From Flavobacteriales bacterium (GTDB lineage Bacteria > Bacteroidota > Bacteroidia > Flavobacteriales_D > Sanyastnellaceae): DNA of 64,000 bases. Where the stretch lies: positions 806,001 to 870,000 of the forward strand of contig JAGYJM010000002.1 in assembly GCA_018402085.1 (NCBI GenBank), in the 5' to 3' direction. A model generated the notes under the pieces. It did not search any database, was not told where the DNA came from, and was given only the letters and a program-made list of their open reading frames with translations. Of the stretch, positions 1-64,000 are shown in pieces (position 1 is the stretch's first letter; the number at the start of each line of letters is the position of its first letter). Position numbers and translations under genes: made by a program.

Positions 1-1039
1 CGGTACATCCATCCGGGAAGATGCATGAACCGTCGTCAGCCTGAGCAGTATCGTCATAATTGCATGCAGTAGGATCCATGCATCCTTCAATACATTCAGG
101 GATAGCCGGTTCAGACCATGAGATGGTCACAATACCGTTTCCGTTTCGTCCGCCTTGCGCGACTGAACCGTTGGTCACTCCACCGATGTAAGAAGAGCCA
201 CCGCCTCCAGCGGCGTGTTCAGTGGATGTGCCTCCACCGTAGTAGCCACCGCCACCGCCCCCGTTCCATGGGGTGGTTGTAGCGTCGCCGCTACCGCCTT
301 GGCCGAGTGCACCTCCGTAGCTTCCTCCTGCGACTTGTGAGCCACCTGTGCCGGGCGTCCAGTTGGAACCACCGCCGTCCTGGCCGGTAAGTCCGCCGCC
401 AGCGCCGCCGAAGCAGTTCGAGTTGTTGGTAGCGCCGCCGCCGCCACCGGCAACGATTACACGCGACTGGAGTGAAGTGAGGTTAACCGGGTCAGCATCG
501 AGGATGAGGCGCACGTCGGAGGCGCCACCGCCACCGCCTGCAGAACCACCGCCATTGCTTTGGCCATTCCCTCCGCCGTTCCAGCCAGCGCCAGTGGGGT
601 TCATGTTACCACTGGAGAGGGTTCCTTGTCCGCCAACGTACACGTAGAGTTCATCACCGGGGTTTACTGATAGGTCGCCTGAGGCATATCCACCTTCACC
701 ACCGGGGTAAGAACCAGACCAACCGCTGGCGCCCCATGCTTCGATCGAGACCGAGGTTACACCTGCAGGAACCGTGAAGGTTTGCGGGGCACCGGTGTAA
801 TTGAAGTCTTGCGAGAAGGATTGGCCTTCAGCGTTTGGATCATAGCAGTTTCCGCAGAGGTCATCTACGAAGGTACCGCCGCAGACGCCTGCGCAGTCGA
901 TGATGAACTGGCAAGAGCCGTCGTTTGTTATTGCATTTGGGTCATAATTGCAGGCTGACTGATCTGTACAGCCGCTTTGAGCGTGCAGGTTCACTCCGGC
1001 GAAAAGCAGGGCGACCGCGGTTAAGAGTAATCGGTGCAT
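1..1039 (-). CDS. Giant glycine-rich modular secreted protein A (N-terminal part; runs off the window start)
   Basis: The ATG is at 1037-1039 and opens a Sec signal peptide (MHRLLLTAVALLF...NLHA, cleavage likely before Gln21). A Cys/Asp-rich block with GCTDQSACNYDP...DGSC and CGGTFVDDLCGNCYDPN follows. A glycine-rich domain then starts as NYTGAPQTFTVPAGVTSV and continues through YVYVGGQG, GGGGGASDVR, RVIVAGGGGG and GGGGYYGGGG. The window ends inside the next mini-repeat block, so the module number and tail are unknown. The leader and upstream DNA are almost the same as those of the neighbouring gene at 1185-8120, so the two are recent duplicates. The glycine-rich domain resembles the Gly_rich/ALK-LTK-type domain family. 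Export through Sec is clear; the final location is inferred to be extracellular. An in-frame TTG seven codons upstream is also possible, but the ATG places the signal peptide correctly. Confidence 0.85.
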   Translation of the reverse strand, partial: MHRLLLTAVALLFAGVNLHAQSGCTDQSACNYDPNAITNDGSCQFIIDCAGVCGGTFVDDLCGNCYDPNAEGQSFSQDFNYTGAPQTFTVPAGVTSVSIEAWGASGWSGSYPGGEGGYASGDLSVNPGDELYVYVGGQGTLSSGNMNPTGAGWNGGGNGQSNGGGSAGGGGGASDVRLILDADPVNLTSLQSRVIVAGGGGGATNNSNCFGGAGGGLTGQDGGGSNWTPGTGGSQVAGGSYGGALGQGGSGDATTTPWNGGGGGGYYGGGTSTEHAAGGGGSSYIGGVTNGSVAQGGRNGNGIVTISWSEPAIPECIEGCMDPTACNYDDTAQADDGSCIFPDGCT

Positions 1040-1062
1040 TTTGGTAATGGTTAAGTTCAATT

Positions 1063-1070
1063 CAAAAATA
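1063..1070 (-). promoter_or_regulatory. Candidate Bacteroidota -7 element of gene A
   Basis: On the minus strand this reads TATTTTTG, matching TAnnTTTG, and ends 23 nt before the ATG at 1039. No good -33 TTG is visible at the expected distance, so the call rests on the -7 box. The same box is conserved upstream of the paralogue (8144-8151) and occurs upstream of the plus-strand paralogue (50392-50399). Confidence 0.35.
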
Positions 1071-1128
1071 GTTTTTCTTCAGTGATTTCGTGTTTTCAGT
1101 TTGTTAAGCTTCTGCATATGGCGGCATG

Positions 1129-1168
1129 AAAAAGCCGGCGCGAGGCCGGCTTTTTGGTTTTCTTTTTT
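1129..1168 (-). terminator. Rho-independent terminator after gene B
   Basis: AAAAAGCCGGC (1129-1139) and GCCGGCTTTTT (1145-1155) form a perfect 11-bp stem with a 5-nt loop. It begins 30 nt past the stop codon at 1185 of the upstream minus-strand gene. It has T runs on both strands and could act bidirectionally. A second small hairpin, GTAGC-AAAA-GCTAC, spans the stop codon at 1175-1188. Confidence 0.8.
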
Positions 1169-1184
1169 TACGGCGTAGCAAAAG

Positions 1185-4100
1185 CTACGGACAAGATTGT
1201 CCGAATGTGCCAAGGAATTGTAGCAGATCGGATGAGTTCACAAGCAAATCACCATTGAGATCACTGGCACATGTGAGCTGGCATGAGCCGTCATCATCCG
1301 TCGCTTCTGCGACGAAATTCAGCGCTTCCGGATCGGTACAACCGTCTATTTCCAGCTCATCACAAACTCCGTCGCCGTCTGTATCGTTCAGGCAGGTAAA
1401 GTTGCAATCGTAATGAGCAGGAGGGAAGAAGCAGTTGCCTGAATCGACGGTTGCATTGGCGTTGTAGTTGCAGGCCGCTGGATCCATGCAATCTTCGATA
1501 TCTGTTGCGGCGTACTCGCAGCTGCCGTCATCTGAAGTGGCTTCAGGATTATAATTTAAAGCATTCTCATAAGTACAACCGGAGATTTCCGCAAAGTCGC
1601 AACTTCCATCATCGGTGGTTGCGGCGCTGTTGTAGTTGTTTGCATCGCTGTACGTGCATCCGTAAACTTCAAGTTCATCGCAAACTCCATTGCCATTGTC
1701 ATCATCGAGGCAGTTGCCGCTGCAATCTTCAAATGGGTTGGCGTAGGTGCAGCTTTCATCATCACAGAGCGCGAATTCATTGTAATTGCAGGCAGATTCG
1801 TCGGTGCATCCATCAGGAAGGATGCAAGACCCGTCATCTTGATTGGCTTGAGGGTCGAAGTTACAAGCTGTTTCATCGGTGCAACCTGAGAAGATGCAAG
1901 AACCATCATCCGCGTCAGCGTCGGGATCGAAGTTGTCTGCTTCGGAATTGGTGCAGCCCTCGTTGCATTCAGGAACCAAAGCAACCTCCCATGAAATAAT
2001 GACGTATCCGTTGCCGGTATTTACACCTGAAGTTGTTTGGGTGTTGGTATTTCCTGGAGCGTCGACAAAGGACGATCCGCCACCCCCACCGGAGAACTGG
2101 CCGCCGCCACCACCGTAGTAGCCGCCACCGCCGCCACCGCCGCCGGCACCGTCGCCGTCACCATCTCCTCCTTGCCCGAATGATCCGGGCTCAACATCTC
2201 CGTAGGTTGGAGCAAATCCACCTGCATTTTGTGTACCTCCTCCGCTAATCCATGCGGGGTTGTCGTTCGCGGGATCGCCTTCACCACCAGTGAGTCCTCC
2301 GCCATCACCACCGTTTCTTCCTTGCTCGAGGTAGCCGTGTCCACCACCGCCGCCAGCGACAATGAGACGGTCACTGAATCCTGTACCGCGGCGTACGTCC
2401 GAGGCGCCTCCGCCTGTGCCTGCGCGACCTGAGGTGCTGTAGATGCCACCACCGCCATTGAATCCACCATCTGGTATTACTCCAAAGGCTGAGGTTCCAG
2501 CACCACCAACATAGACGTTGAGTACTTCCAATGGAGTGACAGGTATTGTGGCAGTGGCGCTGCCGCCCAGTCCACCTTGCGCAGCACCGTTGCCTCCGCC
2601 TTGCGCGCCATAAGCTTCTACGGTGATTTCCGTGACATTTTCAGGTACGGTAAACGACTGCACACCACCGGTGAAATCGAACTGTTGTGATCCGGGCTCA
2701 CTGACGCCGTTGGGGTCGTAGCAGTTGCCGCAGAGGTCACCTACGAAGGTTCCCCCGCAAACGCCGGCGCAGTCAATTACGAAGGCACATGAGCCGTCAT
2801 CGCAGATTGCATTTGGGTCATAGTTGCACGCAGTATCATCGGTGCAGCCATCGGGCAGTACGCATGAGCCGTCGTCGCATTGTGCGGTGTCATCGTAGTT
2901 GCATGCTGTTGGGTCTGTACATCCGTCAGGGAGGATGCAAGATCCATCGTCAACCTCTGCGGTATCGTCATAGTTACAAGCGAGTGGGTTCATGCAGCCT
3001 TCGTTGCATTCAGGTATGGTAAGTCCTGCCCATGAAATAATGACGTATCCGTTGCCGGTATTTACACCTGAAGTTGTTTGGGTGTTGGTATTTCCGGGAG
3101 CGTCAACAAAGGACGATCCGCCACCCCCACCGGAGAACTGGCCGCCGCCACCACCGTAGTAGCCGCCACCGCCGCCACCGCCGCCGGCACCGTCGCCGTC
3201 ACCATCTCCTCCTTGCCCGAATGATCCGGGCTCAACATCTCCGTAGGTTGGAGCAAATCCACCTGCATTTTGTGTACCTCCTCCGCTAATCCATGCGGGG
3301 TTGTCGTTCGCGGGATCGCCTTCACCACCAGTGAGTCCTCCGCCATCACCACCGTTTCTTCCTTGCTCGAGGTAGCCGTGTCCACCACCGCCGCCAGCGA
3401 CAATGAGACGGTCACTGAATCCTGTACCGCGGCGTACGTCCGAGGCGCCTCCGCCTGTGCCTGCGCGACCTGAGGTGCTGTAGATGCCACCACCGCCATT
3501 GAATCCACCATCTGGTATTACTCCAAAGGCTGAGGTTCCAGCACCACCAACATAGACGTTGAGTACTTCCAATGGAGTAACGGGTATTGTGGCAGTGGCG
3601 CTGCCGCCCAGTCCACCTTGCGCAGCACCGTTGCCTCCGCCTTGCGCGCCATAAGCTTCTACGGTGATTTCAGTGACATTTTCAGGTACGGTAAACGACT
3701 GCACACCACCGGTGAAATCGAACTGTTGTGATCCGGGCTCACTGACGCCGTTGGGGTCGTAGCAGTTGCCGCAGAGGTCACCTACGAAGGTTCCCCCGCA
3801 AACGCCGGCGCAGTCAATTACGAAGGCACATGAGCCGTCATCGCAGATTGCATTTGGGTCATAGTTGCACGCAGTATCATCGGTGCAGCCATCGGGCAGT
3901 ACGCATGAGCCGTCGTCGCATTGTGCGGTGTCATCGTAGTTGCATGCTGTTGGGTCTGTACATCCGTCAGGGAGGATGCAAGATCCATCGTCAACCTCTG
4001 CGGTATCGTCATAGTTACAAGCGAGTGGGTTCATGCAGCCTTCGTTGCATTCAGGTATGGTAAGTCCTGCCCATGAAATAATGACGTATCCGTTGCCGGT

Positions 4101-7100
4101 ATTTACACCTGAAGTTGTTTGGGTGTTGGTATTTCCGGGAGCGTCAACAAAGGACGATCCGCCACCCCCACCGGAGAACTGGCCGCCGCCACCACCGTAG
4201 TAGCCGCCACCGCCGCCACCGCCGCCGGCACCGTCGCCGTCACCATCTCCTCCTTGCCCGAATGATCCGGGCTCAACATCTCCGTAGGTTGGAGCAAATC
4301 CACCTGCATTTTGTGTACCTCCTCCGCTAATCCATGCGGGGTTGTCGTTCGCGGGATCGCCTTCACCACCAGTGAGTCCTCCGCCATCACCACCGTTTCT
4401 TCCTTGCTCGAGGTAGCCGTGTCCACCACCGCCGCCAGCGACAATGAGACGGTCACTGAATCCTGTACCGCGGCGTACGTCCGAGGCGCCTCCGCCTGTG
4501 CCTGCGCGACCTGAGGTGCTGTAGATGCCACCACCGCCATTGAATCCACCATCTGGTATTACTCCAAAGGCTGAGGTTCCAGCACCACCAACATAGACGT
4601 TGAGTACTTCCAATGGAGTAACGGGTATTGTGGCAGTGGCGCTGCCGCCCAGTCCACCTTGCGCAGCACCGTTGCCTCCGCCTTGCGCGCCATAAGCTTC
4701 TACGGTGATTTCCGTGACATTTTCAGGTACGGTAAACGACTGCACACCACCGGTGAAATCGAACTGTTGTGATCCGGGCTCACTGATGCCGTTGGGGTCG
4801 TAGCAGTTGCCGCAGAGGTCACCTACGAAGGTACCACCGCAAACGCCGGCACAGTCTATGACAAAGGCACATGAGCCGTCATCACAGATTGCATTTGGGT
4901 CATAGTTGCACGCAGTATCATCGGTGCAGCCATCGGGCAGTACGCATGAGCCGTCGTCGCATTGTGCGGTGTCATCGTAGTTGCATGCTGTTGGGTCTGT
5001 ACATCCGTCAGGGAGGATGCAAGATCCATCGTCAACCTCTGCGGTATCGTCATAGTTACAAGCGAGTGGGTTCATGCAGCCTTCGTTGCATTCAGGTATG
5101 GTAAGTCCTGCCCATGAAATAATGACGTATCCGTTGCCGGCATTTACACCTGAAGTTGTTTGGGTGTTGGTATTTCCTGGAGCGTCAACAAAGGACGAAC
5201 CTCCGCCACCGCCGGAGAACTGGCCGCCGCCGCCACCGTAGTAGCCGCCGCCGCCGCCGCCACCGCCGGCACCGTCGCCGTCACCATCTCCTCCTTGCCC
5301 GAATGATCCGGGCTCAACATCTCCGTAGGTTGGAGCAAATCCACCTGCATTTTGTGTACCTCCTCCGCTAATCCATGCGGGGTTGTCGTTCGCGGGATCG
5401 CCTTCACCACCAGTGAGTCCTCCGCCATCACCACCGTTTCTTCCTTGCTCGAGGTAGCCGTGTCCACCACCGCCGCCAGCGACAATGAGACGGTCACTGA
5501 ATCCTGTACCGCGGCGTACGTCCGAGGCGCCTCCGCCTGTGCCTGCGCGACCTGAGGTGCTGTAGATGCCACCACCGCCATTGAATCCACCATCTGGTAT
5601 TACTCCAAAGGCTGAGGTTCCAGCACCACCAACATAGACGTTGAGTACTTCCAATGGAGTGACAGGTATTGTGGCAGTGGCGCTGCCGCCCAGTCCACCT
5701 TGCGCAGCACCGTTGCCTCCGCCTTGCGCGCCATAAGCTTCTACTGTTATTTCTGTGACATTTTCAGGTACGGTAAACGACTGCACACCACCGGTGAAAT
5801 CGAACTGTTGTGATCCGGGCTCACTGACGCCGTTGGGGTCGTAGCAGTTGCCGCAGAGGTCACCTACGAAGGTTCCCCCGCAAACGCCGGCGCAGTCAAT
5901 TACGAAGGCACATGAGCCGTCATCGCAGATTGCATTTGGGTCATAGTTGCACGCAGTATCATCGGTGCAGCCATCGGGCAGTACGCATGAGCCGTCGTCG
6001 CATTGTGCGGTGTCATCGTAGTTGCATGCTGTTGGGTCTGTACATCCGTCAGGGAGGATGCAAGATCCATCGTCAACCTCTGCGGTATCGTCATAGTTAC
6101 AAGCGAGTGGGTTCATGCAGCCTTCGTTGCATTCAGGTATGGTAAGTCCTGACCATGAAATAATGACGTATCCGTCGCCGGCATTTACACCTGAAGTTGT
6201 TTGCGTGTTGGTATTACCCGGAGCGTCGACAAAGGACGATCCGCCACCCCCACCGGAGAACTGGCCGCCGCCGCCACCGTAGTAGCCGCCGCCGCCACCG
6301 CCACCGCCGGCACCGTCGCCGTCACCATCTCCTCCTTGCCCGAATGATCCGGGCTCAACATCTCCGTAGGTTGGAGCAAATCCACCTGCATTTTGTGTAC
6401 CTCCTCCGCTAATCCATGCGGGGTTGTCGTTCGCGGGATCGCCTTCACCACCAGTGAGTCCTCCGCCATCACCACCGTTTCTTCCTTGCTCGAGGTAGCC
6501 GTGTCCACCACCGCCGCCAGCGACAATGAGACGGTCATTGAATCCTGTACCGCGGCGTACGTCCGAGGCGCCTCCGCCTGTGCCTGCGCGACCTGAGGTG
6601 CTGTAGATGCCACCACCGCCATTGAATCCACCATCTGGTATTACTCCAAAGGCTGAGGTTCCAGCACCACCAACATAGACGTTGAGTACTTCCAATGGAG
6701 TGACGGGTATTGTGGCTGTCGCGCTGCCTCCGAGACCTCCGACAGCTGCGCCATTCGAGCCACCTTGTGCGCCAAATGCTTCTACTGTTATTTCAGTGAC
6801 ATTTTCAGGTACGGTAAACGACTGCACACCACCGGTGAAATCGAACTGTAGTGATCCGGGCTCACTGACGCCGTTGGGGTCGTAGCAGTTGCCGCAGAGG
6901 TCACCTACGAAGGTTCCCCCGCAAACGCCGGCGCAGTCAATTACGAAGGCACATGAGCCGTCATCGCAGATTGCATTTGGGTCATAGTTGCACGCAGTAT
7001 CATCGGTGCAGCCATCGGGCAGTACGCATGAGCCGTCGTCGCATTGTGCGGTGTCATCGTAGTTGCATGCTGTTGGGTCTGTACATCCGTCAGGGAGGAT

Positions 7101-8120
7101 GCAAGATCCATCGTCAACCTCTGCGGTATCGTCATAGTTACAAGCGAGTGGGTTCATGCAGCCTTCGTTGCATTCAGGTATGGTAAGTCCTGCCCATGAA
7201 ATAATGACGTATCCGTCGCCGGTATTTACACCTGAAGTTGTTTGGGTGTTGGTATTTCCGGGAGCGTCAACAAAGGACGATCCGCCACCCCCACCGGAGA
7301 ACTGGCCGCCGCCACCACCGTAGTAGCCGCCACCGCCGCCACCGCCGCCGGCACCGTCGCCGTCACCATCTCCTCCTTGCCCGAATGATCCGGGCTCAAC
7401 ATCTCCGTAGGTTGGAGCAAATCCACCTGCATTTTGTGTACCTCCTCCGCTAATCCATGCGGGGTTGTCGTTCGCGGGATCGCCTTCACCACCAGTGAGT
7501 CCTCCGCCATCACCACCGTTTCTTCCTTGCTCGAGGTAGCCGTGTCCACCACCGCCGCCAGCGACAATGAGACGGTCATTGAATCCTGTACCGCGGCGTA
7601 CGTCCGAGGCGCCTCCGCCTGTGCCTGCGCGACCTGAGGTGCTGTAGATGCCACCACCGCCATTGAATCCACCATCTGGTATTACTCCAAAGGCTGAGGT
7701 TCCAGCACCACCAACATAGACGTTGAGTACTTCCAATGGAGTGACGGGTATTGTGGCTGTCGCGCTGCCTCCGAGACCTCCGACAGCTGCGCCATTCGAG
7801 CCACCTTGTGCGCCAAATGCTTCTACTGTTATTTCAGTGACATTTTCAGGTACGGTAAACGACTGCACACCACCGGTGAAATCGAACTGTAGTGATCCGG
7901 GCTCACTGACGCCGTTGGGGTCGTAGCAGTTGCCGCAGAGGTCACCTACGAAGGTTCCACCGCAGACACCAGCGCAATCAACCACAAAGGCGCATGAGCC
8001 ATCGTCAGTTATTGCATTTGGGTCATAATTGCAGGCTGACTGATCTGTACAGCCGCTTTGAGCGTGCAGGTTCACTCCGGCGAAAAGCAGGGCGACCGCG
8101 GTTAAGAGTAATCGGTGCAT
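1185..8120 (-). CDS. Giant glycine-rich modular secreted protein B, six near-identical 347-residue modules
   Basis: This is a 2311-residue protein. The ATG at 8118-8120 opens a signal peptide (residues 1-20); a TTG 21 nt upstream is less likely. After one Cys/Asp-rich block (about 22-75) come six glycine-rich domains of about 240 residues, separated by five Cys/Asp blocks of about 107 residues. The period is exactly 347 residues (1041 bp). Each glycine-rich domain starts FDFTGGVQSFTVPENVTEI and contains YVGGAGTSAF, GGGASDVRRG, LIVAGGGGGHGY and a run of eight or more Gly before YYGGGGG. The last ~255 residues are non-repeated Cys/Asp mini-repeats, a TSP3-like DTDGDGVCDELE stretch and a dockerin-like end (DLNGDLLVNSSDLLQFLG...FGQSCP). 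No T9SS sorting domain is recognisable. Role inferred: extracellular structural, matrix or adhesive protein; no enzymatic motif is seen. Confidence 0.9.
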   Translation of the reverse strand: MHRLLLTAVALLFAGVNLHAQSGCTDQSACNYDPNAITDDGSCAFVVDCAGVCGGTFVGDLCGNCYDPNGVSEPGSLQFDFTGGVQSFTVPENVTEITVEAFGAQGGSNGAAVGGLGGSATATIPVTPLEVLNVYVGGAGTSAFGVIPDGGFNGGGGIYSTSGRAGTGGGASDVRRGTGFNDRLIVAGGGGGHGYLEQGRNGGDGGGLTGGEGDPANDNPAWISGGGTQNAGGFAPTYGDVEPGSFGQGGDGDGDGAGGGGGGGGYYGGGGGQFSGGGGGSSFVDAPGNTNTQTTSGVNTGDGYVIISWAGLTIPECNEGCMNPLACNYDDTAEVDDGSCILPDGCTDPTACNYDDTAQCDDGSCVLPDGCTDDTACNYDPNAICDDGSCAFVIDCAGVCGGTFVGDLCGNCYDPNGVSEPGSLQFDFTGGVQSFTVPENVTEITVEAFGAQGGSNGAAVGGLGGSATATIPVTPLEVLNVYVGGAGTSAFGVIPDGGFNGGGGIYSTSGRAGTGGGASDVRRGTGFNDRLIVAGGGGGHGYLEQGRNGGDGGGLTGGEGDPANDNPAWISGGGTQNAGGFAPTYGDVEPGSFGQGGDGDGDGAGGGGGGGGYYGGGGGQFSGGGGGSSFVDAPGNTNTQTTSGVNAGDGYVIISWSGLTIPECNEGCMNPLACNYDDTAEVDDGSCILPDGCTDPTACNYDDTAQCDDGSCVLPDGCTDDTACNYDPNAICDDGSCAFVIDCAGVCGGTFVGDLCGNCYDPNGVSEPGSQQFDFTGGVQSFTVPENVTEITVEAYGAQGGGNGAAQGGLGGSATATIPVTPLEVLNVYVGGAGTSAFGVIPDGGFNGGGGIYSTSGRAGTGGGASDVRRGTGFSDRLIVAGGGGGHGYLEQGRNGGDGGGLTGGEGDPANDNPAWISGGGTQNAGGFAPTYGDVEPGSFGQGGDGDGDGAGGGGGGGGYYGGGGGQFSGGGGGSSFVDAPGNTNTQTTSGVNAGNGYVIISWAGLTIPECNEGCMNPLACNYDDTAEVDDGSCILPDGCTDPTACNYDDTAQCDDGSCVLPDGCTDDTACNYDPNAICDDGSCAFVIDCAGVCGGTFVGDLCGNCYDPNGISEPGSQQFDFTGGVQSFTVPENVTEITVEAYGAQGGGNGAAQGGLGGSATATIPVTPLEVLNVYVGGAGTSAFGVIPDGGFNGGGGIYSTSGRAGTGGGASDVRRGTGFSDRLIVAGGGGGHGYLEQGRNGGDGGGLTGGEGDPANDNPAWISGGGTQNAGGFAPTYGDVEPGSFGQGGDGDGDGAGGGGGGGGYYGGGGGQFSGGGGGSSFVDAPGNTNTQTTSGVNTGNGYVIISWAGLTIPECNEGCMNPLACNYDDTAEVDDGSCILPDGCTDPTACNYDDTAQCDDGSCVLPDGCTDDTACNYDPNAICDDGSCAFVIDCAGVCGGTFVGDLCGNCYDPNGVSEPGSQQFDFTGGVQSFTVPENVTEITVEAYGAQGGGNGAAQGGLGGSATATIPVTPLEVLNVYVGGAGTSAFGVIPDGGFNGGGGIYSTSGRAGTGGGASDVRRGTGFSDRLIVAGGGGGHGYLEQGRNGGDGGGLTGGEGDPANDNPAWISGGGTQNAGGFAPTYGDVEPGSFGQGGDGDGDGAGGGGGGGGYYGGGGGQFSGGGGGSSFVDAPGNTNTQTTSGVNTGNGYVIISWAGLTIPECNEGCMNPLACNYDDTAEVDDGSCILPDGCTDPTACNYDDTAQCDDGSCVLPDGCTDDTACNYDPNAICDDGSCAFVIDCAGVCGGTFVGDLCGNCYDPNGVSEPGSQQFDFTGGVQSFTVPENVTEITVEAYGAQGGGNGAAQGGLGGSATATIPVTPLEVLNVYVGGAGTSAFGVIPDGGFNGGGGIYSTSGRAGTGGGASDVRRGTGFSDRLIVAGGGGGHGYLEQGRNGGDGGGLTGGEGDPANDNPAWISGGGTQNAGGFAPTYGDVEPGSFGQGGDGDGDGAGGGGGGGGYYGGGGGQFSGGGGGSSFVDAPGNTNTQTTSGVNTGNGYVIISWEVALVPECNEGCTNSEADNFDPDADADDGSCIFSGCTDETACNFDPQANQDDGSCILPDGCTDESACNYNEFALCDDESCTYANPFEDCSGNCLDDDNGNGVCDELEVYGCTYSDANNYNSAATTDDGSCDFAEISGCTYENALNYNPEATSDDGSCEYAATDIEDCMDPAACNYNANATVDSGNCFFPPAHYDCNFTCLNDTDGDGVCDELEIDGCTDPEALNFVAEATDDDGSCQLTCASDLNGDLLVNSSDLLQFLGTFGQSCP
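1988..7970 (-). repeat. Array of about 5.75 copies of a 1041-bp coding repeat in gene B
   Basis: Equivalent positions recur at exactly 1041-bp spacing (for example the segment at 2021, 3062, 4103, 5144, 6185 and 7226). Copies differ by scattered single bases only. The two copies nearest the N terminus share one variant set (AFGAQGGSNGAAVGG, GSLQFDF) and the other four another (AYGAQGGGNGAAQGG, GSQQFDF). Confidence 0.9.
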
Positions 8121-8143
8121 TTTGGTAATGGTTAAGTTCAATT

Positions 8144-8151
8144 CAAAAATA
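8144..8151 (-). promoter_or_regulatory. Candidate -7 element of gene B
   Basis: Minus-strand TATTTTTG (TAnnTTTG type), 23 nt before the ATG at 8120. It lies in a block nearly identical to 1040-1184, so genes A and B should be transcribed from the same kind of promoter. No clear -33 TTG is seen. Confidence 0.35.
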
Positions 8152-8210
8152 GTTTTTCTTCAGTGATTTCGTGTTTTCAGCCTGTTAAGCTTCTGCATAC
8201 AAGCGGCATG

Positions 8211-8248
8211 AAAAAGCCGGCGCGAGGCCGGCTTTTTGGGTTTCTTTT
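8211..8248 (-). terminator. Rho-independent terminator after gene C
   Basis: AAAAAGCCGGC (8211-8221), a 5-nt loop and GCCGGCTTTTT (8227-8237) repeat the terminator found at 1129. It lies about 28 nt past the stop codon of the gene at 8266-13718. Confidence 0.8.
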
Positions 8249-8265
8249 TTACGGCGTAGCAAAAG

Positions 8266-11200
8266 CTACGGACAAGATTGTCCGAATGTGCCAAGGAATT
8301 GTAGCAGATCGGATGAGTTCACAAGCAAATCACCATTGAGGTCACTGGCACATGTGAGCTGGCATGAGCCGTCATCATCCGTCGCTTCTGCGACGAAATT
8401 CAGCGCTTCCGGATTAGTACAGCCTTCTACCTCGAGCTCATCACAGACTCCGTCGCCGTCGGTATCGTTCAGGCAGGTAAAGTTGCAATCGTAATGAGCA
8501 GGAGGGAAGAAGCAGTTGCCTGAATCGACCGTTGCATTGGCGTTGTAGTTGCAGGCAGCCGGATCCATGCAATCAATAACTTCATCCGGCTCGTATGTAC
8601 ATGAATTGTCATCATCCGTCGCTTCTGCGACGTAGTTATTCGCCAGTGGATCGGTACAACCCTCTATCTCCAGTTCATCACAAACTCCGTCACCGTCTGT
8701 ATCGTTCAGGCAGTTAAAATTGCAATCGTAGTGTGCGGGAGGGAAGAAGCAGCTACCGGAATCGACGGTTGCCAGGGCATTATAGTTGCAAGCGGCAGGA
8801 TCCATGCAGTCAACGATTTCTGTTGCGGCGTATATACAAGATCCATCGTCAGCAGTGGCAGCAGGGTCGTAATTCTCCGCGTCCTGATAGGTACAGCCAA
8901 AGACTTCTTCTTCGTCACATACACCATCGTTGTCATAGTCATTCAGGCAGTTGCCTTCGCAATCCTGGAATGGATCTGCGTATATGCATGAACCATCGTC
9001 ACAGAGTGCCAAGTCATTGTAATTGCATGCCGTTTCATCAGTGCATCCATCAGGGAGGATGCATGAGCCGTCATCTTCGTTGGCTTGTGCATCATAGTTG
9101 CAAGCTGTCTCATCGGTACAGCCAGGGTAGATACACGAACCGTCGTCAGCGTCTGCTTCGGGATCGAAATTGTCTGCCTCCGGATCTGTACAACCAGGGT
9201 CGCATTCGGGTGCTTGTACACCCGGCCAAGAGATGATGACTAGTCCATTACCAGACTGAACACCACCTTGTGTATTTCCGTTGAGCACTCCACCGGTGTA
9301 TGAGGAGCCCCCTCCACCGCCGCCAGCAGCGCACTGTCCGTCGGCTGAGCCACCACCGCCGTAATAGCCACCGCCGCCACCTGCGCCGGAGTTGCATGAG
9401 CCGTATCCGCTGTTGAAGCCACGATTACCTCCTTGTCCGAGAGAACCAGCTTGACCTGCAGCGCCGTACCCACCTGAAGGGCTTCCTGCCCCTCCGGAAG
9501 TCATACCTGCGCCGCCACCGCCGCTTGAGAATCCCCCTTGGGAGCTTCCACCGTTGCCACCGCCTGAACAAGTACCGTCTCCACCTGATCCAGCGTAAGG
9601 GCTGCATCCCTGGCAAGCACCTGCGAGTCCCGGGGCACCATCTGCACAAGGTGAAGCAGCGCCACCGTCACCACCCGGGCCTGCAGCACCGGTTCCACCG
9701 CCGCCACCTGCAACGATGACACGATCTTGAAGTGTGTTGCCGCCTTGACGTACATCGGAGGCTCCGCCACCGTTTCTGCCGGAAGCACCCGTGCCTCCGC
9801 CGTTGAACCCGGATTGACCACCGACGTAGACGTAGATGGTTTCACCTGGAGTCACTGTGAGGTCGCCTGAAGCATATCCGCCTTGTCCGGCGTCGTTTCC
9901 TTCGCCTTCGGCGCCCCATACTTCGATGGAGATTTGTTCTACACCGTCTGGAACGAGGAATGCTTGTTCAGCACCAGTGTAGTCGAATTGCAGGTTTCCG
10001 GGTTCTGCAATGGTAGCCGGGTCATAGCAGTTGCCGCAGAGGTCTTCGATGAAGGTACCGCCGCAGTTTCCAGCGCAGTCTACTTCGAAGATGCAAGACG
10101 CATCGTCGCACCCAGCGGCAGGGTCGTAATTGCATGCGCTATCATCAGTACAACCCGGGAATGAGCAGGATCCGTCGTCGCATTGGGCGTTCACATCGTA
10201 GTTGCATGCCAAAGGATCGGTGCAACCGTCAGGTGTTATGCATGAGCCATCATCAACGTCGGCATTGGCATCGTAGTTGCACGCAATTGGGTTTGTACAT
10301 CCTTCATTGCATTCAGGAATGGCTTGTTCCGTCCAGGTGATTACTACAAGTCCATCACCTGATTGAACGCCACCTTGTGTATTTCCGTTGAGCACTCCAC
10401 CAGTGTATGACGAGCCCCCTCCGCCGCCACCGGCAGCGCACTGTCCGTCGGCTGAGCCCCCTCCGCCGTAGTAGCCACCGCCACCACCTGCGCCGGAGTT
10501 GCATGAGCCGTATCCGCTGTTGAAGCCACGATTACCTCCTTGTCCGAGAGAACCAGCTTGACCTGCAGCACCGTACCCACCTGAAGGGCTTCCTGCCCCT
10601 CCGGAAGTCATACCTGCGCCGCCACCGCCGCTTGAGAATCCCCTTGTGAGCTTCCTCCGTTGCCACCGCCTGAACAAGTACCGTCTCCACCTGATCCAGC
10701 GTAAGGGCTGCATCCCTGACAAGCACCTGCGAGTCCCGGGGCACCATCAGCACAAGGTGAAGCAGCACCGCCGTCACCACCCGGGCCTGCAGCACCGGTT
10801 CCACCACCGCCACCGGCCACGATGACGCGATCTTGAAGTGCGTTTCCGCCTTGACGAACATCGGAGGCTCCGCCACCGTTTCTTCCGGGAGCACCTGTGC
10901 CCCCGCCGTTGAAACCGGATTGACCACCGACGTAGACGTAGATGGTTTCACCGGGAGTTACTGTGAGGTCGCCTGAAGCATATCCGCCTTGTCCGGCGTC
11001 GTTTCCTTCGCCTTCGGCGCCCCATACTTCGATGGAGATTGAGGTTACTCCACCAGGCACGATGAAGGTTTGTTCAGCACCTGTGAGATTAAAGGTTTGA
11101 GTTACTTCCTCATTTGCTGCTTGAGGATCGTAGCAATTACCGCAAAGATCATCTACAAAAGTACCGCCGCATACACCTGCGCAATCGATAACAAAAGCGC

Positions 11201-13718
11201 AAGAACCATTGTCGCATTGCGCGTTAGGATCGTAGTTACAAGCGGCTTGATCGGTACAACCGTCAGGCAATATGCACGAGCCGTCATTGCAGAGCGCAGT
11301 ATCATCGTAGTTGCAGGCTGTTGGATCTGTACATCCGTCAGGGAGTTGACAAGAACCATCATCAATGTCTGCAGAGTCATCATAATTGCAAGCGATCGGG
11401 TTGGTGCACCCCGCGTTGCATTCGGGTGCTTGTACACCCGGCCAAGAGATGATGACTAGTCCATTACCAGACTGAACACCACCTTGTGTATTTCCGTTGA
11501 GCACTCCACCGGTGTATGAGGAGCCCCCTCCACCGCCGCCAGCAGCGCACTGTCCGTCGGCTGAGCCACCACCGCCGTAATAGCCACCGCCGCCACCTGC
11601 GCCGGAGTTGCATGAGCCGTATCCGCTGTTGAAGCCACGATTACCTCCTTGTCCGAGAGAACCAGCTTGACCTGCAGCACCATACCCACCTGAAGGGCTT
11701 CCTGCCCCTCCGGAAGTCATACCTGCGCCGCCACCGCCGCTTGAGAATCCACCTTGTGAGCTTCCTCCGTTACCACCGCCTGAACAAGTACCGTCTCCAC
11801 CTGATCCAGCGTAAGGGCTGCATCCCTGACAAGCACCTGCGAGTCCCGGGGCACCATCAGCACAAGGTGAAGCAGCGCCACCGTCACCACCCGGGCCTGC
11901 AGCACCGGTTCCACCGCCGCCACCGGCAACGATGACGCGATCCTGTAGGCTATTTCCGTTTTGACGAACATCGGAAGCTCCGCCACCGTTTCTTCCGGGA
12001 GCACCCGTACCACCGCCGTTGAAACCGGATTGACCACCGACGTAGACGTAAAGCGTTTCGCCCGGTGTGACTGTGAGGTCGCCTGAAGCATATCCGCCTT
12101 GTCCGGCGTCGTTTCCTTCGCCTTCAGCGCCCCATACTTCGATGGAGATTTGTTCTACACCGTCTGGAACGAGGAATGCTTGTTCAGCACCAGTGTAGTC
12201 GAATTGCAGGTTTCCGGGTTCTGCAATGGCAGCCGGGTCATAGCAGTTGCCGCAGAGGTCTTCGATGAAGGATCCTCCACAGTTTCCTGCGCAGTCAACT
12301 TCGAAGATGCAAGAGGCATCGTCGCATCCAGCGGCAGGGTCGTAATTGCATGCGCCATCATCTGTACACCCCGGGAAAGAGCAGGATCCGTCGTCGCATT
12401 GAGCGTTCACATCGTAGTTGCACGCCAAGGGATCGGTGCAGCCGTCAGGTGTTATGCATGAGCCATCATCGACGTCGGCATTGGCATCGTAGTTGCAGGC
12501 AATCGGGTTTGTACATCCTTCATTACATTCAGGAATGGCTTGCTCCGTCCAGGTGATTACTACAAGTCCATCACCTGATTGAACGCCACCTTGTGTATTT
12601 CCGTTGAGCACTCCACCGGTATATGACGAGCCCCCTCCGCCGCCACCGGCAGCGCACTGTCCGTCGGCTGAGCCCCCTCCGCCGTAGTAGCCACCGCCAC
12701 CACCTGCGCCGGAGTTGCATGAGCCGTATCCGCTGTTGAAGCCACGATTACCTCCTTGTCCGAGAGAACCAGCTTGACCTGCAGCACCGTACCCACCTGA
12801 AGGGCTTCCTGCCCCTCCGGAAGTCATACCTGCGCCGCCACCGCCGCTTGAGAATCCCCCTTGTGAGCTTCCTCCGTTGCCACCGCCTGAACAAGTACCG
12901 TCTCCACCTGATCCAGCGTAAGGGCTGCATCCCTGACAAGCACCTGCGAGTCCCGGGGCACCATCAGCACAAGGTGAAGCAGCACCGCCGTCACCACCCG
13001 GGCCTGCAGCACCGGTTCCACCACCGCCACCGGCCACGATGACGCGATCTTGAAGTGCGTTTCCGCCTTGACGAACATCGGAGGCTCCGCCACCGTTTCT
13101 TCCGGGAGAGGGCTGGCATCCTTGCCAGACGCCATCATTACCACCGCCACCGCCGCCGGCAGCGACGATCACTCTGTTCGCGAGGGCGTTGCCGCCGTTA
13201 CGCACGTCAGAGGCACCACCACCATGACCGCCCGAACCAATGACTTGACCGCCTTGATTATTTCCGTTTGTCCCGGGATTTCCTCCGCCATTGTAGCCGT
13301 TTTGTCCGCCGACGTAGATGTAGAGCATTTCGCCTGGTGTGACTTGAAGATCACCGGAGACGGAGGCTCCGAGTCCGCCGCTACCACCGTTTGACGCATT
13401 TTCACCTTCTGCGCCGAAAGCTTCAATGGTCAGGGATGTTACGCCATCGGGGACGACCCATGTTTGTTCGTTTCCTGTGTAATCGAAGGTTATTTCATCG
13501 GAGCCTAGGTTATTTGGGTCGTAGCAATTACCGCATGCGTCTTCAACGAAATCACCTCCACAAATTCCGGCGCAGTCTACTATGAAGTCGCATGATCCGT
13601 CGTCGCTCAAGGCATTGGGATCATAGTTACAGGCTTCCTGATCAGTGCAGCCACTTTGTGCGTTTGCTGCAGCGGCTGATCCCAGAATAGCTAAAAGAAG
13701 GATTAGAATGTATCGCAT
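8266..13718 (-). pseudogene. Giant glycine-rich modular secreted protein C, four modules, broken by a -1 frameshift
   Basis: Restoring one base gives a 1817-residue protein of the same plan as gene B. It has a signal peptide (MRYILILLLAILGSAAAANA, ATG at 13716-13718), four glycine-rich domains with a period of 1104-1113 bp, Cys/Asp blocks, a long mini-repeat tail and the dockerin-like end DLNGDLLVNSSDLLQFLG. The frame breaks at 10640-10643, where the run is CCCC. Equivalent copies read CCCCC at about 12856 and 9533 and CCACC at about 11750. The open 5' part is 13718-10608 (1036 residues, three domains begun). The 3' part is open from 10722 to 8266 but has no leader. The first module is chimeric, with GGGASDVR...RVIVA(G) occurring twice in a row. 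A homopolymer sequencing error is a real alternative; if so, this is an intact gene. Confidence 0.85.
9230..13060 (-). repeat. Four-copy coding repeat of gene C, period 1104-1113 bp
   Basis: Equivalent segments begin at about 9240, 10344, 11456 and 12560. The middle spacing of 1112 bp is one base short of a codon multiple because of the deletion at 10640-10643. Cys/Asp blocks between copies differ in composition, whereas the glycine-rich halves are near identical. Confidence 0.8.
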
Positions 13719-13791
13719 TTCGGTTAGGATTAGTTTTTATTGGACTTACTACGATAAAGGTGATTTAAGGTTTAATCTAATGGTATTGTTT

Positions 13792-16700
13792 TTAAGGGCA
13801 GTCTTGGCCAAAAGTCCCGAGGAATTGCAGTAAGTCAGAAGAGTTAACCACTAAGTCACCGTTCAGATCACTTGCACAGGTGAGCTGGCATGAGCCGTCA
13901 TCATCCGTCGCTTCTGCGACGAAATTCAGCGCTTCCGGATCGGTACAACCGTCTACTTCCAGCTCGTCACAAACTCCGTCGCCGTCTGTATCGTTCAGGC
14001 AGGTAAAGTTGCAATCGTAATGAGCAGGAGGGAAGAAGCAGTTGCCTGAATCGACGGTTGCATTGGCGTTGTAGTTGCATGCTTCAGGGTTCATGCAATC
14101 TACGATTTCAGTGGCTGCGTAGGTACAAGTACCATCGTCGACTGTGGCATTTGGGTTATAGTTTTCTGCGTTCTCATACGTACATCCGTACACTTCGAGT
14201 TCATCACAGATGCCATTGTTATTATCGTCATCAAGGCAGTTGCCTTCGCAATCCTGGAATGGCTCTGCGTATATGCAGGAACCATCGTCGCAAAGTGCCA
14301 AGTCATTGTAATTGCATGCTGTTTCATCAGTGCATCCATCGGGAAGGATGCAAGAGCCGTCGTCTTCGTTCGCCTGAGCATCGTAGTTGCAAGCCGTTTG
14401 ATCTGTACAGCCGCTGAAGATGCAGGAGCCATCGTCAGCGTCAGCTTCGGGATCGAAATTGTCTGCCTCCGGATCTGTACAACCAGGGTCGCATTCCGGA
14501 ATGAATGATGACTGCCAAGAAATGGTGATCATACCGTCACCTTGTCTGACGCCCGGGTTGGTGATGCCGTTTGCGACGCCACCGATGAACGATGAGCCAC
14601 CGCCACCGCCGCCACCGCCGCAGTTGTTGTAGCCACCGCCACCGCCGCCGTAGTAGCCGCCACCGCCGGAACCTGCACTACCGCAGTCACTGGTGTTACC
14701 GGGTTCACCGGCGCCATTGCCGCCGATGCCGAGCTGACCTGCAGCGCCTACGATGTAGTTGCCACCGCCGACACCAGTGAATCCAACAGCGCCTCCGTTA
14801 GACTGGGTGCCTCCGAACCCGCCGCCGGGGAAAGGTTGGTTGCCGGGGTTTTCGGTTCCGTCAGCACCCTGCAGTCCACCACCGGCACCGCCGAGGCCGC
14901 CTTGCCAGCCTCCGTATCCGTCGGAGTACCCGGCGTTACCGCCTCCGCCTCCGGCAACGATGACACGGTCAGTGAGTGCTTGACCACCTTGTCTGACATC
15001 TGAAGCACCACCGCCTTTTCCACCTTGCCATGGACCCTGGCATACACCTCCGCCATTGAAGCCACCTGAGTCTCCGCTTCCGCCGACGTAGATGTAGATA
15101 GTTTCACCGGGAGTTACGGTAAGGTCTCCGGCAGCTTCACCGCCGAGTCCGCCGGGAGTATTTACTCCATTTGAGCCCCCTTGTCCGCCGAAAGCTGTGA
15201 TGCTGATTTGGGTTACCCCATCGGGGACGACCCATGTTTGCATGCTACCGGTGTAAGCGAAATCAAGTGTTTCAGACTGACCGAGGTTATTCGGGTCATA
15301 GCAGTTGCCACAGGCGTCTTCGATGAATGTACCTCCACATGTACCTGCACAGTCTACTTCGAAGATGCAGCTGCCATCGTCACATCCTGCATTGGGATCA
15401 AAGTTACAGGCCGCATTGTCATTACAGCCGGGGTAGATGCATGATCCATCGTTACATGAGGCATTGATATCGTAGTTGCAGGCCGTGGGGTCATTGCAGC
15501 CATCAGGCAGCAGGCAAGATCCATCGTCGATATCAGCTGTATCGTCAAAGTTGCATGCGAGTGGATTTGTACATCCAGCGTTGCATTCGGGTGCAGAAAG
15601 ACCTTCCCATGAGATGGTGATCATACCGTCACCTTGTCTGACGCCCGGGTTGGTGATGCCGTTTGCGACGCCACCGATGAACGATGAGCCACCGCCACCG
15701 CCGCCACCGCCGCAGTTGTTGTAGCCACCGCCACCGCCACCGTAGTAGCCGCCACCGCCGGAACCTGCACTACCGCAGTCACTGGTGTTACCGGGTTCAC
15801 CGGCGCCATTGCCGCCGATGCCGAGCTGACCTGCAGTGCCTACGATGTAGTTGCCACCGCCGACACCAGTGAATCCAACAGCGCCGCCGTTAGACTGGGT
15901 GCCTCCGAACCCGCCGCCGGGGAAAGGTTGGTTGCCGGGGTTTTCGGTTCCGTCAGCACCCTGCAGGCCACCACCGGCACCGCCGAGGCCGCCTTGCCAG
16001 CCTCCGTATCCGTCGGAGTACCCGGCGTTACCGCCTCCGCCTCCGGCAACGATGACACGGTCAGTGAGTGCTTGACCACCTTGTCTGACATCTGAAGCAC
16101 CACCGCCTTTTCCACCTTGCCATGGACCCTGGCATACACCTCCGCCATTGAAGCCACCTGAGTCACCGCTTCCGCCGACGTAGATGTAGATAGTTTCACC
16201 GGGAGTTACGGTAAGGTCTCCGGCAGCTTCACCGCCGAGTCCGCCGGGAGTATTTACTCCATTTGAGCCCCCTTGTCCGCCGAAAGCTGTGATGCTGATT
16301 TGGGTTACCCCATCAGGGACGATCCATGTTTCGGTATTTCCGGAGAAGGAGAATTCTTGAGAGCCAGATTGGCCTATTCCGTTGGGGTCATAGCAGTTGC
16401 CGCAGAGGTCATCAATAAACGTACCCCCGCAAACACCTGCGCAGTCAATGACAAAGGCACAGGATCCGTCATCGCAGAGTGCATTCGGTTCATAATTACA
16501 TGCTGTATCATCGGTACAGCCATCGGGCAGTACACATGAGCCGTCATCACATTGCGCAGTATCGTCGTAGTTGCATGCCGTTGGGTCTGTGCATCCATCA
16601 GGGAGGATGCAAGAGTTGTCATCAATCTCAGCATTGTCATCGTAGTTGCAAGCGAGTGGATTTGTACATCCAGCGTTGCATTCGGGTGCAGAAAGACCTT

Positions 16701-17683
16701 CCCATGAGATGGTGATCATACCGTCACCTTGTCTGACGCCCGGGTTGGTGATGCCGTTTGCGACGCCACCGATGAACGATGAGCCACCGCCACCGCCGCC
16801 ACCGCCGCAGTTGTTGTAGCCACCGCCACCGCCGCCGTAGTAGCCGCCACCGCCGGAACCTGCACTACCGCAGTCACTGGTGTTACCGGGTTCACCGGCG
16901 CCATTGCCGCCGATGCCGAGCTGACCTGCAGTGCCTACGATGTAGTTGCCACCGCCGACACCAGTGAATCCAACAGCGCCTCCGTTAGACTGGGTGCCTC
17001 CGAACCCGCCGCCGGGGAAAGGTTGGTTGCCGGGGTTTTCGGTTCCGTCAGCACCCTGCAGGCCACCACCGGCACCGCCGAGGCCGCCTTGCCAGCCTCC
17101 GTATCCGTCGGAGTACCCGGCGTTACCGCCTCCGCCTCCGGCAACGATGACACGGTCAGTGAGTGCTTGACCACCTTGTCTGACATCTGAAGCACCACCG
17201 CCTTTTCCACCTTGCCATGGACTCCTGGCATACACCTCCGCCATTGAAGCCACCTGAGTCACCGCTTCCGCCGACGTAGATGTAGATAGTTTCACCGGGA
17301 GTTACGGTAAGGTCTCCGGCAGCTTCACCGCCGAGTCCGCCGGGAGTATTTACTCCATTTGAGCCCCCTTGTCCGCCGAAAGCTGTGATGCTGATTTGGG
17401 TTACCCCATCAGGGACGATCCATGTTTCGGTATTTCCGGAGAAGGAGAATTCTTGAGAGCCAGATTGGCCTATTCCGTTGGGGTCATAGCAGTTGCCGCA
17501 GGCATCTTCGATGAATGTACCCCCGCAAATTCCGGCACAGTCTACTACGAAGGCACACGAGCCGTCGTCATCAAGAGCGTTTGGATCGTAGTTGCAGGCT
17601 TGGCTATCGGTGCAACCGGATTGGGCGATGGCGCCAAATGAAAGTCCGATCAAGGACAACAAAGTGAAGGTGAGACTTTTCAT
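13792..17683 (-). pseudogene. Giant glycine-rich modular secreted protein D, three modules, broken by a +1 frameshift
   Basis: Removing one base gives a 1296-residue protein. It starts at ATG 17681-17683 with a signal peptide (MKSLTFTLLSLIGLSFGAIA), then three glycine-rich domains spaced 1092-1095 bp, Cys/Asp blocks, the mini-repeat tail and the end DLNGDLVVNSSDLLQFLG...FGQDCP. In the first module the sequence reads GGACTCCTGG at 17219-17228, where the two other copies read GGACCCTGG. The extra T at 17223 shifts the frame after about residue 155. The N-terminal piece is open 17683-17156 and the remainder 17295-13792. This is not a homopolymer, so it is less easily dismissed as a sequencing error than the break in gene C. 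As it stands only a short secreted fragment would be made. Confidence 0.85.
14510..17400 (-). repeat. Three-copy coding repeat of gene D, period 1092-1095 bp
   Basis: Equivalent positions at about 14529, 15621 and 16716 show near-identical glycine-rich halves (GGFGGTQSNGGAVGFTGVGG, GGGGGYNNCGGGGGGGG). Confidence 0.8.
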
Positions 17684-17780
17684 GAGGTGATAGGTTGATC
17701 TTTATAGCAAATGGAGCTAGAAGTGGAAAAAAATCATCGTAAGCGAGAATTACTTATTCACTTACTATCACTTGATGGGT

Positions 17781-20700
17781 TTAAGGACAACTTTGTCCGA
17801 ATGTGCCTAGGAACTGTAACAAGTCTGCAGAGTTAACCACTAAGTCACCGTTCAAATCACTTGCACAGGTAAGCTGGCATGAGCCGTCATCATCCGTCGC
17901 TTCTGCGACGAAATTCAAAGCTTCAGGATCGGTACAACCGTCTATTTCCAGCTCATCACAGACTCCGTCGCCGTCGGTATCGTTCAGGCAGTTAAAGTTG
18001 CAATCGTAATGGGCAGGAGGGAAGAAGCAGTTGCCTGAATCGACGGTTGCATTTTCGTTGTAGTTGCAGGCTGTCGGATCCATGCAGTCTTCGATTTCAA
18101 CGGGATCATATGTACATGAGTTGTCATCATCCGTCGCTTCTGCGACGTAGTTATTCGCCAGCGGATCGGTACAACCGTCTATTTCCAGCTCATCACAAAC
18201 TCCATCGCCGTCGGTATCGTTCAGGCAGTTAAAGTTGCAATCGTAATGTGCAGGAGGGAAGAAGCAGTTGCCTGAATCGACGGTTGCATTTTCGTTGTAG
18301 TTACATGCTTCAGGGTTCATGCAATCTTCGATTTCAGTAGCTGCAAATGTACAGCTGCCATCATCAATCGTAGCCTGGGGGTCGAAATTCAGAGCATCCT
18401 GGTAGGTGCAGCCGAAGACTTCTTGTTCATCGCAGATGCCATTATTATTGAAGTCGCTGAGGCAGTTGCCGTTACAATCTTCAAATGGGTTTGCATAGGT
18501 GCACGAGCCATTGTCACACAGCGCCATTTCATTGTAGTTGCATGCCGTTTCATCGGTGCATCCATCCGGAAGGATGCATGAACCGTCATCCTGATTGGCC
18601 TGAGGGTTAAAGTTGCAAGCCGTCTCGTTTGTACAACCGGAGAAAATGCATGAACCATCGTCTGCGTCAGCGTCGGGATCAAAGTTGTCTGCTTCGGGGT
18701 CAGTGCATCCTTCGTTGCATTCAGGAGCGGTGAGTGCTTCCCATGAGATGACGACTTCGCCATTACCTTGTCGTACTCCTGCGTTGGTGTTACCGTTGGT
18801 AACCCCGCCGATGTAGGAGGAGCCACCGCCACCACCTGCAGCATAAGCAGAGCCGCCACCGTACCATCCGCCTCCTCCGGCGCCTTCATGATATCCGCCA
18901 ATGCCACCGCCGACACCGAAGCTACCTGTTTGTGAAGGAGAGTCGCCATTTGATCCTCCGGCGTTTTGTGTACCACCACCACCGGGAATCCGACTGAGGA
19001 AGCTGATACCGTCACCGCCAGTGAGGCCTCCACCCGGGCCGCCTTCACCGTGGTCAGGACCACCTGTGTTACCGCCACCGCCACCGCCGGCTACGATCAC
19101 CCTGGAGTTAAGGTCATTTTGGTTGGCGCGCACATCGGATGCGCCACCACCGCCTCCGCCGTAGTATCCGCCGTCGCCGCCGCCGTTCCAACCTCCGTCA
19201 GGAGAACCGTCAACGCCTTGCTGTCCGGCACCGCCTACATAGATATAGTAGGTCTCTCCGGGGTTCACCGTGAGGTCACCTTCGGCGAAACCACCGAGAC
19301 CGCCATCTTCTTGTGTGCAGCAAGAACCGCCACCTTCAGCGCCCCAGACTTCGATATGGATTTCAGAAACGCCATCAGGGATCACGAAAGTTTGAGGGCT
19401 TCCGGTGTAGGAGAAGGTCTGGCTTCCGCTTTCGCCGAGGCCATTTGGATCATAGCAGTTACCACATGCATCATCAATGAAGACACCTCCGCAGACTCCG
19501 GCGCAGTCTACTATGAATGCGCATGAGCCGTCGTCGCATGTTGCTGCCGGGTCGTAGTTACAAGCGGCTTCGTCAGTGCATCCGTCCGGTAGAACACAAG
19601 TTCCGTTATCACACGTTGCTGCAGGGTCGTAATTGCATGCTGTAGGATCGGTACAACCATCAGGGAGGAGGCAAGAGCCGTCATCGATGTCTGCTGTATC
19701 ATTGTAATTACAAGCGAGTGGGTCAGTGCATCCTTCGTTGCATTGAGGAGCGGTGAGTGCTTCCCATGAGATGACGACTTCGCCATTACCTTGTCGTACT
19801 CCTGCGTTGGTGTTACCGTTGGTAACCCCGCCGATGTAGGAGGATCCGCCACCGCCGCCTGCAGCATAAGCAGAGCCTCCACCGTACCATCCGCCTCCTC
19901 CGGCGCCTTCATGATATCCGCCAATGCCACCGCCGACACCGAAGCTACCTGTTTGTGAAGGAGAGTCGCCATTTGATCCTCCGGCGTTTTGTGTACCACC
20001 ACCACCTGGAATCCGACTGAGGAAGCTGATACCGTCACCGCCAGTGAGGCCTCCACCCGGGCCGCCTTCACCGTGGTCAGGACCACCTGTGTTACCGCCA
20101 CCGCCACCGCCGGCTACGATCACCCTGGAGTTAAGGTCATTTTGGTTAGCGCGCACATCGGATGCGCCACCACCGCCTCCGCCGTAGTATCCGCCGTCGC
20201 CGCCGCCGTTCCAACCTCCGTCAGGAGAACCGTCAACGCCTTGCTGTCCGGCACCGCCTACATAGATATAGTAGGTCTCTCCGGGGTTCACCGTGAGGTC
20301 ACCTTCGGCGAAACCACCGAGTCCGCCATCTTCTTGTGTGCAGCAAGAACCGCCACCTTCAGCGCCCCAGACTTCGATATGGATTTCAGAAACGCCATCA
20401 GGGATCACGAAAGTTTGAGGGCTTCCGGTGTAGGAGAAGGTCTGGCTTCCGCTATTGCCGAGGCCATTTGGATCATAGCAGTTACCACATGCATCATCAA
20501 TGAAGACACCTCCGCAGATTCCGGCGCAGTCTACTATGAATGCGCAGGAGCCGTCGTCGCATGTTGCGTCCGGGTCGTAATTACAAGCGGCTTCGTCAGT
20601 GCATCCGTCCGGTAGAACACAAGTTCCGTTATCACACGTTGCTGCAGGGTCGTAATTGCATGCTGTAGGATCGGTACAACCATCAGGGAGGAGGCAAGAG

Positions 20701-21695
20701 CCGTCATCGATGTCTGCTGTATCATTGTAATTACAAGCGAGTGGGTCAGTGCATCCTTCGTTGCATTCAGGAGCGGTGAGTGCTTCCCATGAGATGACGA
20801 CTTCGCCATTACCTTGTCGTACTCCTGCGTTGGTGTTACCGTTGGTAACCCCGCCGATGTAGGAGGATCCGCCACCGCCGCCTGCAGCATAAGCAGAGCC
20901 GCCACCGTACCATCCGCCTCCTCCGGCGCCTTCATGATATCCGCCAATGCCACCGCCGACACCGAAGCTACCTGTTTGTGAAGGAGAGTCGCCATTTGAT
21001 CCTCCGGCGTTTTGTGTACCACCACCACCTGGAATTCGACTGAGGAAGCTGATACCGTCACCGCCAGTGAGGCCTCCACCCGGGCCGCCTTCACCGTGGT
21101 CAGGACCACCTGTGTTACCTCCACCGCCACCGCCGGCTACGATCACCCTGGAGTTAAGGTCATTTTGGTTAGCGCGCACATCGGATGCGCCACCACCGCC
21201 GCCGCCGTAGTATCCGCCGTCGCCGCCGCCGTTCCAACCTCCGTCAGGAGAACCGTCAACGCCTTGCTGTCCGGCACCGCCTACATAGATATAGTAGGTC
21301 TCTCCGGGGTTCACCGTGAGGTCACCTTCGGCGAAACCACCGAGACCGCCATCTTCTTGTGTGCAGCAAGAACCGCCACCTTCAGCGCCCCAGACTTCGA
21401 TATGGATTTCAGAAACGCCATCAGGGATCACGAAAGTTTGAGGGCTTCCGGTGTATGAGAAGGTCTGGCTTCCGCTATCGCCGAGGCCATTTGGATCATA
21501 GCAGTTACCACATGCATCATCAATGAAGACACCTCCGCAGATTCCGGCGCAGTCTACTATGAATGCGCAGGAGCCGTCGTCAGAAAGAGCGTTTGGATCG
21601 TAGTTGCACGCTTGGTTGTCGGTGCAACCGGATTGGGCGATGGCACCGATTGAAAGTCCGAACGCGGAAAATAGGATAAGCGCGAAATTTTTCAT
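17781..21695 (-). CDS. Giant glycine-rich modular secreted protein E, three 341-residue modules
   Basis: An intact 1304-residue protein with ATG at 21693-21695. A signal peptide (MKNFALILFSAFGLSIGAIA) precedes three modules with an exact 1023-bp period. Each glycine-rich domain opens FSYTGSPQTFVIPDGVSEI and carries an unusual CC pair (GGGSCCTQEDGGLGG), GGGGGGASDVRANQNDL and RVIVAGGGGGG. Blocks such as GCTDPTACNYDP...CDNGTC separate them. The tail has repeated FFPPAHYDCNFNCLNDTDGD segments twice and ends DLNGDLVVNSADLLQFLG...FGQSCP. The leader resembles that of gene D (GLS-GAIAQSGCTD), suggesting that D and E are sister paralogues. Sec export is clear; the extracellular structural role is inferred. 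Confidence 0.9.
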   Translation of the reverse strand: MKNFALILFSAFGLSIGAIAQSGCTDNQACNYDPNALSDDGSCAFIVDCAGICGGVFIDDACGNCYDPNGLGDSGSQTFSYTGSPQTFVIPDGVSEIHIEVWGAEGGGSCCTQEDGGLGGFAEGDLTVNPGETYYIYVGGAGQQGVDGSPDGGWNGGGDGGYYGGGGGGASDVRANQNDLNSRVIVAGGGGGGNTGGPDHGEGGPGGGLTGGDGISFLSRIPGGGGTQNAGGSNGDSPSQTGSFGVGGGIGGYHEGAGGGGWYGGGSAYAAGGGGGSSYIGGVTNGNTNAGVRQGNGEVVISWEALTAPECNEGCTDPLACNYNDTADIDDGSCLLPDGCTDPTACNYDPAATCDNGTCVLPDGCTDEAACNYDPDATCDDGSCAFIVDCAGICGGVFIDDACGNCYDPNGLGNSGSQTFSYTGSPQTFVIPDGVSEIHIEVWGAEGGGSCCTQEDGGLGGFAEGDLTVNPGETYYIYVGGAGQQGVDGSPDGGWNGGGDGGYYGGGGGGASDVRANQNDLNSRVIVAGGGGGGNTGGPDHGEGGPGGGLTGGDGISFLSRIPGGGGTQNAGGSNGDSPSQTGSFGVGGGIGGYHEGAGGGGWYGGGSAYAAGGGGGSSYIGGVTNGNTNAGVRQGNGEVVISWEALTAPQCNEGCTDPLACNYNDTADIDDGSCLLPDGCTDPTACNYDPAATCDNGTCVLPDGCTDEAACNYDPAATCDDGSCAFIVDCAGVCGGVFIDDACGNCYDPNGLGESGSQTFSYTGSPQTFVIPDGVSEIHIEVWGAEGGGSCCTQEDGGLGGFAEGDLTVNPGETYYIYVGGAGQQGVDGSPDGGWNGGGDGGYYGGGGGGASDVRANQNDLNSRVIVAGGGGGGNTGGPDHGEGGPGGGLTGGDGISFLSRIPGGGGTQNAGGSNGDSPSQTGSFGVGGGIGGYHEGAGGGGWYGGGSAYAAGGGGGSSYIGGVTNGNTNAGVRQGNGEVVISWEALTAPECNEGCTDPEADNFDPDADADDGSCIFSGCTNETACNFNPQANQDDGSCILPDGCTDETACNYNEMALCDNGSCTYANPFEDCNGNCLSDFNNNGICDEQEVFGCTYQDALNFDPQATIDDGSCTFAATEIEDCMNPEACNYNENATVDSGNCFFPPAHYDCNFNCLNDTDGDGVCDELEIDGCTDPLANNYVAEATDDDNSCTYDPVEIEDCMDPTACNYNENATVDSGNCFFPPAHYDCNFNCLNDTDGDGVCDELEIDGCTDPEALNFVAEATDDDGSCQLTCASDLNGDLVVNSADLLQFLGTFGQSCP
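18740..21480 (-). repeat. Three-copy coding repeat of gene E, period 1023 bp
   Basis: Equivalent segments begin at 18901, 19924 and 20947, exactly 1023 bp apart, with only sporadic base changes between copies. Confidence 0.85.
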
Positions 21696-21740
21696 CAGAA
21701 GAAAGGTTAGTCTTGTTGGCTCAATTAGGTTAAAGTGTAG

Positions 21741-21778
21741 GAATCACCGGAAGCGAGACATCGCGCTTCCGGTGATTC
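21741..21778 (-). terminator. Terminator-like hairpin after gene F
   Basis: GAATCACCGGAAGCG (21741-21755) and CGCTTCCGGTGATTC (21764-21778) form a perfect 15-bp stem with an 8-nt loop. It starts 7 nt past the stop codon at 21786. There is no long T run after it on the minus strand, so it could also be an RNA-stabilising hairpin. Confidence 0.6.
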
Positions 21779-21785
21779 AGTTAAT

Positions 21786-24700
21786 TCATGGACAGCTCTG
21801 TCCGAATGTGCCTAGGAATTGCAGCAAGTCAGATGAGTTCACCAGCAGGTCACCATTTAGGTCACTTGCGCAGGTGAGTTGACAAGAGCCATCATCATCC
21901 GTCGCTTCTGCGACGAAATTCAACGCTTCAGGATCGGTACAACCGTCTATTTCCAGCTCGTCACAGACTCCGTCGCCGTCGGCATCGTTAAGGCAGTTAA
22001 AATCGCAATCGTAATGGGCAGGAGGGAAGAAACAGTTGCCTGAATCGACCGTTGCATTGGCGTTGTAGTTACATGCCGTCGGATCCATGCAGTCTTCGAT
22101 ATCTGTTGCGGCGTAATCGCAGCTGCCATCGTCGATTGTTGCAGCAGGGTCATAATTAATGGCAGCCTCGTATGTGCAGCCAGGTACTTCGAGGTACTGA
22201 CATGAACCGTCATCATTGGTCGCGGCAGGATTATAGTTGTCAGCGTCTGGATAGGTACAGCCCGAGATCTCTTCTTCGTCGCAGACACCATCTGCATCGA
22301 AGTCATTCAGGCAGTTTCCTTCGCAATCCTGGAATGGTTCAGCGTAAATGCACGACCCATCATCACAAAGAGCGACTTCATTGTAGTTGCACGCAGTTTC
22401 ATCAGTACATCCGTCAGGTAGGATGCAGCTACCGTCGTCCTGATTGGCTTGGGGGTCGAAGTTGCATGCTGTATCATCTGTACAACCCGAGAAGATGCAA
22501 GAACCGTCGTCAGCGTCAGCTTCGGGGTCGAAGTTGTCAGCTTCGGGGTCAGTGCAACCTGGGTCGCATTCGGGTATAGCATTCACGGAGTACTCTATGG
22601 TCACATAACCGTTGCCCGGATTAGTAGCAGCAGTATTGTTTTGGTTGGTACCGGCATTGAAAGAGCCGCCGCCGCCACCTGCGCCGTTGCAGTTAGTACC
22701 ACCAGCGCCACCACCGGAGTAGCCGCCGCCGCCTGAGCCACCCATCGGAGAATCACCGCAACCGTAAATAAAGGTGTCGCTACCTCCACCGCCGCCGAAG
22801 CCACCGGTAGAGTCACCACCTTGTCCGCCGTTCACAAATGCTTGTCCGCCATTGGCAGCACCAGCAGAACCTCCGTTTCCGAAGAACCCGCCACCGCCAC
22901 CACCGTTAGGTGCGCTGTTACCTGTGGTGTAGCTCTCGCTACCGCCTTGTCCTCCGGTACCACCAGCACCGGCACCGCCGAATTGACCGGGTTGACCGTT
23001 TTCAGAGGTGGTACCTCCGATGTTGGCGTAACCGCCATTTCCCTGGTTATGTCCGGTGCCGCCGCCGCCGCCGGCAACGAGGAGGGGAGTGTCATCAATC
23101 AAGGCCACGAATGAACCGCCGCCACCGCCGTTACCGACCTGATTGGGAGCGGTTTCGCCTTGTTGACCGACGAGGATTTTGAGTACATCACCAGGGTTGA
23201 CCGTGAAGTCACCTTGCATGAGCGCACCGAGGCCTCCGTTGCCGCCACCCTGGGCACCTGCCGCAGAGATGGAAATGGACGATACCCCTGAAGGAACGGT
23301 CCATTGTTCGATGGAACCTGTGTAATTAAAGTTTTCGGTGAAGTCGCCATTCTGGGCATTGGGATCGTAGCAGTTGCCGCAGAGGTCTTCAACAAAAGTA
23401 CCACCACAGGTTCCTGCGCAGTCAACAATGAAGATGCATGAGGCATCATCGCACCCTGCATTTGGGTCGTAATTGCAGGCCTGGTCGTCTGTGCATCCGG
23501 GGAATATGCAAGAACCATCATCGCAGGTTGCAGCCGGATCGTAGTTACAGGCAGTATCATTGGTACATCCGTCAGGGAGTGCACATGAACCGTCGTCAGC
23601 ATCGGCATCAGCGTTGAAGTTACACGCTAGCGGGTCTGTACAACCCTCAATGCAGTCTGGAATAGCAGGCTCATTGTAGGAAATCTGAACGAAACCATTA
23701 CCGAGGTTATTGGCTGCAGTATTGTTTTGGTTGTTACCGGCATTGAAAGAGCCGCCACCGCCGCCTGCGCCATTGCAGTTTGAGCCGCCTGCGCCACCGC
23801 CGGAGTAACCTCCTCCGCCGGATCCTCCGAGTGGTGAATCACCGCAACCGTAAATAAAGGTGTCGCTACCTCCACCGCCGCCGAAGCCACCGGTAGAGTC
23901 ACCACCTTGTCCGCCGTTCACAAATGCTTGTCCGCCATTGGCAGCACCAGCAGAACCTCCGTTTCCGAAGAATCCGCCACCGCCGCCACCGTTAGGTGCA
24001 CCGTTACCGGAAGTGTAGCTCTCGCTACCGCCTTGTCCACCGGTACCACCTGCACCTGCACCACTGGACTGTCCCGGTTGGCCATTTTCAGAAGTGGTAC
24101 CTCCGATGTTGCCGTAACCTCCATTTCCCTGGTTATGCCCGGTGCCGCCGCCGCCGCCGGCAACGAGGAGTGGAGTATCGTCAATGAGCGCAACGAAAGA
24201 ACCGCCTCCACCGCCGTTACCGACCTGGTTTGGTGCTGTTTCGCCTTGTTGGCCGACGAGGATCTTGAGTACATCACCGGGGTTCACTGCGAAATCGCCT
24301 TGCATCAAAGCACCGCGACCACCGTTACCGCCGCCCTGGGCACCTGCTGCGGTGATGTTCACTGAGGTTACACCTGCCGGAACGGTCCACTGCTCGATAG
24401 AGCCTGTGTAGCTGAAGGTCAGATCGACCTGACCACCCGGTAAGGTGGGGTCATAACAGTTGCCGCAAAGGTCGGAGACAAAGATGCCTCCGCACACGCC
24501 TGCACAGTCGATTGTAGCACAAGAACCGTCATCGCAGATGGCTGCTGGATCATAGTTGCAGGCATTCGAATCGGTACATCCATCAGGAAGAATACAAGAT
24601 CCATCGTCACACGTGGCTGCCGGATCGTAGTTACAAGCAGTATCATCGGTACATCCGTCAGGGAGCTGACAAGAGCCGTCATCGATGTCGGCATTTACGT

Positions 24701-25736
24701 CATAATTACAAGCAAGTGGGTTGGTGCAGCCTGAGTTGCACTCCGGTATAGCATTCACGGAGTATTCAATGGTCACATAACCATTACCGAGGTTATTGGC
24801 TGCAGTATTGTTTTGGTTGGTACCGGCATTGAAAGAGCCGCCACCGCCGCCTGCGCCGTTGCAGTTAGTACCACCAGCGCCACCACCGGAGTAGCCGCCG
24901 CCGCCTGAGCCACCCATCGGAGAATCACCGCAACCGTAAATAAAGGTGTCGCTACCTCCACCGCCGCCGAAGCCACCGGTAGAGTCACCACCTTGTCCGC
25001 CGTTCACAAATGCTTGTCCGCCATTGGCAGCACCAGCAGAACCTCCGTTTCCGAAGAACCCGCCACCGCCACCACCGTTAGGTGCGCCGTTACCTGTGGT
25101 GTAGCTCTCGCTACCGCCTTGTCCTCCGGTACCACCAGCACCGGCACCGCCGAATTGACCGGGTTGACCGTTTTCAGAGGTGGTACCTCCGATGTTGGCG
25201 TAACCGCTATTTCCCTGGTTATGTCCGGTGCCTCCGCCGCCGCCGGCAACGAGGAGTGGAGTATCGTCAATGAGCGCAACGAATGAACCGCCTCCACCGC
25301 CGTTACCGACCTGATTGGGAGCGGTTTCGCCCTGCTGGCCGACGAGAATCTTGAGCACGTCACCCGGGGTTACTGCGAAGTCACCTTGCATGAGCGCACC
25401 GAGGCCTCCGTTGCCGCCACCCTGGGCACCTGCTGCCGAGATGGAAATGGACGATACCCCTGAAGGAACGGTCCATTGTTCGATGGAACCCGTGTAATTA
25501 AAGTTTTCGGTGAAGTCGCCATTCTGGGCGTTCGGGTCATAGCAGTTACCGCAGAGGTCTTCAATGAAGTCACCTCCGCAGATTCCAGCGCAGTCTACAA
25601 CAAAGGCGCAAGAGCCGTCGTCTGTATTAGCATTTGGGTCGTAATTGCAGGCTGCCTGATCTGTACAGCCGCTTTGAGCGTGTATATTCACCCCGGCAAA
25701 GAGCAGGGCTACTCCTGCGTAGAGTAGTCTTAGCAT
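21786..25736 (-). CDS. Giant glycine-rich modular secreted protein F, three 362-residue modules
   Basis: A 1316-residue protein from the ATG at 25734-25736, chosen because it begins the signal peptide MLRLLYAGVALLFAGVNIHA; an upstream start at 25790 would bury it. The leader is close to those of genes A and B. Three modules of period 1086 bp each contain NYTGSIEQWTVPSGVSSI, LKILVGQQGE, NGGGGGSFVALIDDTPLLVAGGGGGTGHNQG and a GGGGGGFFGNGG stretch. These lack the GGGASDVR motif of genes A-E and match the modules of the plus-strand gene at 50428. The tail has mini-repeats, FFPPAHYDCDFNCLND and the dockerin-like DLNGDLLVNSSDLLQFLG...FGQSCP. Extracellular structural role inferred. Confidence 0.9.
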   Translation of the reverse strand: MLRLLYAGVALLFAGVNIHAQSGCTDQAACNYDPNANTDDGSCAFVVDCAGICGGDFIEDLCGNCYDPNAQNGDFTENFNYTGSIEQWTVPSGVSSISISAAGAQGGGNGGLGALMQGDFAVTPGDVLKILVGQQGETAPNQVGNGGGGGSFVALIDDTPLLVAGGGGGTGHNQGNSGYANIGGTTSENGQPGQFGGAGAGGTGGQGGSESYTTGNGAPNGGGGGGFFGNGGSAGAANGGQAFVNGGQGGDSTGGFGGGGGSDTFIYGCGDSPMGGSGGGGYSGGGAGGTNCNGAGGGGGSFNAGTNQNNTAANNLGNGYVTIEYSVNAIPECNSGCTNPLACNYDVNADIDDGSCQLPDGCTDDTACNYDPAATCDDGSCILPDGCTDSNACNYDPAAICDDGSCATIDCAGVCGGIFVSDLCGNCYDPTLPGGQVDLTFSYTGSIEQWTVPAGVTSVNITAAGAQGGGNGGRGALMQGDFAVNPGDVLKILVGQQGETAPNQVGNGGGGGSFVALIDDTPLLVAGGGGGTGHNQGNGGYGNIGGTTSENGQPGQSSGAGAGGTGGQGGSESYTSGNGAPNGGGGGGFFGNGGSAGAANGGQAFVNGGQGGDSTGGFGGGGGSDTFIYGCGDSPLGGSGGGGYSGGGAGGSNCNGAGGGGGSFNAGNNQNNTAANNLGNGFVQISYNEPAIPDCIEGCTDPLACNFNADADADDGSCALPDGCTNDTACNYDPAATCDDGSCIFPGCTDDQACNYDPNAGCDDASCIFIVDCAGTCGGTFVEDLCGNCYDPNAQNGDFTENFNYTGSIEQWTVPSGVSSISISAAGAQGGGNGGLGALMQGDFTVNPGDVLKILVGQQGETAPNQVGNGGGGGSFVALIDDTPLLVAGGGGGTGHNQGNGGYANIGGTTSENGQPGQFGGAGAGGTGGQGGSESYTTGNSAPNGGGGGGFFGNGGSAGAANGGQAFVNGGQGGDSTGGFGGGGGSDTFIYGCGDSPMGGSGGGGYSGGGAGGTNCNGAGGGGGSFNAGTNQNNTAATNPGNGYVTIEYSVNAIPECDPGCTDPEADNFDPEADADDGSCIFSGCTDDTACNFDPQANQDDGSCILPDGCTDETACNYNEVALCDDGSCIYAEPFQDCEGNCLNDFDADGVCDEEEISGCTYPDADNYNPAATNDDGSCQYLEVPGCTYEAAINYDPAATIDDGSCDYAATDIEDCMDPTACNYNANATVDSGNCFFPPAHYDCDFNCLNDADGDGVCDELEIDGCTDPEALNFVAEATDDDGSCQLTCASDLNGDLLVNSSDLLQFLGTFGQSCP
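22570..25550 (-). repeat. Three-copy coding repeat of gene F, period 1086 bp
   Basis: Equivalent positions at 22821, 23907 and 24993 are 1086 bp apart. The outer two copies are closer to each other (GSGGGGYSGGGAGGTNCNG) than to the middle copy (GGSNCNG), a pattern that suggests exchange between non-adjacent copies. Confidence 0.8.
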
Positions 25737-25918
25737 TTTGGGTAAGTTTTGGGTTTTAGCGAAAATAGGGTTTCTTCCGTTACGTTTCATTGTCAGAACG
25801 TTAACAATGAATGTACTATCCCTTTGTTCTTATGCCAGGTGCCGGATAAATCATGGAAAAACGTACCGGTCTGTTGCTATGTGACAGAAGATTTGTTTCT
25901 CCACAAGAGCGTAAAAAC

Positions 25919-27061
25919 TCAGAACCAGTCTGCGATCACTTCCTTCGCATAACCTGCTGAAGTGGTCATACCTTTTCCGCCGATACCCGTAATAATCCGA
26001 ATACTTTCGCTCACTGCTTCATCGAGAATGTCACGATCAGCCAGTTGTGTGTAGCATCCGAACCAGCGGTTTCTGACTTCCCACCTGCTGAAATTCATGA
26101 TCCGTTTTGCTTCGCGCAGTATTGCATTGTCTATGTCTTCGCGTGTGTGAAAGCCCAGTTTTTCGGCTTCGTGCGCCGGTGCGTATTCGTGCGAGTCGCC
26201 AATGATGACCGATCCATCCGGTCGCTGTTTGAAAAGGATATGAATCCCCATTTCAAGCAGCGTAGCATCTACGTCATTCTTGTCGAGGTCTTTCCAGCTA
26301 TCGCAACTGGCGAAGCTTTCATACCTGCGAATGCTCAATCCGGTCAGTACTGATCCGGGTATGCGCTCAGCTATGGGTGCGATGTCGAGCATTTGCAGTT
26401 TGGAGGTCACTAATCCTGCATCCTGCAGCACTTCTGGGAAGAGTCCTTTCGCTTCAGCCCCCGAGCAGACGATCACTTTTGTAGCGTCATACCGTTCACC
26501 GGCGTGTGTGCCCACCATAACCGCATCCTGCGATTCTTCGCAGAAAAGAACCCGCCTACCAGGATGGTATTGAAGATTCATCTGTTCAGTCATAAAATCG
26601 AGCAGCCGATGGATCATGTGCTCCGGCTCAACGGTCACTTCTTGCGGAAAATGAAGCGCAGCTTTCGGGTAACCGCGCAAAAGCGCGGGATGATGCGAGC
26701 GCACCTGATTTGCATCAAGCAACGCGCAAGGATAGTCGGCCTCATTGAACCGCTGGTGCATTTCTTCAAGCACGCGTACTTCACCTTCGTGTTCAGCAAT
26801 GTAAATGGTTCCGTTCTGCCTGACAGACAGGTCGGTGCGAGACTGCAACGATTTGTAGAGTTCGGTGGAGTACTTGCCCCTTTCAAGCCACGGACCGGGA
26901 GGCAGGCCCGAAGGAACCACTTGTCCGAAATTACGAACCGTAGCACCTTTCGGACGAAATGACTGCTCGATTAGCCTGACCGTATGACCAGCCAGCAACG
27001 CATGGTATGCGTGAAAAGCGCCGAGTATACCTCCGCCTATAACGATCAAGTCTGTTTTCAT
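25919..27061 (-). CDS. TIGR03364-like FAD-dependent oxidoreductase (aminophosphonate oxidase candidate)
   Basis: A 380-residue protein with an N-terminal FAD-binding Rossmann motif (IVIGGGILGAFHAYHALLAG, residues 6-25) and the DAO fold throughout, including IRIITGIGGKGMTTSAG near the C terminus. It matches the DAO subfamily found with phosphonatase-like hydrolases and proposed to oxidatively deaminate an aminophosphonate close to 2-aminoethylphosphonate. Here it is transcribed divergently from an XRE-cupin regulator followed by exactly such a hydrolase, which supports the assignment. Expected product: a phosphonoaldehyde, H2O2 or reduced acceptor, and ammonia or methylamine. No signal peptide, so cytoplasmic. 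The exact substrate cannot be read from the sequence. Confidence 0.8.
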   Translation of the reverse strand: MKTDLIVIGGGILGAFHAYHALLAGHTVRLIEQSFRPKGATVRNFGQVVPSGLPPGPWLERGKYSTELYKSLQSRTDLSVRQNGTIYIAEHEGEVRVLEEMHQRFNEADYPCALLDANQVRSHHPALLRGYPKAALHFPQEVTVEPEHMIHRLLDFMTEQMNLQYHPGRRVLFCEESQDAVMVGTHAGERYDATKVIVCSGAEAKGLFPEVLQDAGLVTSKLQMLDIAPIAERIPGSVLTGLSIRRYESFASCDSWKDLDKNDVDATLLEMGIHILFKQRPDGSVIIGDSHEYAPAHEAEKLGFHTREDIDNAILREAKRIMNFSRWEVRNRWFGCYTQLADRDILDEAVSESIRIITGIGGKGMTTSAGYAKEVIADWF

Positions 27062-27129
27062 GGTATTCTAAAAATGAAGGGATTGGTCTTGTATTGGTTG
27101 CGTTTGTGAATGCAAATAAACACAGGAAT

Positions 27130-27147
27130 GGTTTTACGGTGGTAAAC
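27130..27147. promoter_or_regulatory. Candidate operator palindrome between the divergent phosphonate genes
   Basis: GGTTTTACGGTGGTAAACC has arms TTTAC/GTAAA around GGTG with outer GG/CC. It lies between the FAD oxidoreductase start (27061) and the regulator start (27224), just upstream of the putative regulator promoter. This is a plausible site for the XRE-cupin protein to control both directions. Only one copy is seen. Confidence 0.3.
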
Positions 27148-27159
27148 CGTCAAAGTCTA

Positions 27160-27186
27160 TTGAGTTATCAAATAATCCTACTTTTG
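27160..27186 (+). promoter_or_regulatory. Candidate promoter of the XRE-cupin/hydrolase operon
   Basis: TTG at 27160-27162 and TACTTTTG at 27179-27186 (TAnnTTTG) with a 16-nt spacer resemble the Bacteroidota sigma factor -33/-7 pattern. The start codon follows 37 nt later and is preceded by a purine-rich GAGAGGAAAA ribosome-binding stretch. Confidence 0.5.
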
Positions 27187-27223
27187 CATTTTCAATTTTT
27201 CGCAAGGTTTACCGAGAGGAAAA

Positions 27224-27799
27224 ATGAGCAGGCAAAGTGCGGCTATCAGTCATTTAGGCAAACGTATACGTCAATTGCGGCAACAACGTAAAAAGACGCT
27301 GGTGCAGATTTCTGACAAGGCCGGCGTGACTAAAGGGCTGCTTTCACGGATCGAAAATTCACGTACCCTGCCTTCTTTGCCGGTTCTCATTCAAATTATA
27401 GCTGCGCTCCAGGTGAGTTTGCAGGAGTTTTTTGAGGGATTGGAGTCAGATATCGAAACGCCTTATTTGTTGATTCGCCCGGCAGACCGGGAGCCAATTC
27501 ATAAAGAGTACGGTGTAGAAGGCTATCGGTATGAGCGTATTTTCACACATCAGCTGCCAGCTAGTGTGGTTGAGTGCACCGTGCTGCGCCTTGCGCCGGG
27601 TGCAAAAAGATCGAAAGTCACCACCGATGCATGGGAGTGCAAGTATGTGCTGAAAGGAGAAGTAGATTATGTGCTTGACGAAGAGACCTTGCGGCTGAAC
27701 GAGGGCGATGTGCTTTTTTACAACGGACGAACACCCCATGTACCCTTAAACCCCACCAATGATGAAGCGATTCTATTGGTACATTATTTCTATGATTAA
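27224..27799 (+). CDS. XRE-family HTH regulator with C-terminal cupin
   Basis: 191 residues. The N-terminal ~70 residues form an XRE helix-turn-helix (LGKRIRQLRQQRKKTLVQIS, then GVTKGLLSRIENSRTLPSL). The C-terminal part is a cupin-2 fold (LRLAPGAKRS ... YVLKGEVDYVLDEE ... LNEGDVLFYNGRTPHVPLN) likely to sense a small ligand. It is divergent from the FAD oxidoreductase and its stop overlaps the start of the hydrolase (TAATG). It is therefore likely the local regulator of aminophosphonate use. Ligand unknown. Confidence 0.85.
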   Translation: MSRQSAAISHLGKRIRQLRQQRKKTLVQISDKAGVTKGLLSRIENSRTLPSLPVLIQIIAALQVSLQEFFEGLESDIETPYLLIRPADREPIHKEYGVEGYRYERIFTHQLPASVVECTVLRLAPGAKRSKVTTDAWECKYVLKGEVDYVLDEETLRLNEGDVLFYNGRTPHVPLNPTNDEAILLVHYFYD

Positions 27800-28536
27800 T
27801 GATGAAGCATTTGTCACTTGTCACCCTGGATATGGCGGGCACTACGGTGCTCGATAAGCACGAGGTAGAAGCCTGCTTTGCGGCTGCCTGTCGTGAAATG
27901 TCTATGGAGGTTGACGAACAATGGATCCGCTCGGTGCAGGGGTGGTCGAAAAAGTTCGTGTTTGAAACGTACTGGAAGGAGCGTATCAATCCGCAAACTG
28001 AGGCATTCGCTCAGAAAGTTGATGCCAGCTACGCGGCCTTCAAAGAGATACTCGAGACCCATTACACCAACAATGATGTTCGGCCAACCGAAGGCTGCCT
28101 TGAATTCTTCGCTTTTCTTCGTGAAAGCGGTGTCAAAATTGCTCTGACCACTGGTTTTTATCGAAAAGTTGCAGACATCATACTCGAGAAGCTGGGGTGG
28201 CTTGAAGGCTTAGACAGCGATTACATCGGTTCAGGAACAAGCCTGATTGACCTTACGGTGACCAGTGATCAGGTAGAGCGGGGCAGACCTGCACCGGATA
28301 TGATTCAACTGGCGATGCGAAAACTCAATGTGAGCGATCCTATGCGCGTTGCGGCCATCGGTGATACGCCCTCAGACATTCAATCCGGACTCAATGCCGG
28401 CTGTGGATGGGTAGTTGGTGTCACAAATGGCACACATAGCGCAGATCAACTTGAGGGTATAGGCGCCCATTATCTGGCGTCGTCGCTTTCTGATGCCAAG
28501 ACAGCACTCGAAAAGTCGGGATTAACCGCCACCTGA
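27799..28536 (+). CDS. Phosphonatase-like HAD hydrolase (PhnX-like, TIGR03351 type)
   Basis: 245 residues. HAD motif I is LDMAGTTV (residues 10-17), similar to the DxAGTT of phosphonoacetaldehyde hydrolase. Motif II is in ALTTGF, the conserved Lys is near GRPAPDM, and motif III is IGDTPSDIQSG. The family is thought to cleave a C-P bond in a phosphonoaldehyde, releasing phosphate. The start overlaps the regulator stop by one base (TAATG; a second ATG follows directly), so translation is coupled. The 3' end overlaps the convergent phosphoesterase gene by 15 bp. No phosphonate transporter is in the window. Confidence 0.8.
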   Translation: MMKHLSLVTLDMAGTTVLDKHEVEACFAAACREMSMEVDEQWIRSVQGWSKKFVFETYWKERINPQTEAFAQKVDASYAAFKEILETHYTNNDVRPTEGCLEFFAFLRESGVKIALTTGFYRKVADIILEKLGWLEGLDSDYIGSGTSLIDLTVTSDQVERGRPAPDMIQLAMRKLNVSDPMRVAAIGDTPSDIQSGLNAGCGWVVGVTNGTHSADQLEGIGAHYLASSLSDAKTALEKSGLTAT

Positions 28537-29805
28537 GCCTTCAGTTTCGCGTGTGCGAGACTGAGCCTCATCCGGGTGACCAACGTGCAGAATTAACGGA
28601 AAGCTTACCTTGACTTTAGCTCTGTCTTCAGTTCGAAAGCGGTATTCACAGTTGATTTGCAACGGAGAGGAAGTTGCTATAGAGTCAGCCGATCGAGGTC
28701 TGGCAATTAATTGCACGGTTTCGAAATTATTTGGCTGAATGCTCAATCGTTTTTGACTCAAATCAGGGTTGATTTGAAAATGATGAGCCACGTCAAGGTG
28801 TACCTCACATTCAATATTTTCGTCATTTCTGAATGCGAGGTGGATCGTATCGGAGGCAGCTCCCTTTCTGATCATAAAGCGTTCTGCGCGAACGGGTGGA
28901 TTATTCTGAAGGCGCCTGGCAAACTCATTTCCTTCCGTTAAGCGTATATCATCGCTCATTACCCCGCTCAGTTCCACATTTGCGATGACAGGACCTTCAG
29001 AGGTCATGGTGACCCACATGAAGTGGTCAAACTCTCCAAAAGCCGGTCCGCGTAAGCGACTTCGTCCCCCTGTTGTTGCAAGCACATAGTAACGGCTATT
29101 GAACCGCTCTGTTTTCATGTATCGGTGATAATGTCCGGCGAAAACAGTGTGTTTACGGTTTTTCAGAAGTTCCTGAAGGCTATTCCAGTAGCCTGTGGTT
29201 TCTTGTGTCCAGAGCGGCTGGTGCATAAAGACGAGTGTCCAGCGCACCGTTGAGTGTTCTTTCAGCACCTTCGCGAAGTATTCATATTGGTTTTGTCCGA
29301 TTTCGCCATCGTTAGCGCCTTTCATGTGGTCTTCGCTGTTCAGGCAGAGAAAGAGTACATCTTCGTGCAGAAAATGGTAGTACGGCTTGCCTAAGCGCTC
29401 TTGCCACACGTCGGCCAGTACCTGGTTGTTGTAGTCGTGGTTTCCGGGCAGGTAGTAGAAAGGCATCTTGAGGCGGTTGACCATTGATTCGATTTCATCC
29501 CACTGCCTTTCGGCCATTTTTCGGTTCGGAAAAAGACCTTCAATCAGATCACCTAGTGACATTACAAAGTCAGGGCGCATGAGGTTGAGTTTATCAACGG
29601 CAACAGAAAATACTCCCTCGCGATGTCCGCCTGTGCGATCTGAGACGATCGCAAACTGAAAGCAACCTGGCTCAGGAACCATAGCACCTTCAGATTTAGG
29701 TAGAGGGAGCTGCAGGTGGTGGATTGTAATTTCGGAACTGTCAATCTGACCCATGACGAGGTGGGAAATTAACAGTAATAGACTTGCAATACAGGTATGA
29801 CGCAT
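28522..29805 (-). CDS. Secreted calcineurin-like metallophosphoesterase
   Basis: 427 residues with a signal peptide (residues 1-19, ending VMG before Gln20). Metallophosphoesterase motifs in order: SDRTGG (55-60, a variant of the first D-x-H box, with Arg where His is usual), GDLIEG (85-90), GNHD (121-124), MHQP (194-197) and GHYHRY (224-229). A C-terminal region of about 150 residues is beta-rich and unassigned. The altered first motif is shared by a branch of bacterial phosphoesterases, so activity is still plausible. Substrate unknown; periplasmic or extracellular. Confidence 0.85.
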   Translation of the reverse strand: MRHTCIASLLLLISHLVMGQIDSSEITIHHLQLPLPKSEGAMVPEPGCFQFAIVSDRTGGHREGVFSVAVDKLNLMRPDFVMSLGDLIEGLFPNRKMAERQWDEIESMVNRLKMPFYYLPGNHDYNNQVLADVWQERLGKPYYHFLHEDVLFLCLNSEDHMKGANDGEIGQNQYEYFAKVLKEHSTVRWTLVFMHQPLWTQETTGYWNSLQELLKNRKHTVFAGHYHRYMKTERFNSRYYVLATTGGRSRLRGPAFGEFDHFMWVTMTSEGPVIANVELSGVMSDDIRLTEGNEFARRLQNNPPVRAERFMIRKGAASDTIHLAFRNDENIECEVHLDVAHHFQINPDLSQKRLSIQPNNFETVQLIARPRSADSIATSSPLQINCEYRFRTEDRAKVKVSFPLILHVGHPDEAQSRTRETEGSGGG

Positions 29806-29862
29806 AAGGGCGAATTACCTCACTTTATGTTGCCTGCGTGTTGAGGATAGCTGAACTTGATG

Positions 29863-30225
29863 TTATGATCGGTGATACTTCCTCATTTTCTGGATGCGTC
29901 GCATCCTTTTGTATTTGCGTGCTGCAATGAACTCATAGAGGAAAAGTGCTGTCCAGACGGATATCGATAAAAAGGCCACAGCAACGGCTGCAATAAGACA
30001 GATATCACAGCTAATATCTGCGAGGAGTGTAACGCCAAGAAACACAACAAAAAAGAGAACGACAAACAAAGTGATGGCTAGTACATAGCGCTCAACGCTT
30101 TGGCGCATGAAAGCCCTGGATTCAACTTGCTTTCGCAGTTTTCTCACCTTGCGAGCGAGGGGATCTGTTCTTCTTTTTGACCGCGGTTCATGACCACTCT
30201 GTTCTTTTTGCGAGTGCTCTGACAC
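29863..30225 (-). CDS. Small membrane protein with two transmembrane segments
   Basis: 120 residues. A strongly basic, hydrophilic N terminus of about 45 residues (KRRTDPLARKVRKLRKQ) precedes two hydrophobic helices (about 49-70 and 74-97). A basic tail follows (RKYKRMRRIQKMRKYH). The positive charges on both ends favour a hairpin with both termini in the cytoplasm. No family recognised. A single gene between the phosphoesterase and bcp, same strand as both, with gaps of 57 and 72 bp. Confidence 0.6.
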   Translation of the reverse strand: MSEHSQKEQSGHEPRSKRRTDPLARKVRKLRKQVESRAFMRQSVERYVLAITLFVVLFFVVFLGVTLLADISCDICLIAAVAVAFLSISVWTALFLYEFIAARKYKRMRRIQKMRKYHRS

Positions 30226-30297
30226 TGAAATAATTTTGATTCTAAAAAAAAAATAAATAGTATAGTCTTTGCGAGTATAGGTTTTTTTTGTCAGATT

Positions 30298-30747
30298 CTA
30301 AAGTTTGTTCAGCGCTTTGAGCGATTCGGTGACATGTTCTTCAGCCTTGAGCTGAGAGTTAAAGCAATGCACTACTTTTCCGGTTCTGTCGATTACGTAG
30401 GTCACTCGCCCCGGAATCAGTCCGAGCAGATTCGAAGGTACCTTAAATTGCCGGCGGATACTTTTGTCTGGATCACTCAATAAGGTGAAGGGCAGGTTGT
30501 ATTTTGATTTGAAGTGTCGGTGAGATTCAACACTATCTGCGCTGACTCCGAAAACCTGAACTCCTGCATCTGTGAAAGCCTCATAATAGTCTCTGAAAGC
30601 GCAGGCTTCTTTGATGCATCCGGGAGTGTCGTCTTTCGGGTAAAAGTAGATTACAACAGGTTTGTCGAGTTCATCCGGATGGATGCGCGTAGCAGAGCCT
30701 TCATGGTTCAGCGCTGTGATTACAGGAATGCGGTCTCCGATTTTCAT
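30298..30747 (-). CDS. bcp: Thioredoxin-dependent peroxiredoxin Bcp
   Basis: 149 residues, full length for the AhpC/TSA Bcp subfamily. The peroxidatic Cys44 lies in YPKDDTPGCIKEACAFRD and the putative resolving Cys49 is five residues on, the intrahelical disulfide pattern of E. coli-type Bcp. It reduces H2O2 and organic hydroperoxides with electrons from thioredoxin in the cytoplasm. A GAGAGGAG stretch just before the ATG at 30745-30747 serves as ribosome-binding site. Confidence 0.93.
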   Translation of the reverse strand: MKIGDRIPVITALNHEGSATRIHPDELDKPVVIYFYPKDDTPGCIKEACAFRDYYEAFTDAGVQVFGVSADSVESHRHFKSKYNLPFTLLSDPDKSIRRQFKVPSNLLGLIPGRVTYVIDRTGKVVHCFNSQLKAEEHVTESLKALNKL

Positions 30748-30835
30748 ATGCTCCTCTCTTTCATGCTCACAAGAACTGACAACCTAATGAAAGGTTCATC
30801 TGAAAGCAGGTGGATTGACAAAATTTGGGAGCATA

Positions 30836-31948
30836 TCACCAAAGCACGCTGTCTTCATTTCCTTCATTCATGATTTTGCTTTGTTCACGTATAGAGGCCT
30901 TGTGAAGGAGTTCAAGGTACCGGGTGACAAAGCTTTCATCGAGCTGAAGTTGCTCACCGAGCGCTGAACGTGTCTCGAGGATCTCTTTCCACCGCTCGAG
31001 CTGCAAGATGGTCAGGTCATTGCTTTTTTTATAGGCACCAATGCTACGCACTTTCTGCATCCGTTCACTGAGGTATTGTAGCAATTGTTCGTCAATAGCG
31101 TCGATTTCGGCCCGTAACTCTGCCAACCTCTGCTGATGGCCGGGATCCGCCACACCCGGATCACGCCAGCGCAGCTCACCAAGCATCGCAACCAAAGCAT
31201 CAGGTGTCATTTGCTGTGCAGCATCGCTCCAGGCTTCATCAGGTGTGGGGTGGGTCTCGATCATTAATCCGTACATACCCAAGTCAATGGCTTTCTGGGC
31301 CACCGAGGAGATCAGTTTGCGATCTCCGGTGATATGGCTGGGGTCGCATAATACCTCCAAATCCGGAATCTTAGCTTTCAGCGCAATGGGGATCTCCCAC
31401 ATTGGAGCATTTCTGTAGGTGCGGTTGCCGGTAATGCTAAAGCCACGGTGAAGGGCCATCAGCTTGTTGAGGCCGTTCATCGCAAACCGCTCAATCGCAC
31501 CGATCCAAAGTTGGAGGTCGGGGTTGATGGGATTCTTAACAATTACAGGGGTGTCAACACCTTTCAAGGCGTCAGCAATTTCCTGCACGCTGAAGGGGTT
31601 CACGCTTGTGCGCGCGCCAATCCAGAGTACATCTATTTCGGCTTTAAGCGCTTCTTCAACGTGTTCTTTTGTGGCAACCTCCGTAGCGCAAGGTATGCCT
31701 GTTTCAAGACTGGCTTCTTTCAGCCATGAAAGGGCGGGAGCACCCACACCCTGAAAGGATCCCGGCCGCGTTCTGGGTTTCCATATTCCCGCCCTGAGTA
31801 GGCTGATTTTGCCTGACGCAGCCAGTTTCAAAGCGGTTTGCATCACCTGGTCGGGTGTTTCAGCTGAGCAAGGACCCGCAATGATAAATGGGTGATCGGT
31901 GCGAATGGGCCACTGATCAAGAGGAGTGATATCTGCAGCTTTTATCAT
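30836..31948 (-). CDS. Bifunctional 3-deoxy-7-phosphoheptulonate synthase / chorismate mutase type II
   Basis: 370 residues from the ATG at 31946-31948; an upstream in-frame ATG at 32014 would add 22 unrelated residues. Residues ~1-265 are a DAHP synthase of the KDOP-type fold (FIIAGPCSAE, LRAGIWKPRTRPGSFQG, LCDPSHITG). Residues ~275-360 are an AroQ-type chorismate mutase (LAELRAEIDAIDEQLLQYLS ... RMQKVRSIGAYKK). The order is typical of Bacteroidota. It catalyses the first shikimate-pathway step and the chorismate-to-prephenate branch step in the cytoplasm; the mutase domain may give prephenate feedback control. Confidence 0.92.
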   Translation of the reverse strand: MIKAADITPLDQWPIRTDHPFIIAGPCSAETPDQVMQTALKLAASGKISLLRAGIWKPRTRPGSFQGVGAPALSWLKEASLETGIPCATEVATKEHVEEALKAEIDVLWIGARTSVNPFSVQEIADALKGVDTPVIVKNPINPDLQLWIGAIERFAMNGLNKLMALHRGFSITGNRTYRNAPMWEIPIALKAKIPDLEVLCDPSHITGDRKLISSVAQKAIDLGMYGLMIETHPTPDEAWSDAAQQMTPDALVAMLGELRWRDPGVADPGHQQRLAELRAEIDAIDEQLLQYLSERMQKVRSIGAYKKSNDLTILQLERWKEILETRSALGEQLQLDESFVTRYLELLHKASIREQSKIMNEGNEDSVLW

Positions 31949-32086
31949 ACACCTTGGTAAACAACAACGGGCTTGAAATGATCGATGCAAGGTACAGAAA
32001 GACCGCTTGATCATCGATTCAAAGAAGCTGTCAAATGTGAATTTGAATATAAGCGAACAAAAAAGCCGGGATTACCGGCTTCAAAG

Positions 32087-32168
32087 TACCCAGAACTGGA
32101 CTCGAACCAGCACGCCCGAAGGCACAGCCGCCTGAAGACTGCGCGTCTACCAATTTCGCCACCTGGGT
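32087..32168 (-). tRNA. tRNA-Leu(CAG)
   Basis: Reverse-strand class II tRNA: acceptor ACCCAGG/TCTGGGT, D arm GCGAAATTGGTAGACGC, anticodon stem-loop CAGTC-TTCAGGC-GGCTG (anticodon CAG), a variable arm GCC-TTCG-GGC, T loop TTCGAGT, discriminator A. CCA is not encoded. Confidence 0.93.
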
Positions 32169-32194
32169 AAGGAGTCGAAAATGCTTTACGAAAG

Positions 32195-32279
32195 TGCCCA
32201 GGGTGGGACTCGAACCCACACGCCCTAAACGGACACATGGCCCTCAACCATGCCTGTCTACCAATTTCAGCACCTGGGC
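32195..32279 (-). tRNA. tRNA-Leu(GAG)
   Basis: Reverse-strand class II tRNA: acceptor GCCCAGG/CCTGGGC, anticodon stem-loop CATGG-TTGAGGG-CCATG (anticodon GAG), T loop TTCGAGT, discriminator A. It lies 26 nt from the Leu(CAG) gene, so probably one precursor. Confidence 0.93.
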
Positions 32280-32392
32280 AGGTGCACCGGAGTTATCCGG
32301 TTGCGATTCATCGATTGTCAACGGCCGCTTCTTAAACAAGCAAGTGAAGCTGTTCATGATGCGGCATGTGTGTTGTCTCCGTCTGAGACTTG

Positions 32393-32465
32393 TGATCTCG
32401 CTGGGGCTCGAACCCAGGACCCGCACATTAAAAGTGTGCTGCTCTACCAGCTGAGCTACGAGATC
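32393..32465 (-). tRNA. tRNA-Lys(UUU)
   Basis: Reverse-strand tRNA: acceptor GATCTCG/CGAGATC, D stem GCTC/GAGC, anticodon stem-loop GCACA-CTTTTAA-TGTGC (anticodon TTT), T arm CTGGG-TTCGAGC-CCCAG, discriminator A. Likely first gene of the three-tRNA transcript. Confidence 0.95.
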
Positions 32466-32557
32466 CGCTCCCGCAAATGGGGCTGCAAATATAGAACTGT
32501 TTGAAATTCTACCAAAGAAAATAATTGAGAGAGTGAATTGTTCAGCAAAAGACTTAA

Positions 32558-33730
32558 TCAGTCAACAATCGGAGCCCGCTCATAAGGGGCTTCACGATCA
32601 AACATATAGCGATACGTAACCAGCCTTCTGGAAATGGTTGCCCCGAGGTTTTCTGCCACATGCATCATCTTCGGGTTAAAGTCGCCGATCCACGTGAGGG
32701 TAGTCTCTTTGTAACGGTTCAGTGTTACTATATGTTCTTCAGCCCATTTGATCATCGCGCCTTCAACACCCTTACCATGGTATGCGCGGTCTACACCAAA
32801 CACAATGCCGACCATGATTTGAGGTGTTCTCCGCCATTTGTGCCAGAGAAACTTCAGTTTTCCGTTCAGATTCAGATTGCCATGTACGTACCTGAAGATT
32901 TCGTTCAATTCAGGAATGTTTACATAGAAAGCAATCGGTTGCTCATGGTGGTACACAAACACGATGATATCGCGGTCAACAATGGCTTTTAAGGCATTAA
33001 TGATCTTTCTTGCCTGTTCAATGGGCATCGCTTTAAAACCGTGATGGCCGCCCCAGGCATTGTTGTATACCGTACAAAAATCTTGGGCAACCTGATCCCA
33101 GCTTCGTCCGCGTATGTTCGAAATACGATAGGCCGGGTCATTCCGGATAGCTTCAGACTTTCGCACGAACACTTCCTGAGCAGGAACATACAGATCGCGC
33201 TTGTACACATACTGATTGTAGTATAATCGCCAGCCGTAGCTCTCGAAGAGCCCCTGATAATAGGACAGGTTATAATTCATGGCGTAGCTCGGAATGTCTA
33301 CGAAATTCTCAACCACCAATCCCCAGAAACGGTCTTTTTCGCCAAAATTCACCGGACCGTCTGCCGCCGCCATTCCACGTTCTTTGAGCCATGAAACGGC
33401 CGCATCAAACATCAGGTCTGCTGCTTTTTGATCATTGATGCACTCAAAGAACCCGATGCCCCCGGTAGGTTGATCCATACCGTCAGAGTATTTCGGGTTC
33501 ACGAACGCCGCAATACGGCCAATGAAACCTCTTTCATTTCGCAATATCCAGCGAACCGCCTGACCCCCTTTACGGAAAGCCTTATTCATTGAAGGGTCAA
33601 AAACCTTATCGATATCTTGCCGCAGATGAGGGATGTAATTGTCATGCCCGGCATAGATGACCGAAGGCACGTTATGAAAATCACGAATGTCCTGCGCAGT
33701 AGCTACTTCTCTGAGTTCCATATTAACCAT
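32558..33730 (-). CDS. GNAT-fold N-acetyltransferase-like protein (YghO-like)
   Basis: 390 residues of a family common in Bacteroidota and resembling E. coli YghO. The N-terminal half holds a GNAT-like region (GFIGRIAAFVNPKYSD, GIGFFECINDQKAADLMF). The C-terminal half has a second one (IVFGVDRAYHGKGVEGAMI, TWIGDFNPKMMHVAENLGA). The substrate is not known. MVNMELRE offers two ATGs (33730 or 33721); the longer is given. Cytoplasmic. It is separated from the tRNA-Lys gene by 92 bp and divergent from the gene at 33870. Confidence 0.75.
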   Translation of the reverse strand: MVNMELREVATAQDIRDFHNVPSVIYAGHDNYIPHLRQDIDKVFDPSMNKAFRKGGQAVRWILRNERGFIGRIAAFVNPKYSDGMDQPTGGIGFFECINDQKAADLMFDAAVSWLKERGMAAADGPVNFGEKDRFWGLVVENFVDIPSYAMNYNLSYYQGLFESYGWRLYYNQYVYKRDLYVPAQEVFVRKSEAIRNDPAYRISNIRGRSWDQVAQDFCTVYNNAWGGHHGFKAMPIEQARKIINALKAIVDRDIIVFVYHHEQPIAFYVNIPELNEIFRYVHGNLNLNGKLKFLWHKWRRTPQIMVGIVFGVDRAYHGKGVEGAMIKWAEEHIVTLNRYKETTLTWIGDFNPKMMHVAENLGATISRRLVTYRYMFDREAPYERAPIVD

Positions 33731-33794
33731 TCAGCGGTGAAATTACTCTTTTTATGCGCACGCGATAATCCGGTGGTCGGTTCTTCAATTCTGC

Positions 33795-33802
33795 TAACTT
33801 TG
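33795..33802 (+). promoter_or_regulatory. Candidate -7 element for the 33870 gene
   Basis: TAACTTTG fits TAnnTTTG and lies 67 nt before the ATG at 33870, in the divergent gap. No convincing -33 TTG is seen. Confidence 0.35.
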
Positions 33803-33869
33803 CAACAAAGGCAACGACTAGATGCCTTTTTGCATCACTACAACAGATTTAATTGAAAACAACTGACCT

Positions 33870-34253
33870 ATGAAAACGACAATCATTACAGCGATAACCA
33901 TCGCACTGGCGCTGCTTTCAGCAAGTTCTTTCGGACAAGAAGTACGCCTACAGGAACTGCTTGATACCGATGAGAAACGTACGTTCTGGAAAGAAAGTGG
34001 CTGGACGTTCACCGATACGGTTAAGGAAGGTGTAGAGGCTATGCAGTGGTCTGATCTTCAGCAGGTAAGCGGCGCAAAAGCGCCGGATGCGAACACCTTT
34101 GATCCTGAATCTTTTGATCCTGAACGTTACCTTATTCCGCTGCGCCACAATGAGACCCTCGTGATCATTGTCCCCGGCAAGGGCATGATCTCGTTCTACA
34201 GCGCAGATCGCTTCAGTGCCCTGTACGAACGCCAAAAGGCAAATCAGAAATAA
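33870..34253 (+). CDS. Small secreted protein of unknown function
   Basis: 127 residues with a signal peptide (MKTTIITAITIALALLSASS, cleavage near Gly-Gln23). The mature part is acidic (EESFDPERYLIPL-like stretch FDPESFDPERYL) and ends basic. No recognised domain. It is followed 22 bp later by the secreted T9SS cargo gene at 34276 on the same strand, so the two may be co-transcribed. Confidence 0.6.
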   Translation: MKTTIITAITIALALLSASSFGQEVRLQELLDTDEKRTFWKESGWTFTDTVKEGVEAMQWSDLQQVSGAKAPDANTFDPESFDPERYLIPLRHNETLVIIVPGKGMISFYSADRFSALYERQKANQK

Positions 34254-34275
34254 TTCAATAGAGGCCGCAAGGAGA

Positions 34276-36591
34276 ATGAAGAAAGTTTTAGCAGCAGCGA
34301 TGGTCATCCTGCCATTTTTGGCAGTAGGACAGGGAGAAGTACCGATTAACTCAACTGACAATTATACCGGTTGTGGAGCAACACTGCTCGATACCGGCGC
34401 AAATCCGGCAGAGTACGGTGCAAATGAAAACGAAACCATCACCATCTGCCCGGAAGACCCCGAAACAGTGATCAATATCTATTGGCCGCTCTTTGACCTG
34501 GGTTCAGGTGATGAGTTGTCAATCTACGATGGCCCTGATACAGACGCACCGCTGGTGGGTACTTTCACCGGAAACGACCTCCAAACTCAAAACACTTTCA
34601 GCGGAGAAGACAATGCAACTGGATGCCTGACCATCGTCTTTACCTCGGATGGCGACGGCGATAACGGTAACTTCGGCGGGGTCATTACCTGCGGATTCCC
34701 TTGTCAACCCCCAATTGCTGCAGTTGAAACCGAAGAAGAACAACCTATTCTGATCTGCCCGGGTGAGTCTGTAACCTTTGATGGAAGCCCGTCAACCGCT
34801 GCTGAAGGATTTGAAATCGTCAGTTACGAGTGGGAATACGGTTTTGGTGAAGGTGAGGTGACGACAGAGCCTACGGCAGAACATACTTTCGAGGATGAAG
34901 GCGCTTATGTGGTTCAACTCACCGTGACAGACAACAGTGAGGATAACTGCACCAGCAACAACCTGGTTGATGTGGTAGTACTTGTCTCCACCGAGCCGGA
35001 TTTCACAGGTACTTCAACCGACATTGAAATTTGCCAGGGCCAGGAAGTAGATCTCTCCGGAGTGGTGATCGGTCAGAACTGGACGGGTATTCCTGAAGCA
35101 AACTTCGGCGGCGAGCTCTTCATTCCGGATGAACAAGACCAGTGCTTCGAGAGCTCTATCCAGTTTACCACCTTTGAACCCGGGGCAATTGTTGATTCAG
35201 AAGAAGACATTGAGAACATCTTCATCAATTTTGAGCACTCGTACATGGGTGACCTGATCATCACCTTTATCTGTCCCAATGGTCAATCAATGATTGCGCA
35301 CCAGCAAGGCGGAGGCGGAACATACCTTGGCGAGCCAGTTGATGACGATTTTCTCGCTGACGATCCGGGAGTTGGCTACGATTATTTCTGGGCACCTGAT
35401 GCGCCCAATGGTACCTGGGCCGAAGAGTCTGGTGGTTTTACTACACTTCCTTCAGACACGTATTCAAGCGTACAGCCTTTCTCTAACCTAATAGGCTGCC
35501 CCCTGAACGGTAACTGGACGATCGAAATATGCGACATCTTTGGCTCAGACAATGGTTTCATTTTCGACTGGACCGTTAATTTCGATCCTGACTTGTTTCC
35601 TGACCTGCCTTCATTTACACCTGCCTTTGGAGATAACTGTGACTCAACTTCATGGTCAGGTCCGGCGATCATTGAAGAATCTGAAAACTGCAACGATATC
35701 GTGGTGCAACCCGGTGACCTCGGAGTGAATACCTACACGTTCAGCGCAACAAATAACCACGGCTGTACCTACACTCAAGATGTGAATGTCAACGTAGTTC
35801 CCGGTCCGGAAGTCGTGATATCTGAAGATGAAGTGGCCTTCTGCGGCACACCCGTCACGCTCTCGGCGGATGTTACTGAACCCGGTGGCGACTGGGTGTG
35901 GTCTTGGGACAATGAAGACTTGCTATCAGATGCAGATGTGCCTTCACCTCAGGTAGAAAATCTCGACGAGCCAACCACCTTCACAGTGACCATTCACCCG
36001 GTTGGTGCACCCGAATGCACGGGCACTGCAACTGTAGATGTAGTCATTCCTGAAGGTCCGGTGGTCCCGGAGCTCCCTGACCTCAGTGATTGCGTGGGCA
36101 GCCTGCTCGCAGCGCTTGCGCCGCAGCAGCCTGAGTCATCTGACTGGACCTTTACCTGGGAACTTGATCCCGACGACGATAGCGAAATCATCGAAGTAGG
36201 CACCGGTCCCGGAATAACGATTACGGAAGGGGGAACCTACACGCTCTTTATTGACGAAGTCGGGGGATGCAACTATTCAGCCTCTACCTCTTTTGACGTC
36301 TTGTACATTCCTTGCGAACTAGGAGAAATCCCGAACATCTTCAGTCCGGCCGATGGAAACAATATCAATGAGTCGTTTTACATCGACAACATTGACCTTT
36401 TTGACAACGTATTTCGCGTTTACAACCGCTGGGGTACCCTGGTCTTTGAAGCCGAGAACTATAAGAACACCTGGAGCCCGAGAAAAGAGGAACTTAGCGA
36501 CGGTACCTACTACTATGTGCTTGAAGTGACATTCCCTGATGGAACTGTAGAAAATTTCTCTGGTCCGGTCACGATCGCTCGCCAGCGATAG
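34276..36591 (+). CDS. T9SS cargo protein with CUB, PKD and P-domain-like regions and type B sorting domain
   Basis: 771 residues. The ATG at 34276 follows AAGGAG and opens a signal peptide (MKKVLAAAMVILPFLAVG). Domains in order: CUB-like (about 25-135; YGANENETITICP ... LSIYDGPDTDAPLVGTF); PKD (about 140-235; GSPSTAAEGFEIVSYEWEYG); a proprotein-convertase P-domain-like segment (about 265-440; FEHSYMGDLIITFICPNGQS ... GNWTIEICDIFGSDNG); Ig-like stretches. The last ~85 residues are a gliding-motility-associated type B C-terminal domain (PNIFSPADGNNINESFYIDN ... VYNRWGTLVFEAENY). Exported by Sec, then to the cell surface or medium by type IX secretion. No protease domain is present, so a binding or adhesive role is inferred. 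Confidence 0.88.
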   Translation: MKKVLAAAMVILPFLAVGQGEVPINSTDNYTGCGATLLDTGANPAEYGANENETITICPEDPETVINIYWPLFDLGSGDELSIYDGPDTDAPLVGTFTGNDLQTQNTFSGEDNATGCLTIVFTSDGDGDNGNFGGVITCGFPCQPPIAAVETEEEQPILICPGESVTFDGSPSTAAEGFEIVSYEWEYGFGEGEVTTEPTAEHTFEDEGAYVVQLTVTDNSEDNCTSNNLVDVVVLVSTEPDFTGTSTDIEICQGQEVDLSGVVIGQNWTGIPEANFGGELFIPDEQDQCFESSIQFTTFEPGAIVDSEEDIENIFINFEHSYMGDLIITFICPNGQSMIAHQQGGGGTYLGEPVDDDFLADDPGVGYDYFWAPDAPNGTWAEESGGFTTLPSDTYSSVQPFSNLIGCPLNGNWTIEICDIFGSDNGFIFDWTVNFDPDLFPDLPSFTPAFGDNCDSTSWSGPAIIEESENCNDIVVQPGDLGVNTYTFSATNNHGCTYTQDVNVNVVPGPEVVISEDEVAFCGTPVTLSADVTEPGGDWVWSWDNEDLLSDADVPSPQVENLDEPTTFTVTIHPVGAPECTGTATVDVVIPEGPVVPELPDLSDCVGSLLAALAPQQPESSDWTFTWELDPDDDSEIIEVGTGPGITITEGGTYTLFIDEVGGCNYSASTSFDVLYIPCELGEIPNIFSPADGNNINESFYIDNIDLFDNVFRVYNRWGTLVFEAENYKNTWSPRKEELSDGTYYYVLEVTFPDGTVENFSGPVTIARQR

Positions 36592-36594
36592 CTT

Positions 36595-38475
36595 ATGGAT
36601 GCAGCACTGGCACTCGGCCGGCTGGCTGAATGGCTGCAACTCGAGAAGGCGGAGGAAGAGCGACGTCTTGCCTCGATTCTTCGGGAACGACCGGTAAAAG
36701 AACGCCGCGCAGCAGGCCTTTGCTGGCATCCGGTAAAACCGGTCAATGACCGCTTTGCCTTTGGTGGTCAACCTGTAGTTGAAATAGCACGTGATCAAGG
36801 TGACCATCCGGTCCACGAAATGTACCGCGGTACCCCCGTGTTTCTCTACTCAACCCGCGATGAAAGCGAACGTTATAAAGGTACCGTGGCTTCGCTGCAG
36901 CAACACCAAATGGAGATCGCCTTGCATGGCGATGATCTGCCTGAAGATTTCAGAGAAAAAGAGTGGGGCGTTGAGGTGCGCTTTGACGACAAAACCTTCT
37001 TCGAAATGGAGCGCGCCCTCAATGTCGCGATCAACCTTGAAGCAGGCCGGCAACGTACCCTGAGGGATCAGCTGCTCGGATTCAAAACACTCGAAGATCC
37101 GGAACCTTTTCCGACGCATCTCACCATAGATCCAAGGCTCAACGACTCTCAGCAATCGGCAGTGAGGGCTATTATTTGCAGTCGCGATGCGCTGGCCATT
37201 CACGGCCCGCCGGGAACGGGAAAAACAACCACTCTATCAGAGGCAATACGCTTGCTCGCGGCTGAGGGTAAAAAAGTGCTCGTATGCGCACCGAGCAACA
37301 CCGCCGTTGACCACCTGACTTTGAAACTCACTGCCACCGGGGTAAATGCTGTTCGTGTTGGGCGGCTCGGCCGTATGGATCAGGACGTGTTTCCGAGTGC
37401 ACTTGAGGTGCAGCTCGAAGATGCTTCGGAGATGAAGGCCGTGAAGAACCTCCGTAAACGTGCAAAAGACGCTGAAAAGGAGGCAGAAAGACACCGAAGA
37501 AGTTTTGGTGCTGCTGAACGAGAAGAAAGAAACACCGCACGCAAAGCTGCAAGAGAACTGCGCAAAGAAGCCCTTGAAATGGAGCGCTACGCTGAACAGC
37601 GAATCCTTGAAAGTGCCGATGCCATTACTTGTACACTCGTTGGTTCGTCAGATATAAGATTACGTAAACATCGCTTTGACGTGGTCGTCATTGATGAAGC
37701 CGGTCAGGCGCTTGAGCCGGCCTGCTGGATCGCTATGTTAAAAGCTCAGCGCGTAGTCCTGGCCGGCGATCCGTTGCAGCTGCCACCTACTGTGAAATCA
37801 ACAGAAGCGGCAAGTCAAGGGCTTTCCGTTTCATTGCTGGAAAAGTTCGTGAGCAGAGGTGAAGCAACCATTCTCCTTAATGTGCAATACCGAATGAACG
37901 CACAAATCATGGGCTTCAGCAATGAGTGGTTTTATCAGAATGCTCTTAAAGCGCACGAAAAGGTCGCATCCGGCGCTTTGCGCCGTGAAGAAAAACCACT
38001 TGAATTCATTGATACTGCCGGGTGTGGATTTGAAGAAAAGAAGGAGAAGGAAGGAAGTTCACTGCATAACCCCGGAGAGATCAGCACTTTGATTGCGCAC
38101 CTCAACAGCTTATTGGCGGCAGACGACAGACAAATACGCTCCATTGGAGTGATTTCTCCTTATAGGGCACAAGTGGAAGCGATAAAGCCTTCATTGCCCG
38201 TTGACTCGCGTATCGTTGTGCAGACCATTGATGGTTTTCAGGGTCAGGAACGTGACGTGGTGTACATTTCGCTGGTTCGCAGTAACGACCGAGGGCAACT
38301 GGGGTTTCTCAAAGATTACCGCCGAATGAATGTGGCTATGACCCGCGCCCAGCGAAAGCTGATCGTAATTGGTGACAGTGCTACCCTAGGCAATGATTCG
38401 TTTTACGAGGCGTTCTTAAAATACTGTGAACGACATGACGCTTACCATTCTGCATGGGAGCTAGGCGTGGTCTGA
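36595..38475 (+). CDS. IGHMBP2/UPF1-like superfamily 1B DNA/RNA helicase
   Basis: 626 residues. Walker A GPPGTGKT (204-211), the DEAG Walker B-like box (VVVIDEAGQALEPA), motif III VVLAGDPLQLPPT, motif IV-VI region NVQYRMN, TIDGFQGQERDVVYISLVRS and NVAMTRAQRKL define the UPF1-like SF1B group. The N-terminal ~170 residues match the IGHMBP2 beta-barrel region. A Lys/Glu/Arg-rich insert (about 285-340) is probably a coiled coil. A 5'-to-3' helicase on RNA or DNA is expected. It starts only 3 bp after the stop of the T9SS cargo gene, so it may be read from the same message. Confidence 0.9.
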   Translation: MDAALALGRLAEWLQLEKAEEERRLASILRERPVKERRAAGLCWHPVKPVNDRFAFGGQPVVEIARDQGDHPVHEMYRGTPVFLYSTRDESERYKGTVASLQQHQMEIALHGDDLPEDFREKEWGVEVRFDDKTFFEMERALNVAINLEAGRQRTLRDQLLGFKTLEDPEPFPTHLTIDPRLNDSQQSAVRAIICSRDALAIHGPPGTGKTTTLSEAIRLLAAEGKKVLVCAPSNTAVDHLTLKLTATGVNAVRVGRLGRMDQDVFPSALEVQLEDASEMKAVKNLRKRAKDAEKEAERHRRSFGAAEREERNTARKAARELRKEALEMERYAEQRILESADAITCTLVGSSDIRLRKHRFDVVVIDEAGQALEPACWIAMLKAQRVVLAGDPLQLPPTVKSTEAASQGLSVSLLEKFVSRGEATILLNVQYRMNAQIMGFSNEWFYQNALKAHEKVASGALRREEKPLEFIDTAGCGFEEKKEKEGSSLHNPGEISTLIAHLNSLLAADDRQIRSIGVISPYRAQVEAIKPSLPVDSRIVVQTIDGFQGQERDVVYISLVRSNDRGQLGFLKDYRRMNVAMTRAQRKLIVIGDSATLGNDSFYEAFLKYCERHDAYHSAWELGVV

Positions 38476-38499
38476 GCAGCCTGCATTATCTTTAAGGTT

Positions 38500-39375
38500 A
38501 TGAAGAAATGGATTGCCCTGTGCAGCGCACTCATGGTGCTCGCTGCTTGTCAGAAAGATGAAGAACCTACAAGCACAACCACTCCGGCTGTAAAGGGTCC
38601 TGATCTGGTGGTTCGTTTTGTGTTTGATCCTGATCAGCCGCGCCTTGACAACTTCGGTAACCCAGCGGTCATGCCTGATGGCCATGCCGCACAGTCGCCT
38701 GATTTTAATCTCGTTTCGGCCCATTACATTGAATTGATCCCGGATGAGATGACCTGGCTGGGTGACGGAGAGGTTGTTTACCAGGGGGCGGAAACTGACG
38801 CTGGGGGTGATCTGGCAATTGATTTTGATGCCGCTCCACTTGTAGCAGATGGCGAAGAGTTTTTACGCATTCCACTTTCGGAGCTTGCTCCCGGAACGTA
38901 TGAGTTTATCCGCACTTCATTTTCCTATCAGAACTTTACCGTTGACTATCTCGCATCAGGTTTTGCCTTAACCGGCACCTTTGCCGGCTTCATCGGGTAC
39001 AACAACTACATCGGTACCTACACGATTGAGAATGAATCAGTGGAAGTAAACGATGATCGCCTGCAAGGTTATTGGGGTTTCGAAACGGTGGGGCAAGTCT
39101 TCACCGGACAAGCTCCGGCAGGAGCAACCACTGTCGTGAATCCGCTCTTTGATACCTCACCGATCCCCGAAGGAAGTTGCCTGGTTACAGGCGCGTTCAC
39201 AGAACCTCTTGAGGTTACCGGACAAGAGACCGAAGACGTGGTTCTCACCCTGTCTTTATCGTCTAATCAGAGTTTTGAGTGGGTTGATATCATCGAAGAC
39301 GGACAATGGGAACCCGGCGCAGATGAACAGGTAGTGGATATGGGGATACGAGGGATGGTGGCCTTCAGAGAATGA
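38500..39375 (+). CDS. Surface-type lipoprotein of unknown function
   Basis: 291 residues with lipobox LAAC (Cys17). The residues after Cys, QKDEEP, resemble the lipoprotein export signal described in Flavobacteriia (QKDDE-like), so display on the outer face is likely. The rest is beta-rich with no recognised domain. A TATCTTTA box (38487-38494) sits only 5 nt before the ATG. The gene ends directly against the convergent DUF4494 gene with no spacer. Confidence 0.7.
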   Translation: MKKWIALCSALMVLAACQKDEEPTSTTTPAVKGPDLVVRFVFDPDQPRLDNFGNPAVMPDGHAAQSPDFNLVSAHYIELIPDEMTWLGDGEVVYQGAETDAGGDLAIDFDAAPLVADGEEFLRIPLSELAPGTYEFIRTSFSYQNFTVDYLASGFALTGTFAGFIGYNNYIGTYTIENESVEVNDDRLQGYWGFETVGQVFTGQAPAGATTVVNPLFDTSPIPEGSCLVTGAFTEPLEVTGQETEDVVLTLSLSSNQSFEWVDIIEDGQWEPGADEQVVDMGIRGMVAFRE

Positions 39376-39909
39376 TCAATCTTCAAGTACTTCGCCCGTT
39401 TCTTCGTCATACCTGGTTGCAGAATCATCTTCAAGAGGCTTGAGTCCGCGCTCACGTATCGTACGCTCGCCGGCGTCTTCTTCATCGAGGGGGAAAACAT
39501 CCACAATTTTGGTGTAAGTAATTGCCGGAATAACGAAGCTGTTGATGCTTTTTTTCAGGAAGTCATTGACTTTATCAAAGGCATCTCTGACATCGGTTGC
39601 GGTGATGAGGTAGTATTGGTTGCTGCTTTTTTCTTCACCCTTGTTTTCATCGAAGGAGACAAAAGAAATTTTCACTTTAAACCAAAGGTCTGCATCATCG
39701 AAACGAATGACTTCCGAGAAGTTTGATTTTGTGATTTGCTGCACTTCGAAAGGACGCGCACCCATTTGTTCAAGGAGGTAGATCATTCGGGTTTCTGCTT
39801 CGGTATAGTTGTAAGCATCGAGCACATACTGCTCGGTAACCGTCTTTTGATCGCCGTGTTGATCTTCCCGGGTGTATTTTGCCTTACAGGTGAACCAGTG
39901 TTTTGTCAT
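39376..39909 (-). CDS. DUF4494 domain protein
   Basis: 177 residues from the ATG at 39907-39909 (a GTG one codon upstream is also possible). It matches the DUF4494 pattern: a start like MTKHWFTCKAKYTRE, DAYNYTEAETRMI, VQQITKSNFSEVI, DLWFKVKISFVSFDE, SNQYYLI. This is a cytoplasmic Bacteroidota family with no known function. The C terminus is very acidic (DEETGEVLED). Confidence 0.85.
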   Translation of the reverse strand: MTKHWFTCKAKYTREDQHGDQKTVTEQYVLDAYNYTEAETRMIYLLEQMGARPFEVQQITKSNFSEVIRFDDADLWFKVKISFVSFDENKGEEKSSNQYYLITATDVRDAFDKVNDFLKKSINSFVIPAITYTKIVDVFPLDEEDAGERTIRERGLKPLEDDSATRYDEETGEVLED

Positions 39910-40092
39910 CACAGACCTTTTTGAAATGGAAACGCGAAGGTAGGGAACCTTAGGCAGGAGTGCAGAGGGTGTGGATAAGTCGCTTCAAGATGAGCATCAG
40001 ATTTAACTGACAAGTGATCGTAGCCAGAGGCGCACATACAGAGTGCTCTGTTGGTTTTACTTTTCGGTATTGAAATGAAAACAATCTGAACT

Positions 40093-40515
40093 ATGTACAC
40101 AGAGAACACACCGATCAATGCAGAGGTCAATGAGCCGAATGATCATCTGGCCGCACAAGAAATGCTTCAGCTTGGCAAGTTGTATGCCGGAAGCCAGCGT
40201 TTTGACGAGGCTTTGACCTACTATGATTGTGCTATTGCATTGCAGCCGAGGGTTGTTTCACAGTATTATTACCGCGGTGTAGCCCTCTTTCACCTGAATC
40301 GATTCGAAGAAGCACTCCGTGATTTTGAGCGTGCGCTCTCATCGAATCCCTGGAATGTGATTGATATTCTGAATTATACAAGCTGTCTGCGCTACCGCCT
40401 GGGAGACACAAAAGGCGCACGTGAAGAGCTTGAACGCATTATCTCAGCTAAGAGCGGATACACTGATGGGCTGCTATTGAATGACCGTGAAGTGTACCAG
40501 CTTACAGCAGCCTGA
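40093..40515 (+). CDS. Small tetratricopeptide-repeat protein
   Basis: 140 residues with two to three TPR units (AAQEMLQLGKLYAGSQRFDE; YYYRGVALFHLNRFEEALRD; ILNYTSCLRYRLGDTKGARE). No signal peptide, so probably a cytoplasmic adaptor. Partner unknown. Its stop is one base from the convergent oxidoreductase stop. Confidence 0.75.
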   Translation: MYTENTPINAEVNEPNDHLAAQEMLQLGKLYAGSQRFDEALTYYDCAIALQPRVVSQYYYRGVALFHLNRFEEALRDFERALSSNPWNVIDILNYTSCLRYRLGDTKGAREELERIISAKSGYTDGLLLNDREVYQLTAA

Positions 40516-40516
40516 T

Positions 40517-41509
40517 CTATAGCGGGTCGCCCACCGTAGATTTCATTTTATCGAGGATTCGATGCGCAACTTCAAGTGCCCGGTATCCATCTTCAGCGGT
40601 GACCTCCGGTTTGCGGTTTTCCTGAATGGCTACCGCCAAAGAGGCGAGCTCGTCGCGAATAGCGTTGGCATTTTCAGGAAGTTCAGGCTTTTCGAAGAAA
40701 ATCTCTTTACTTCCTTTGTCTTCGCCAAGGTCAATAACAATTCCGAACGGATTCGGCTCGCCTTCAACCTGTTTCATGCGTACGATTTCTGACTCGCGTT
40801 TGTAAAAGTCAACAGCGATGTACGCATCCCGCTGGAAGAATCGACTCTTACGCATGTTCTTGAGTGAAATCCTGCTTGCCGTAAGGTTGGCTACGCAGCC
40901 ATTGTCAAACTCGAGACGTGCATTGGCAATATCAGGCGTGTCGCTCACAACAGCTACCCCACTGGCACTGACACGCTTTACGTTCGCTCCTGTCGCACTC
41001 AGTACAATATCGATGTCATGGATCATAAGATCAAGAACTACGGAGACATCTGTGCCTCGCGGATTGAATTCTGCCAGCCGGTGCGTTTCGATGAAACGGG
41101 GCTGGTTGAGTTTGTCTTTGACCGAGGTGTAGGCAGGGTTGAAACGCTCTACGTGTCCAACCTGTACTTTTACCTGGGCCTCCTCTGCAAGACTCACCAA
41201 TTGCTTGGCTTCATCCAGTGTGTTGGTTATAGGCTTTTCAATGAACACATGCCTTGATGCCCGGATAGCTTGAGAAGCACAATTGTAGTGCGAGAGCGTG
41301 GGCGTTACGATGTCAATCACATCGCAAACCGGTAAAAGCTCATCGTAACTGTTGAAGGATTTCAAGCCGAATTTCTCTACAACCTCCTTTTGCTTCCTCT
41401 CATCCGGATCATAGAACCCAACGATCTCATAGGTATCAGACAATTCTTGCAGGCATTTAATGTGGATCTTTCCCAAATGACCTGCTCCCAAAACACCAAT
41501 TTTCAGCAT
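40517..41509 (-). CDS. Gfo/Idh/MocA family NAD(P)-dependent oxidoreductase
   Basis: 330 residues from the ATG at 41507-41509; a GTG 15 nt upstream is less likely. An N-terminal Rossmann motif (KIGVLGAGHLGKIH), the EKPI catalytic-region motif (HVFIEKPIT) and VGHVERFNPAY, MIHDIDIVL are present. The RFNPA/HDIDI signature resembles sugar-nucleotide dehydrogenases such as UDP-GlcNAc 3-dehydrogenase, but no partner aminotransferase is adjacent, so the substrate is left open. Cytoplasmic. Confidence 0.85.
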   Translation of the reverse strand: MLKIGVLGAGHLGKIHIKCLQELSDTYEIVGFYDPDERKQKEVVEKFGLKSFNSYDELLPVCDVIDIVTPTLSHYNCASQAIRASRHVFIEKPITNTLDEAKQLVSLAEEAQVKVQVGHVERFNPAYTSVKDKLNQPRFIETHRLAEFNPRGTDVSVVLDLMIHDIDIVLSATGANVKRVSASGVAVVSDTPDIANARLEFDNGCVANLTASRISLKNMRKSRFFQRDAYIAVDFYKRESEIVRMKQVEGEPNPFGIVIDLGEDKGSKEIFFEKPELPENANAIRDELASLAVAIQENRKPEVTAEDGYRALEVAHRILDKMKSTVGDPL

Positions 41510-41664
41510 AATTTCATTATTCACAATGCGTGCTCATCCTTCGTTTCCCTGTCAACCGAAACAGGTTTTGCGCAATGAAAAAGGTTGACGCGCCCTTTTA
41601 TAACCTCAAAACTACGTTGGAGTTTATCGACATACAGAGGTTCAAATCATACTTTTCAACACCG

Positions 41665-41693
41665 TTGCGGTTAAGCTGGTACAGTTACCTTTG
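41665..41693 (+). promoter_or_regulatory. Promoter of pcm, very close to the start codon
   Basis: TTG at 41665-41667 and TACCTTTG at 41686-41693 (TAnnTTTG) with an 18-nt spacer. The ATG begins 7 nt after the -7 box, so the transcript should have almost no leader. Confidence 0.6.
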
Positions 41694-41700
41694 AAGAAGG

Positions 41701-42351
41701 ATGGAATTCAACGACACTTATCGGCATAAAGGGCTTAGAAAGCGGCTTCTGGAAGATCTTCGAGAGATGGGGATTCAAGACCAACGCGTACTTGAAGCTA
41801 TGTATAACGTGCCGCGGCACTACTTTCTCTCATCAGCCTTCCTTGAGTTTGCTTACGATAACAAAGCATTTCAAATTGGAGCTGGTCAAACGATCTCTCA
41901 ACCGTATACGGTTGCACGCCAAACTGAGCTGCTTTGCCTGGAGAAAGGAGATAAAGTACTTGAAATCGGAACAGGCTCAGGTTATCAGACCGCCGTACTT
42001 TGCGAAATGGGGGCAAAGGTATGGTCGATCGAACGCCAGAAAGAACTGTATGATAAAACCTGTCCGCTGATCAAAGCCCTCGGATACCGCCCGCAATTGT
42101 ACTACGGAGACGGGTATAAGGGCAAGCCGGCTTTCGCACCCTATGATAAAATGATCGTGACTTGCGGTGCACCTCAGATTCCGGAGGCTTTACTTCAGCA
42201 ACTCGCGGTGGGAGGAAGACTGATTATTCCGGTTGGAGAAGGGCGTACGCAGCGCATGATCGAATTGCGTAAGAATGGTCCAACCGATTTTTCACGGAAA
42301 GAGCACGGAGATTTTGCATTTGTCCCGATGCTTTCCGATCGTGCAAGGTAG
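41701..42351 (+). CDS. pcm: Protein-L-isoaspartate O-methyltransferase
   Basis: 216 residues, usual family length. The SAM-binding motif VLEIGTGSGYQTA lies at 86-98 and ISQPYTVARQTELL, typical of PCMT, at 65-78. MIVTCGAPQIPEALLQQLAV near the C-terminal half also fits. It methylates isoaspartyl residues to start protein repair in the cytoplasm. It is followed after one base by nnr, so the two damage-repair genes form an operon. Confidence 0.93.
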   Translation: MEFNDTYRHKGLRKRLLEDLREMGIQDQRVLEAMYNVPRHYFLSSAFLEFAYDNKAFQIGAGQTISQPYTVARQTELLCLEKGDKVLEIGTGSGYQTAVLCEMGAKVWSIERQKELYDKTCPLIKALGYRPQLYYGDGYKGKPAFAPYDKMIVTCGAPQIPEALLQQLAVGGRLIIPVGEGRTQRMIELRKNGPTDFSRKEHGDFAFVPMLSDRAR

Positions 42352-42352
42352 C

Positions 42353-43894
42353 ATGCAAAAACTGCTCAATCTTCAACAGATCCGTCGGTGGGACCAGGCC
42401 ACCATCACCCGGGAACCTATCTCTTCAATTGATTTGATGGAGCGTGCTGCAAGTCGCTGCTCAACCTGGATTCGTACCCGTTTTGTGCCGAATGATACGG
42501 TGGTGCTCGTTGTGGCCGGTACCGGAAACAACGGTGGTGATGGGCTGGCCATTGCGCGGCACCTGCACGAACAACACTTTCAGGTTCGGGTGGTCATCTG
42601 CGGTAACAGAAATGAGGCGTCAGAAGATTTTAAAGTGAATCTCGAGCGTTTGTCGGCCTTTGATATACCTGTGCAGACGCTGCAATGTGCAGAAGACCTG
42701 CCGCTACTGAGTATCGAAAGACCCGGATTGATCGTAGATGCGATCTTCGGTTCCGGCCTCACTCGCCCGGTTGAAGGATGGCGTGCAGAAGTACTTCAAA
42801 CGCTGAATCGTTCACAGGCTACGGTAGTGAGTATAGATTTACCAAGTGGATTGCCTGCTGATCCTCCTGATAATGAGTTGTTTAATCACGATGCGATTGT
42901 CCGAGCGACCATTACACTGACCTTTCAGGTTCCTAAAAGATCTGCACTTTTCGATCCCTGGGGCGAGTTTTGCGGTAGGGTGGAGGTGCTCGATATCGGC
43001 CTGGATCCTGGCTTTCCTGATGAGGTTGAGGGTGCAGACTTTCTGCTCCAGCACCGCGATGTGCTCGAATACCTCCCTGATCGTCCGCGCTTTTCACATA
43101 AAGGCACCTATGGCAAGCTCTTGCTGGCCGCGGGAAGCCGCGGGATGAGTGGTGCTGCAGTACTGGCTGCGAAGGCTGCTTTGCGTTCAGGCGTTGGCCT
43201 CGTGACCGTTCATTCGCCCAAATGCGCGGAGCAGCCATTACAGGTGAATGTGCCCGAGGCCATGGTGCAGCTTGATGAAGAAGAAGATTACATCACCCGC
43301 CCAATGGCAGACGAAAAAGTTACGGCATTGGCGATCGGTCCTGGTCTTGGCCTTTATGAAGGCACCGCAAAAGCGGTGGATGTAATTTTGCAACAACGCG
43401 AGCTGCCCGCTGTGATCGATGCAGATGCACTCAATGAAATCGCTTCTCATATTCACCTCTCTGCCGCGGCGCAGCAAAGAGGAAAGCTCGTCTTGACACC
43501 GCATCCCGGAGAATTTGACCGCCTTTTCGGACAGCACCAGTCTGAATACCAACGCACGCAAACCGCAAAAGTAAAGGCAAGAGAATGGAAATGTGTGATC
43601 GTACTGAAAGGTGCCTATACAAAGGTTTTTATGCCCGACGGACGTATGGTTGTGAATCCTACAGGCTCGCCGGCCATGGCCACAGGTGGAAGTGGTGACG
43701 TATTGACCGGTTTACTGGGCGGACTGCTTGCGCAAGGCATGCCTGTAGAGCATGCTGTATTGATAGGTGTCTTTCTGCACGGATATACAGGAACCCGTTT
43801 TGAGGCTCGCTACGGCAATCGCGGCATGACCGCAGGATGGCTGGCTGCTAACCTCACGGCGTCTTGGCAGCAAATTCAGGAAGAACTGGAGTAA
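42353..43894 (+). CDS. nnr: Bifunctional NAD(P)H-hydrate epimerase / ADP-dependent dehydratase
   Basis: 513 residues from the ATG at 42353, one base after the pcm stop. Residues ~1-215 are the YjeF_N epimerase (LMERAA, VVAGTGNNGGDGLAIAR, VDAIFGSGLTRPVEG, VVSIDLPSGLPAD). Residues ~230-510 are the carbohydrate-kinase-like dehydratase (GTYGKLLLAAGSRGMSGAAV, LTPHPGEFDRL, NPTGSPAMATGGSGDVLTG). It repairs hydrated NAD(P)H in the cytoplasm. Confidence 0.94.
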   Translation: MQKLLNLQQIRRWDQATITREPISSIDLMERAASRCSTWIRTRFVPNDTVVLVVAGTGNNGGDGLAIARHLHEQHFQVRVVICGNRNEASEDFKVNLERLSAFDIPVQTLQCAEDLPLLSIERPGLIVDAIFGSGLTRPVEGWRAEVLQTLNRSQATVVSIDLPSGLPADPPDNELFNHDAIVRATITLTFQVPKRSALFDPWGEFCGRVEVLDIGLDPGFPDEVEGADFLLQHRDVLEYLPDRPRFSHKGTYGKLLLAAGSRGMSGAAVLAAKAALRSGVGLVTVHSPKCAEQPLQVNVPEAMVQLDEEEDYITRPMADEKVTALAIGPGLGLYEGTAKAVDVILQQRELPAVIDADALNEIASHIHLSAAAQQRGKLVLTPHPGEFDRLFGQHQSEYQRTQTAKVKAREWKCVIVLKGAYTKVFMPDGRMVVNPTGSPAMATGGSGDVLTGLLGGLLAQGMPVEHAVLIGVFLHGYTGTRFEARYGNRGMTAGWLAANLTASWQQIQEELE

Positions 43895-43901
43895 ATGAGG
43901 G

Positions 43902-44522
43902 CTACACAAGTCCCTCAATGGCACCACGCCCCAGACGCACTAATGTCGGTTCGCCGGAAGTGCAATCGAAAACGGTAGAAGCTTCCATATTCCCGAGACC
44001 GCCGTTCACTACAAGATCTACCTGGTTCGCGTACCGTTCGTGAATGAGTTCTGGGTCGGTAGTATACTCCAGTATTTCATCGTCATCATGCACAGAAGTT
44101 GCCACCAGCGGATTGCCTAGCGCAGATACAAGGGCGAGTGCCACAGAATGATCAGGCACACGGATACCGATTTCTTTGCGCTTCGTCTTAAAGATCTTTG
44201 GTACCTGATTGCTCGCATTGAGGATGAAAGTATAAGGCCCCGGCAACGCCCGTTTCATCAACTTGTAGATATTGTTTTCAATAGGCTTGCAGTATTCGGA
44301 AAGATGGCTCAGATCGCGGCAGACCAATGAAAAGTTTGCCTCTTTCATGGTCAGCCCCTTAAGCTTTGCAACGCGCTCTACCGCCTTGGTCTTACTGAGG
44401 TCACAACCAATAGCATAGACCGAATCAGTGGGGTAGATGATCACGCCGCCATCGAGGAGGCATTCAACGACCTGGCGCACTTTGCGCGGGTCAGGGTTGT
44501 CAGGGTGAATATTTACGAGCAT
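43902..44522 (-). CDS. YciO/TsaC-type Sua5-YrdC domain protein
   Basis: 206 residues from the ATG at 44520-44522. A YrdC fold with GGVIIYPTDSVYAIGCDLSK. The segment EANFSLVCRDLSHLSEYC ... KLMKRALPGPYTFIL ... KEIGIRVPD is much closer to E. coli YciO than to TsaC. In Bacteroidota this is usually annotated as L-threonylcarbamoyladenylate synthase (t6A37 tRNA modification), but YciO-like members may have another or weaker activity. Convergent with nnr, 7 bp apart. Confidence 0.85.
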   Translation of the reverse strand: MLVNIHPDNPDPRKVRQVVECLLDGGVIIYPTDSVYAIGCDLSKTKAVERVAKLKGLTMKEANFSLVCRDLSHLSEYCKPIENNIYKLMKRALPGPYTFILNASNQVPKIFKTKRKEIGIRVPDHSVALALVSALGNPLVATSVHDDDEILEYTTDPELIHERYANQVDLVVNGGLGNMEASTVFDCTSGEPTLVRLGRGAIEGLV

Positions 44523-44624
44523 AATTCTGCAGCCTGTTAAGATCAACCAAGATAGCACCTCCCGATTAAACCACAAGCACGAAGCTGCACTTGCGAAGAG
44601 GTTTACACGATTGTCAGTGATTTC

Positions 44625-45278
44625 TCACTTCGAACCTCGGTGGTCAGCCAGAAACTTCTCTAGTCCAATATCAGTTAACGGGTGATTCAACAATCCGAGA
44701 ATAGCACTCAGCGGCCCCGTCATGACATCAGCCCCGATTTCAGCGCACTCAATCACATGCATGGTGTGGCGCACCGATGCAGCAAGAATTTGGCTCTCAA
44801 AGCCGTAATTGTCATAGATGAGACGCATCTTCTCAATCAGTTGCAATCCGTCTGAACTGATATCGTCAATACGGCCGATAAAGGGGGAAACGTATGTTGC
44901 ACCGGCTTTCGCAGCAAGAAGCGCCTGACCTGGAGAAAATACAAGGGTGCAGTTGGTGCGAATACCTCTATCGCTGAAATAGCGAATCGCCTTTACTCCA
45001 TCTCGAATCATCGGCACCTTCACTACGATGTTGTCATGCAATTCAGCGAGGGATTCACCTTCGCGCACGATTCCATCAAAATCAGTAGCTATGACCTCTG
45101 CGCTGACATCTCCATCTACAATATTACAGATCGCTTTATAGTGTGCTTTCACTGCATTATCTCCTGAAATCCCTTCTTTCGCCATGAGCGAAGGGTTGGT
45201 GGTGACGCCGTCAAGCACTCCGAGGTCTTGTGCTTCGCGTATCTGATCAAGATTGGCCGTATCAATGAAGAATTTCAT
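44625..45278 (-). CDS. tal: Small-type transaldolase
   Basis: 217 residues from the ATG at 45276-45278, the usual length of the short TalB-like/FSA group. The Schiff-base Lys is in NIVVKVPM. Glu in SAEVIATD and Phe in SPFIGR match transaldolase rather than fructose-6-phosphate aldolase (Gln and Tyr there). It transfers a dihydroxyacetone unit in the non-oxidative pentose phosphate pathway, in the cytoplasm. Confidence 0.9.
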
Positions 45279-45372
45279 AGCTGAATATTTGCTTGCGAAG
45301 GTAGGGAAGCGACTCGGTTGGAGCAATAGAGTCTTATACGGGTCACCTGCGGGACTTACAATTAACTTCAAG

Positions 45373-45527
45373 GCTCCCCTCAAATGAGGGGAGCTCCGAA
45401 GCTCATGCTGCGCATGAAGCTTCGGTGAGGGGGCTTTCAGGACTCCTGCGGAGGATACACTTCTTAAGCTGCTCCCCTATGCTAAGGGGAGCTCCCGAGG
45501 CCGACTTTCGGCCTCGGCTGAGGGATC
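45373..45527. repeat. Two copies of a two-hairpin palindromic repeat element
   Basis: Copy 1 (45373-45432): GCTCCCCTC/GAGGGGAGC stem, then CCGAAGCT...AGCTTCGG, then TGAGGGG. Copy 2 (45471-45527): GCTCCCCT/AGGGGAGC stem, then CCGAGGCCG/CGGCCTCGG, then CTGAGGG. The first stem and the flanks are conserved while the second stem differs in sequence but keeps its pairing. This is compensatory change, typical of REP-like elements. It lies between tal and the OmpA-like gene. Confidence 0.75.
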
Positions 45528-45528
45528 C

Positions 45529-45570
45529 TAGACGGCAGACCGCAGACGGCAGACCGCAGACCGCAGACGG
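45529..45570. repeat. Heptanucleotide array CAGAC(C/G)G, about six units
   Basis: CAGACCG and CAGACGG alternate in tandem directly beyond the stop codon (45578) of the minus-strand OmpA-like gene. A second array of the same heptamer is at 57088-57164. Confidence 0.8.
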
Positions 45571-45577
45571 CCGTCGG

Positions 45578-47962
45578 TCAATCAAACTTAATCTCCATCT
45601 CCACACGTCGGTTTTGTTGTCGCCCGGCTTCGCTCTCATTGTCAGCGATGGGTTCTGTTTCACCGAACCACCGAACGATCATGCGATCCTTCGAAACTCC
45701 GTTGCTTTCTAAATAGTCGGCCACGGCCTGGGCTCGTTGCTCTGATAGCTTCATATTGGCCTGGTCATTGCCTACGTTATCTGTATGCCCTGAAATCATG
45801 AGCTTCCAATCTGACTTATCGATCAGCAGGCTGGCGAGTTTAGATAAAGAGGCTTTCGAGGCCTCCTTAATGACTGCCTTACCGGAAACAAACTCGAGAT
45901 TATCAAATGCCGTATCAATGACCTCCTGCTCTTCTTGTTGAAGAACCGGACAACCATTGTTTTCTGCAGGTCCGGGAGTCATTGGGCATTCATCGTCTTT
46001 ATCGAGAATGCCATCGCTGTCAGCATCGCGGTAAGGACAACCACGATTTTCTGACGGACCCGCTTCATCCGGACATGGATCATCTTTATCGAATACCCCG
46101 TCGCCATCGGTATCAGGCCACGGACATCCACCATTTGCCTGGGGGCCTTCTTCAAAAGGGCAATCATCGTCAATATCTCGAATGCCGTCATTATCAGCAT
46201 CCGGACATCCGCCAAATTTTTCGGTTCCGGCGGCATCAGGGCATTCGTCGTCTTTATCCGGAATACGATCGCCATCCTGGTCAGGGCATCCCTGGAAATC
46301 TATGCTACCGGCTTCTTCCGGACATTCATCTTCTTTGTCGATGATGCCGTCACCATCTGTATCAGGGCAACCTAAATAGTCAGGCGGACCCGCAACCATA
46401 GGGCAGGCGTCCAGTTTGTCGGGGGTGCCATCACCATCCGTATCCGGGCAGCCGTTAAAAGCCTTCAATCCGGGAGTTTCCGGGCATTCGTCTTTCTTAT
46501 CGGCGATTCCGTCACCGTCTTGATCTTTTTCTTTTCGACCGAATGTCAGGTTCACTCCGGTCTGTACTTGCATAGTGCGGGCAAAAGAGGGGTACAGGAT
46601 TTCGGATGCGCCATCATCGATGATCAGTTTATCGGTCACTCCGGCAAGGAGATTGTCAGTAACGATATAGAATTGAAGTGGCCCTCCGTTCAAACTTAAA
46701 CCGGCACCAAGGTTGCGGAAATTCCGATCAATCACCGAGTAAGCCAGGTGCGCACTGAGCCATCGGCCAATCGTTTGTGCGTATGAAACGGTGATGGTCG
46801 GACGAAACCTGCCCTTGTAAATCTCGCTTTGGAAAAGGAGCCCCGCCGTACCCGAGGTACGATCCGTTTCATAAAGTTTATACTGACCGCCCACATGAAT
46901 ACGAGCCATTAATGCAGAGCGGTACGCGTTTTCATTGTCGCTGAAGGCAAATGTTTCTTCGAGGTCATTGATCAGTTCTTCGGTCACTACCTCAAGGCTA
47001 TCGTTGAAAGCAGAATCGGCTGCAAGTACTTCGTCAGTGAGCTCAACGCCTGAGAAGGTGAAGGCTCCTTCAGAACTTAGAGCGTTACGCACGTAGGTGT
47101 TCCAGGTGATGAATCCAAGATCGACCACGCTCGCTGACAAGGTGAGTCGCTCAGTTACCTGAAATTCTGTACCCAGATCAATTCCCCATCCGCCGTTTTT
47201 ACGGCGCAACAAATACGAAGCAATTTCATTATTCTCGATATCCGTATTATCATCGAGTGAATCAATGAGAGGATAAATGCCCGCTGAATGCACGTCTAAT
47301 TCTCCTGAGATGTTCCAGTCGAATGTTTCAGGATCTGTCTGCCACTGAACAGTGCTCGTTTTAGTATCGATGTTTTCATAGCCATACAGCCGTTTCACAC
47401 GCACACCGATGTTCCACCGTTCGTTGAGATTAAACTGCCAACCGAGGTTGAGTTCACGGAAATGATTAAGATGAATCCGGAAGTCACTGAAATTGAGTGT
47501 GTTGTTGTCAAGTTCGTCAAAGCTTGCATTCCCTGTGAAAGGAAAACGGACCATATCTCCCGGAATAGACCATCGAAATTGTGCTCGTTCGCGTGCGCTC
47601 AGGCTAAAATAATGCCGGTCGCCTACCGCAAATCCTATGTGAAGCAATTCAAAGGCTGAGTCAAAGCCGAGTTCATTGACAGGACGCACCTGATTGAGGA
47701 AGTGATCAGTGCGCAGCGACGAAAAACTGCCCTGTGACTCGAGCATGTGAAAAGGGTTGTACACGGTATTTTCATGGCGAAAATATATACCAGAAAGACC
47801 CGGAAATCCGATGTTGACGCGCGCCATAGGACGACTGGCGGGATTTATACTTTGGTGCTGAGGCACAAAATCCATGTGGTACATCACCAGGTTTTGCTGC
47901 GCTTTTCCGGATGATGCGACCAACAGCAATAAGGTCAGTATAGTAAAGCGATGCCGTTTCAT
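45578..47962 (-). CDS. DUF5723-like outer-membrane protein with TSP3 repeats and OmpA domain
   Basis: 794 residues with a signal peptide (ends SSGKAQ). Residues ~25-475 are a beta-barrel-like region of the DUF5723 type (MYHMDFVPQHQSINPASRPM, FPGLSGIYFRHENTVYNPF). Thrombospondin type 3 Ca-binding repeats (DGDGIADKKDECPETPG and similar) run from ~480 to 660. The C-terminal OmpA domain (LMISGHTDNVGNDQANMKLS ... RIVRWFGETEPIADNES-like) binds peptidoglycan. It probably links an outer-membrane barrel to the cell wall. Its ATG overlaps the stop of the upstream lipoprotein gene by 4 bp (ATGA), so the pair is translationally coupled. Confidence 0.88.
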   Translation of the reverse strand: MKRHRFTILTLLLLVASSGKAQQNLVMYHMDFVPQHQSINPASRPMARVNIGFPGLSGIYFRHENTVYNPFHMLESQGSFSSLRTDHFLNQVRPVNELGFDSAFELLHIGFAVGDRHYFSLSARERAQFRWSIPGDMVRFPFTGNASFDELDNNTLNFSDFRIHLNHFRELNLGWQFNLNERWNIGVRVKRLYGYENIDTKTSTVQWQTDPETFDWNISGELDVHSAGIYPLIDSLDDNTDIENNEIASYLLRRKNGGWGIDLGTEFQVTERLTLSASVVDLGFITWNTYVRNALSSEGAFTFSGVELTDEVLAADSAFNDSLEVVTEELINDLEETFAFSDNENAYRSALMARIHVGGQYKLYETDRTSGTAGLLFQSEIYKGRFRPTITVSYAQTIGRWLSAHLAYSVIDRNFRNLGAGLSLNGGPLQFYIVTDNLLAGVTDKLIIDDGASEILYPSFARTMQVQTGVNLTFGRKEKDQDGDGIADKKDECPETPGLKAFNGCPDTDGDGTPDKLDACPMVAGPPDYLGCPDTDGDGIIDKEDECPEEAGSIDFQGCPDQDGDRIPDKDDECPDAAGTEKFGGCPDADNDGIRDIDDDCPFEEGPQANGGCPWPDTDGDGVFDKDDPCPDEAGPSENRGCPYRDADSDGILDKDDECPMTPGPAENNGCPVLQQEEQEVIDTAFDNLEFVSGKAVIKEASKASLSKLASLLIDKSDWKLMISGHTDNVGNDQANMKLSEQRAQAVADYLESNGVSKDRMIVRWFGETEPIADNESEAGRQQNRRVEMEIKFD

Positions 47963-49635
47963 TCGTTGATGCTGATATCCGTGTCAATTTTCGCTGATAG
48001 CTTAAGCCCGAGCGTATACTCAGGATAGAACCTGACGAGCTGCTGGTTTTGTGCCTGGTTTGTATTGGCACGGCCTTTCAAGATGACTTTTTTCACCTCG
48101 CCATCGAGCAGCTCACGGACCTGCTCTCGCGAAAGAGTGACATCGGTGATTTCTCGGGTCACTGAAAGCACTCGACCGAAATTCGGGTCATTCTCAGAAA
48201 GTGAAAAGTCAACAAATCCCTGCTGAAATATCGCTTCCCAGGGTTCCTTGAAAAGTGAATCAACCACATTGAAAAGTGTGTCAGCGAAATAGACCTGACC
48301 ATCAATCTGAATGGGTAGTCCGTTGTCAGCAACAAGCCGGATAGTTGCCTGCTTGAGGTCTTCCCAGCTGATTTCTTCTTCATCGCCCACGCCAAGTGCT
48401 TCTGCAAGGTCGAGGTCTAGGGTATCAATGAGTGAAAAGTTATCGGCATAGCCGAAAAAGGGAAGGATCATCTCCACATCGCAGCGAATCCGACTTGTAT
48501 CGAGGAGGAAGTTTTGCGTTTGGCCGAGCGGATTGATGTTGATGGCACTGGTATAGATAAGTTCAAAAGGTCCTTCATCGAGGAGCTCCGTAAGTGTAGG
48601 AACAGTACCTGCATTGGTGAAATTGTGTTCGGTGATTGCTTCAGCACCCGGATTCGCGGCAGCGGCAATGACAGGGAAATTCGTCAGGTCGCTTCCGCCC
48701 AATTGCTGGTCTTGTGCATTCTCAGGAGCAAATACTCCTTCAACACTGACCTGAGCCGGAACCCCTGAGGTGTTGTAAATATCCAAGTCAATGCGAGGAT
48801 CAGCAAAATGAAGAATCCCGTTATTCAGGTCGCGGTACAGGTCTACAAATTGAGTATCTACGGAGCTGATAGCTGATAATTGCCCAAAATAACCAAAGGC
48901 GGAAGCCAGTTGGCTGATATCAAGCGTAAGTGAAATGGCGATCTCGTCACCGGGATTGGTCGTTTCACCGGTACTGGTTACAAATCCCTGAATATCCAGG
49001 GTGAAGCTGTTGGAGGTCATGCCGCCCTGTGTCAGGTCAAGCACATAACCTTCAAGGTCAAAAGCAAGTTCGGTGTCGAAGGGTGTAAAGCCCGGGTATT
49101 GAAAATCAACAAACTCCTGAAAAGGGACACCATTTTGCGTCAGTTCAGGTATGGTCAGAAATAAGGTCACATCATGCGGAATGGTCGAAGAAAGCTCCAG
49201 CGCCATGCTGCCACCACTGAATCGAAGTGAATCAAGTGCCTCGCCATTGTCTGCATTGAAGCTTAACGGAATGGCCTGTCCGATTTCTGCCGTAGTACCC
49301 TCAGGCAACAGGTTAATCGCAGTAGCTTCCACCGCAGAAAGGGTATAAGCCGTTTCGAAAGCTTCGGCGTCAATAGCCTGAAGATCATCTGCACCAAGGT
49401 TGAATAGTTCACCATCATAAACCAACGCAAAAGTCTGCTCATCCTCATTGAAAATGAAGTTCTCAGAGTCAAATTCCTGCTCAATATCGCTCAGGGTCAA
49501 ATTCGTGTAAACCAGCGGGAGTGCAAACGAAGGATCAAGACCTTCAATTTGAAATTGATCGTTGAGGTAATGTTCCTCTTTGATGCAGCCTGAAAGGATG
49601 AACAACAAGAGAAAGGCACCGAGAAAATGTCTCAT
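47959..49635 (-). CDS. Large surface-type lipoprotein of unknown function
   Basis: 558 residues. Signal peptide with lipobox LSGC (Cys17) followed by IKEEH, acidic enough to suggest a flavobacterial surface-export signal. The mature part is beta-rich and acidic, with no recognised domain. The 4-bp overlap with the downstream DUF5723/OmpA gene strongly suggests that the two products work together in the outer membrane. Confidence 0.75.
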   Translation of the reverse strand: MRHFLGAFLLLFILSGCIKEEHYLNDQFQIEGLDPSFALPLVYTNLTLSDIEQEFDSENFIFNEDEQTFALVYDGELFNLGADDLQAIDAEAFETAYTLSAVEATAINLLPEGTTAEIGQAIPLSFNADNGEALDSLRFSGGSMALELSSTIPHDVTLFLTIPELTQNGVPFQEFVDFQYPGFTPFDTELAFDLEGYVLDLTQGGMTSNSFTLDIQGFVTSTGETTNPGDEIAISLTLDISQLASAFGYFGQLSAISSVDTQFVDLYRDLNNGILHFADPRIDLDIYNTSGVPAQVSVEGVFAPENAQDQQLGGSDLTNFPVIAAAANPGAEAITEHNFTNAGTVPTLTELLDEGPFELIYTSAININPLGQTQNFLLDTSRIRCDVEMILPFFGYADNFSLIDTLDLDLAEALGVGDEEEISWEDLKQATIRLVADNGLPIQIDGQVYFADTLFNVVDSLFKEPWEAIFQQGFVDFSLSENDPNFGRVLSVTREITDVTLSREQVRELLDGEVKKVILKGRANTNQAQNQQLVRFYPEYTLGLKLSAKIDTDISINE

Positions 49636-49718
49636 CGTTAGCGTTTATAGGCGGTGAAGATAAGTTTCTTCACCGAAGCGGCCTCTAAGAGCTCCCTGAA
49701 ATATTCAACAGGGCCTAA

Positions 49719-49749
49719 TAAAAAGAGCGAACACATAATATGCTCGCTC
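49719..49749 (-). terminator. Rho-independent terminator after the thioredoxin gene
   Basis: On the minus strand GAGCGA (49749-49744) pairs with TCGCTC (49730-49725) across a partly paired loop and is followed by TTTTTATT. It lies about 90 nt past the stop codon at 49838. Confidence 0.65.
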
Positions 49750-49837
49750 GTAAGGGGGGACTATGAGTAAATCGTTGTTAGTGGCCGCAATATCGTAAAA
49801 TATTGGTCTTCAGCAAATAAATTCTTCGTTAAATGTC

Positions 49838-50221
49838 TCAATTCGATCGTTGAGTAGCCACATTTTCATCGACGTACGCGTTTAGAAGCTCTTCAAGATT
49901 CGGTTTGGGAACCACACCGGCATAGCGTTCTTTAAGTTTACCCTTGTGAAACAACATCACGGTCGGGATGCTCCTTATTTGAAACTGTGAAGCGAGCGAA
50001 CGCGCTGTTTCCGTATTTACTTTTCCAATCACCGCTTTACCCTCGTACTCTCCGGATAACTCATCGATGATAGGACCAAGAATCTTGCAAGGCATGCACC
50101 AGGCAGCCCAGAAGTCGAGAAGTACAGGCACTTCAGCATCGAGCACCAATTCTTTAAAGTTCGTTTCTGTAATTTCGATCGCCTCCGGCTTGGGTGCGCG
50201 TGGTTTCTTTCTAAAGAACAT
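49838..50221 (-). CDS. Thioredoxin with WCMPC active site
   Basis: 127 residues, thioredoxin fold with the redox centre WCMPC at 41-45 instead of the usual WCGPC, and the cis-Pro loop SIPTVMLF. No signal peptide; a short basic N terminus (MFFRKKPRAPKP). A cytoplasmic disulfide reductase is expected; Met between the cysteines should alter the redox potential. It shares its 206-bp upstream region with the divergent Cys-rich giant gene at 50428, but being cytoplasmic it is not an obvious foldase for it. Confidence 0.88.
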   Translation of the reverse strand: MFFRKKPRAPKPEAIEITETNFKELVLDAEVPVLLDFWAAWCMPCKILGPIIDELSGEYEGKAVIGKVNTETARSLASQFQIRSIPTVMLFHKGKLKERYAGVVPKPNLEELLNAYVDENVATQRSN

Positions 50222-50364
50222 GTCAATTCATTTTGGTTCGTCAAAATTCACGGATCGCTCTCAAACCGACAGTAATTCAGGTCACACGTCTCATCATTCA
50301 TAAGCTACCAAATCTCTGAAGTCGGATATCAGCCGCATCACTCCGCGCATTCTGTTCTGCCTCA

Positions 50365-50399
50365 TTTGGCTCGACATCAGCATATTTTGAGTATTTTTG
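50365..50399 (+). promoter_or_regulatory. Candidate promoter of glycine-rich gene H
   Basis: TTTG at 50365-50368 and TATTTTTG at 50392-50399 (spacer 23 nt). The -7 box is the same as upstream of paralogues A and B. The ATG is 28 nt further. Confidence 0.45.
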
Positions 50400-50427
50400 A
50401 GGACCTGAATAACCAAATAACTTAACT

Positions 50428-53400
50428 ATGCGTCTGCTCGTTGCCCTCGCTGTAACACTCGTTACGTTTTTCTCAGTACAAGCCCAATCAGGATGCACTG
50501 ACCCTCTTGCTTGCAATTTTGATCCCAATGCCCAGAATGATGATGGATCCTGTGCATTCTTCGTAGACTGCGCCGGCATATGTGGTGGTCAGTTTATAGA
50601 AGATGCCTGCGGAAACTGTTATGATCCTAATGCTTCTGGTGAAGAGGTCACATTGACCTTTAACTACACTGGTGCGCTTGAGCAATGGTCCGTTCCGGCA
50701 GGCACACAAACCGTGCGCATTCTCGCTGCCGGTGCTCAGGGAGGTGGAAACGGCGGACGCGGTGCTCAGATGGAAGGCGACTTTACGGTTAGCCCGGGTG
50801 ATGTGCTGCAGATTCTGGTCGGACAAGCCGGCGAAGCGGCTCCGCAACAAGTAGGAAACGGCGGCGGCGGCGGAAGCTATGTAGCCCTCGTTGATAACAC
50901 CCCACTCATTGTTGCAGGTGGTGGCGGAGGCACCGGGCACAATCAATCAAACGGTAGCTACGCTCTTATCGGTGGTACGACCTCCGAAAATGGCAATCCC
51001 GGACAATTTGACGGCGCAGGCGCCGGAGGATTAGGAGGCAATGGCGGTGCTGAAAGCTTCACCACGCAAGGAATTCCCAATGGCGGCGGTGGAGCCGGCT
51101 TTTTTACTGACGGCGGTTCGTCTGGTGCAGCCAATGGCGGCAACGCATTTGTGAATGGCGGACAAGGCGGTGATGCTACCGGCGGGTTTGGTGGCGGTGG
51201 CGGCTCAAACGTCTTCATATACGGTTGTGGCAGTTCTCCACACGGTGGATCCGGTGGCGGTGGTTATTCCGGCGGTGGCGGTGGCGGAAGCAACTGCAAT
51301 GGATCCGGTGGTGGCGGCGGCTCTTTCAATGCCGGCGTGAATCAGAACAATATTGGAGCAACTAACCTCGGAAATGGCATTGTCACCATCACTTACACGG
51401 AATCCTTCATCCCTGATTGCAATGTTGGCTGCATTAACCCGTTGGCATGCAATTTTGATCCCAATGCTGACATTGACAGCGGTGAATGTATTTTACCTGA
51501 CGGCTGCACCGACAATACCGCGTGTAATTTCGATCCTGAAGCTACTTGCGACGATGGATCATGTTCATTCCCCGGTTGTACTGATGATACTGCTTGTAAC
51601 TATGACCCAACTGCCGGATGCGAGGATGGAAGCTGCATCTTTGAGCTCGATTGCAACGGAACCTGCGGTGGAGACTGGATAGAAGACCTTTGCGGTAACT
51701 GCTATGACCCGAACGCTCAGGGAGGTGATTTTAATATCGATTTTCAAGTCTCCGGTAGCATAGAAGAATGGATCGTCCCTGCCGGGGTAACAGAAGTCCG
51801 TATCAGTGCCGCAGGCGCCCAGGGCGGTGGAAACGGCGGACGCGGTGCTTTGATGGAAGGCGACTTCAGTGTCACGCCGGGTGAGACCCTTTTCATTCTT
51901 GTAGGTGAAGCCGGTCAAGCGGCCCCGCAAGAGGTCGGAAACGGAGGTGGTGGCGGAAGCTTCGTCGTACTCACTGACAATACCCCCCTTATCGTTGCCG
52001 GTGGTGGTGGCGGTACCGGTCACAATCAATCGAATGGGAGCTACGCACTTATCGGTGGCACGACCTCTGAAAATGGCAATCCCGGACAGTTTGACGGCGC
52101 AGGCGCCGGAGGATCAGGAGGCAATGGAGGTGCTGAAAGCTTTACTACACAAGGAATACCCAATGGCGGCGGTGGCGCCGGCTTACTTACTGATGGCGGC
52201 TCCTCTGGTGCAGCCAATGGTGGAGACGCCTTTGTGAATGGCGGACAAGGCGGTGACTCCACCGGAGGCTTCGGTGGCGGCGGTGGTTCAAACGTCTTTA
52301 TTTACGGCTGTGGCAGCTCTCCACATGGAGGCTCCGGTGGCGGCGGTTACTCGGGCGGTGGCGGCGGTGGAAGCAACTGCAACGGCGCCGGTGGTGGCGG
52401 AGGCTCGTTTAACGCCGGAACCAACCAGAACAATGTAGGGGCTACAAACGCTGGAAACGGTTTTGTAACGATCGCCTACAGCCTGCCGGCCATCCCGGAT
52501 TGCAATATCGGTTGCACCGACCCTTTGGCGTGCAATTTTGACCCTGACGCAGACATTGACAGCGGTGAGTGCATTTTGCCTGATGGCTGCACCGACGATA
52601 CCGCTTGTAATTTTGATCCTGCTGCAACCTGCAATGACGGTTCATGCACATACCCGGGTTGCAATAACGCGGAGGCCTGCAACTTCGACCCGGATGCCGC
52701 ATGTGATGATGGAAGCTGTATCCTTGAGGTCGACTGCAACGGAACATGCGGCGGTGATTGGATTGCTGACGCTTGCGGAAATTGCTACGATCCAAACAAC
52801 GAAGGCGAAACCCTTTCGGTTGACTTTCAATTTACCGGAGCCATTGAACAATTTACCATTCCGGCCGGCGTCACTGAAGTCCGTATCAGCGCCGCAGGCG
52901 CTCAAGGCGGCGGAAACGGCGGACTAGGCGCTCTGATGGAAGGCGATTTCAGTGTGACACCAGGTGAAATCCTTCAAATTCTCGTAGGAGAAATCGGTCA
53001 AACAGCTCCGCAAGAGGTCGGAAACGGTGGCGGTGGCGGAAGTTTCGTCGCCCTCGAAGACAATACCCCGCTCATCGTTGCAGGTGGCGGTGGCGGTACC
53101 GGTCATAATCAGTCTAACGGCAGTTACGCACTGATCGGCGGTACGTCCTCTGAAAATGGCAATCCCGGACAGTTCGACGCGGCAGGCGCCGGCGGTACAG
53201 GAGGTAACGGGGGCGCTGAAAGCTTCACCACTGCAGATGTTCCAAATGGTGGCGGTGGCGGCGGATTCTTTACTGACGGTGGCTCTGCCGGAGCTGCCAA
53301 CGGGGGGAGCGCCTTTGTGAATGGCGGACAAGGAGGTGACTCTACTGGCGGCTTCGGTGGTGGAGGCGGATCAAATGTCTTCATTTACGGCTGTGGAAAC

Positions 53401-54132
53401 TCACCGCATGGCGGTTCAGGTGGCGGTGGTTACTCAGGCGGTGGCGGCGGCGGAAGTAACTGCAACGGCGCAGGTGGTGGTGGCGGCTCATTCAATGCCG
53501 GAACCAACCAGAACAATACCGGCGCAGCCAATTCCGGTAATGGCTTCGTGACCATTACTTTCACAACATTAGCCATACCAGAATGTAACGAGGGGTGCAC
53601 CAATCCGGAGGCTACCAATTACGACCCGAATGCAGACGTTGATAATGGCACGTGCATCGTTCCGGGATGTACCGATGAATTGGCCGATAATTTTAATCCA
53701 CAGGCCACAGAAGATGACGGCTCCTGCTTCTTTTCGGGATGCACCTATCAGCAGGCTGAAAACTATGACCCGATCGCAGACACTGATGACGGCTCTTGCA
53801 TTTTCGTGAACGATCCTATTCCGGGTTGCATGGATCCAGCTGCGTGCAACTATGATATCAACGCAGAAACCGATAATGGCCTCTGCGTCTACCCGCCTCA
53901 ATACCTGAATTGTGATTATGTATGTATCAATGATGCCGATCAGGATGGTATTTGTGATGAACAAGAAATTTCTGGATGCACCGATCCTGAAGCAATTAAT
54001 TACGTCGCAGAAGCGACGGATGACGACAGCTCCTGCCTCTATACATGCCCGGGAGATTTTAACCAGGATTTTATCATCAACGCCGCTGACTTACTACAGT
54101 TCCTCGGTCAGTTCGGACAAACTTGTCCGTAA
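50428..54132 (+). CDS. Giant glycine-rich modular secreted protein H, three 361-residue modules (plus-strand paralogue)
   Basis: 1234 residues, signal peptide MRLLVALAVTLVTFFSVQA. Three modules have an exact 1083-bp period. Each glycine-rich domain carries NYTGALEQWSVPAGT-like or FQVSGSIEEWIVPAGV-like starts, ILVGEAGQAAPQEVGNGGGG, PLIVAGGGGGTGHNQSNG, GGYSGGGGGGSNCNG and GGGGSFNAG. This is the same subtype as gene F. Cys/Asp blocks include CNGTCGGDWIEDLCGNCYDP. The tail has mini-repeats, NCDYVCINDADQDGICDEQE and ends GDFNQDFIINAADLLQFLGQ...QTCP. It lies 24 kb from the array and on the other strand, so it is a dispersed member of the family. Confidence 0.9.
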   Translation: MRLLVALAVTLVTFFSVQAQSGCTDPLACNFDPNAQNDDGSCAFFVDCAGICGGQFIEDACGNCYDPNASGEEVTLTFNYTGALEQWSVPAGTQTVRILAAGAQGGGNGGRGAQMEGDFTVSPGDVLQILVGQAGEAAPQQVGNGGGGGSYVALVDNTPLIVAGGGGGTGHNQSNGSYALIGGTTSENGNPGQFDGAGAGGLGGNGGAESFTTQGIPNGGGGAGFFTDGGSSGAANGGNAFVNGGQGGDATGGFGGGGGSNVFIYGCGSSPHGGSGGGGYSGGGGGGSNCNGSGGGGGSFNAGVNQNNIGATNLGNGIVTITYTESFIPDCNVGCINPLACNFDPNADIDSGECILPDGCTDNTACNFDPEATCDDGSCSFPGCTDDTACNYDPTAGCEDGSCIFELDCNGTCGGDWIEDLCGNCYDPNAQGGDFNIDFQVSGSIEEWIVPAGVTEVRISAAGAQGGGNGGRGALMEGDFSVTPGETLFILVGEAGQAAPQEVGNGGGGGSFVVLTDNTPLIVAGGGGGTGHNQSNGSYALIGGTTSENGNPGQFDGAGAGGSGGNGGAESFTTQGIPNGGGGAGLLTDGGSSGAANGGDAFVNGGQGGDSTGGFGGGGGSNVFIYGCGSSPHGGSGGGGYSGGGGGGSNCNGAGGGGGSFNAGTNQNNVGATNAGNGFVTIAYSLPAIPDCNIGCTDPLACNFDPDADIDSGECILPDGCTDDTACNFDPAATCNDGSCTYPGCNNAEACNFDPDAACDDGSCILEVDCNGTCGGDWIADACGNCYDPNNEGETLSVDFQFTGAIEQFTIPAGVTEVRISAAGAQGGGNGGLGALMEGDFSVTPGEILQILVGEIGQTAPQEVGNGGGGGSFVALEDNTPLIVAGGGGGTGHNQSNGSYALIGGTSSENGNPGQFDAAGAGGTGGNGGAESFTTADVPNGGGGGGFFTDGGSAGAANGGSAFVNGGQGGDSTGGFGGGGGSNVFIYGCGNSPHGGSGGGGYSGGGGGGSNCNGAGGGGGSFNAGTNQNNTGAANSGNGFVTITFTTLAIPECNEGCTNPEATNYDPNADVDNGTCIVPGCTDELADNFNPQATEDDGSCFFSGCTYQQAENYDPIADTDDGSCIFVNDPIPGCMDPAACNYDINAETDNGLCVYPPQYLNCDYVCINDADQDGICDEQEISGCTDPEAINYVAEATDDDSSCLYTCPGDFNQDFIINAADLLQFLGQFGQTCP
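50590..53570 (+). repeat. Three-copy coding repeat of gene H, period 1083 bp
   Basis: Equivalent positions at 50958, 52041 and 53124 are exactly 1083 bp apart. Copies differ more from each other at synonymous sites than in gene B, so this array looks older. Confidence 0.8.
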
Positions 54133-54155
54133 CAGACACCAATAGATACGCTCAA

Positions 54156-54190
54156 CGCACACAGCAGCCATCGGGCGGCTGTGTGTGTTT
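54156..54190 (+). terminator. Terminator after gene H
   Basis: CACACAGC (54158-54165) pairs with GCTGTGTG (54178-54185), extended inside by GCC/GGC around ATCG, and ends in GTTT. It lies 25 nt past the stop at 54132. Confidence 0.65.
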
Positions 54191-54378
54191 AGGTGGAATT
54201 CAATTCGATGAAGACTGAACGAAAAACGGACAGCGATGGCCTGCCCGTGGTGTATCAAAACCCTTCGTTTTGAAGTGTACACTCACTGATTTTCAGTATT
54301 CATGTGTTGGCTTGTGAAAAAGTGCACCCTTTGGAATTTTTCAACTGTTGAAAGGAAATCCGCCTTGTAAAGCTTCGA

Positions 54379-54406
54379 GCATCCTTTACAGAAAGGATGC
54401 GTTTTT
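54379..54406 (+). terminator. Second, orphan rho-independent terminator
   Basis: GCATCCTTT (54379-54387), loop ACAG, AAAGGATGC (54392-54400), then GTTTTTA. It lies 247 nt after gene H and 117 nt before the next start, so it may end a small RNA, act as a leader attenuator or simply back up the first terminator. Confidence 0.65.
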
Positions 54407-54522
54407 ATCGGAATCCTTCAGCATTTAACAAGACAGTAGCACTGAAAGATGTTGAATTGTTTTTCTGTTTGTTAAGGGCCTTCATCTTTTTGTATCTTCC
54501 TGATACCTTAATTAAAAGAACG

Positions 54523-57063
54523 ATGCGTGGCATTATTTTAAATGTCGCGTTGCTAAGTGTAGTGCTGACAGGATATTCGCAGGGGTTTGTACACCAATCC
54601 AACGCGCTCGGTATATCCGTTCCCATAGGAATTTCAAATTTTGGGACCGGTGTAAGCTTTTTCGATTTCAACCAAGACGGTTGGGATGACCTCTCTATTG
54701 GTACCGTGGCAGATGGCACATACCTCTATCTCAACGCAGAAGGAGAGTTCAACTTGCTCGAGGTTTTACCCAATGCGCATGAATGCAAAGCCGTCGTCTG
54801 GGGAGATTATAACAACGATGGTCAACCAGACTTGTTTGTAGGATCCCATTTAGGACCTTCCCAACTCTGGGAGCAGGATGACCTCACCTTCTCAGAGATC
54901 GCATCAGAAGTGGGCGTTCCAAGTGACAATGCAGCCATGACTTTCGGTGCGTCCTGGACTGACTATGACCTTGATGGAGACCTTGATCTTTACATCACCA
55001 ATTACAACCAGGGCACCGGTCCGCATAACTGGCTATTGCGCAACCATGAAGGCGAATACTTTGAAGAGGTCGCTGAAGCTGCCGGCGTAGACAATGGTAT
55101 CGTCTGGAGCTTCATGCCGGTCTTCGCTGATTTTGACCACGATGGCTGGCCTGATCTCTACGTCATTAATGATAAACTCGCTCCGAATGCCCTCTTCCGG
55201 AATAATGGCGACGGCACCTTTGCCGACATGAGTGCTGGATCCAACACGGATATCGTGATAGATGCCATGAGCAACTCGATCACAGATTTTGATAATGATG
55301 GTGACCTCGATATTTACGTGACCAATGACTTCACCGGTAATCGCCTCTTCAGAAACGACGGTGACTTCGTTTTTACAGATATCACCGAAGAAACAAATGC
55401 GACCATTGGTCAGTTCTGCTGGGCCGGTCTCTGGATTGATTTCGATAACAACAAGCAAGACGATATCTTCATCGCCACCACTGACTACAATGATAATCAG
55501 AACAGACTCTTCAGAATTTCCGGCCAAAATACATTTATGGAGCTCCAACAGGCATTCAGCGTGAATAATGACACACCCTCATATGCCTGCGCAAAAGGAG
55601 ACTATAACAGAGATGGCGCACCAGATTTTATCCAGGGAAATCAAGGGCCCTTCAATCCCTATCTATGGCGAAATGACTGGGATGTGAATAATTGGATAGG
55701 CATTCAACTTCATCCTGTGGTCTCAAACCCTCAAGCCCTCGGTGCCTGGGTGAAAGTATGCACAAATGGTGACTGCAGAACCCGCTACACCATGTCTGCC
55801 GATGGCTACCTCGGGCAACACAGCCAGCAGCTTATCTTCGGTTTAGATATTGATATAGCGGTTGACAGTGTCGTGATTGAATGGCCAAGCGGACATATAG
55901 ATCACATTTTTTCTCCAGCGATCAATAAGTACCACAGCGTCATCGAAGGTGAAACGCTCAGCCTCGCCGTTAATGCGACTGATGGACAATTCATCTGCGA
56001 AGACGGAGTATTGAGCCTTTCAGCCTCTCCAGGATACGAATCTTACATCTGGAACAACGGACTCACTGGCGCTGCCATTCAGGTGACCGAAGCAGGACTC
56101 TACTCAGTAACAGCTGTAACAGCAGAAGGTCTCTCAACCTTTGCGCAAATCAATGTGCTCAATGCTCCCGCACCTGACTTCGAAGTCGAAGTGCAACAGA
56201 TCAGTTGTTTCGGAGCCGAAGATGGTGTGATCAGTTTTGTGACCAATGATAGCTACGTGGTCAATTGGTCTACCGGTGCTGAAGGTATGATCACTCAAAA
56301 CTGGTTGCCCGGTACTTATAGCTATGAAATCACAGATGCTTACGGCTGTATCAACAGCGGAGAGGTAGAAATCACCCAGCCTGAGCCTATCGAATTGATC
56401 GTATCAATCAATCACCCAAATTGTTTCGGACAAGCTTCAGGTGAAGTCAACATTTCGGCCATCGGGGGCACTGAACCATATACCTTCACTTCAGAGTCAG
56501 GCTTTGATGATTTACCTGATGGAACATTTACCTTCACGCTCACGGATGCCAACCAGTGTGTGAAAGATACCCTGGTAACACTCATTGCACCCGATCAGCT
56601 CTCCGTAGAGGTGAGCACAGAGCCCGCAGATGAGAATGGTGGCACTGCCGAGGTCTTCCCCTCCGGTGGTGCGCCGCCCTACGAAGTGATATGGTCTGAT
56701 GGCTCAGAAGGAGCCGTCGCTGACAACCTTGAAGCAGGAGCCTACAGCGTCATGGTCATTGACAATAACGGCTGTTTTCTCACCACAGGCATCATCATTG
56801 ACCCGGCAGTGAATATGAATGAAATAGAGTTCGCGTCACCCCTTATTTACCCAAATCCTACGAACGCTTTTTTCCGTATTTCTGGTCTGCAGGGTGCCTG
56901 TGAAATTCGCGTATTGGATGTGCAAGGACGTGAGGTCTTCGCCGCAAAAGCGGCGGATGCTAACCACTTCCGTGCTGACATAGCTCTGCTGTCTTCCGGA
57001 ATGTACACGGTGATACTGCATGCGGAAAAGCAGAATGTTCGCCTGCCCCTCATGAAGTGGTAG
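54523..57063 (+). CDS. T9SS cargo protein with FG-GAP repeats, ASPIC/UnbV domain and type A sorting domain
   Basis: 846 residues from the ATG at 54523, chosen because it begins the signal peptide MRGIILNVALLSVVLTGYS; an upstream ATG at 54397 lies inside the terminator region. Several FG-GAP/VCBS blades (FDFNQDGWDDLSIG, GDYNNDGQPDLFVG, TDYDLDGDLDLYITNYN, TDFDNDGDLDIYVTNDFTG) form a beta-propeller with Ca-binding DxDxDG loops. An ASPIC/UnbV domain follows (ALGAWVKVCTNGDCRTRYTM ... VDSVVIEWPSG). SprB-like repeats (SGGAPPYEVIWSDG) come next. The type A C-terminal sorting domain is IYPNPTNAFFRISGLQ ... LSSGMYTVILH. Secreted or surface-bound. Confidence 0.9.
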   Translation: MRGIILNVALLSVVLTGYSQGFVHQSNALGISVPIGISNFGTGVSFFDFNQDGWDDLSIGTVADGTYLYLNAEGEFNLLEVLPNAHECKAVVWGDYNNDGQPDLFVGSHLGPSQLWEQDDLTFSEIASEVGVPSDNAAMTFGASWTDYDLDGDLDLYITNYNQGTGPHNWLLRNHEGEYFEEVAEAAGVDNGIVWSFMPVFADFDHDGWPDLYVINDKLAPNALFRNNGDGTFADMSAGSNTDIVIDAMSNSITDFDNDGDLDIYVTNDFTGNRLFRNDGDFVFTDITEETNATIGQFCWAGLWIDFDNNKQDDIFIATTDYNDNQNRLFRISGQNTFMELQQAFSVNNDTPSYACAKGDYNRDGAPDFIQGNQGPFNPYLWRNDWDVNNWIGIQLHPVVSNPQALGAWVKVCTNGDCRTRYTMSADGYLGQHSQQLIFGLDIDIAVDSVVIEWPSGHIDHIFSPAINKYHSVIEGETLSLAVNATDGQFICEDGVLSLSASPGYESYIWNNGLTGAAIQVTEAGLYSVTAVTAEGLSTFAQINVLNAPAPDFEVEVQQISCFGAEDGVISFVTNDSYVVNWSTGAEGMITQNWLPGTYSYEITDAYGCINSGEVEITQPEPIELIVSINHPNCFGQASGEVNISAIGGTEPYTFTSESGFDDLPDGTFTFTLTDANQCVKDTLVTLIAPDQLSVEVSTEPADENGGTAEVFPSGGAPPYEVIWSDGSEGAVADNLEAGAYSVMVIDNNGCFLTTGIIIDPAVNMNEIEFASPLIYPNPTNAFFRISGLQGACEIRVLDVQGREVFAAKAADANHFRADIALLSSGMYTVILHAEKQNVRLPLMKW

Positions 57064-57085
57064 TCCAAACCCCATACCGTAATAA

Positions 57086-58840
<1,755 letters not shown>

Positions 58841-58852
58841 AATCGCATTGAA

Positions 58853-59920
58853 CTAACGAGACAGGCGAAGCATGTTGCGGTCGCGGTTGATGCTCCAGTC
58901 TGAGAACTGGTTCAACAAGCCCATCCCACATAACATGCCGCCTTCCGGAAGAACCGCGGCAATGGCATTGTGCAATACGTAATCGCCTACCTGAATCTCA
59001 GGAATAACCACCACATCGGCTGTCACTATCGAACCATCAGCCAGTTCATAAAGGTCTGTACCAATATAACTTTCGCGAGTGAGAACACCGCTCAATAGAA
59101 GCTCTCGTTCAAAGTCATTACTGAGAATGAGGTCGCTCGCACCGGTGTCCAGTAAGTAGTAGCGCGCCACCCCTCCAATAACCAGCTTGATTTTGAAATG
59201 ACCAAATGCATCTTGAAGTGGAACCTCAATTTGTTGTGCTTTTCCTCCGGTGATATAGGTTTCAGGCACCTCGTAGCTTTCATCATCTTCGTACAAGCCT
59301 TCAGAGCTGTCATCAGCGAGCATGTTCATTACACACGGCAAGACAAGTTCGTTGAATACTTCACTGTCTTCTTGCTCTGCACTGAGCATTTGATTCACTG
59401 AAAGTCCTTTTTCAGTGGCTTTTTCCAGTGCACATTGGCAATAAATGTTGGCCTGCTCTTCAGAAACGGAGAAGCCATCTTCATCCGGCTCAACCATACC
59501 TTTTATGCATGAAAACATGAACATATCATGCATTTGCTCGGCCCGCTCTCCCTGGGGGGCAATCTTGGTTTCACCGATGTCGCCCATGTTCGCCATTACA
59601 CACTCCATTACAACCGGGTAGAGGTCATCGCGCATCATGAGGTCAACAACCCGGTCATCTGCAGCAGCCTTCGTGAATTCATCAAGCGTCACCCGAGGAA
59701 TCATTTCATCGATCAGACAGGCGCACATCGTGCTGTAATCGATCTCTTGCCCGCCCATCTCAACTGTTTCTTCTCCCGCAGCACGGGCACATTCACTGAC
59801 CAGAATGTCGCGGTCACCCAGTTTTGCGCCGTCTTTCGTCGCTACAACCTGGGCATTTGACGAAATCGCAATGGCGGAAAACGCGAGAATTAGCTGAAAT
59901 TTTTGTGCGAAGATCTTCAT
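58853..59920 (-). CDS. Secreted protein with retropepsin-like aspartic protease domain
   Basis: 355 residues from the ATG at 59918-59920, beginning signal peptide MKIFAQKFQLILAFSAIAIS; an ATG six codons earlier is possible. Residues ~25-210 form an all-helical, acidic region with six or more conserved-looking Cys (CACLID, VVMECVMANMG, FSCIKGM, YCQCALEKA, LPCVMNM). This resembles two successive small Cys-paired domains. The C-terminal ~120 residues hold YYLLDTGASDLILS (catalytic Asp of the DTGA motif) and GGMLCGMGLLNQFSDWSI, the hallmark of single-chain retropepsins that act as dimers. Periplasmic. The substrate is not known. Confidence 0.82.
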   Translation of the reverse strand: MKIFAQKFQLILAFSAIAISSNAQVVATKDGAKLGDRDILVSECARAAGEETVEMGGQEIDYSTMCACLIDEMIPRVTLDEFTKAAADDRVVDLMMRDDLYPVVMECVMANMGDIGETKIAPQGERAEQMHDMFMFSCIKGMVEPDEDGFSVSEEQANIYCQCALEKATEKGLSVNQMLSAEQEDSEVFNELVLPCVMNMLADDSSEGLYEDDESYEVPETYITGGKAQQIEVPLQDAFGHFKIKLVIGGVARYYLLDTGASDLILSNDFERELLLSGVLTRESYIGTDLYELADGSIVTADVVVIPEIQVGDYVLHNAIAAVLPEGGMLCGMGLLNQFSDWSINRDRNMLRLSR

Positions 59921-60145
59921 GTATCCGGGCTTAGACATCTTTAAAAGTTGAAAAGTACGAAGTTAGAATGGTATTCGCAGATGTCTCTCACAACAGCGCC
60001 TACCGGACGATTTACTTTTTTTAGCAATCTGCCGCACAACAATTCAAGGGGGCAATGCGTATTAAAGATGAGAGTTTAGTAAATCTCTTGAGACAACCTG
60101 CAAGGTGTTAAAAGAGAATCTAAGTTGTTTTGGTTAAGGTTAAGG

Positions 60146-60176
60146 AAAAGGACGCAACGGCGTCCTTTTTCTTTTT
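60146..60176 (+). terminator. Orphan rho-independent terminator
   Basis: AAAAGGACGC (60146-60155), loop AACG, GCGTCCTTTT (60160-60169), then TCTTTTT. It lies upstream of, not after, the nearest plus-strand gene. Confidence 0.8.
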
Positions 60177-60225
60177 ACAGCCGTCATGCAACGAATTCAT
60201 TTTGTTGCGCATCTATAGGGTGTGG

Positions 60226-60256
60226 TTGAAACAAGCCGCACAATTTCGTACCTTTA
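60226..60256 (+). promoter_or_regulatory. Promoter of the 60261 gene, abutting its start codon
   Basis: TTG (60226-60228) and TACCTTTA (60249-60256, one mismatch to TAnnTTTG) with a 20-nt spacer. The first ATG is 4 nt after the -7 box, so either the message is leaderless or translation starts at the next ATG (60276). Confidence 0.5.
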
Positions 60257-60260
60257 GAAG

Positions 60261-61325
60261 ATGATCGCCGCCAAAATGAAAATACTTCTCTTAAGTCTGA
60301 GTGCATTCACGGTATGCTTTTTTGCCGAAGCACAGGTGCCCAACGGAGGCTTTGAAGATATGACGGCTCTCCCTTCTACTACGGGGCAATGGAGCCTTGC
60401 TGAATTCTGGTTTAATGCCAACAGCAACTTGGCAAACCCTGATTTGTTCCACACCAATGGCGGTATGGGTGGAGACCTTCCTGAAACGCCGATCGCTCTC
60501 GTTGATCCTTTTGAAGGGAGCGCTGTGATGGGCATCGTGGCCACAGGTGTGAAAGGAACTGATTTCAGAGAATACCTCTCCGTACCGCTTGAAGAACCAC
60601 TCGTCATTGGTCAGAAGTACACGGTTAGCTTTCATTACTGCAACGGATACATTACCCAGGTTTCGCAAGCTGGCCTGGGAACAAGTGACTTCGGAGTGGC
60701 CTTTACCTCTTCGCCACCGCAGCAGTCAGGAACCTCTCCGATGAGCCTGAATCCGCAATTCAAACACCAGGGGCCTTTGTTTTCCCGCGAATGGGACAAT
60801 ATCACCTTTAGTTTTGTGGCGGATCAAGCGCACGAATACATGACCATCGGTGTATTCGGTGATGACACTGACAAAGACATTGTAGTCTTCGACAATACCA
60901 ACCCACAATTGGCCTATTATTTTCTGGATGACTTCAGTATCATGGAAGTGGAAACCAGTGACATTGTCGCCAGCAATGACAATCCACGATTTGAAGACCA
61001 CTCCGAAGAAGAAACCCCTGAACCGGCGTTTGAAGAAAGTCCGTTTTTCATCCCCAATGCCTTCACACCAAACGGTGACGGTGACAATGATGTGTTTGCA
61101 CCGGTGGTCGCAGACCTGAGCAATTATGAATTCTGCATTTTTTCACGCTGGGGAGAGCTGATTTTCAAAACAACTGCTGAAGGTGAGGGATGGAGCGGTC
61201 ACTCTGTGAATGGGGCGATGGTGGATGTAGGCATGTATGTCTGGGAACTTTCGTACACCCGAACCAATGAAGACGGAAAAACCGTGCGCAAAAGTCATCG
61301 GGGTACCGTCAACCTGATCCGATGA
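60261..61325 (+). CDS. T9SS cargo protein with type B sorting domain
   Basis: 354 residues; alternative start at 60276 (MKILLLSLSAFTVCFFAEA) gives a cleaner signal peptide. Residues ~25-225 are a beta-sandwich-like region (VPNGGFEDM at the start, TVSFHYCNGYITQV, WDNITFSFVADQAHEYM), similar to carbohydrate-binding jelly rolls in secreted Bacteroidota proteins. The last ~95 residues are a gliding-motility-associated type B sorting domain (FIPNAFTPNGDGDNDVFAP ... FSRWGELIFKTT). Exported by Sec, then type IX. Function beyond binding unknown. Confidence 0.85.
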   Translation: MIAAKMKILLLSLSAFTVCFFAEAQVPNGGFEDMTALPSTTGQWSLAEFWFNANSNLANPDLFHTNGGMGGDLPETPIALVDPFEGSAVMGIVATGVKGTDFREYLSVPLEEPLVIGQKYTVSFHYCNGYITQVSQAGLGTSDFGVAFTSSPPQQSGTSPMSLNPQFKHQGPLFSREWDNITFSFVADQAHEYMTIGVFGDDTDKDIVVFDNTNPQLAYYFLDDFSIMEVETSDIVASNDNPRFEDHSEEETPEPAFEESPFFIPNAFTPNGDGDNDVFAPVVADLSNYEFCIFSRWGELIFKTTAEGEGWSGHSVNGAMVDVGMYVWELSYTRTNEDGKTVRKSHRGTVNLIR

Positions 61326-61341
61326 ATCATCTCCGCTTCCG

Positions 61342-61349
61342 TACCTTCG
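61342..61349 (+). promoter_or_regulatory. Candidate -7 element of bshC
   Basis: TACCTTCG, one mismatch to TAnnTTTG, ends 4 nt before the ATG at 61354. It would give a leaderless bshC message separate from the upstream gene, which ends 28 bp earlier. Confidence 0.35.
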
Positions 61350-61353
61350 CAAT

Positions 61354-62937
61354 ATGCAATGGAAGCGATATTCCTACCTCGATCTTGATCATACCCCAGA
61401 GCTGATCCGTGATCTCCTGAACAGCCGTGAAAAGCTAAAGCCTTTCGTGAATATTTTCCCGGTTGATGATGCATTCAGCGCTTACCTTACCGAAAGATCA
61501 TTTCCGGCAGACCGCCGAAAGGTGCTGCTTGAAGTCTTGAAAGAGCAATACGCTGACATAAGAAGCCCGCAGAATGAACAGTCGCTCGCAGCACTCGAAG
61601 AAGACAACGGGTACACGGTTGTTACCGGTCATCAACTCAATATCTTCACAGGGCCGGCCTTTTTCATCTATAAATTGATGCATGCCGTTTCGCTTGCGCG
61701 TCACCTCAATACAGCTTTTCCGGACATTCACTGCGTGCCTGTTTACTGGATGGCTTCAGAAGATCATGATTTCGAAGAAATTCGTTCGCTGGCGAGCTTC
61801 GACGAGCAACTTGTCTGGGAGCGCGAAGAAGCCGGTGCCGTAGGACGCTATGCGCTCACCGGGCTTGATCAGGTGCTGCAGCAATGGAAATCCGTGATGC
61901 GGTGGGAAGATACTTCACCGGTGTACTTGCGCTTCAAACGCTACACTGAACAAAGCCATCTTGCCGCAGCAACCCGTTACCTGGTCAACGAGCTTTTTGG
62001 TCGCGAAGGTATGCTCGTCATTGACGCAGATCACTCAAAACTCAAAGCGATCTTTGCTCCGATCATGACCTTGGAAGTCGATGCTTCCGCAGGTGAGCAC
62101 TACGTGAAGACTTCTTCGGATGCGCTTCATGCACTCGGCTATAAAACACAGGTCAATGCGCGCTCAGTGAACCTTTTCTACCTCGAAGACAACCGCCGGG
62201 TGAGAATAGATCGCGATGGTGATAGCTACAAAGGCGTAGGTACCCCGCGCAAATGGTCGCATCCCGCGCTTCTGCGCGGAATCAAAGAAGAACCCGAAAA
62301 ATTCAGTCCGAACGTCATTTTACGCCCACTTTACCAGGAAACCATTCTCCCGAATCTTTGCTACATCGGTGGTGCCGGAGAACTCTCTTACTGGCTTCAG
62401 CTCAAGGCGCTGTTTGATGCGGCAGATGTGCCCTACCCGATACTTATGCCACGAAACGGAGCAGTAGTGCTGGCGGCACATCAAGCAAAAAAAATCGACA
62501 AGCTGGGTGTGCGACCTGATGAATTGTTGAAGCGCGAAGAAGACTTGATTGCCGGCTGGATGGAGCACCACGCCTCGCAAGATCTTGAATTAAAAACTGA
62601 ACGACAGCGCCACGAAGAGCTCTTTCGTGAGGTGGTTGAAAAAGTGGCCGGGGTAGATACTTCACTTACGGGCAAAGCAGAGGCTTCGTTAGCGCGGCAG
62701 CTCAAAGAGTACGACGGCTTGGAGAAAGCTATGCAAAAAGCCTGGAAAAAACGAGAAGAACAATCGGTCAGGCAATTGATTCAATTGCGCGACGCAGTGT
62801 TGCCGGGAGGAAATCTGCAAGAGCGGGTGCAGAACTATTTTGCCCTTGAACAAATGGCGGGCGGTGAACTCGGTGCCGCTCTAATGAAGAGTTTTGACCC
62901 GGTGAAACCGGGGTTAACATTCGTCTGGCCCGATTGA
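61354..62937 (+). CDS. bshC: Bacillithiol biosynthesis cysteine-adding enzyme BshC
   Basis: 527 residues, usual length. Family signatures: VVTGHQLNIFTGPAFFIYKL (89-108), PVYWMASEDHDFEEI and NVILRPLYQETILPNLCYIG. It joins cysteine to GlcN-malate, the last step of bacillithiol synthesis, in the cytoplasm. This indicates that the organism uses bacillithiol as its low-molecular-weight thiol. bshA and bshB are not in the window. Confidence 0.95.
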   Translation: MQWKRYSYLDLDHTPELIRDLLNSREKLKPFVNIFPVDDAFSAYLTERSFPADRRKVLLEVLKEQYADIRSPQNEQSLAALEEDNGYTVVTGHQLNIFTGPAFFIYKLMHAVSLARHLNTAFPDIHCVPVYWMASEDHDFEEIRSLASFDEQLVWEREEAGAVGRYALTGLDQVLQQWKSVMRWEDTSPVYLRFKRYTEQSHLAAATRYLVNELFGREGMLVIDADHSKLKAIFAPIMTLEVDASAGEHYVKTSSDALHALGYKTQVNARSVNLFYLEDNRRVRIDRDGDSYKGVGTPRKWSHPALLRGIKEEPEKFSPNVILRPLYQETILPNLCYIGGAGELSYWLQLKALFDAADVPYPILMPRNGAVVLAAHQAKKIDKLGVRPDELLKREEDLIAGWMEHHASQDLELKTERQRHEELFREVVEKVAGVDTSLTGKAEASLARQLKEYDGLEKAMQKAWKKREEQSVRQLIQLRDAVLPGGNLQERVQNYFALEQMAGGELGAALMKSFDPVKPGLTFVWPD

Positions 62938-62938
62938 T

Positions 62939-63349
62939 TTAAGAAGCTTCATTCAGCCATCGCTGCAAAATCACAGCAGCCGATATTTTGTCAAGGGTCT
63001 TTTTATCGCGACGATGCTTCTTCTTCATGCCACCTGCCACCATTGCTTGCATAGCTTCGCGACTGCTGTACGATTCGTCAACACGATGAACAGCTATTTT
63101 AGGATATCGCTTGTGGAGCTTCTCACAGAAGGCATCAATCGCTGCAGAGCTGTCGGTTGCTTCACCCAGTAAAGCAGGATCGCCTACGACAAAGGCTTCA
63201 ACAGCTTCCTTCAATAAAAGTGCATCGATGAAGGCCCAGAGCTTCGCTGTATCAATCGCATCAAGGGGCGACGCAATGAGCTGCAAATCATCGGTGATAG
63301 CGATGCCGGTTCGGCGGATGCCGTAATCAAAAGCCAATACCTTTGCCAC
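62939..63349 (-). CDS. ruvX: Putative Holliday junction resolvase / pre-16S rRNA nuclease YqgF
   Basis: 136 residues, usual family length. The RNase H-like start AFDYGIRRTGIAI holds the catalytic Asp8; VVGDPALLG and RVDESYSSREA follow. In this family it processes the 5' end of 16S rRNA and was also proposed as a resolvase. Its stop is one base from the convergent bshC stop, and it diverges from dapD with a 59-bp gap. Confidence 0.92.
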   Translation of the reverse strand: MAKVLAFDYGIRRTGIAITDDLQLIASPLDAIDTAKLWAFIDALLLKEAVEAFVVGDPALLGEATDSSAAIDAFCEKLHKRYPKIAVHRVDESYSSREAMQAMVAGGMKKKHRRDKKTLDKISAAVILQRWLNEAS

Positions 63350-63379
63350 AGTTCAAATGTAAAGGCTTTACGGATAGTT

Positions 63380-63387
63380 TAGTTTTG
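63380..63387 (+). promoter_or_regulatory. -7 element of dapD
   Basis: TAGTTTTG fits TAnnTTTG and lies 21 nt before the ATG at 63409. No clear -33 TTG. Confidence 0.45.
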
Positions 63388-63408
63388 CAGCGCAGAAAAT
63401 GATGTTTT

Positions 63409-64000
63409 ATGGACACAACAATACTCAAAGAGCGCATTCTTGCAGCGTGGGAAGATCGTTCGAAACTTGAAGATCCCGCAACGAGTGAAGCCGTGAATGA
63501 AGTGATTGAAGCCCTCGATAAAGGCAAGCTTCGTGTGGCTGAGCCCCTGAATGATGGCTGGCAGGTCAATGAATGGGTCAAGAAAGCAGTGGTCTTGTAC
63601 TTTCCAATGCGATCTATGGAGACCATAGAAACAGGTCCTTTTGAGTACCATGATAAAATGCGGCTGAAGACCGGATATGCCGGTCTGGGGGTGCGCGTAG
63701 TGCCTCCGGCAACCGCCCGCTACGGGGCTTACATTGCACCTGGGGTGGTGATGATGCCCGGATATATTAATATTGGCGCATATGTGGATGCTGGTACCAT
63801 GGTAGATACTTGGGCCACGGTGGGTTCATGTGCACAGATCGGAAAAGACGTTCACCTGAGCGGAGGTGTGGGCATTGGCGGAGTGCTTGAGCCTTTGCAG
63901 GCGGCTCCCGTGGTGATTGAAGATGGCGCATTCATTGGTTCACGTTGCATCGTAGTAGAAGGTGTTCGGGTGCGCAAAGAAGCCGTACTTGGCGCCAATG
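63409..64000 (+). CDS. dapD: 2,3,4,5-tetrahydropyridine-2,6-dicarboxylate N-succinyltransferase (5' part; runs off the window end)
   Basis: The ATG at 63409-63411 opens 197 codons up to the window edge, out of about 270 expected. N-terminal helical region ([11 protein letters not shown]), then [14 protein letters not shown] and the left-handed beta-helix with hexapeptides ([53 protein letters not shown]). It succinylates tetrahydrodipicolinate in lysine and diaminopimelate synthesis. No stop is seen, so only the C-terminal part is missing. Confidence 0.95.

Follow-up and report, generated by a model that had tools for sequence, protein, structure and literature searches.

Organization of the array and of gene C

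The window, i.e., the whole stretch of 64,000 nucleotides that was analysed, corresponds to positions 806001–870000 of contig C2 of genome G000, an assembly of 3.78 Mb in two contigs. The first 26 kb of the window are occupied by minus-strand genes arranged in tandem. The array genes are composed of linkers of the CTDxxACNYDPNAxxDDGSC type and glycine-rich modules of approximately 250 residues each. One of them, gene C, contains four of these modules (Table 1), preceded by an N terminus that is assumed to be signal-peptide-like and followed by a C-terminal tail that is assumed to be dockerin-like. The array genes have in common a C-terminal tail, DLNGDLLVNSSDLLQFLGTFGQ (e.g., at 8266–8360 in the window), which presumably resembles a dockerin-type calcium-binding repeat.

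The frame of gene C is broken in module 3 by the loss of one base (GGGGG to GGGG, with the run at 10640–10643), so that the gene is possibly not expressed as a whole; in the cell it may be either intact or broken. Many array genes are split by single-base insertions or deletions relative to sister modules, as observed at 11 of 12 joints between gene fragments, the twelfth being without a qualifying match. The split sites include 10640 and 17156–17295 in the window and, on C2, for example 743214, 758261, 760729, 763068, 776296, 778029, 779398, 797007 and 2757281. The single-base gaps may represent unpolished repeats or sequencing errors, decay with real lesions, or phase variation.

A large expansion of ALK/LTK-like modules is found on C2 at 735000–832000, at 856–860 kb, and around 1.85–1.88, 2.12, 2.20, 2.75–2.78, 2.97 and 3.12 Mb. 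It comprises 123 places at which the left half of module 1 finds a match and at least 39 matches to Pfam family PF12810 (37 of 68 candidates scored), whereas two genomes of the same genus show no PF12810 match. In the array genes and in others, within-gene homogenisation tracts tend to start or stop near the edges of the glycine-rich domains; as a consequence the linkers stay variable, while the domains are equalised. A regular expression for whole modules matched 64 stretches, which is fewer than all modules. Six stretches at two distant places contain a module with a matched length of 302 residues and the same ends (CGNCYDPTDEGD...CEFSGCTDE), differing from their neighbours.

Table 1. Features of gene C and related stretches (window positions unless C2 is indicated).
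Feature	Position	Strand	Description	Basis
Gene C	8266..13718	-	N terminus, CTDxxACNYDPNAxxDDGSC linker repeats, four glycine-rich modules, C-terminal tail	translation
Gene C ORFs	10608-13718 and 8266-10722	-	split by one-base deletion	
Module 1, hybrid glycine-rich module	12540..13499	-	320 aa, compared with 257 aa in module 2	
Module 1, divergent left half	13109..13499	-	holds first motif, ends in X-type tail NDGVWQGCQPS	
First motif copy	13149..13223	-	GGGASDVRNGGNALANRVIVAAGGG	
Joint in module 1	13103..13108	-	CTCCCG, at most about 6 nt shareable by both parents	
Tract without substitutions relative to module 3	12622..13108	-	487 bp; one base deleted in module 3	
Second motif copy	13020..13094	-	GGGASDVRQGGNALQDRVIVAGGGG	
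Module 2	11439..12209	-	standard, one motif	
Module 3, right half	10406..10891	-	source-like copy of the right half of the hybrid; carries frame-breaking deletion	
Module 4	9223..9993	-	standard, one motif	
Six 302-residue stretches	C2 754935, 774425, 783841, 791308, 2752266, 2761525			whole-module regular expression

Two copies of the motif in module 1

The minus-strand translation of gene C from 13718 reads ...GSGGHGGGASDVRNGGNALANRVIVAAGGGGGGNDGVWQGCQPS and continues directly with PGRNGGGASDVRQGGNALQDRVIVAGGGGGTG.... The motif GGGASDVR has one start at 13223 and a second, in frame and exactly 43 codons further, at 13094; its double occurrence in the first module of gene C, as proposed in a previous sequence-only reading, is thus evident. 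The interval given in that reading, 13050–13260, takes in the whole of the first copy but only the beginning of the second, which runs on to 13020.

The doubling is confirmed as real and not a product of chance. In the parts of the genome that were covered, a strict pattern detects 87 occurrences of the motif, among which the only consecutive pair less than 700 bp apart is that of module 1 (129 bp); the next smallest spacing is 894 bp, and the median is 1077 bp. Of the 123 places in the genome matched by the left half, only one, again module 1, has more than a single (A)SD[VI]R motif, in a count that covers the (A)SD[VI]R motifs and leaves out the GGGSF and GGGTF kinds.

The two copies share 21 of 25 residues, which, together with their spacing of exactly 43 codons, would be expected if the motif had been duplicated in tandem, or had slipped, within a single module, with no second parent involved. 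At the DNA level, however, the copies are identical at only 52 of 75 bases and use the same codon at 8 of the 21 common residues. Copy 2 is no closer to copy 1 than to motifs in the modules of other genes, the best of which shares 54/75 bases with it, and the two adjoining 129-bp blocks of module 1 have 74 of 129 bases in common. Instead, copy 2 is the same as the motif of module 3 in all 75 bases (occurrence at 816826). In addition, the first copy is followed by a tail that belongs to a class of modules found in other genomes, referred to here as X-type and characterized by the motif followed by the signature [N/D]Gx[W/Y]xxCQ..P[A/G]G. Module 1 keeps this signature as far as CQPSP, and is the only one of the 123 places in its own genome where it follows the motif. 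An origin of the second copy by duplication or slippage is scarcely credible in view of these differences.

Identity of the right half of module 1 with module 3

From 13108 to 12622, module 1 matches module 3 without a single substitution in 487 bp, the only indel being the deletion in module 3. The earlier claim that module 1 contains the right half of a standard module agrees with this match. With modules 2 and 4 the same tract shows 24 differences each, of which 20 and 22, respectively, are at third codon positions. In the rest of the block, up to 11451, modules 1–2 and modules 3–4 differ at 57 of 1171 sites (49 at third positions); at this rate, and assuming independent sites, the chance of finding zero differences in 487 bp is approximately 3e-11. 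Modules 1 and 3 thus show, over 487 bp, the kind of excess identity within a gene that serves as a criterion for concerted evolution by conversion or unequal exchange.

The right half of module 1 together with module 2 is 93.4% identical over 1881 bp to the right half of module 3 together with module 4, which points to a two-module duplication, with later homogenisation, as the likely origin of the gene C blocks. The substitution-free tract suggests module 3 as the source of the right half of the hybrid. It would reflect either a recent event or a subsequent re-homogenisation that reached as far as the joint, at which homology stops; in the second case the tract could stem from a conversion following the joining and not from the joining itself.

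An in-frame joint between non-corresponding positions

The sequence across the joint is CAG CCC TCT CCC GGA AGA in the hybrid and GGT GCT CCC GGA AGA in module 3, with identity starting from CTCCCGG. The number of bases that both parents can share is at most 6 (CTCCCG), a value that is exact on the side of module 3 and on the left side relies on the CQPSPAG sequence of the X-type modules L026 and L028. A left parent with an alanine (GCN) after the proline, as in these modules, would make CTCCCG shareable by both parents; the 6-nt homology is thus in part a reconstruction. The parents are joined at non-corresponding positions, the left side past its motif and the standard side before its own, and as a consequence the motif occurs twice. 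The joint is in frame, whereas the other two frames would meet a stop after 38 or 94 codons.

The position of the joint also sets module 1 apart. A BLAST comparison of sequence windows around the 87 motifs (at least 93% identity over at least 200 bp) reveals 38 tracts between module pairs with an end inside the motif window, ends farther upstream than this filter allows not being visible. Outside gene C the tract ends are located approximately 242–245 bp before the motif anchor or 338–548 bp after it, and in gene C they occur also at −213. Under the same filter, module 1 alone has breakpoints less than approximately 65 bp from the anchor. At its other end, 12622, the identical tract stops where the module does, as do tracts in other genes.

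A false joining of reads from two modules during assembly might be considered, given the highly repetitive array and the presence, at 11 of the 12 broken gene joints, of one or two single-base gaps relative to sister modules, as would be expected of poorly polished repeats. A false join, however, normally needs a long overlap, whereas the present joint has only about 6 nt in common and is in frame, and the assembly consists of just two contigs. It is highly improbable that module 1 is such an artefact. A joint that keeps the reading frame but not the register, and for which no more than approximately 6 shared nucleotides can be counted, fits the previously proposed illegitimate in-frame recombination between unlike modules.

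Relation of the left half to X-type modules

The X-type class comprises seven distinct intact modules found in other genomes, i.e., L023, L024, L025, L026, L028, L035 and L123, with L122 repeating the sequence of L025. The tail after the motif is NDGVWQGCQPSP in the hybrid, GRNGTWGGCQPSPAG in L028 and GRDGSYSSCQPSPAG in L026. A scan of 123 loci of relatives yielded 123 motifs from 107 loci and none from the other 16. The X-type signature is present after 8 of these motifs (7 distinct), all in modules with a single motif, and the seven distinct X-type relatives each have their own right half. Among the relatives, L124 has the sole motif pair in the same frame and less than 250 residues apart, but there the pattern has matched a later part of one module and not a second motif.

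These single-motif relatives bear on the possibility that module 1 represents an old subclass of two-motif domains, the right side of which was later homogenised by conversion from module 3. Homogenisation is indeed visible in the right half, the left parent is known only loosely, and there is no orthologue by which the joint could be dated: none of gene C was found in 114 genomes of the family (including two of the same genus), in an order sample of 399 or in a class sample of 395. Nevertheless, a doubled motif as an ancient feature appears quite unlikely, given that all seven distinct X-type relatives combine one motif with a right half of their own and that the 123 motifs scanned in relatives include no true doubled motif.

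For the first motif with its tail, the scores against six X-type modules are 146–177, whereas none of the 123 places in its own genome gives more than 144; for the tail alone the scores are 66–93 and at most 56, respectively. Residues 1–89, preceding the first motif, score 208–254 against the six X-type modules, compared with 269 at 2197292 and 262 at 2753865–2759700 in the own genome and 260 for L097 of another genome. Because these residues score slightly higher against own modules, only the first motif and the tail are X-like. The stretch before the first motif is divergent, as the sequence-only reading describes the N-terminal half, and is no closer to X-type modules than to modules of other genes in the own genome. 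For the whole left part, the best own module (379) exceeds the weakest of the six X-type modules (range 344–394). Taken as a whole the left half is not clearly X-type, and its origin may be an X-type module or an intermediate lineage, unless it is itself a mosaic. The doubtful origin of the left half leaves the joint at 13108 untouched.

A profile of the six X-type modules, searched against the 114 family genomes, has the hybrid as its best match (148.9 bits), but only over positions 2–135 of 266, whereas 33 of the 36 other matches listed run to position 265 or 266. Of the matches listed, the exceptions are the copy at 2757296, the frame of which is broken, and two from genome G018; in this search 22 of 122 candidates from the own genome were scored.

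The unrecombined parent proposed to be sought among relatives did not emerge as a close match. The best identities of the left half are 64% among the 123 places in the own genome, 59% in the 114 family genomes outside the own genome, and 67% (over residues 2–123) in the order sample of 399, the latter in L097, which lacks the X-type signature. No unrecombined left parent closer than 64–67% was thus found in these three sets.

Similarity to the ALK/LTK glycine-rich domain and predicted fold

The hybrid (40.0 bits), module 2 (32.8 bits) and three X-type relatives (34.3–48.1 bits) all score above the cut-off of 24.5 bits for PF12810, the ALK/LTK glycine-rich domain. The matches extend over profile positions 12–203 in module 2, 3–215 in L028, 3–240 in L026 and 12–241 in the third X-type relative. 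The hybrid has no such continuous match and covers positions 11–114 of 243 only, which indicates that it is a recombined and not an intact member of the domain family. A sequence-profile search of the PDB gave no match at E≤0.01.

Both AlphaFold models are weak. That of module 2 has a mean pLDDT of 63.1, with most of the glycine-rich part below 50. In a Foldseek search with this model, the 21 matches with E≤0.001 all belong to chains of ALK or LTK, the best one with an E-value of 9.6e-6, a probability of 1.00, a query TM-score of 0.41 and an rmsd of 12.9. The model contains nine strands, two of which are supplied by the motif (79–83 and 91–95). The model of the hybrid has a mean pLDDT of 50.9. 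Its second motif is located on the corresponding strands (140–144 and 152–155) in a block with pLDDT values of 63–73, and its first motif forms two short strands in blocks with values of 26–32. These predicted structures give only a hint that the second motif may be preferred for the core strands, the alignment having set the relatives on the second motif.

The array modules thus resemble the ALK/LTK domain in the profile scores and in the predicted fold of module 2, but differ in being bacterial, secreted-looking and arranged in tandem, with CTDxxACNYDPNAxxDDGSC linkers between them. In the accessible part of the open-licence literature, no description was found of bacterial ALK-like glycine-rich modules or of such an expansion.

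Discussion

Module 1 consists of two unlike halves with a joint between them, its right half is without substitutions relative to module 3, and a class of one-motif modules exists with the same motif and tail as its left half. The most plausible explanation, to which a probability of roughly 0.85 can be assigned, is that module 1 is a recombinant, in which an unlike module up to and including an X-type tail is followed by a standard gene C module, with a joint of microhomology scale. The first ∼130 residues would derive from an unlike glycine-rich module, extending past its GGGASDVR...VIVAAGGGGGG motif and the X-type tail to CQPSP. From there the sequence would have jumped, in frame but out of register, into a module of the module 3 lineage, about four residues ahead of its motif. 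The shortness of the stretch in common at the joint, approximately 6 nucleotides at most, suggests an illegitimate joining at the scale of microhomology, for which crossover, conversion with a single non-homologous end and a switch of template during replication would all be suitable routes. From the sequences we infer the type of event, and that it was either recent or followed by re-homogenisation of the tract.

Repeats in genes for bacterial surface proteins are known to undergo intragenic recombination and concerted evolution. One paper on the subject deals with the MgPa locus of M. genitalium (PMC2169797). The array genes share with these systems modules that are nearly identical within a gene and differ between genes, as well as mosaic tracts. 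In contrast, the tract in module 1 has a left end that is non-homologous, lies in the middle of a domain and joins unlike modules. Microhomology-mediated illegitimate recombination is likewise a known process, and the non-homologous joint, for which a homology of at most about 6 nt is deduced, is similar to its products; the present case differs in that it is seen once, is in frame, and has a left parent the DNA of which is deduced only. Module 1 is a clean single instance of a known process, and a clear but fairly ordinary trace of faulty recombination between repeats.

A broader proposal, rather doubtful at present and based in part on predicted structures, is that the family diversifies by occasional out-of-register swaps of half domains between module classes, one of which perhaps comes from distant Bacteroidota. 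Concerted evolution could then spread a hybrid along the array, and in the predicted fold the second motif would form the core, with the first tolerated as an extra loop.

Module 1 represents one event and leaves the general picture unchanged. It provides, resolved to the base, an in-frame joint in the middle of a domain between two unlike modules of a tandem bacterial glycine-rich domain, of which one parent is placed within gene C itself, while the other is recognised from the tail that it left behind. Module 1 is in this way an illustration of how variants beyond the reach of homologous exchange alone could arise in such arrays.
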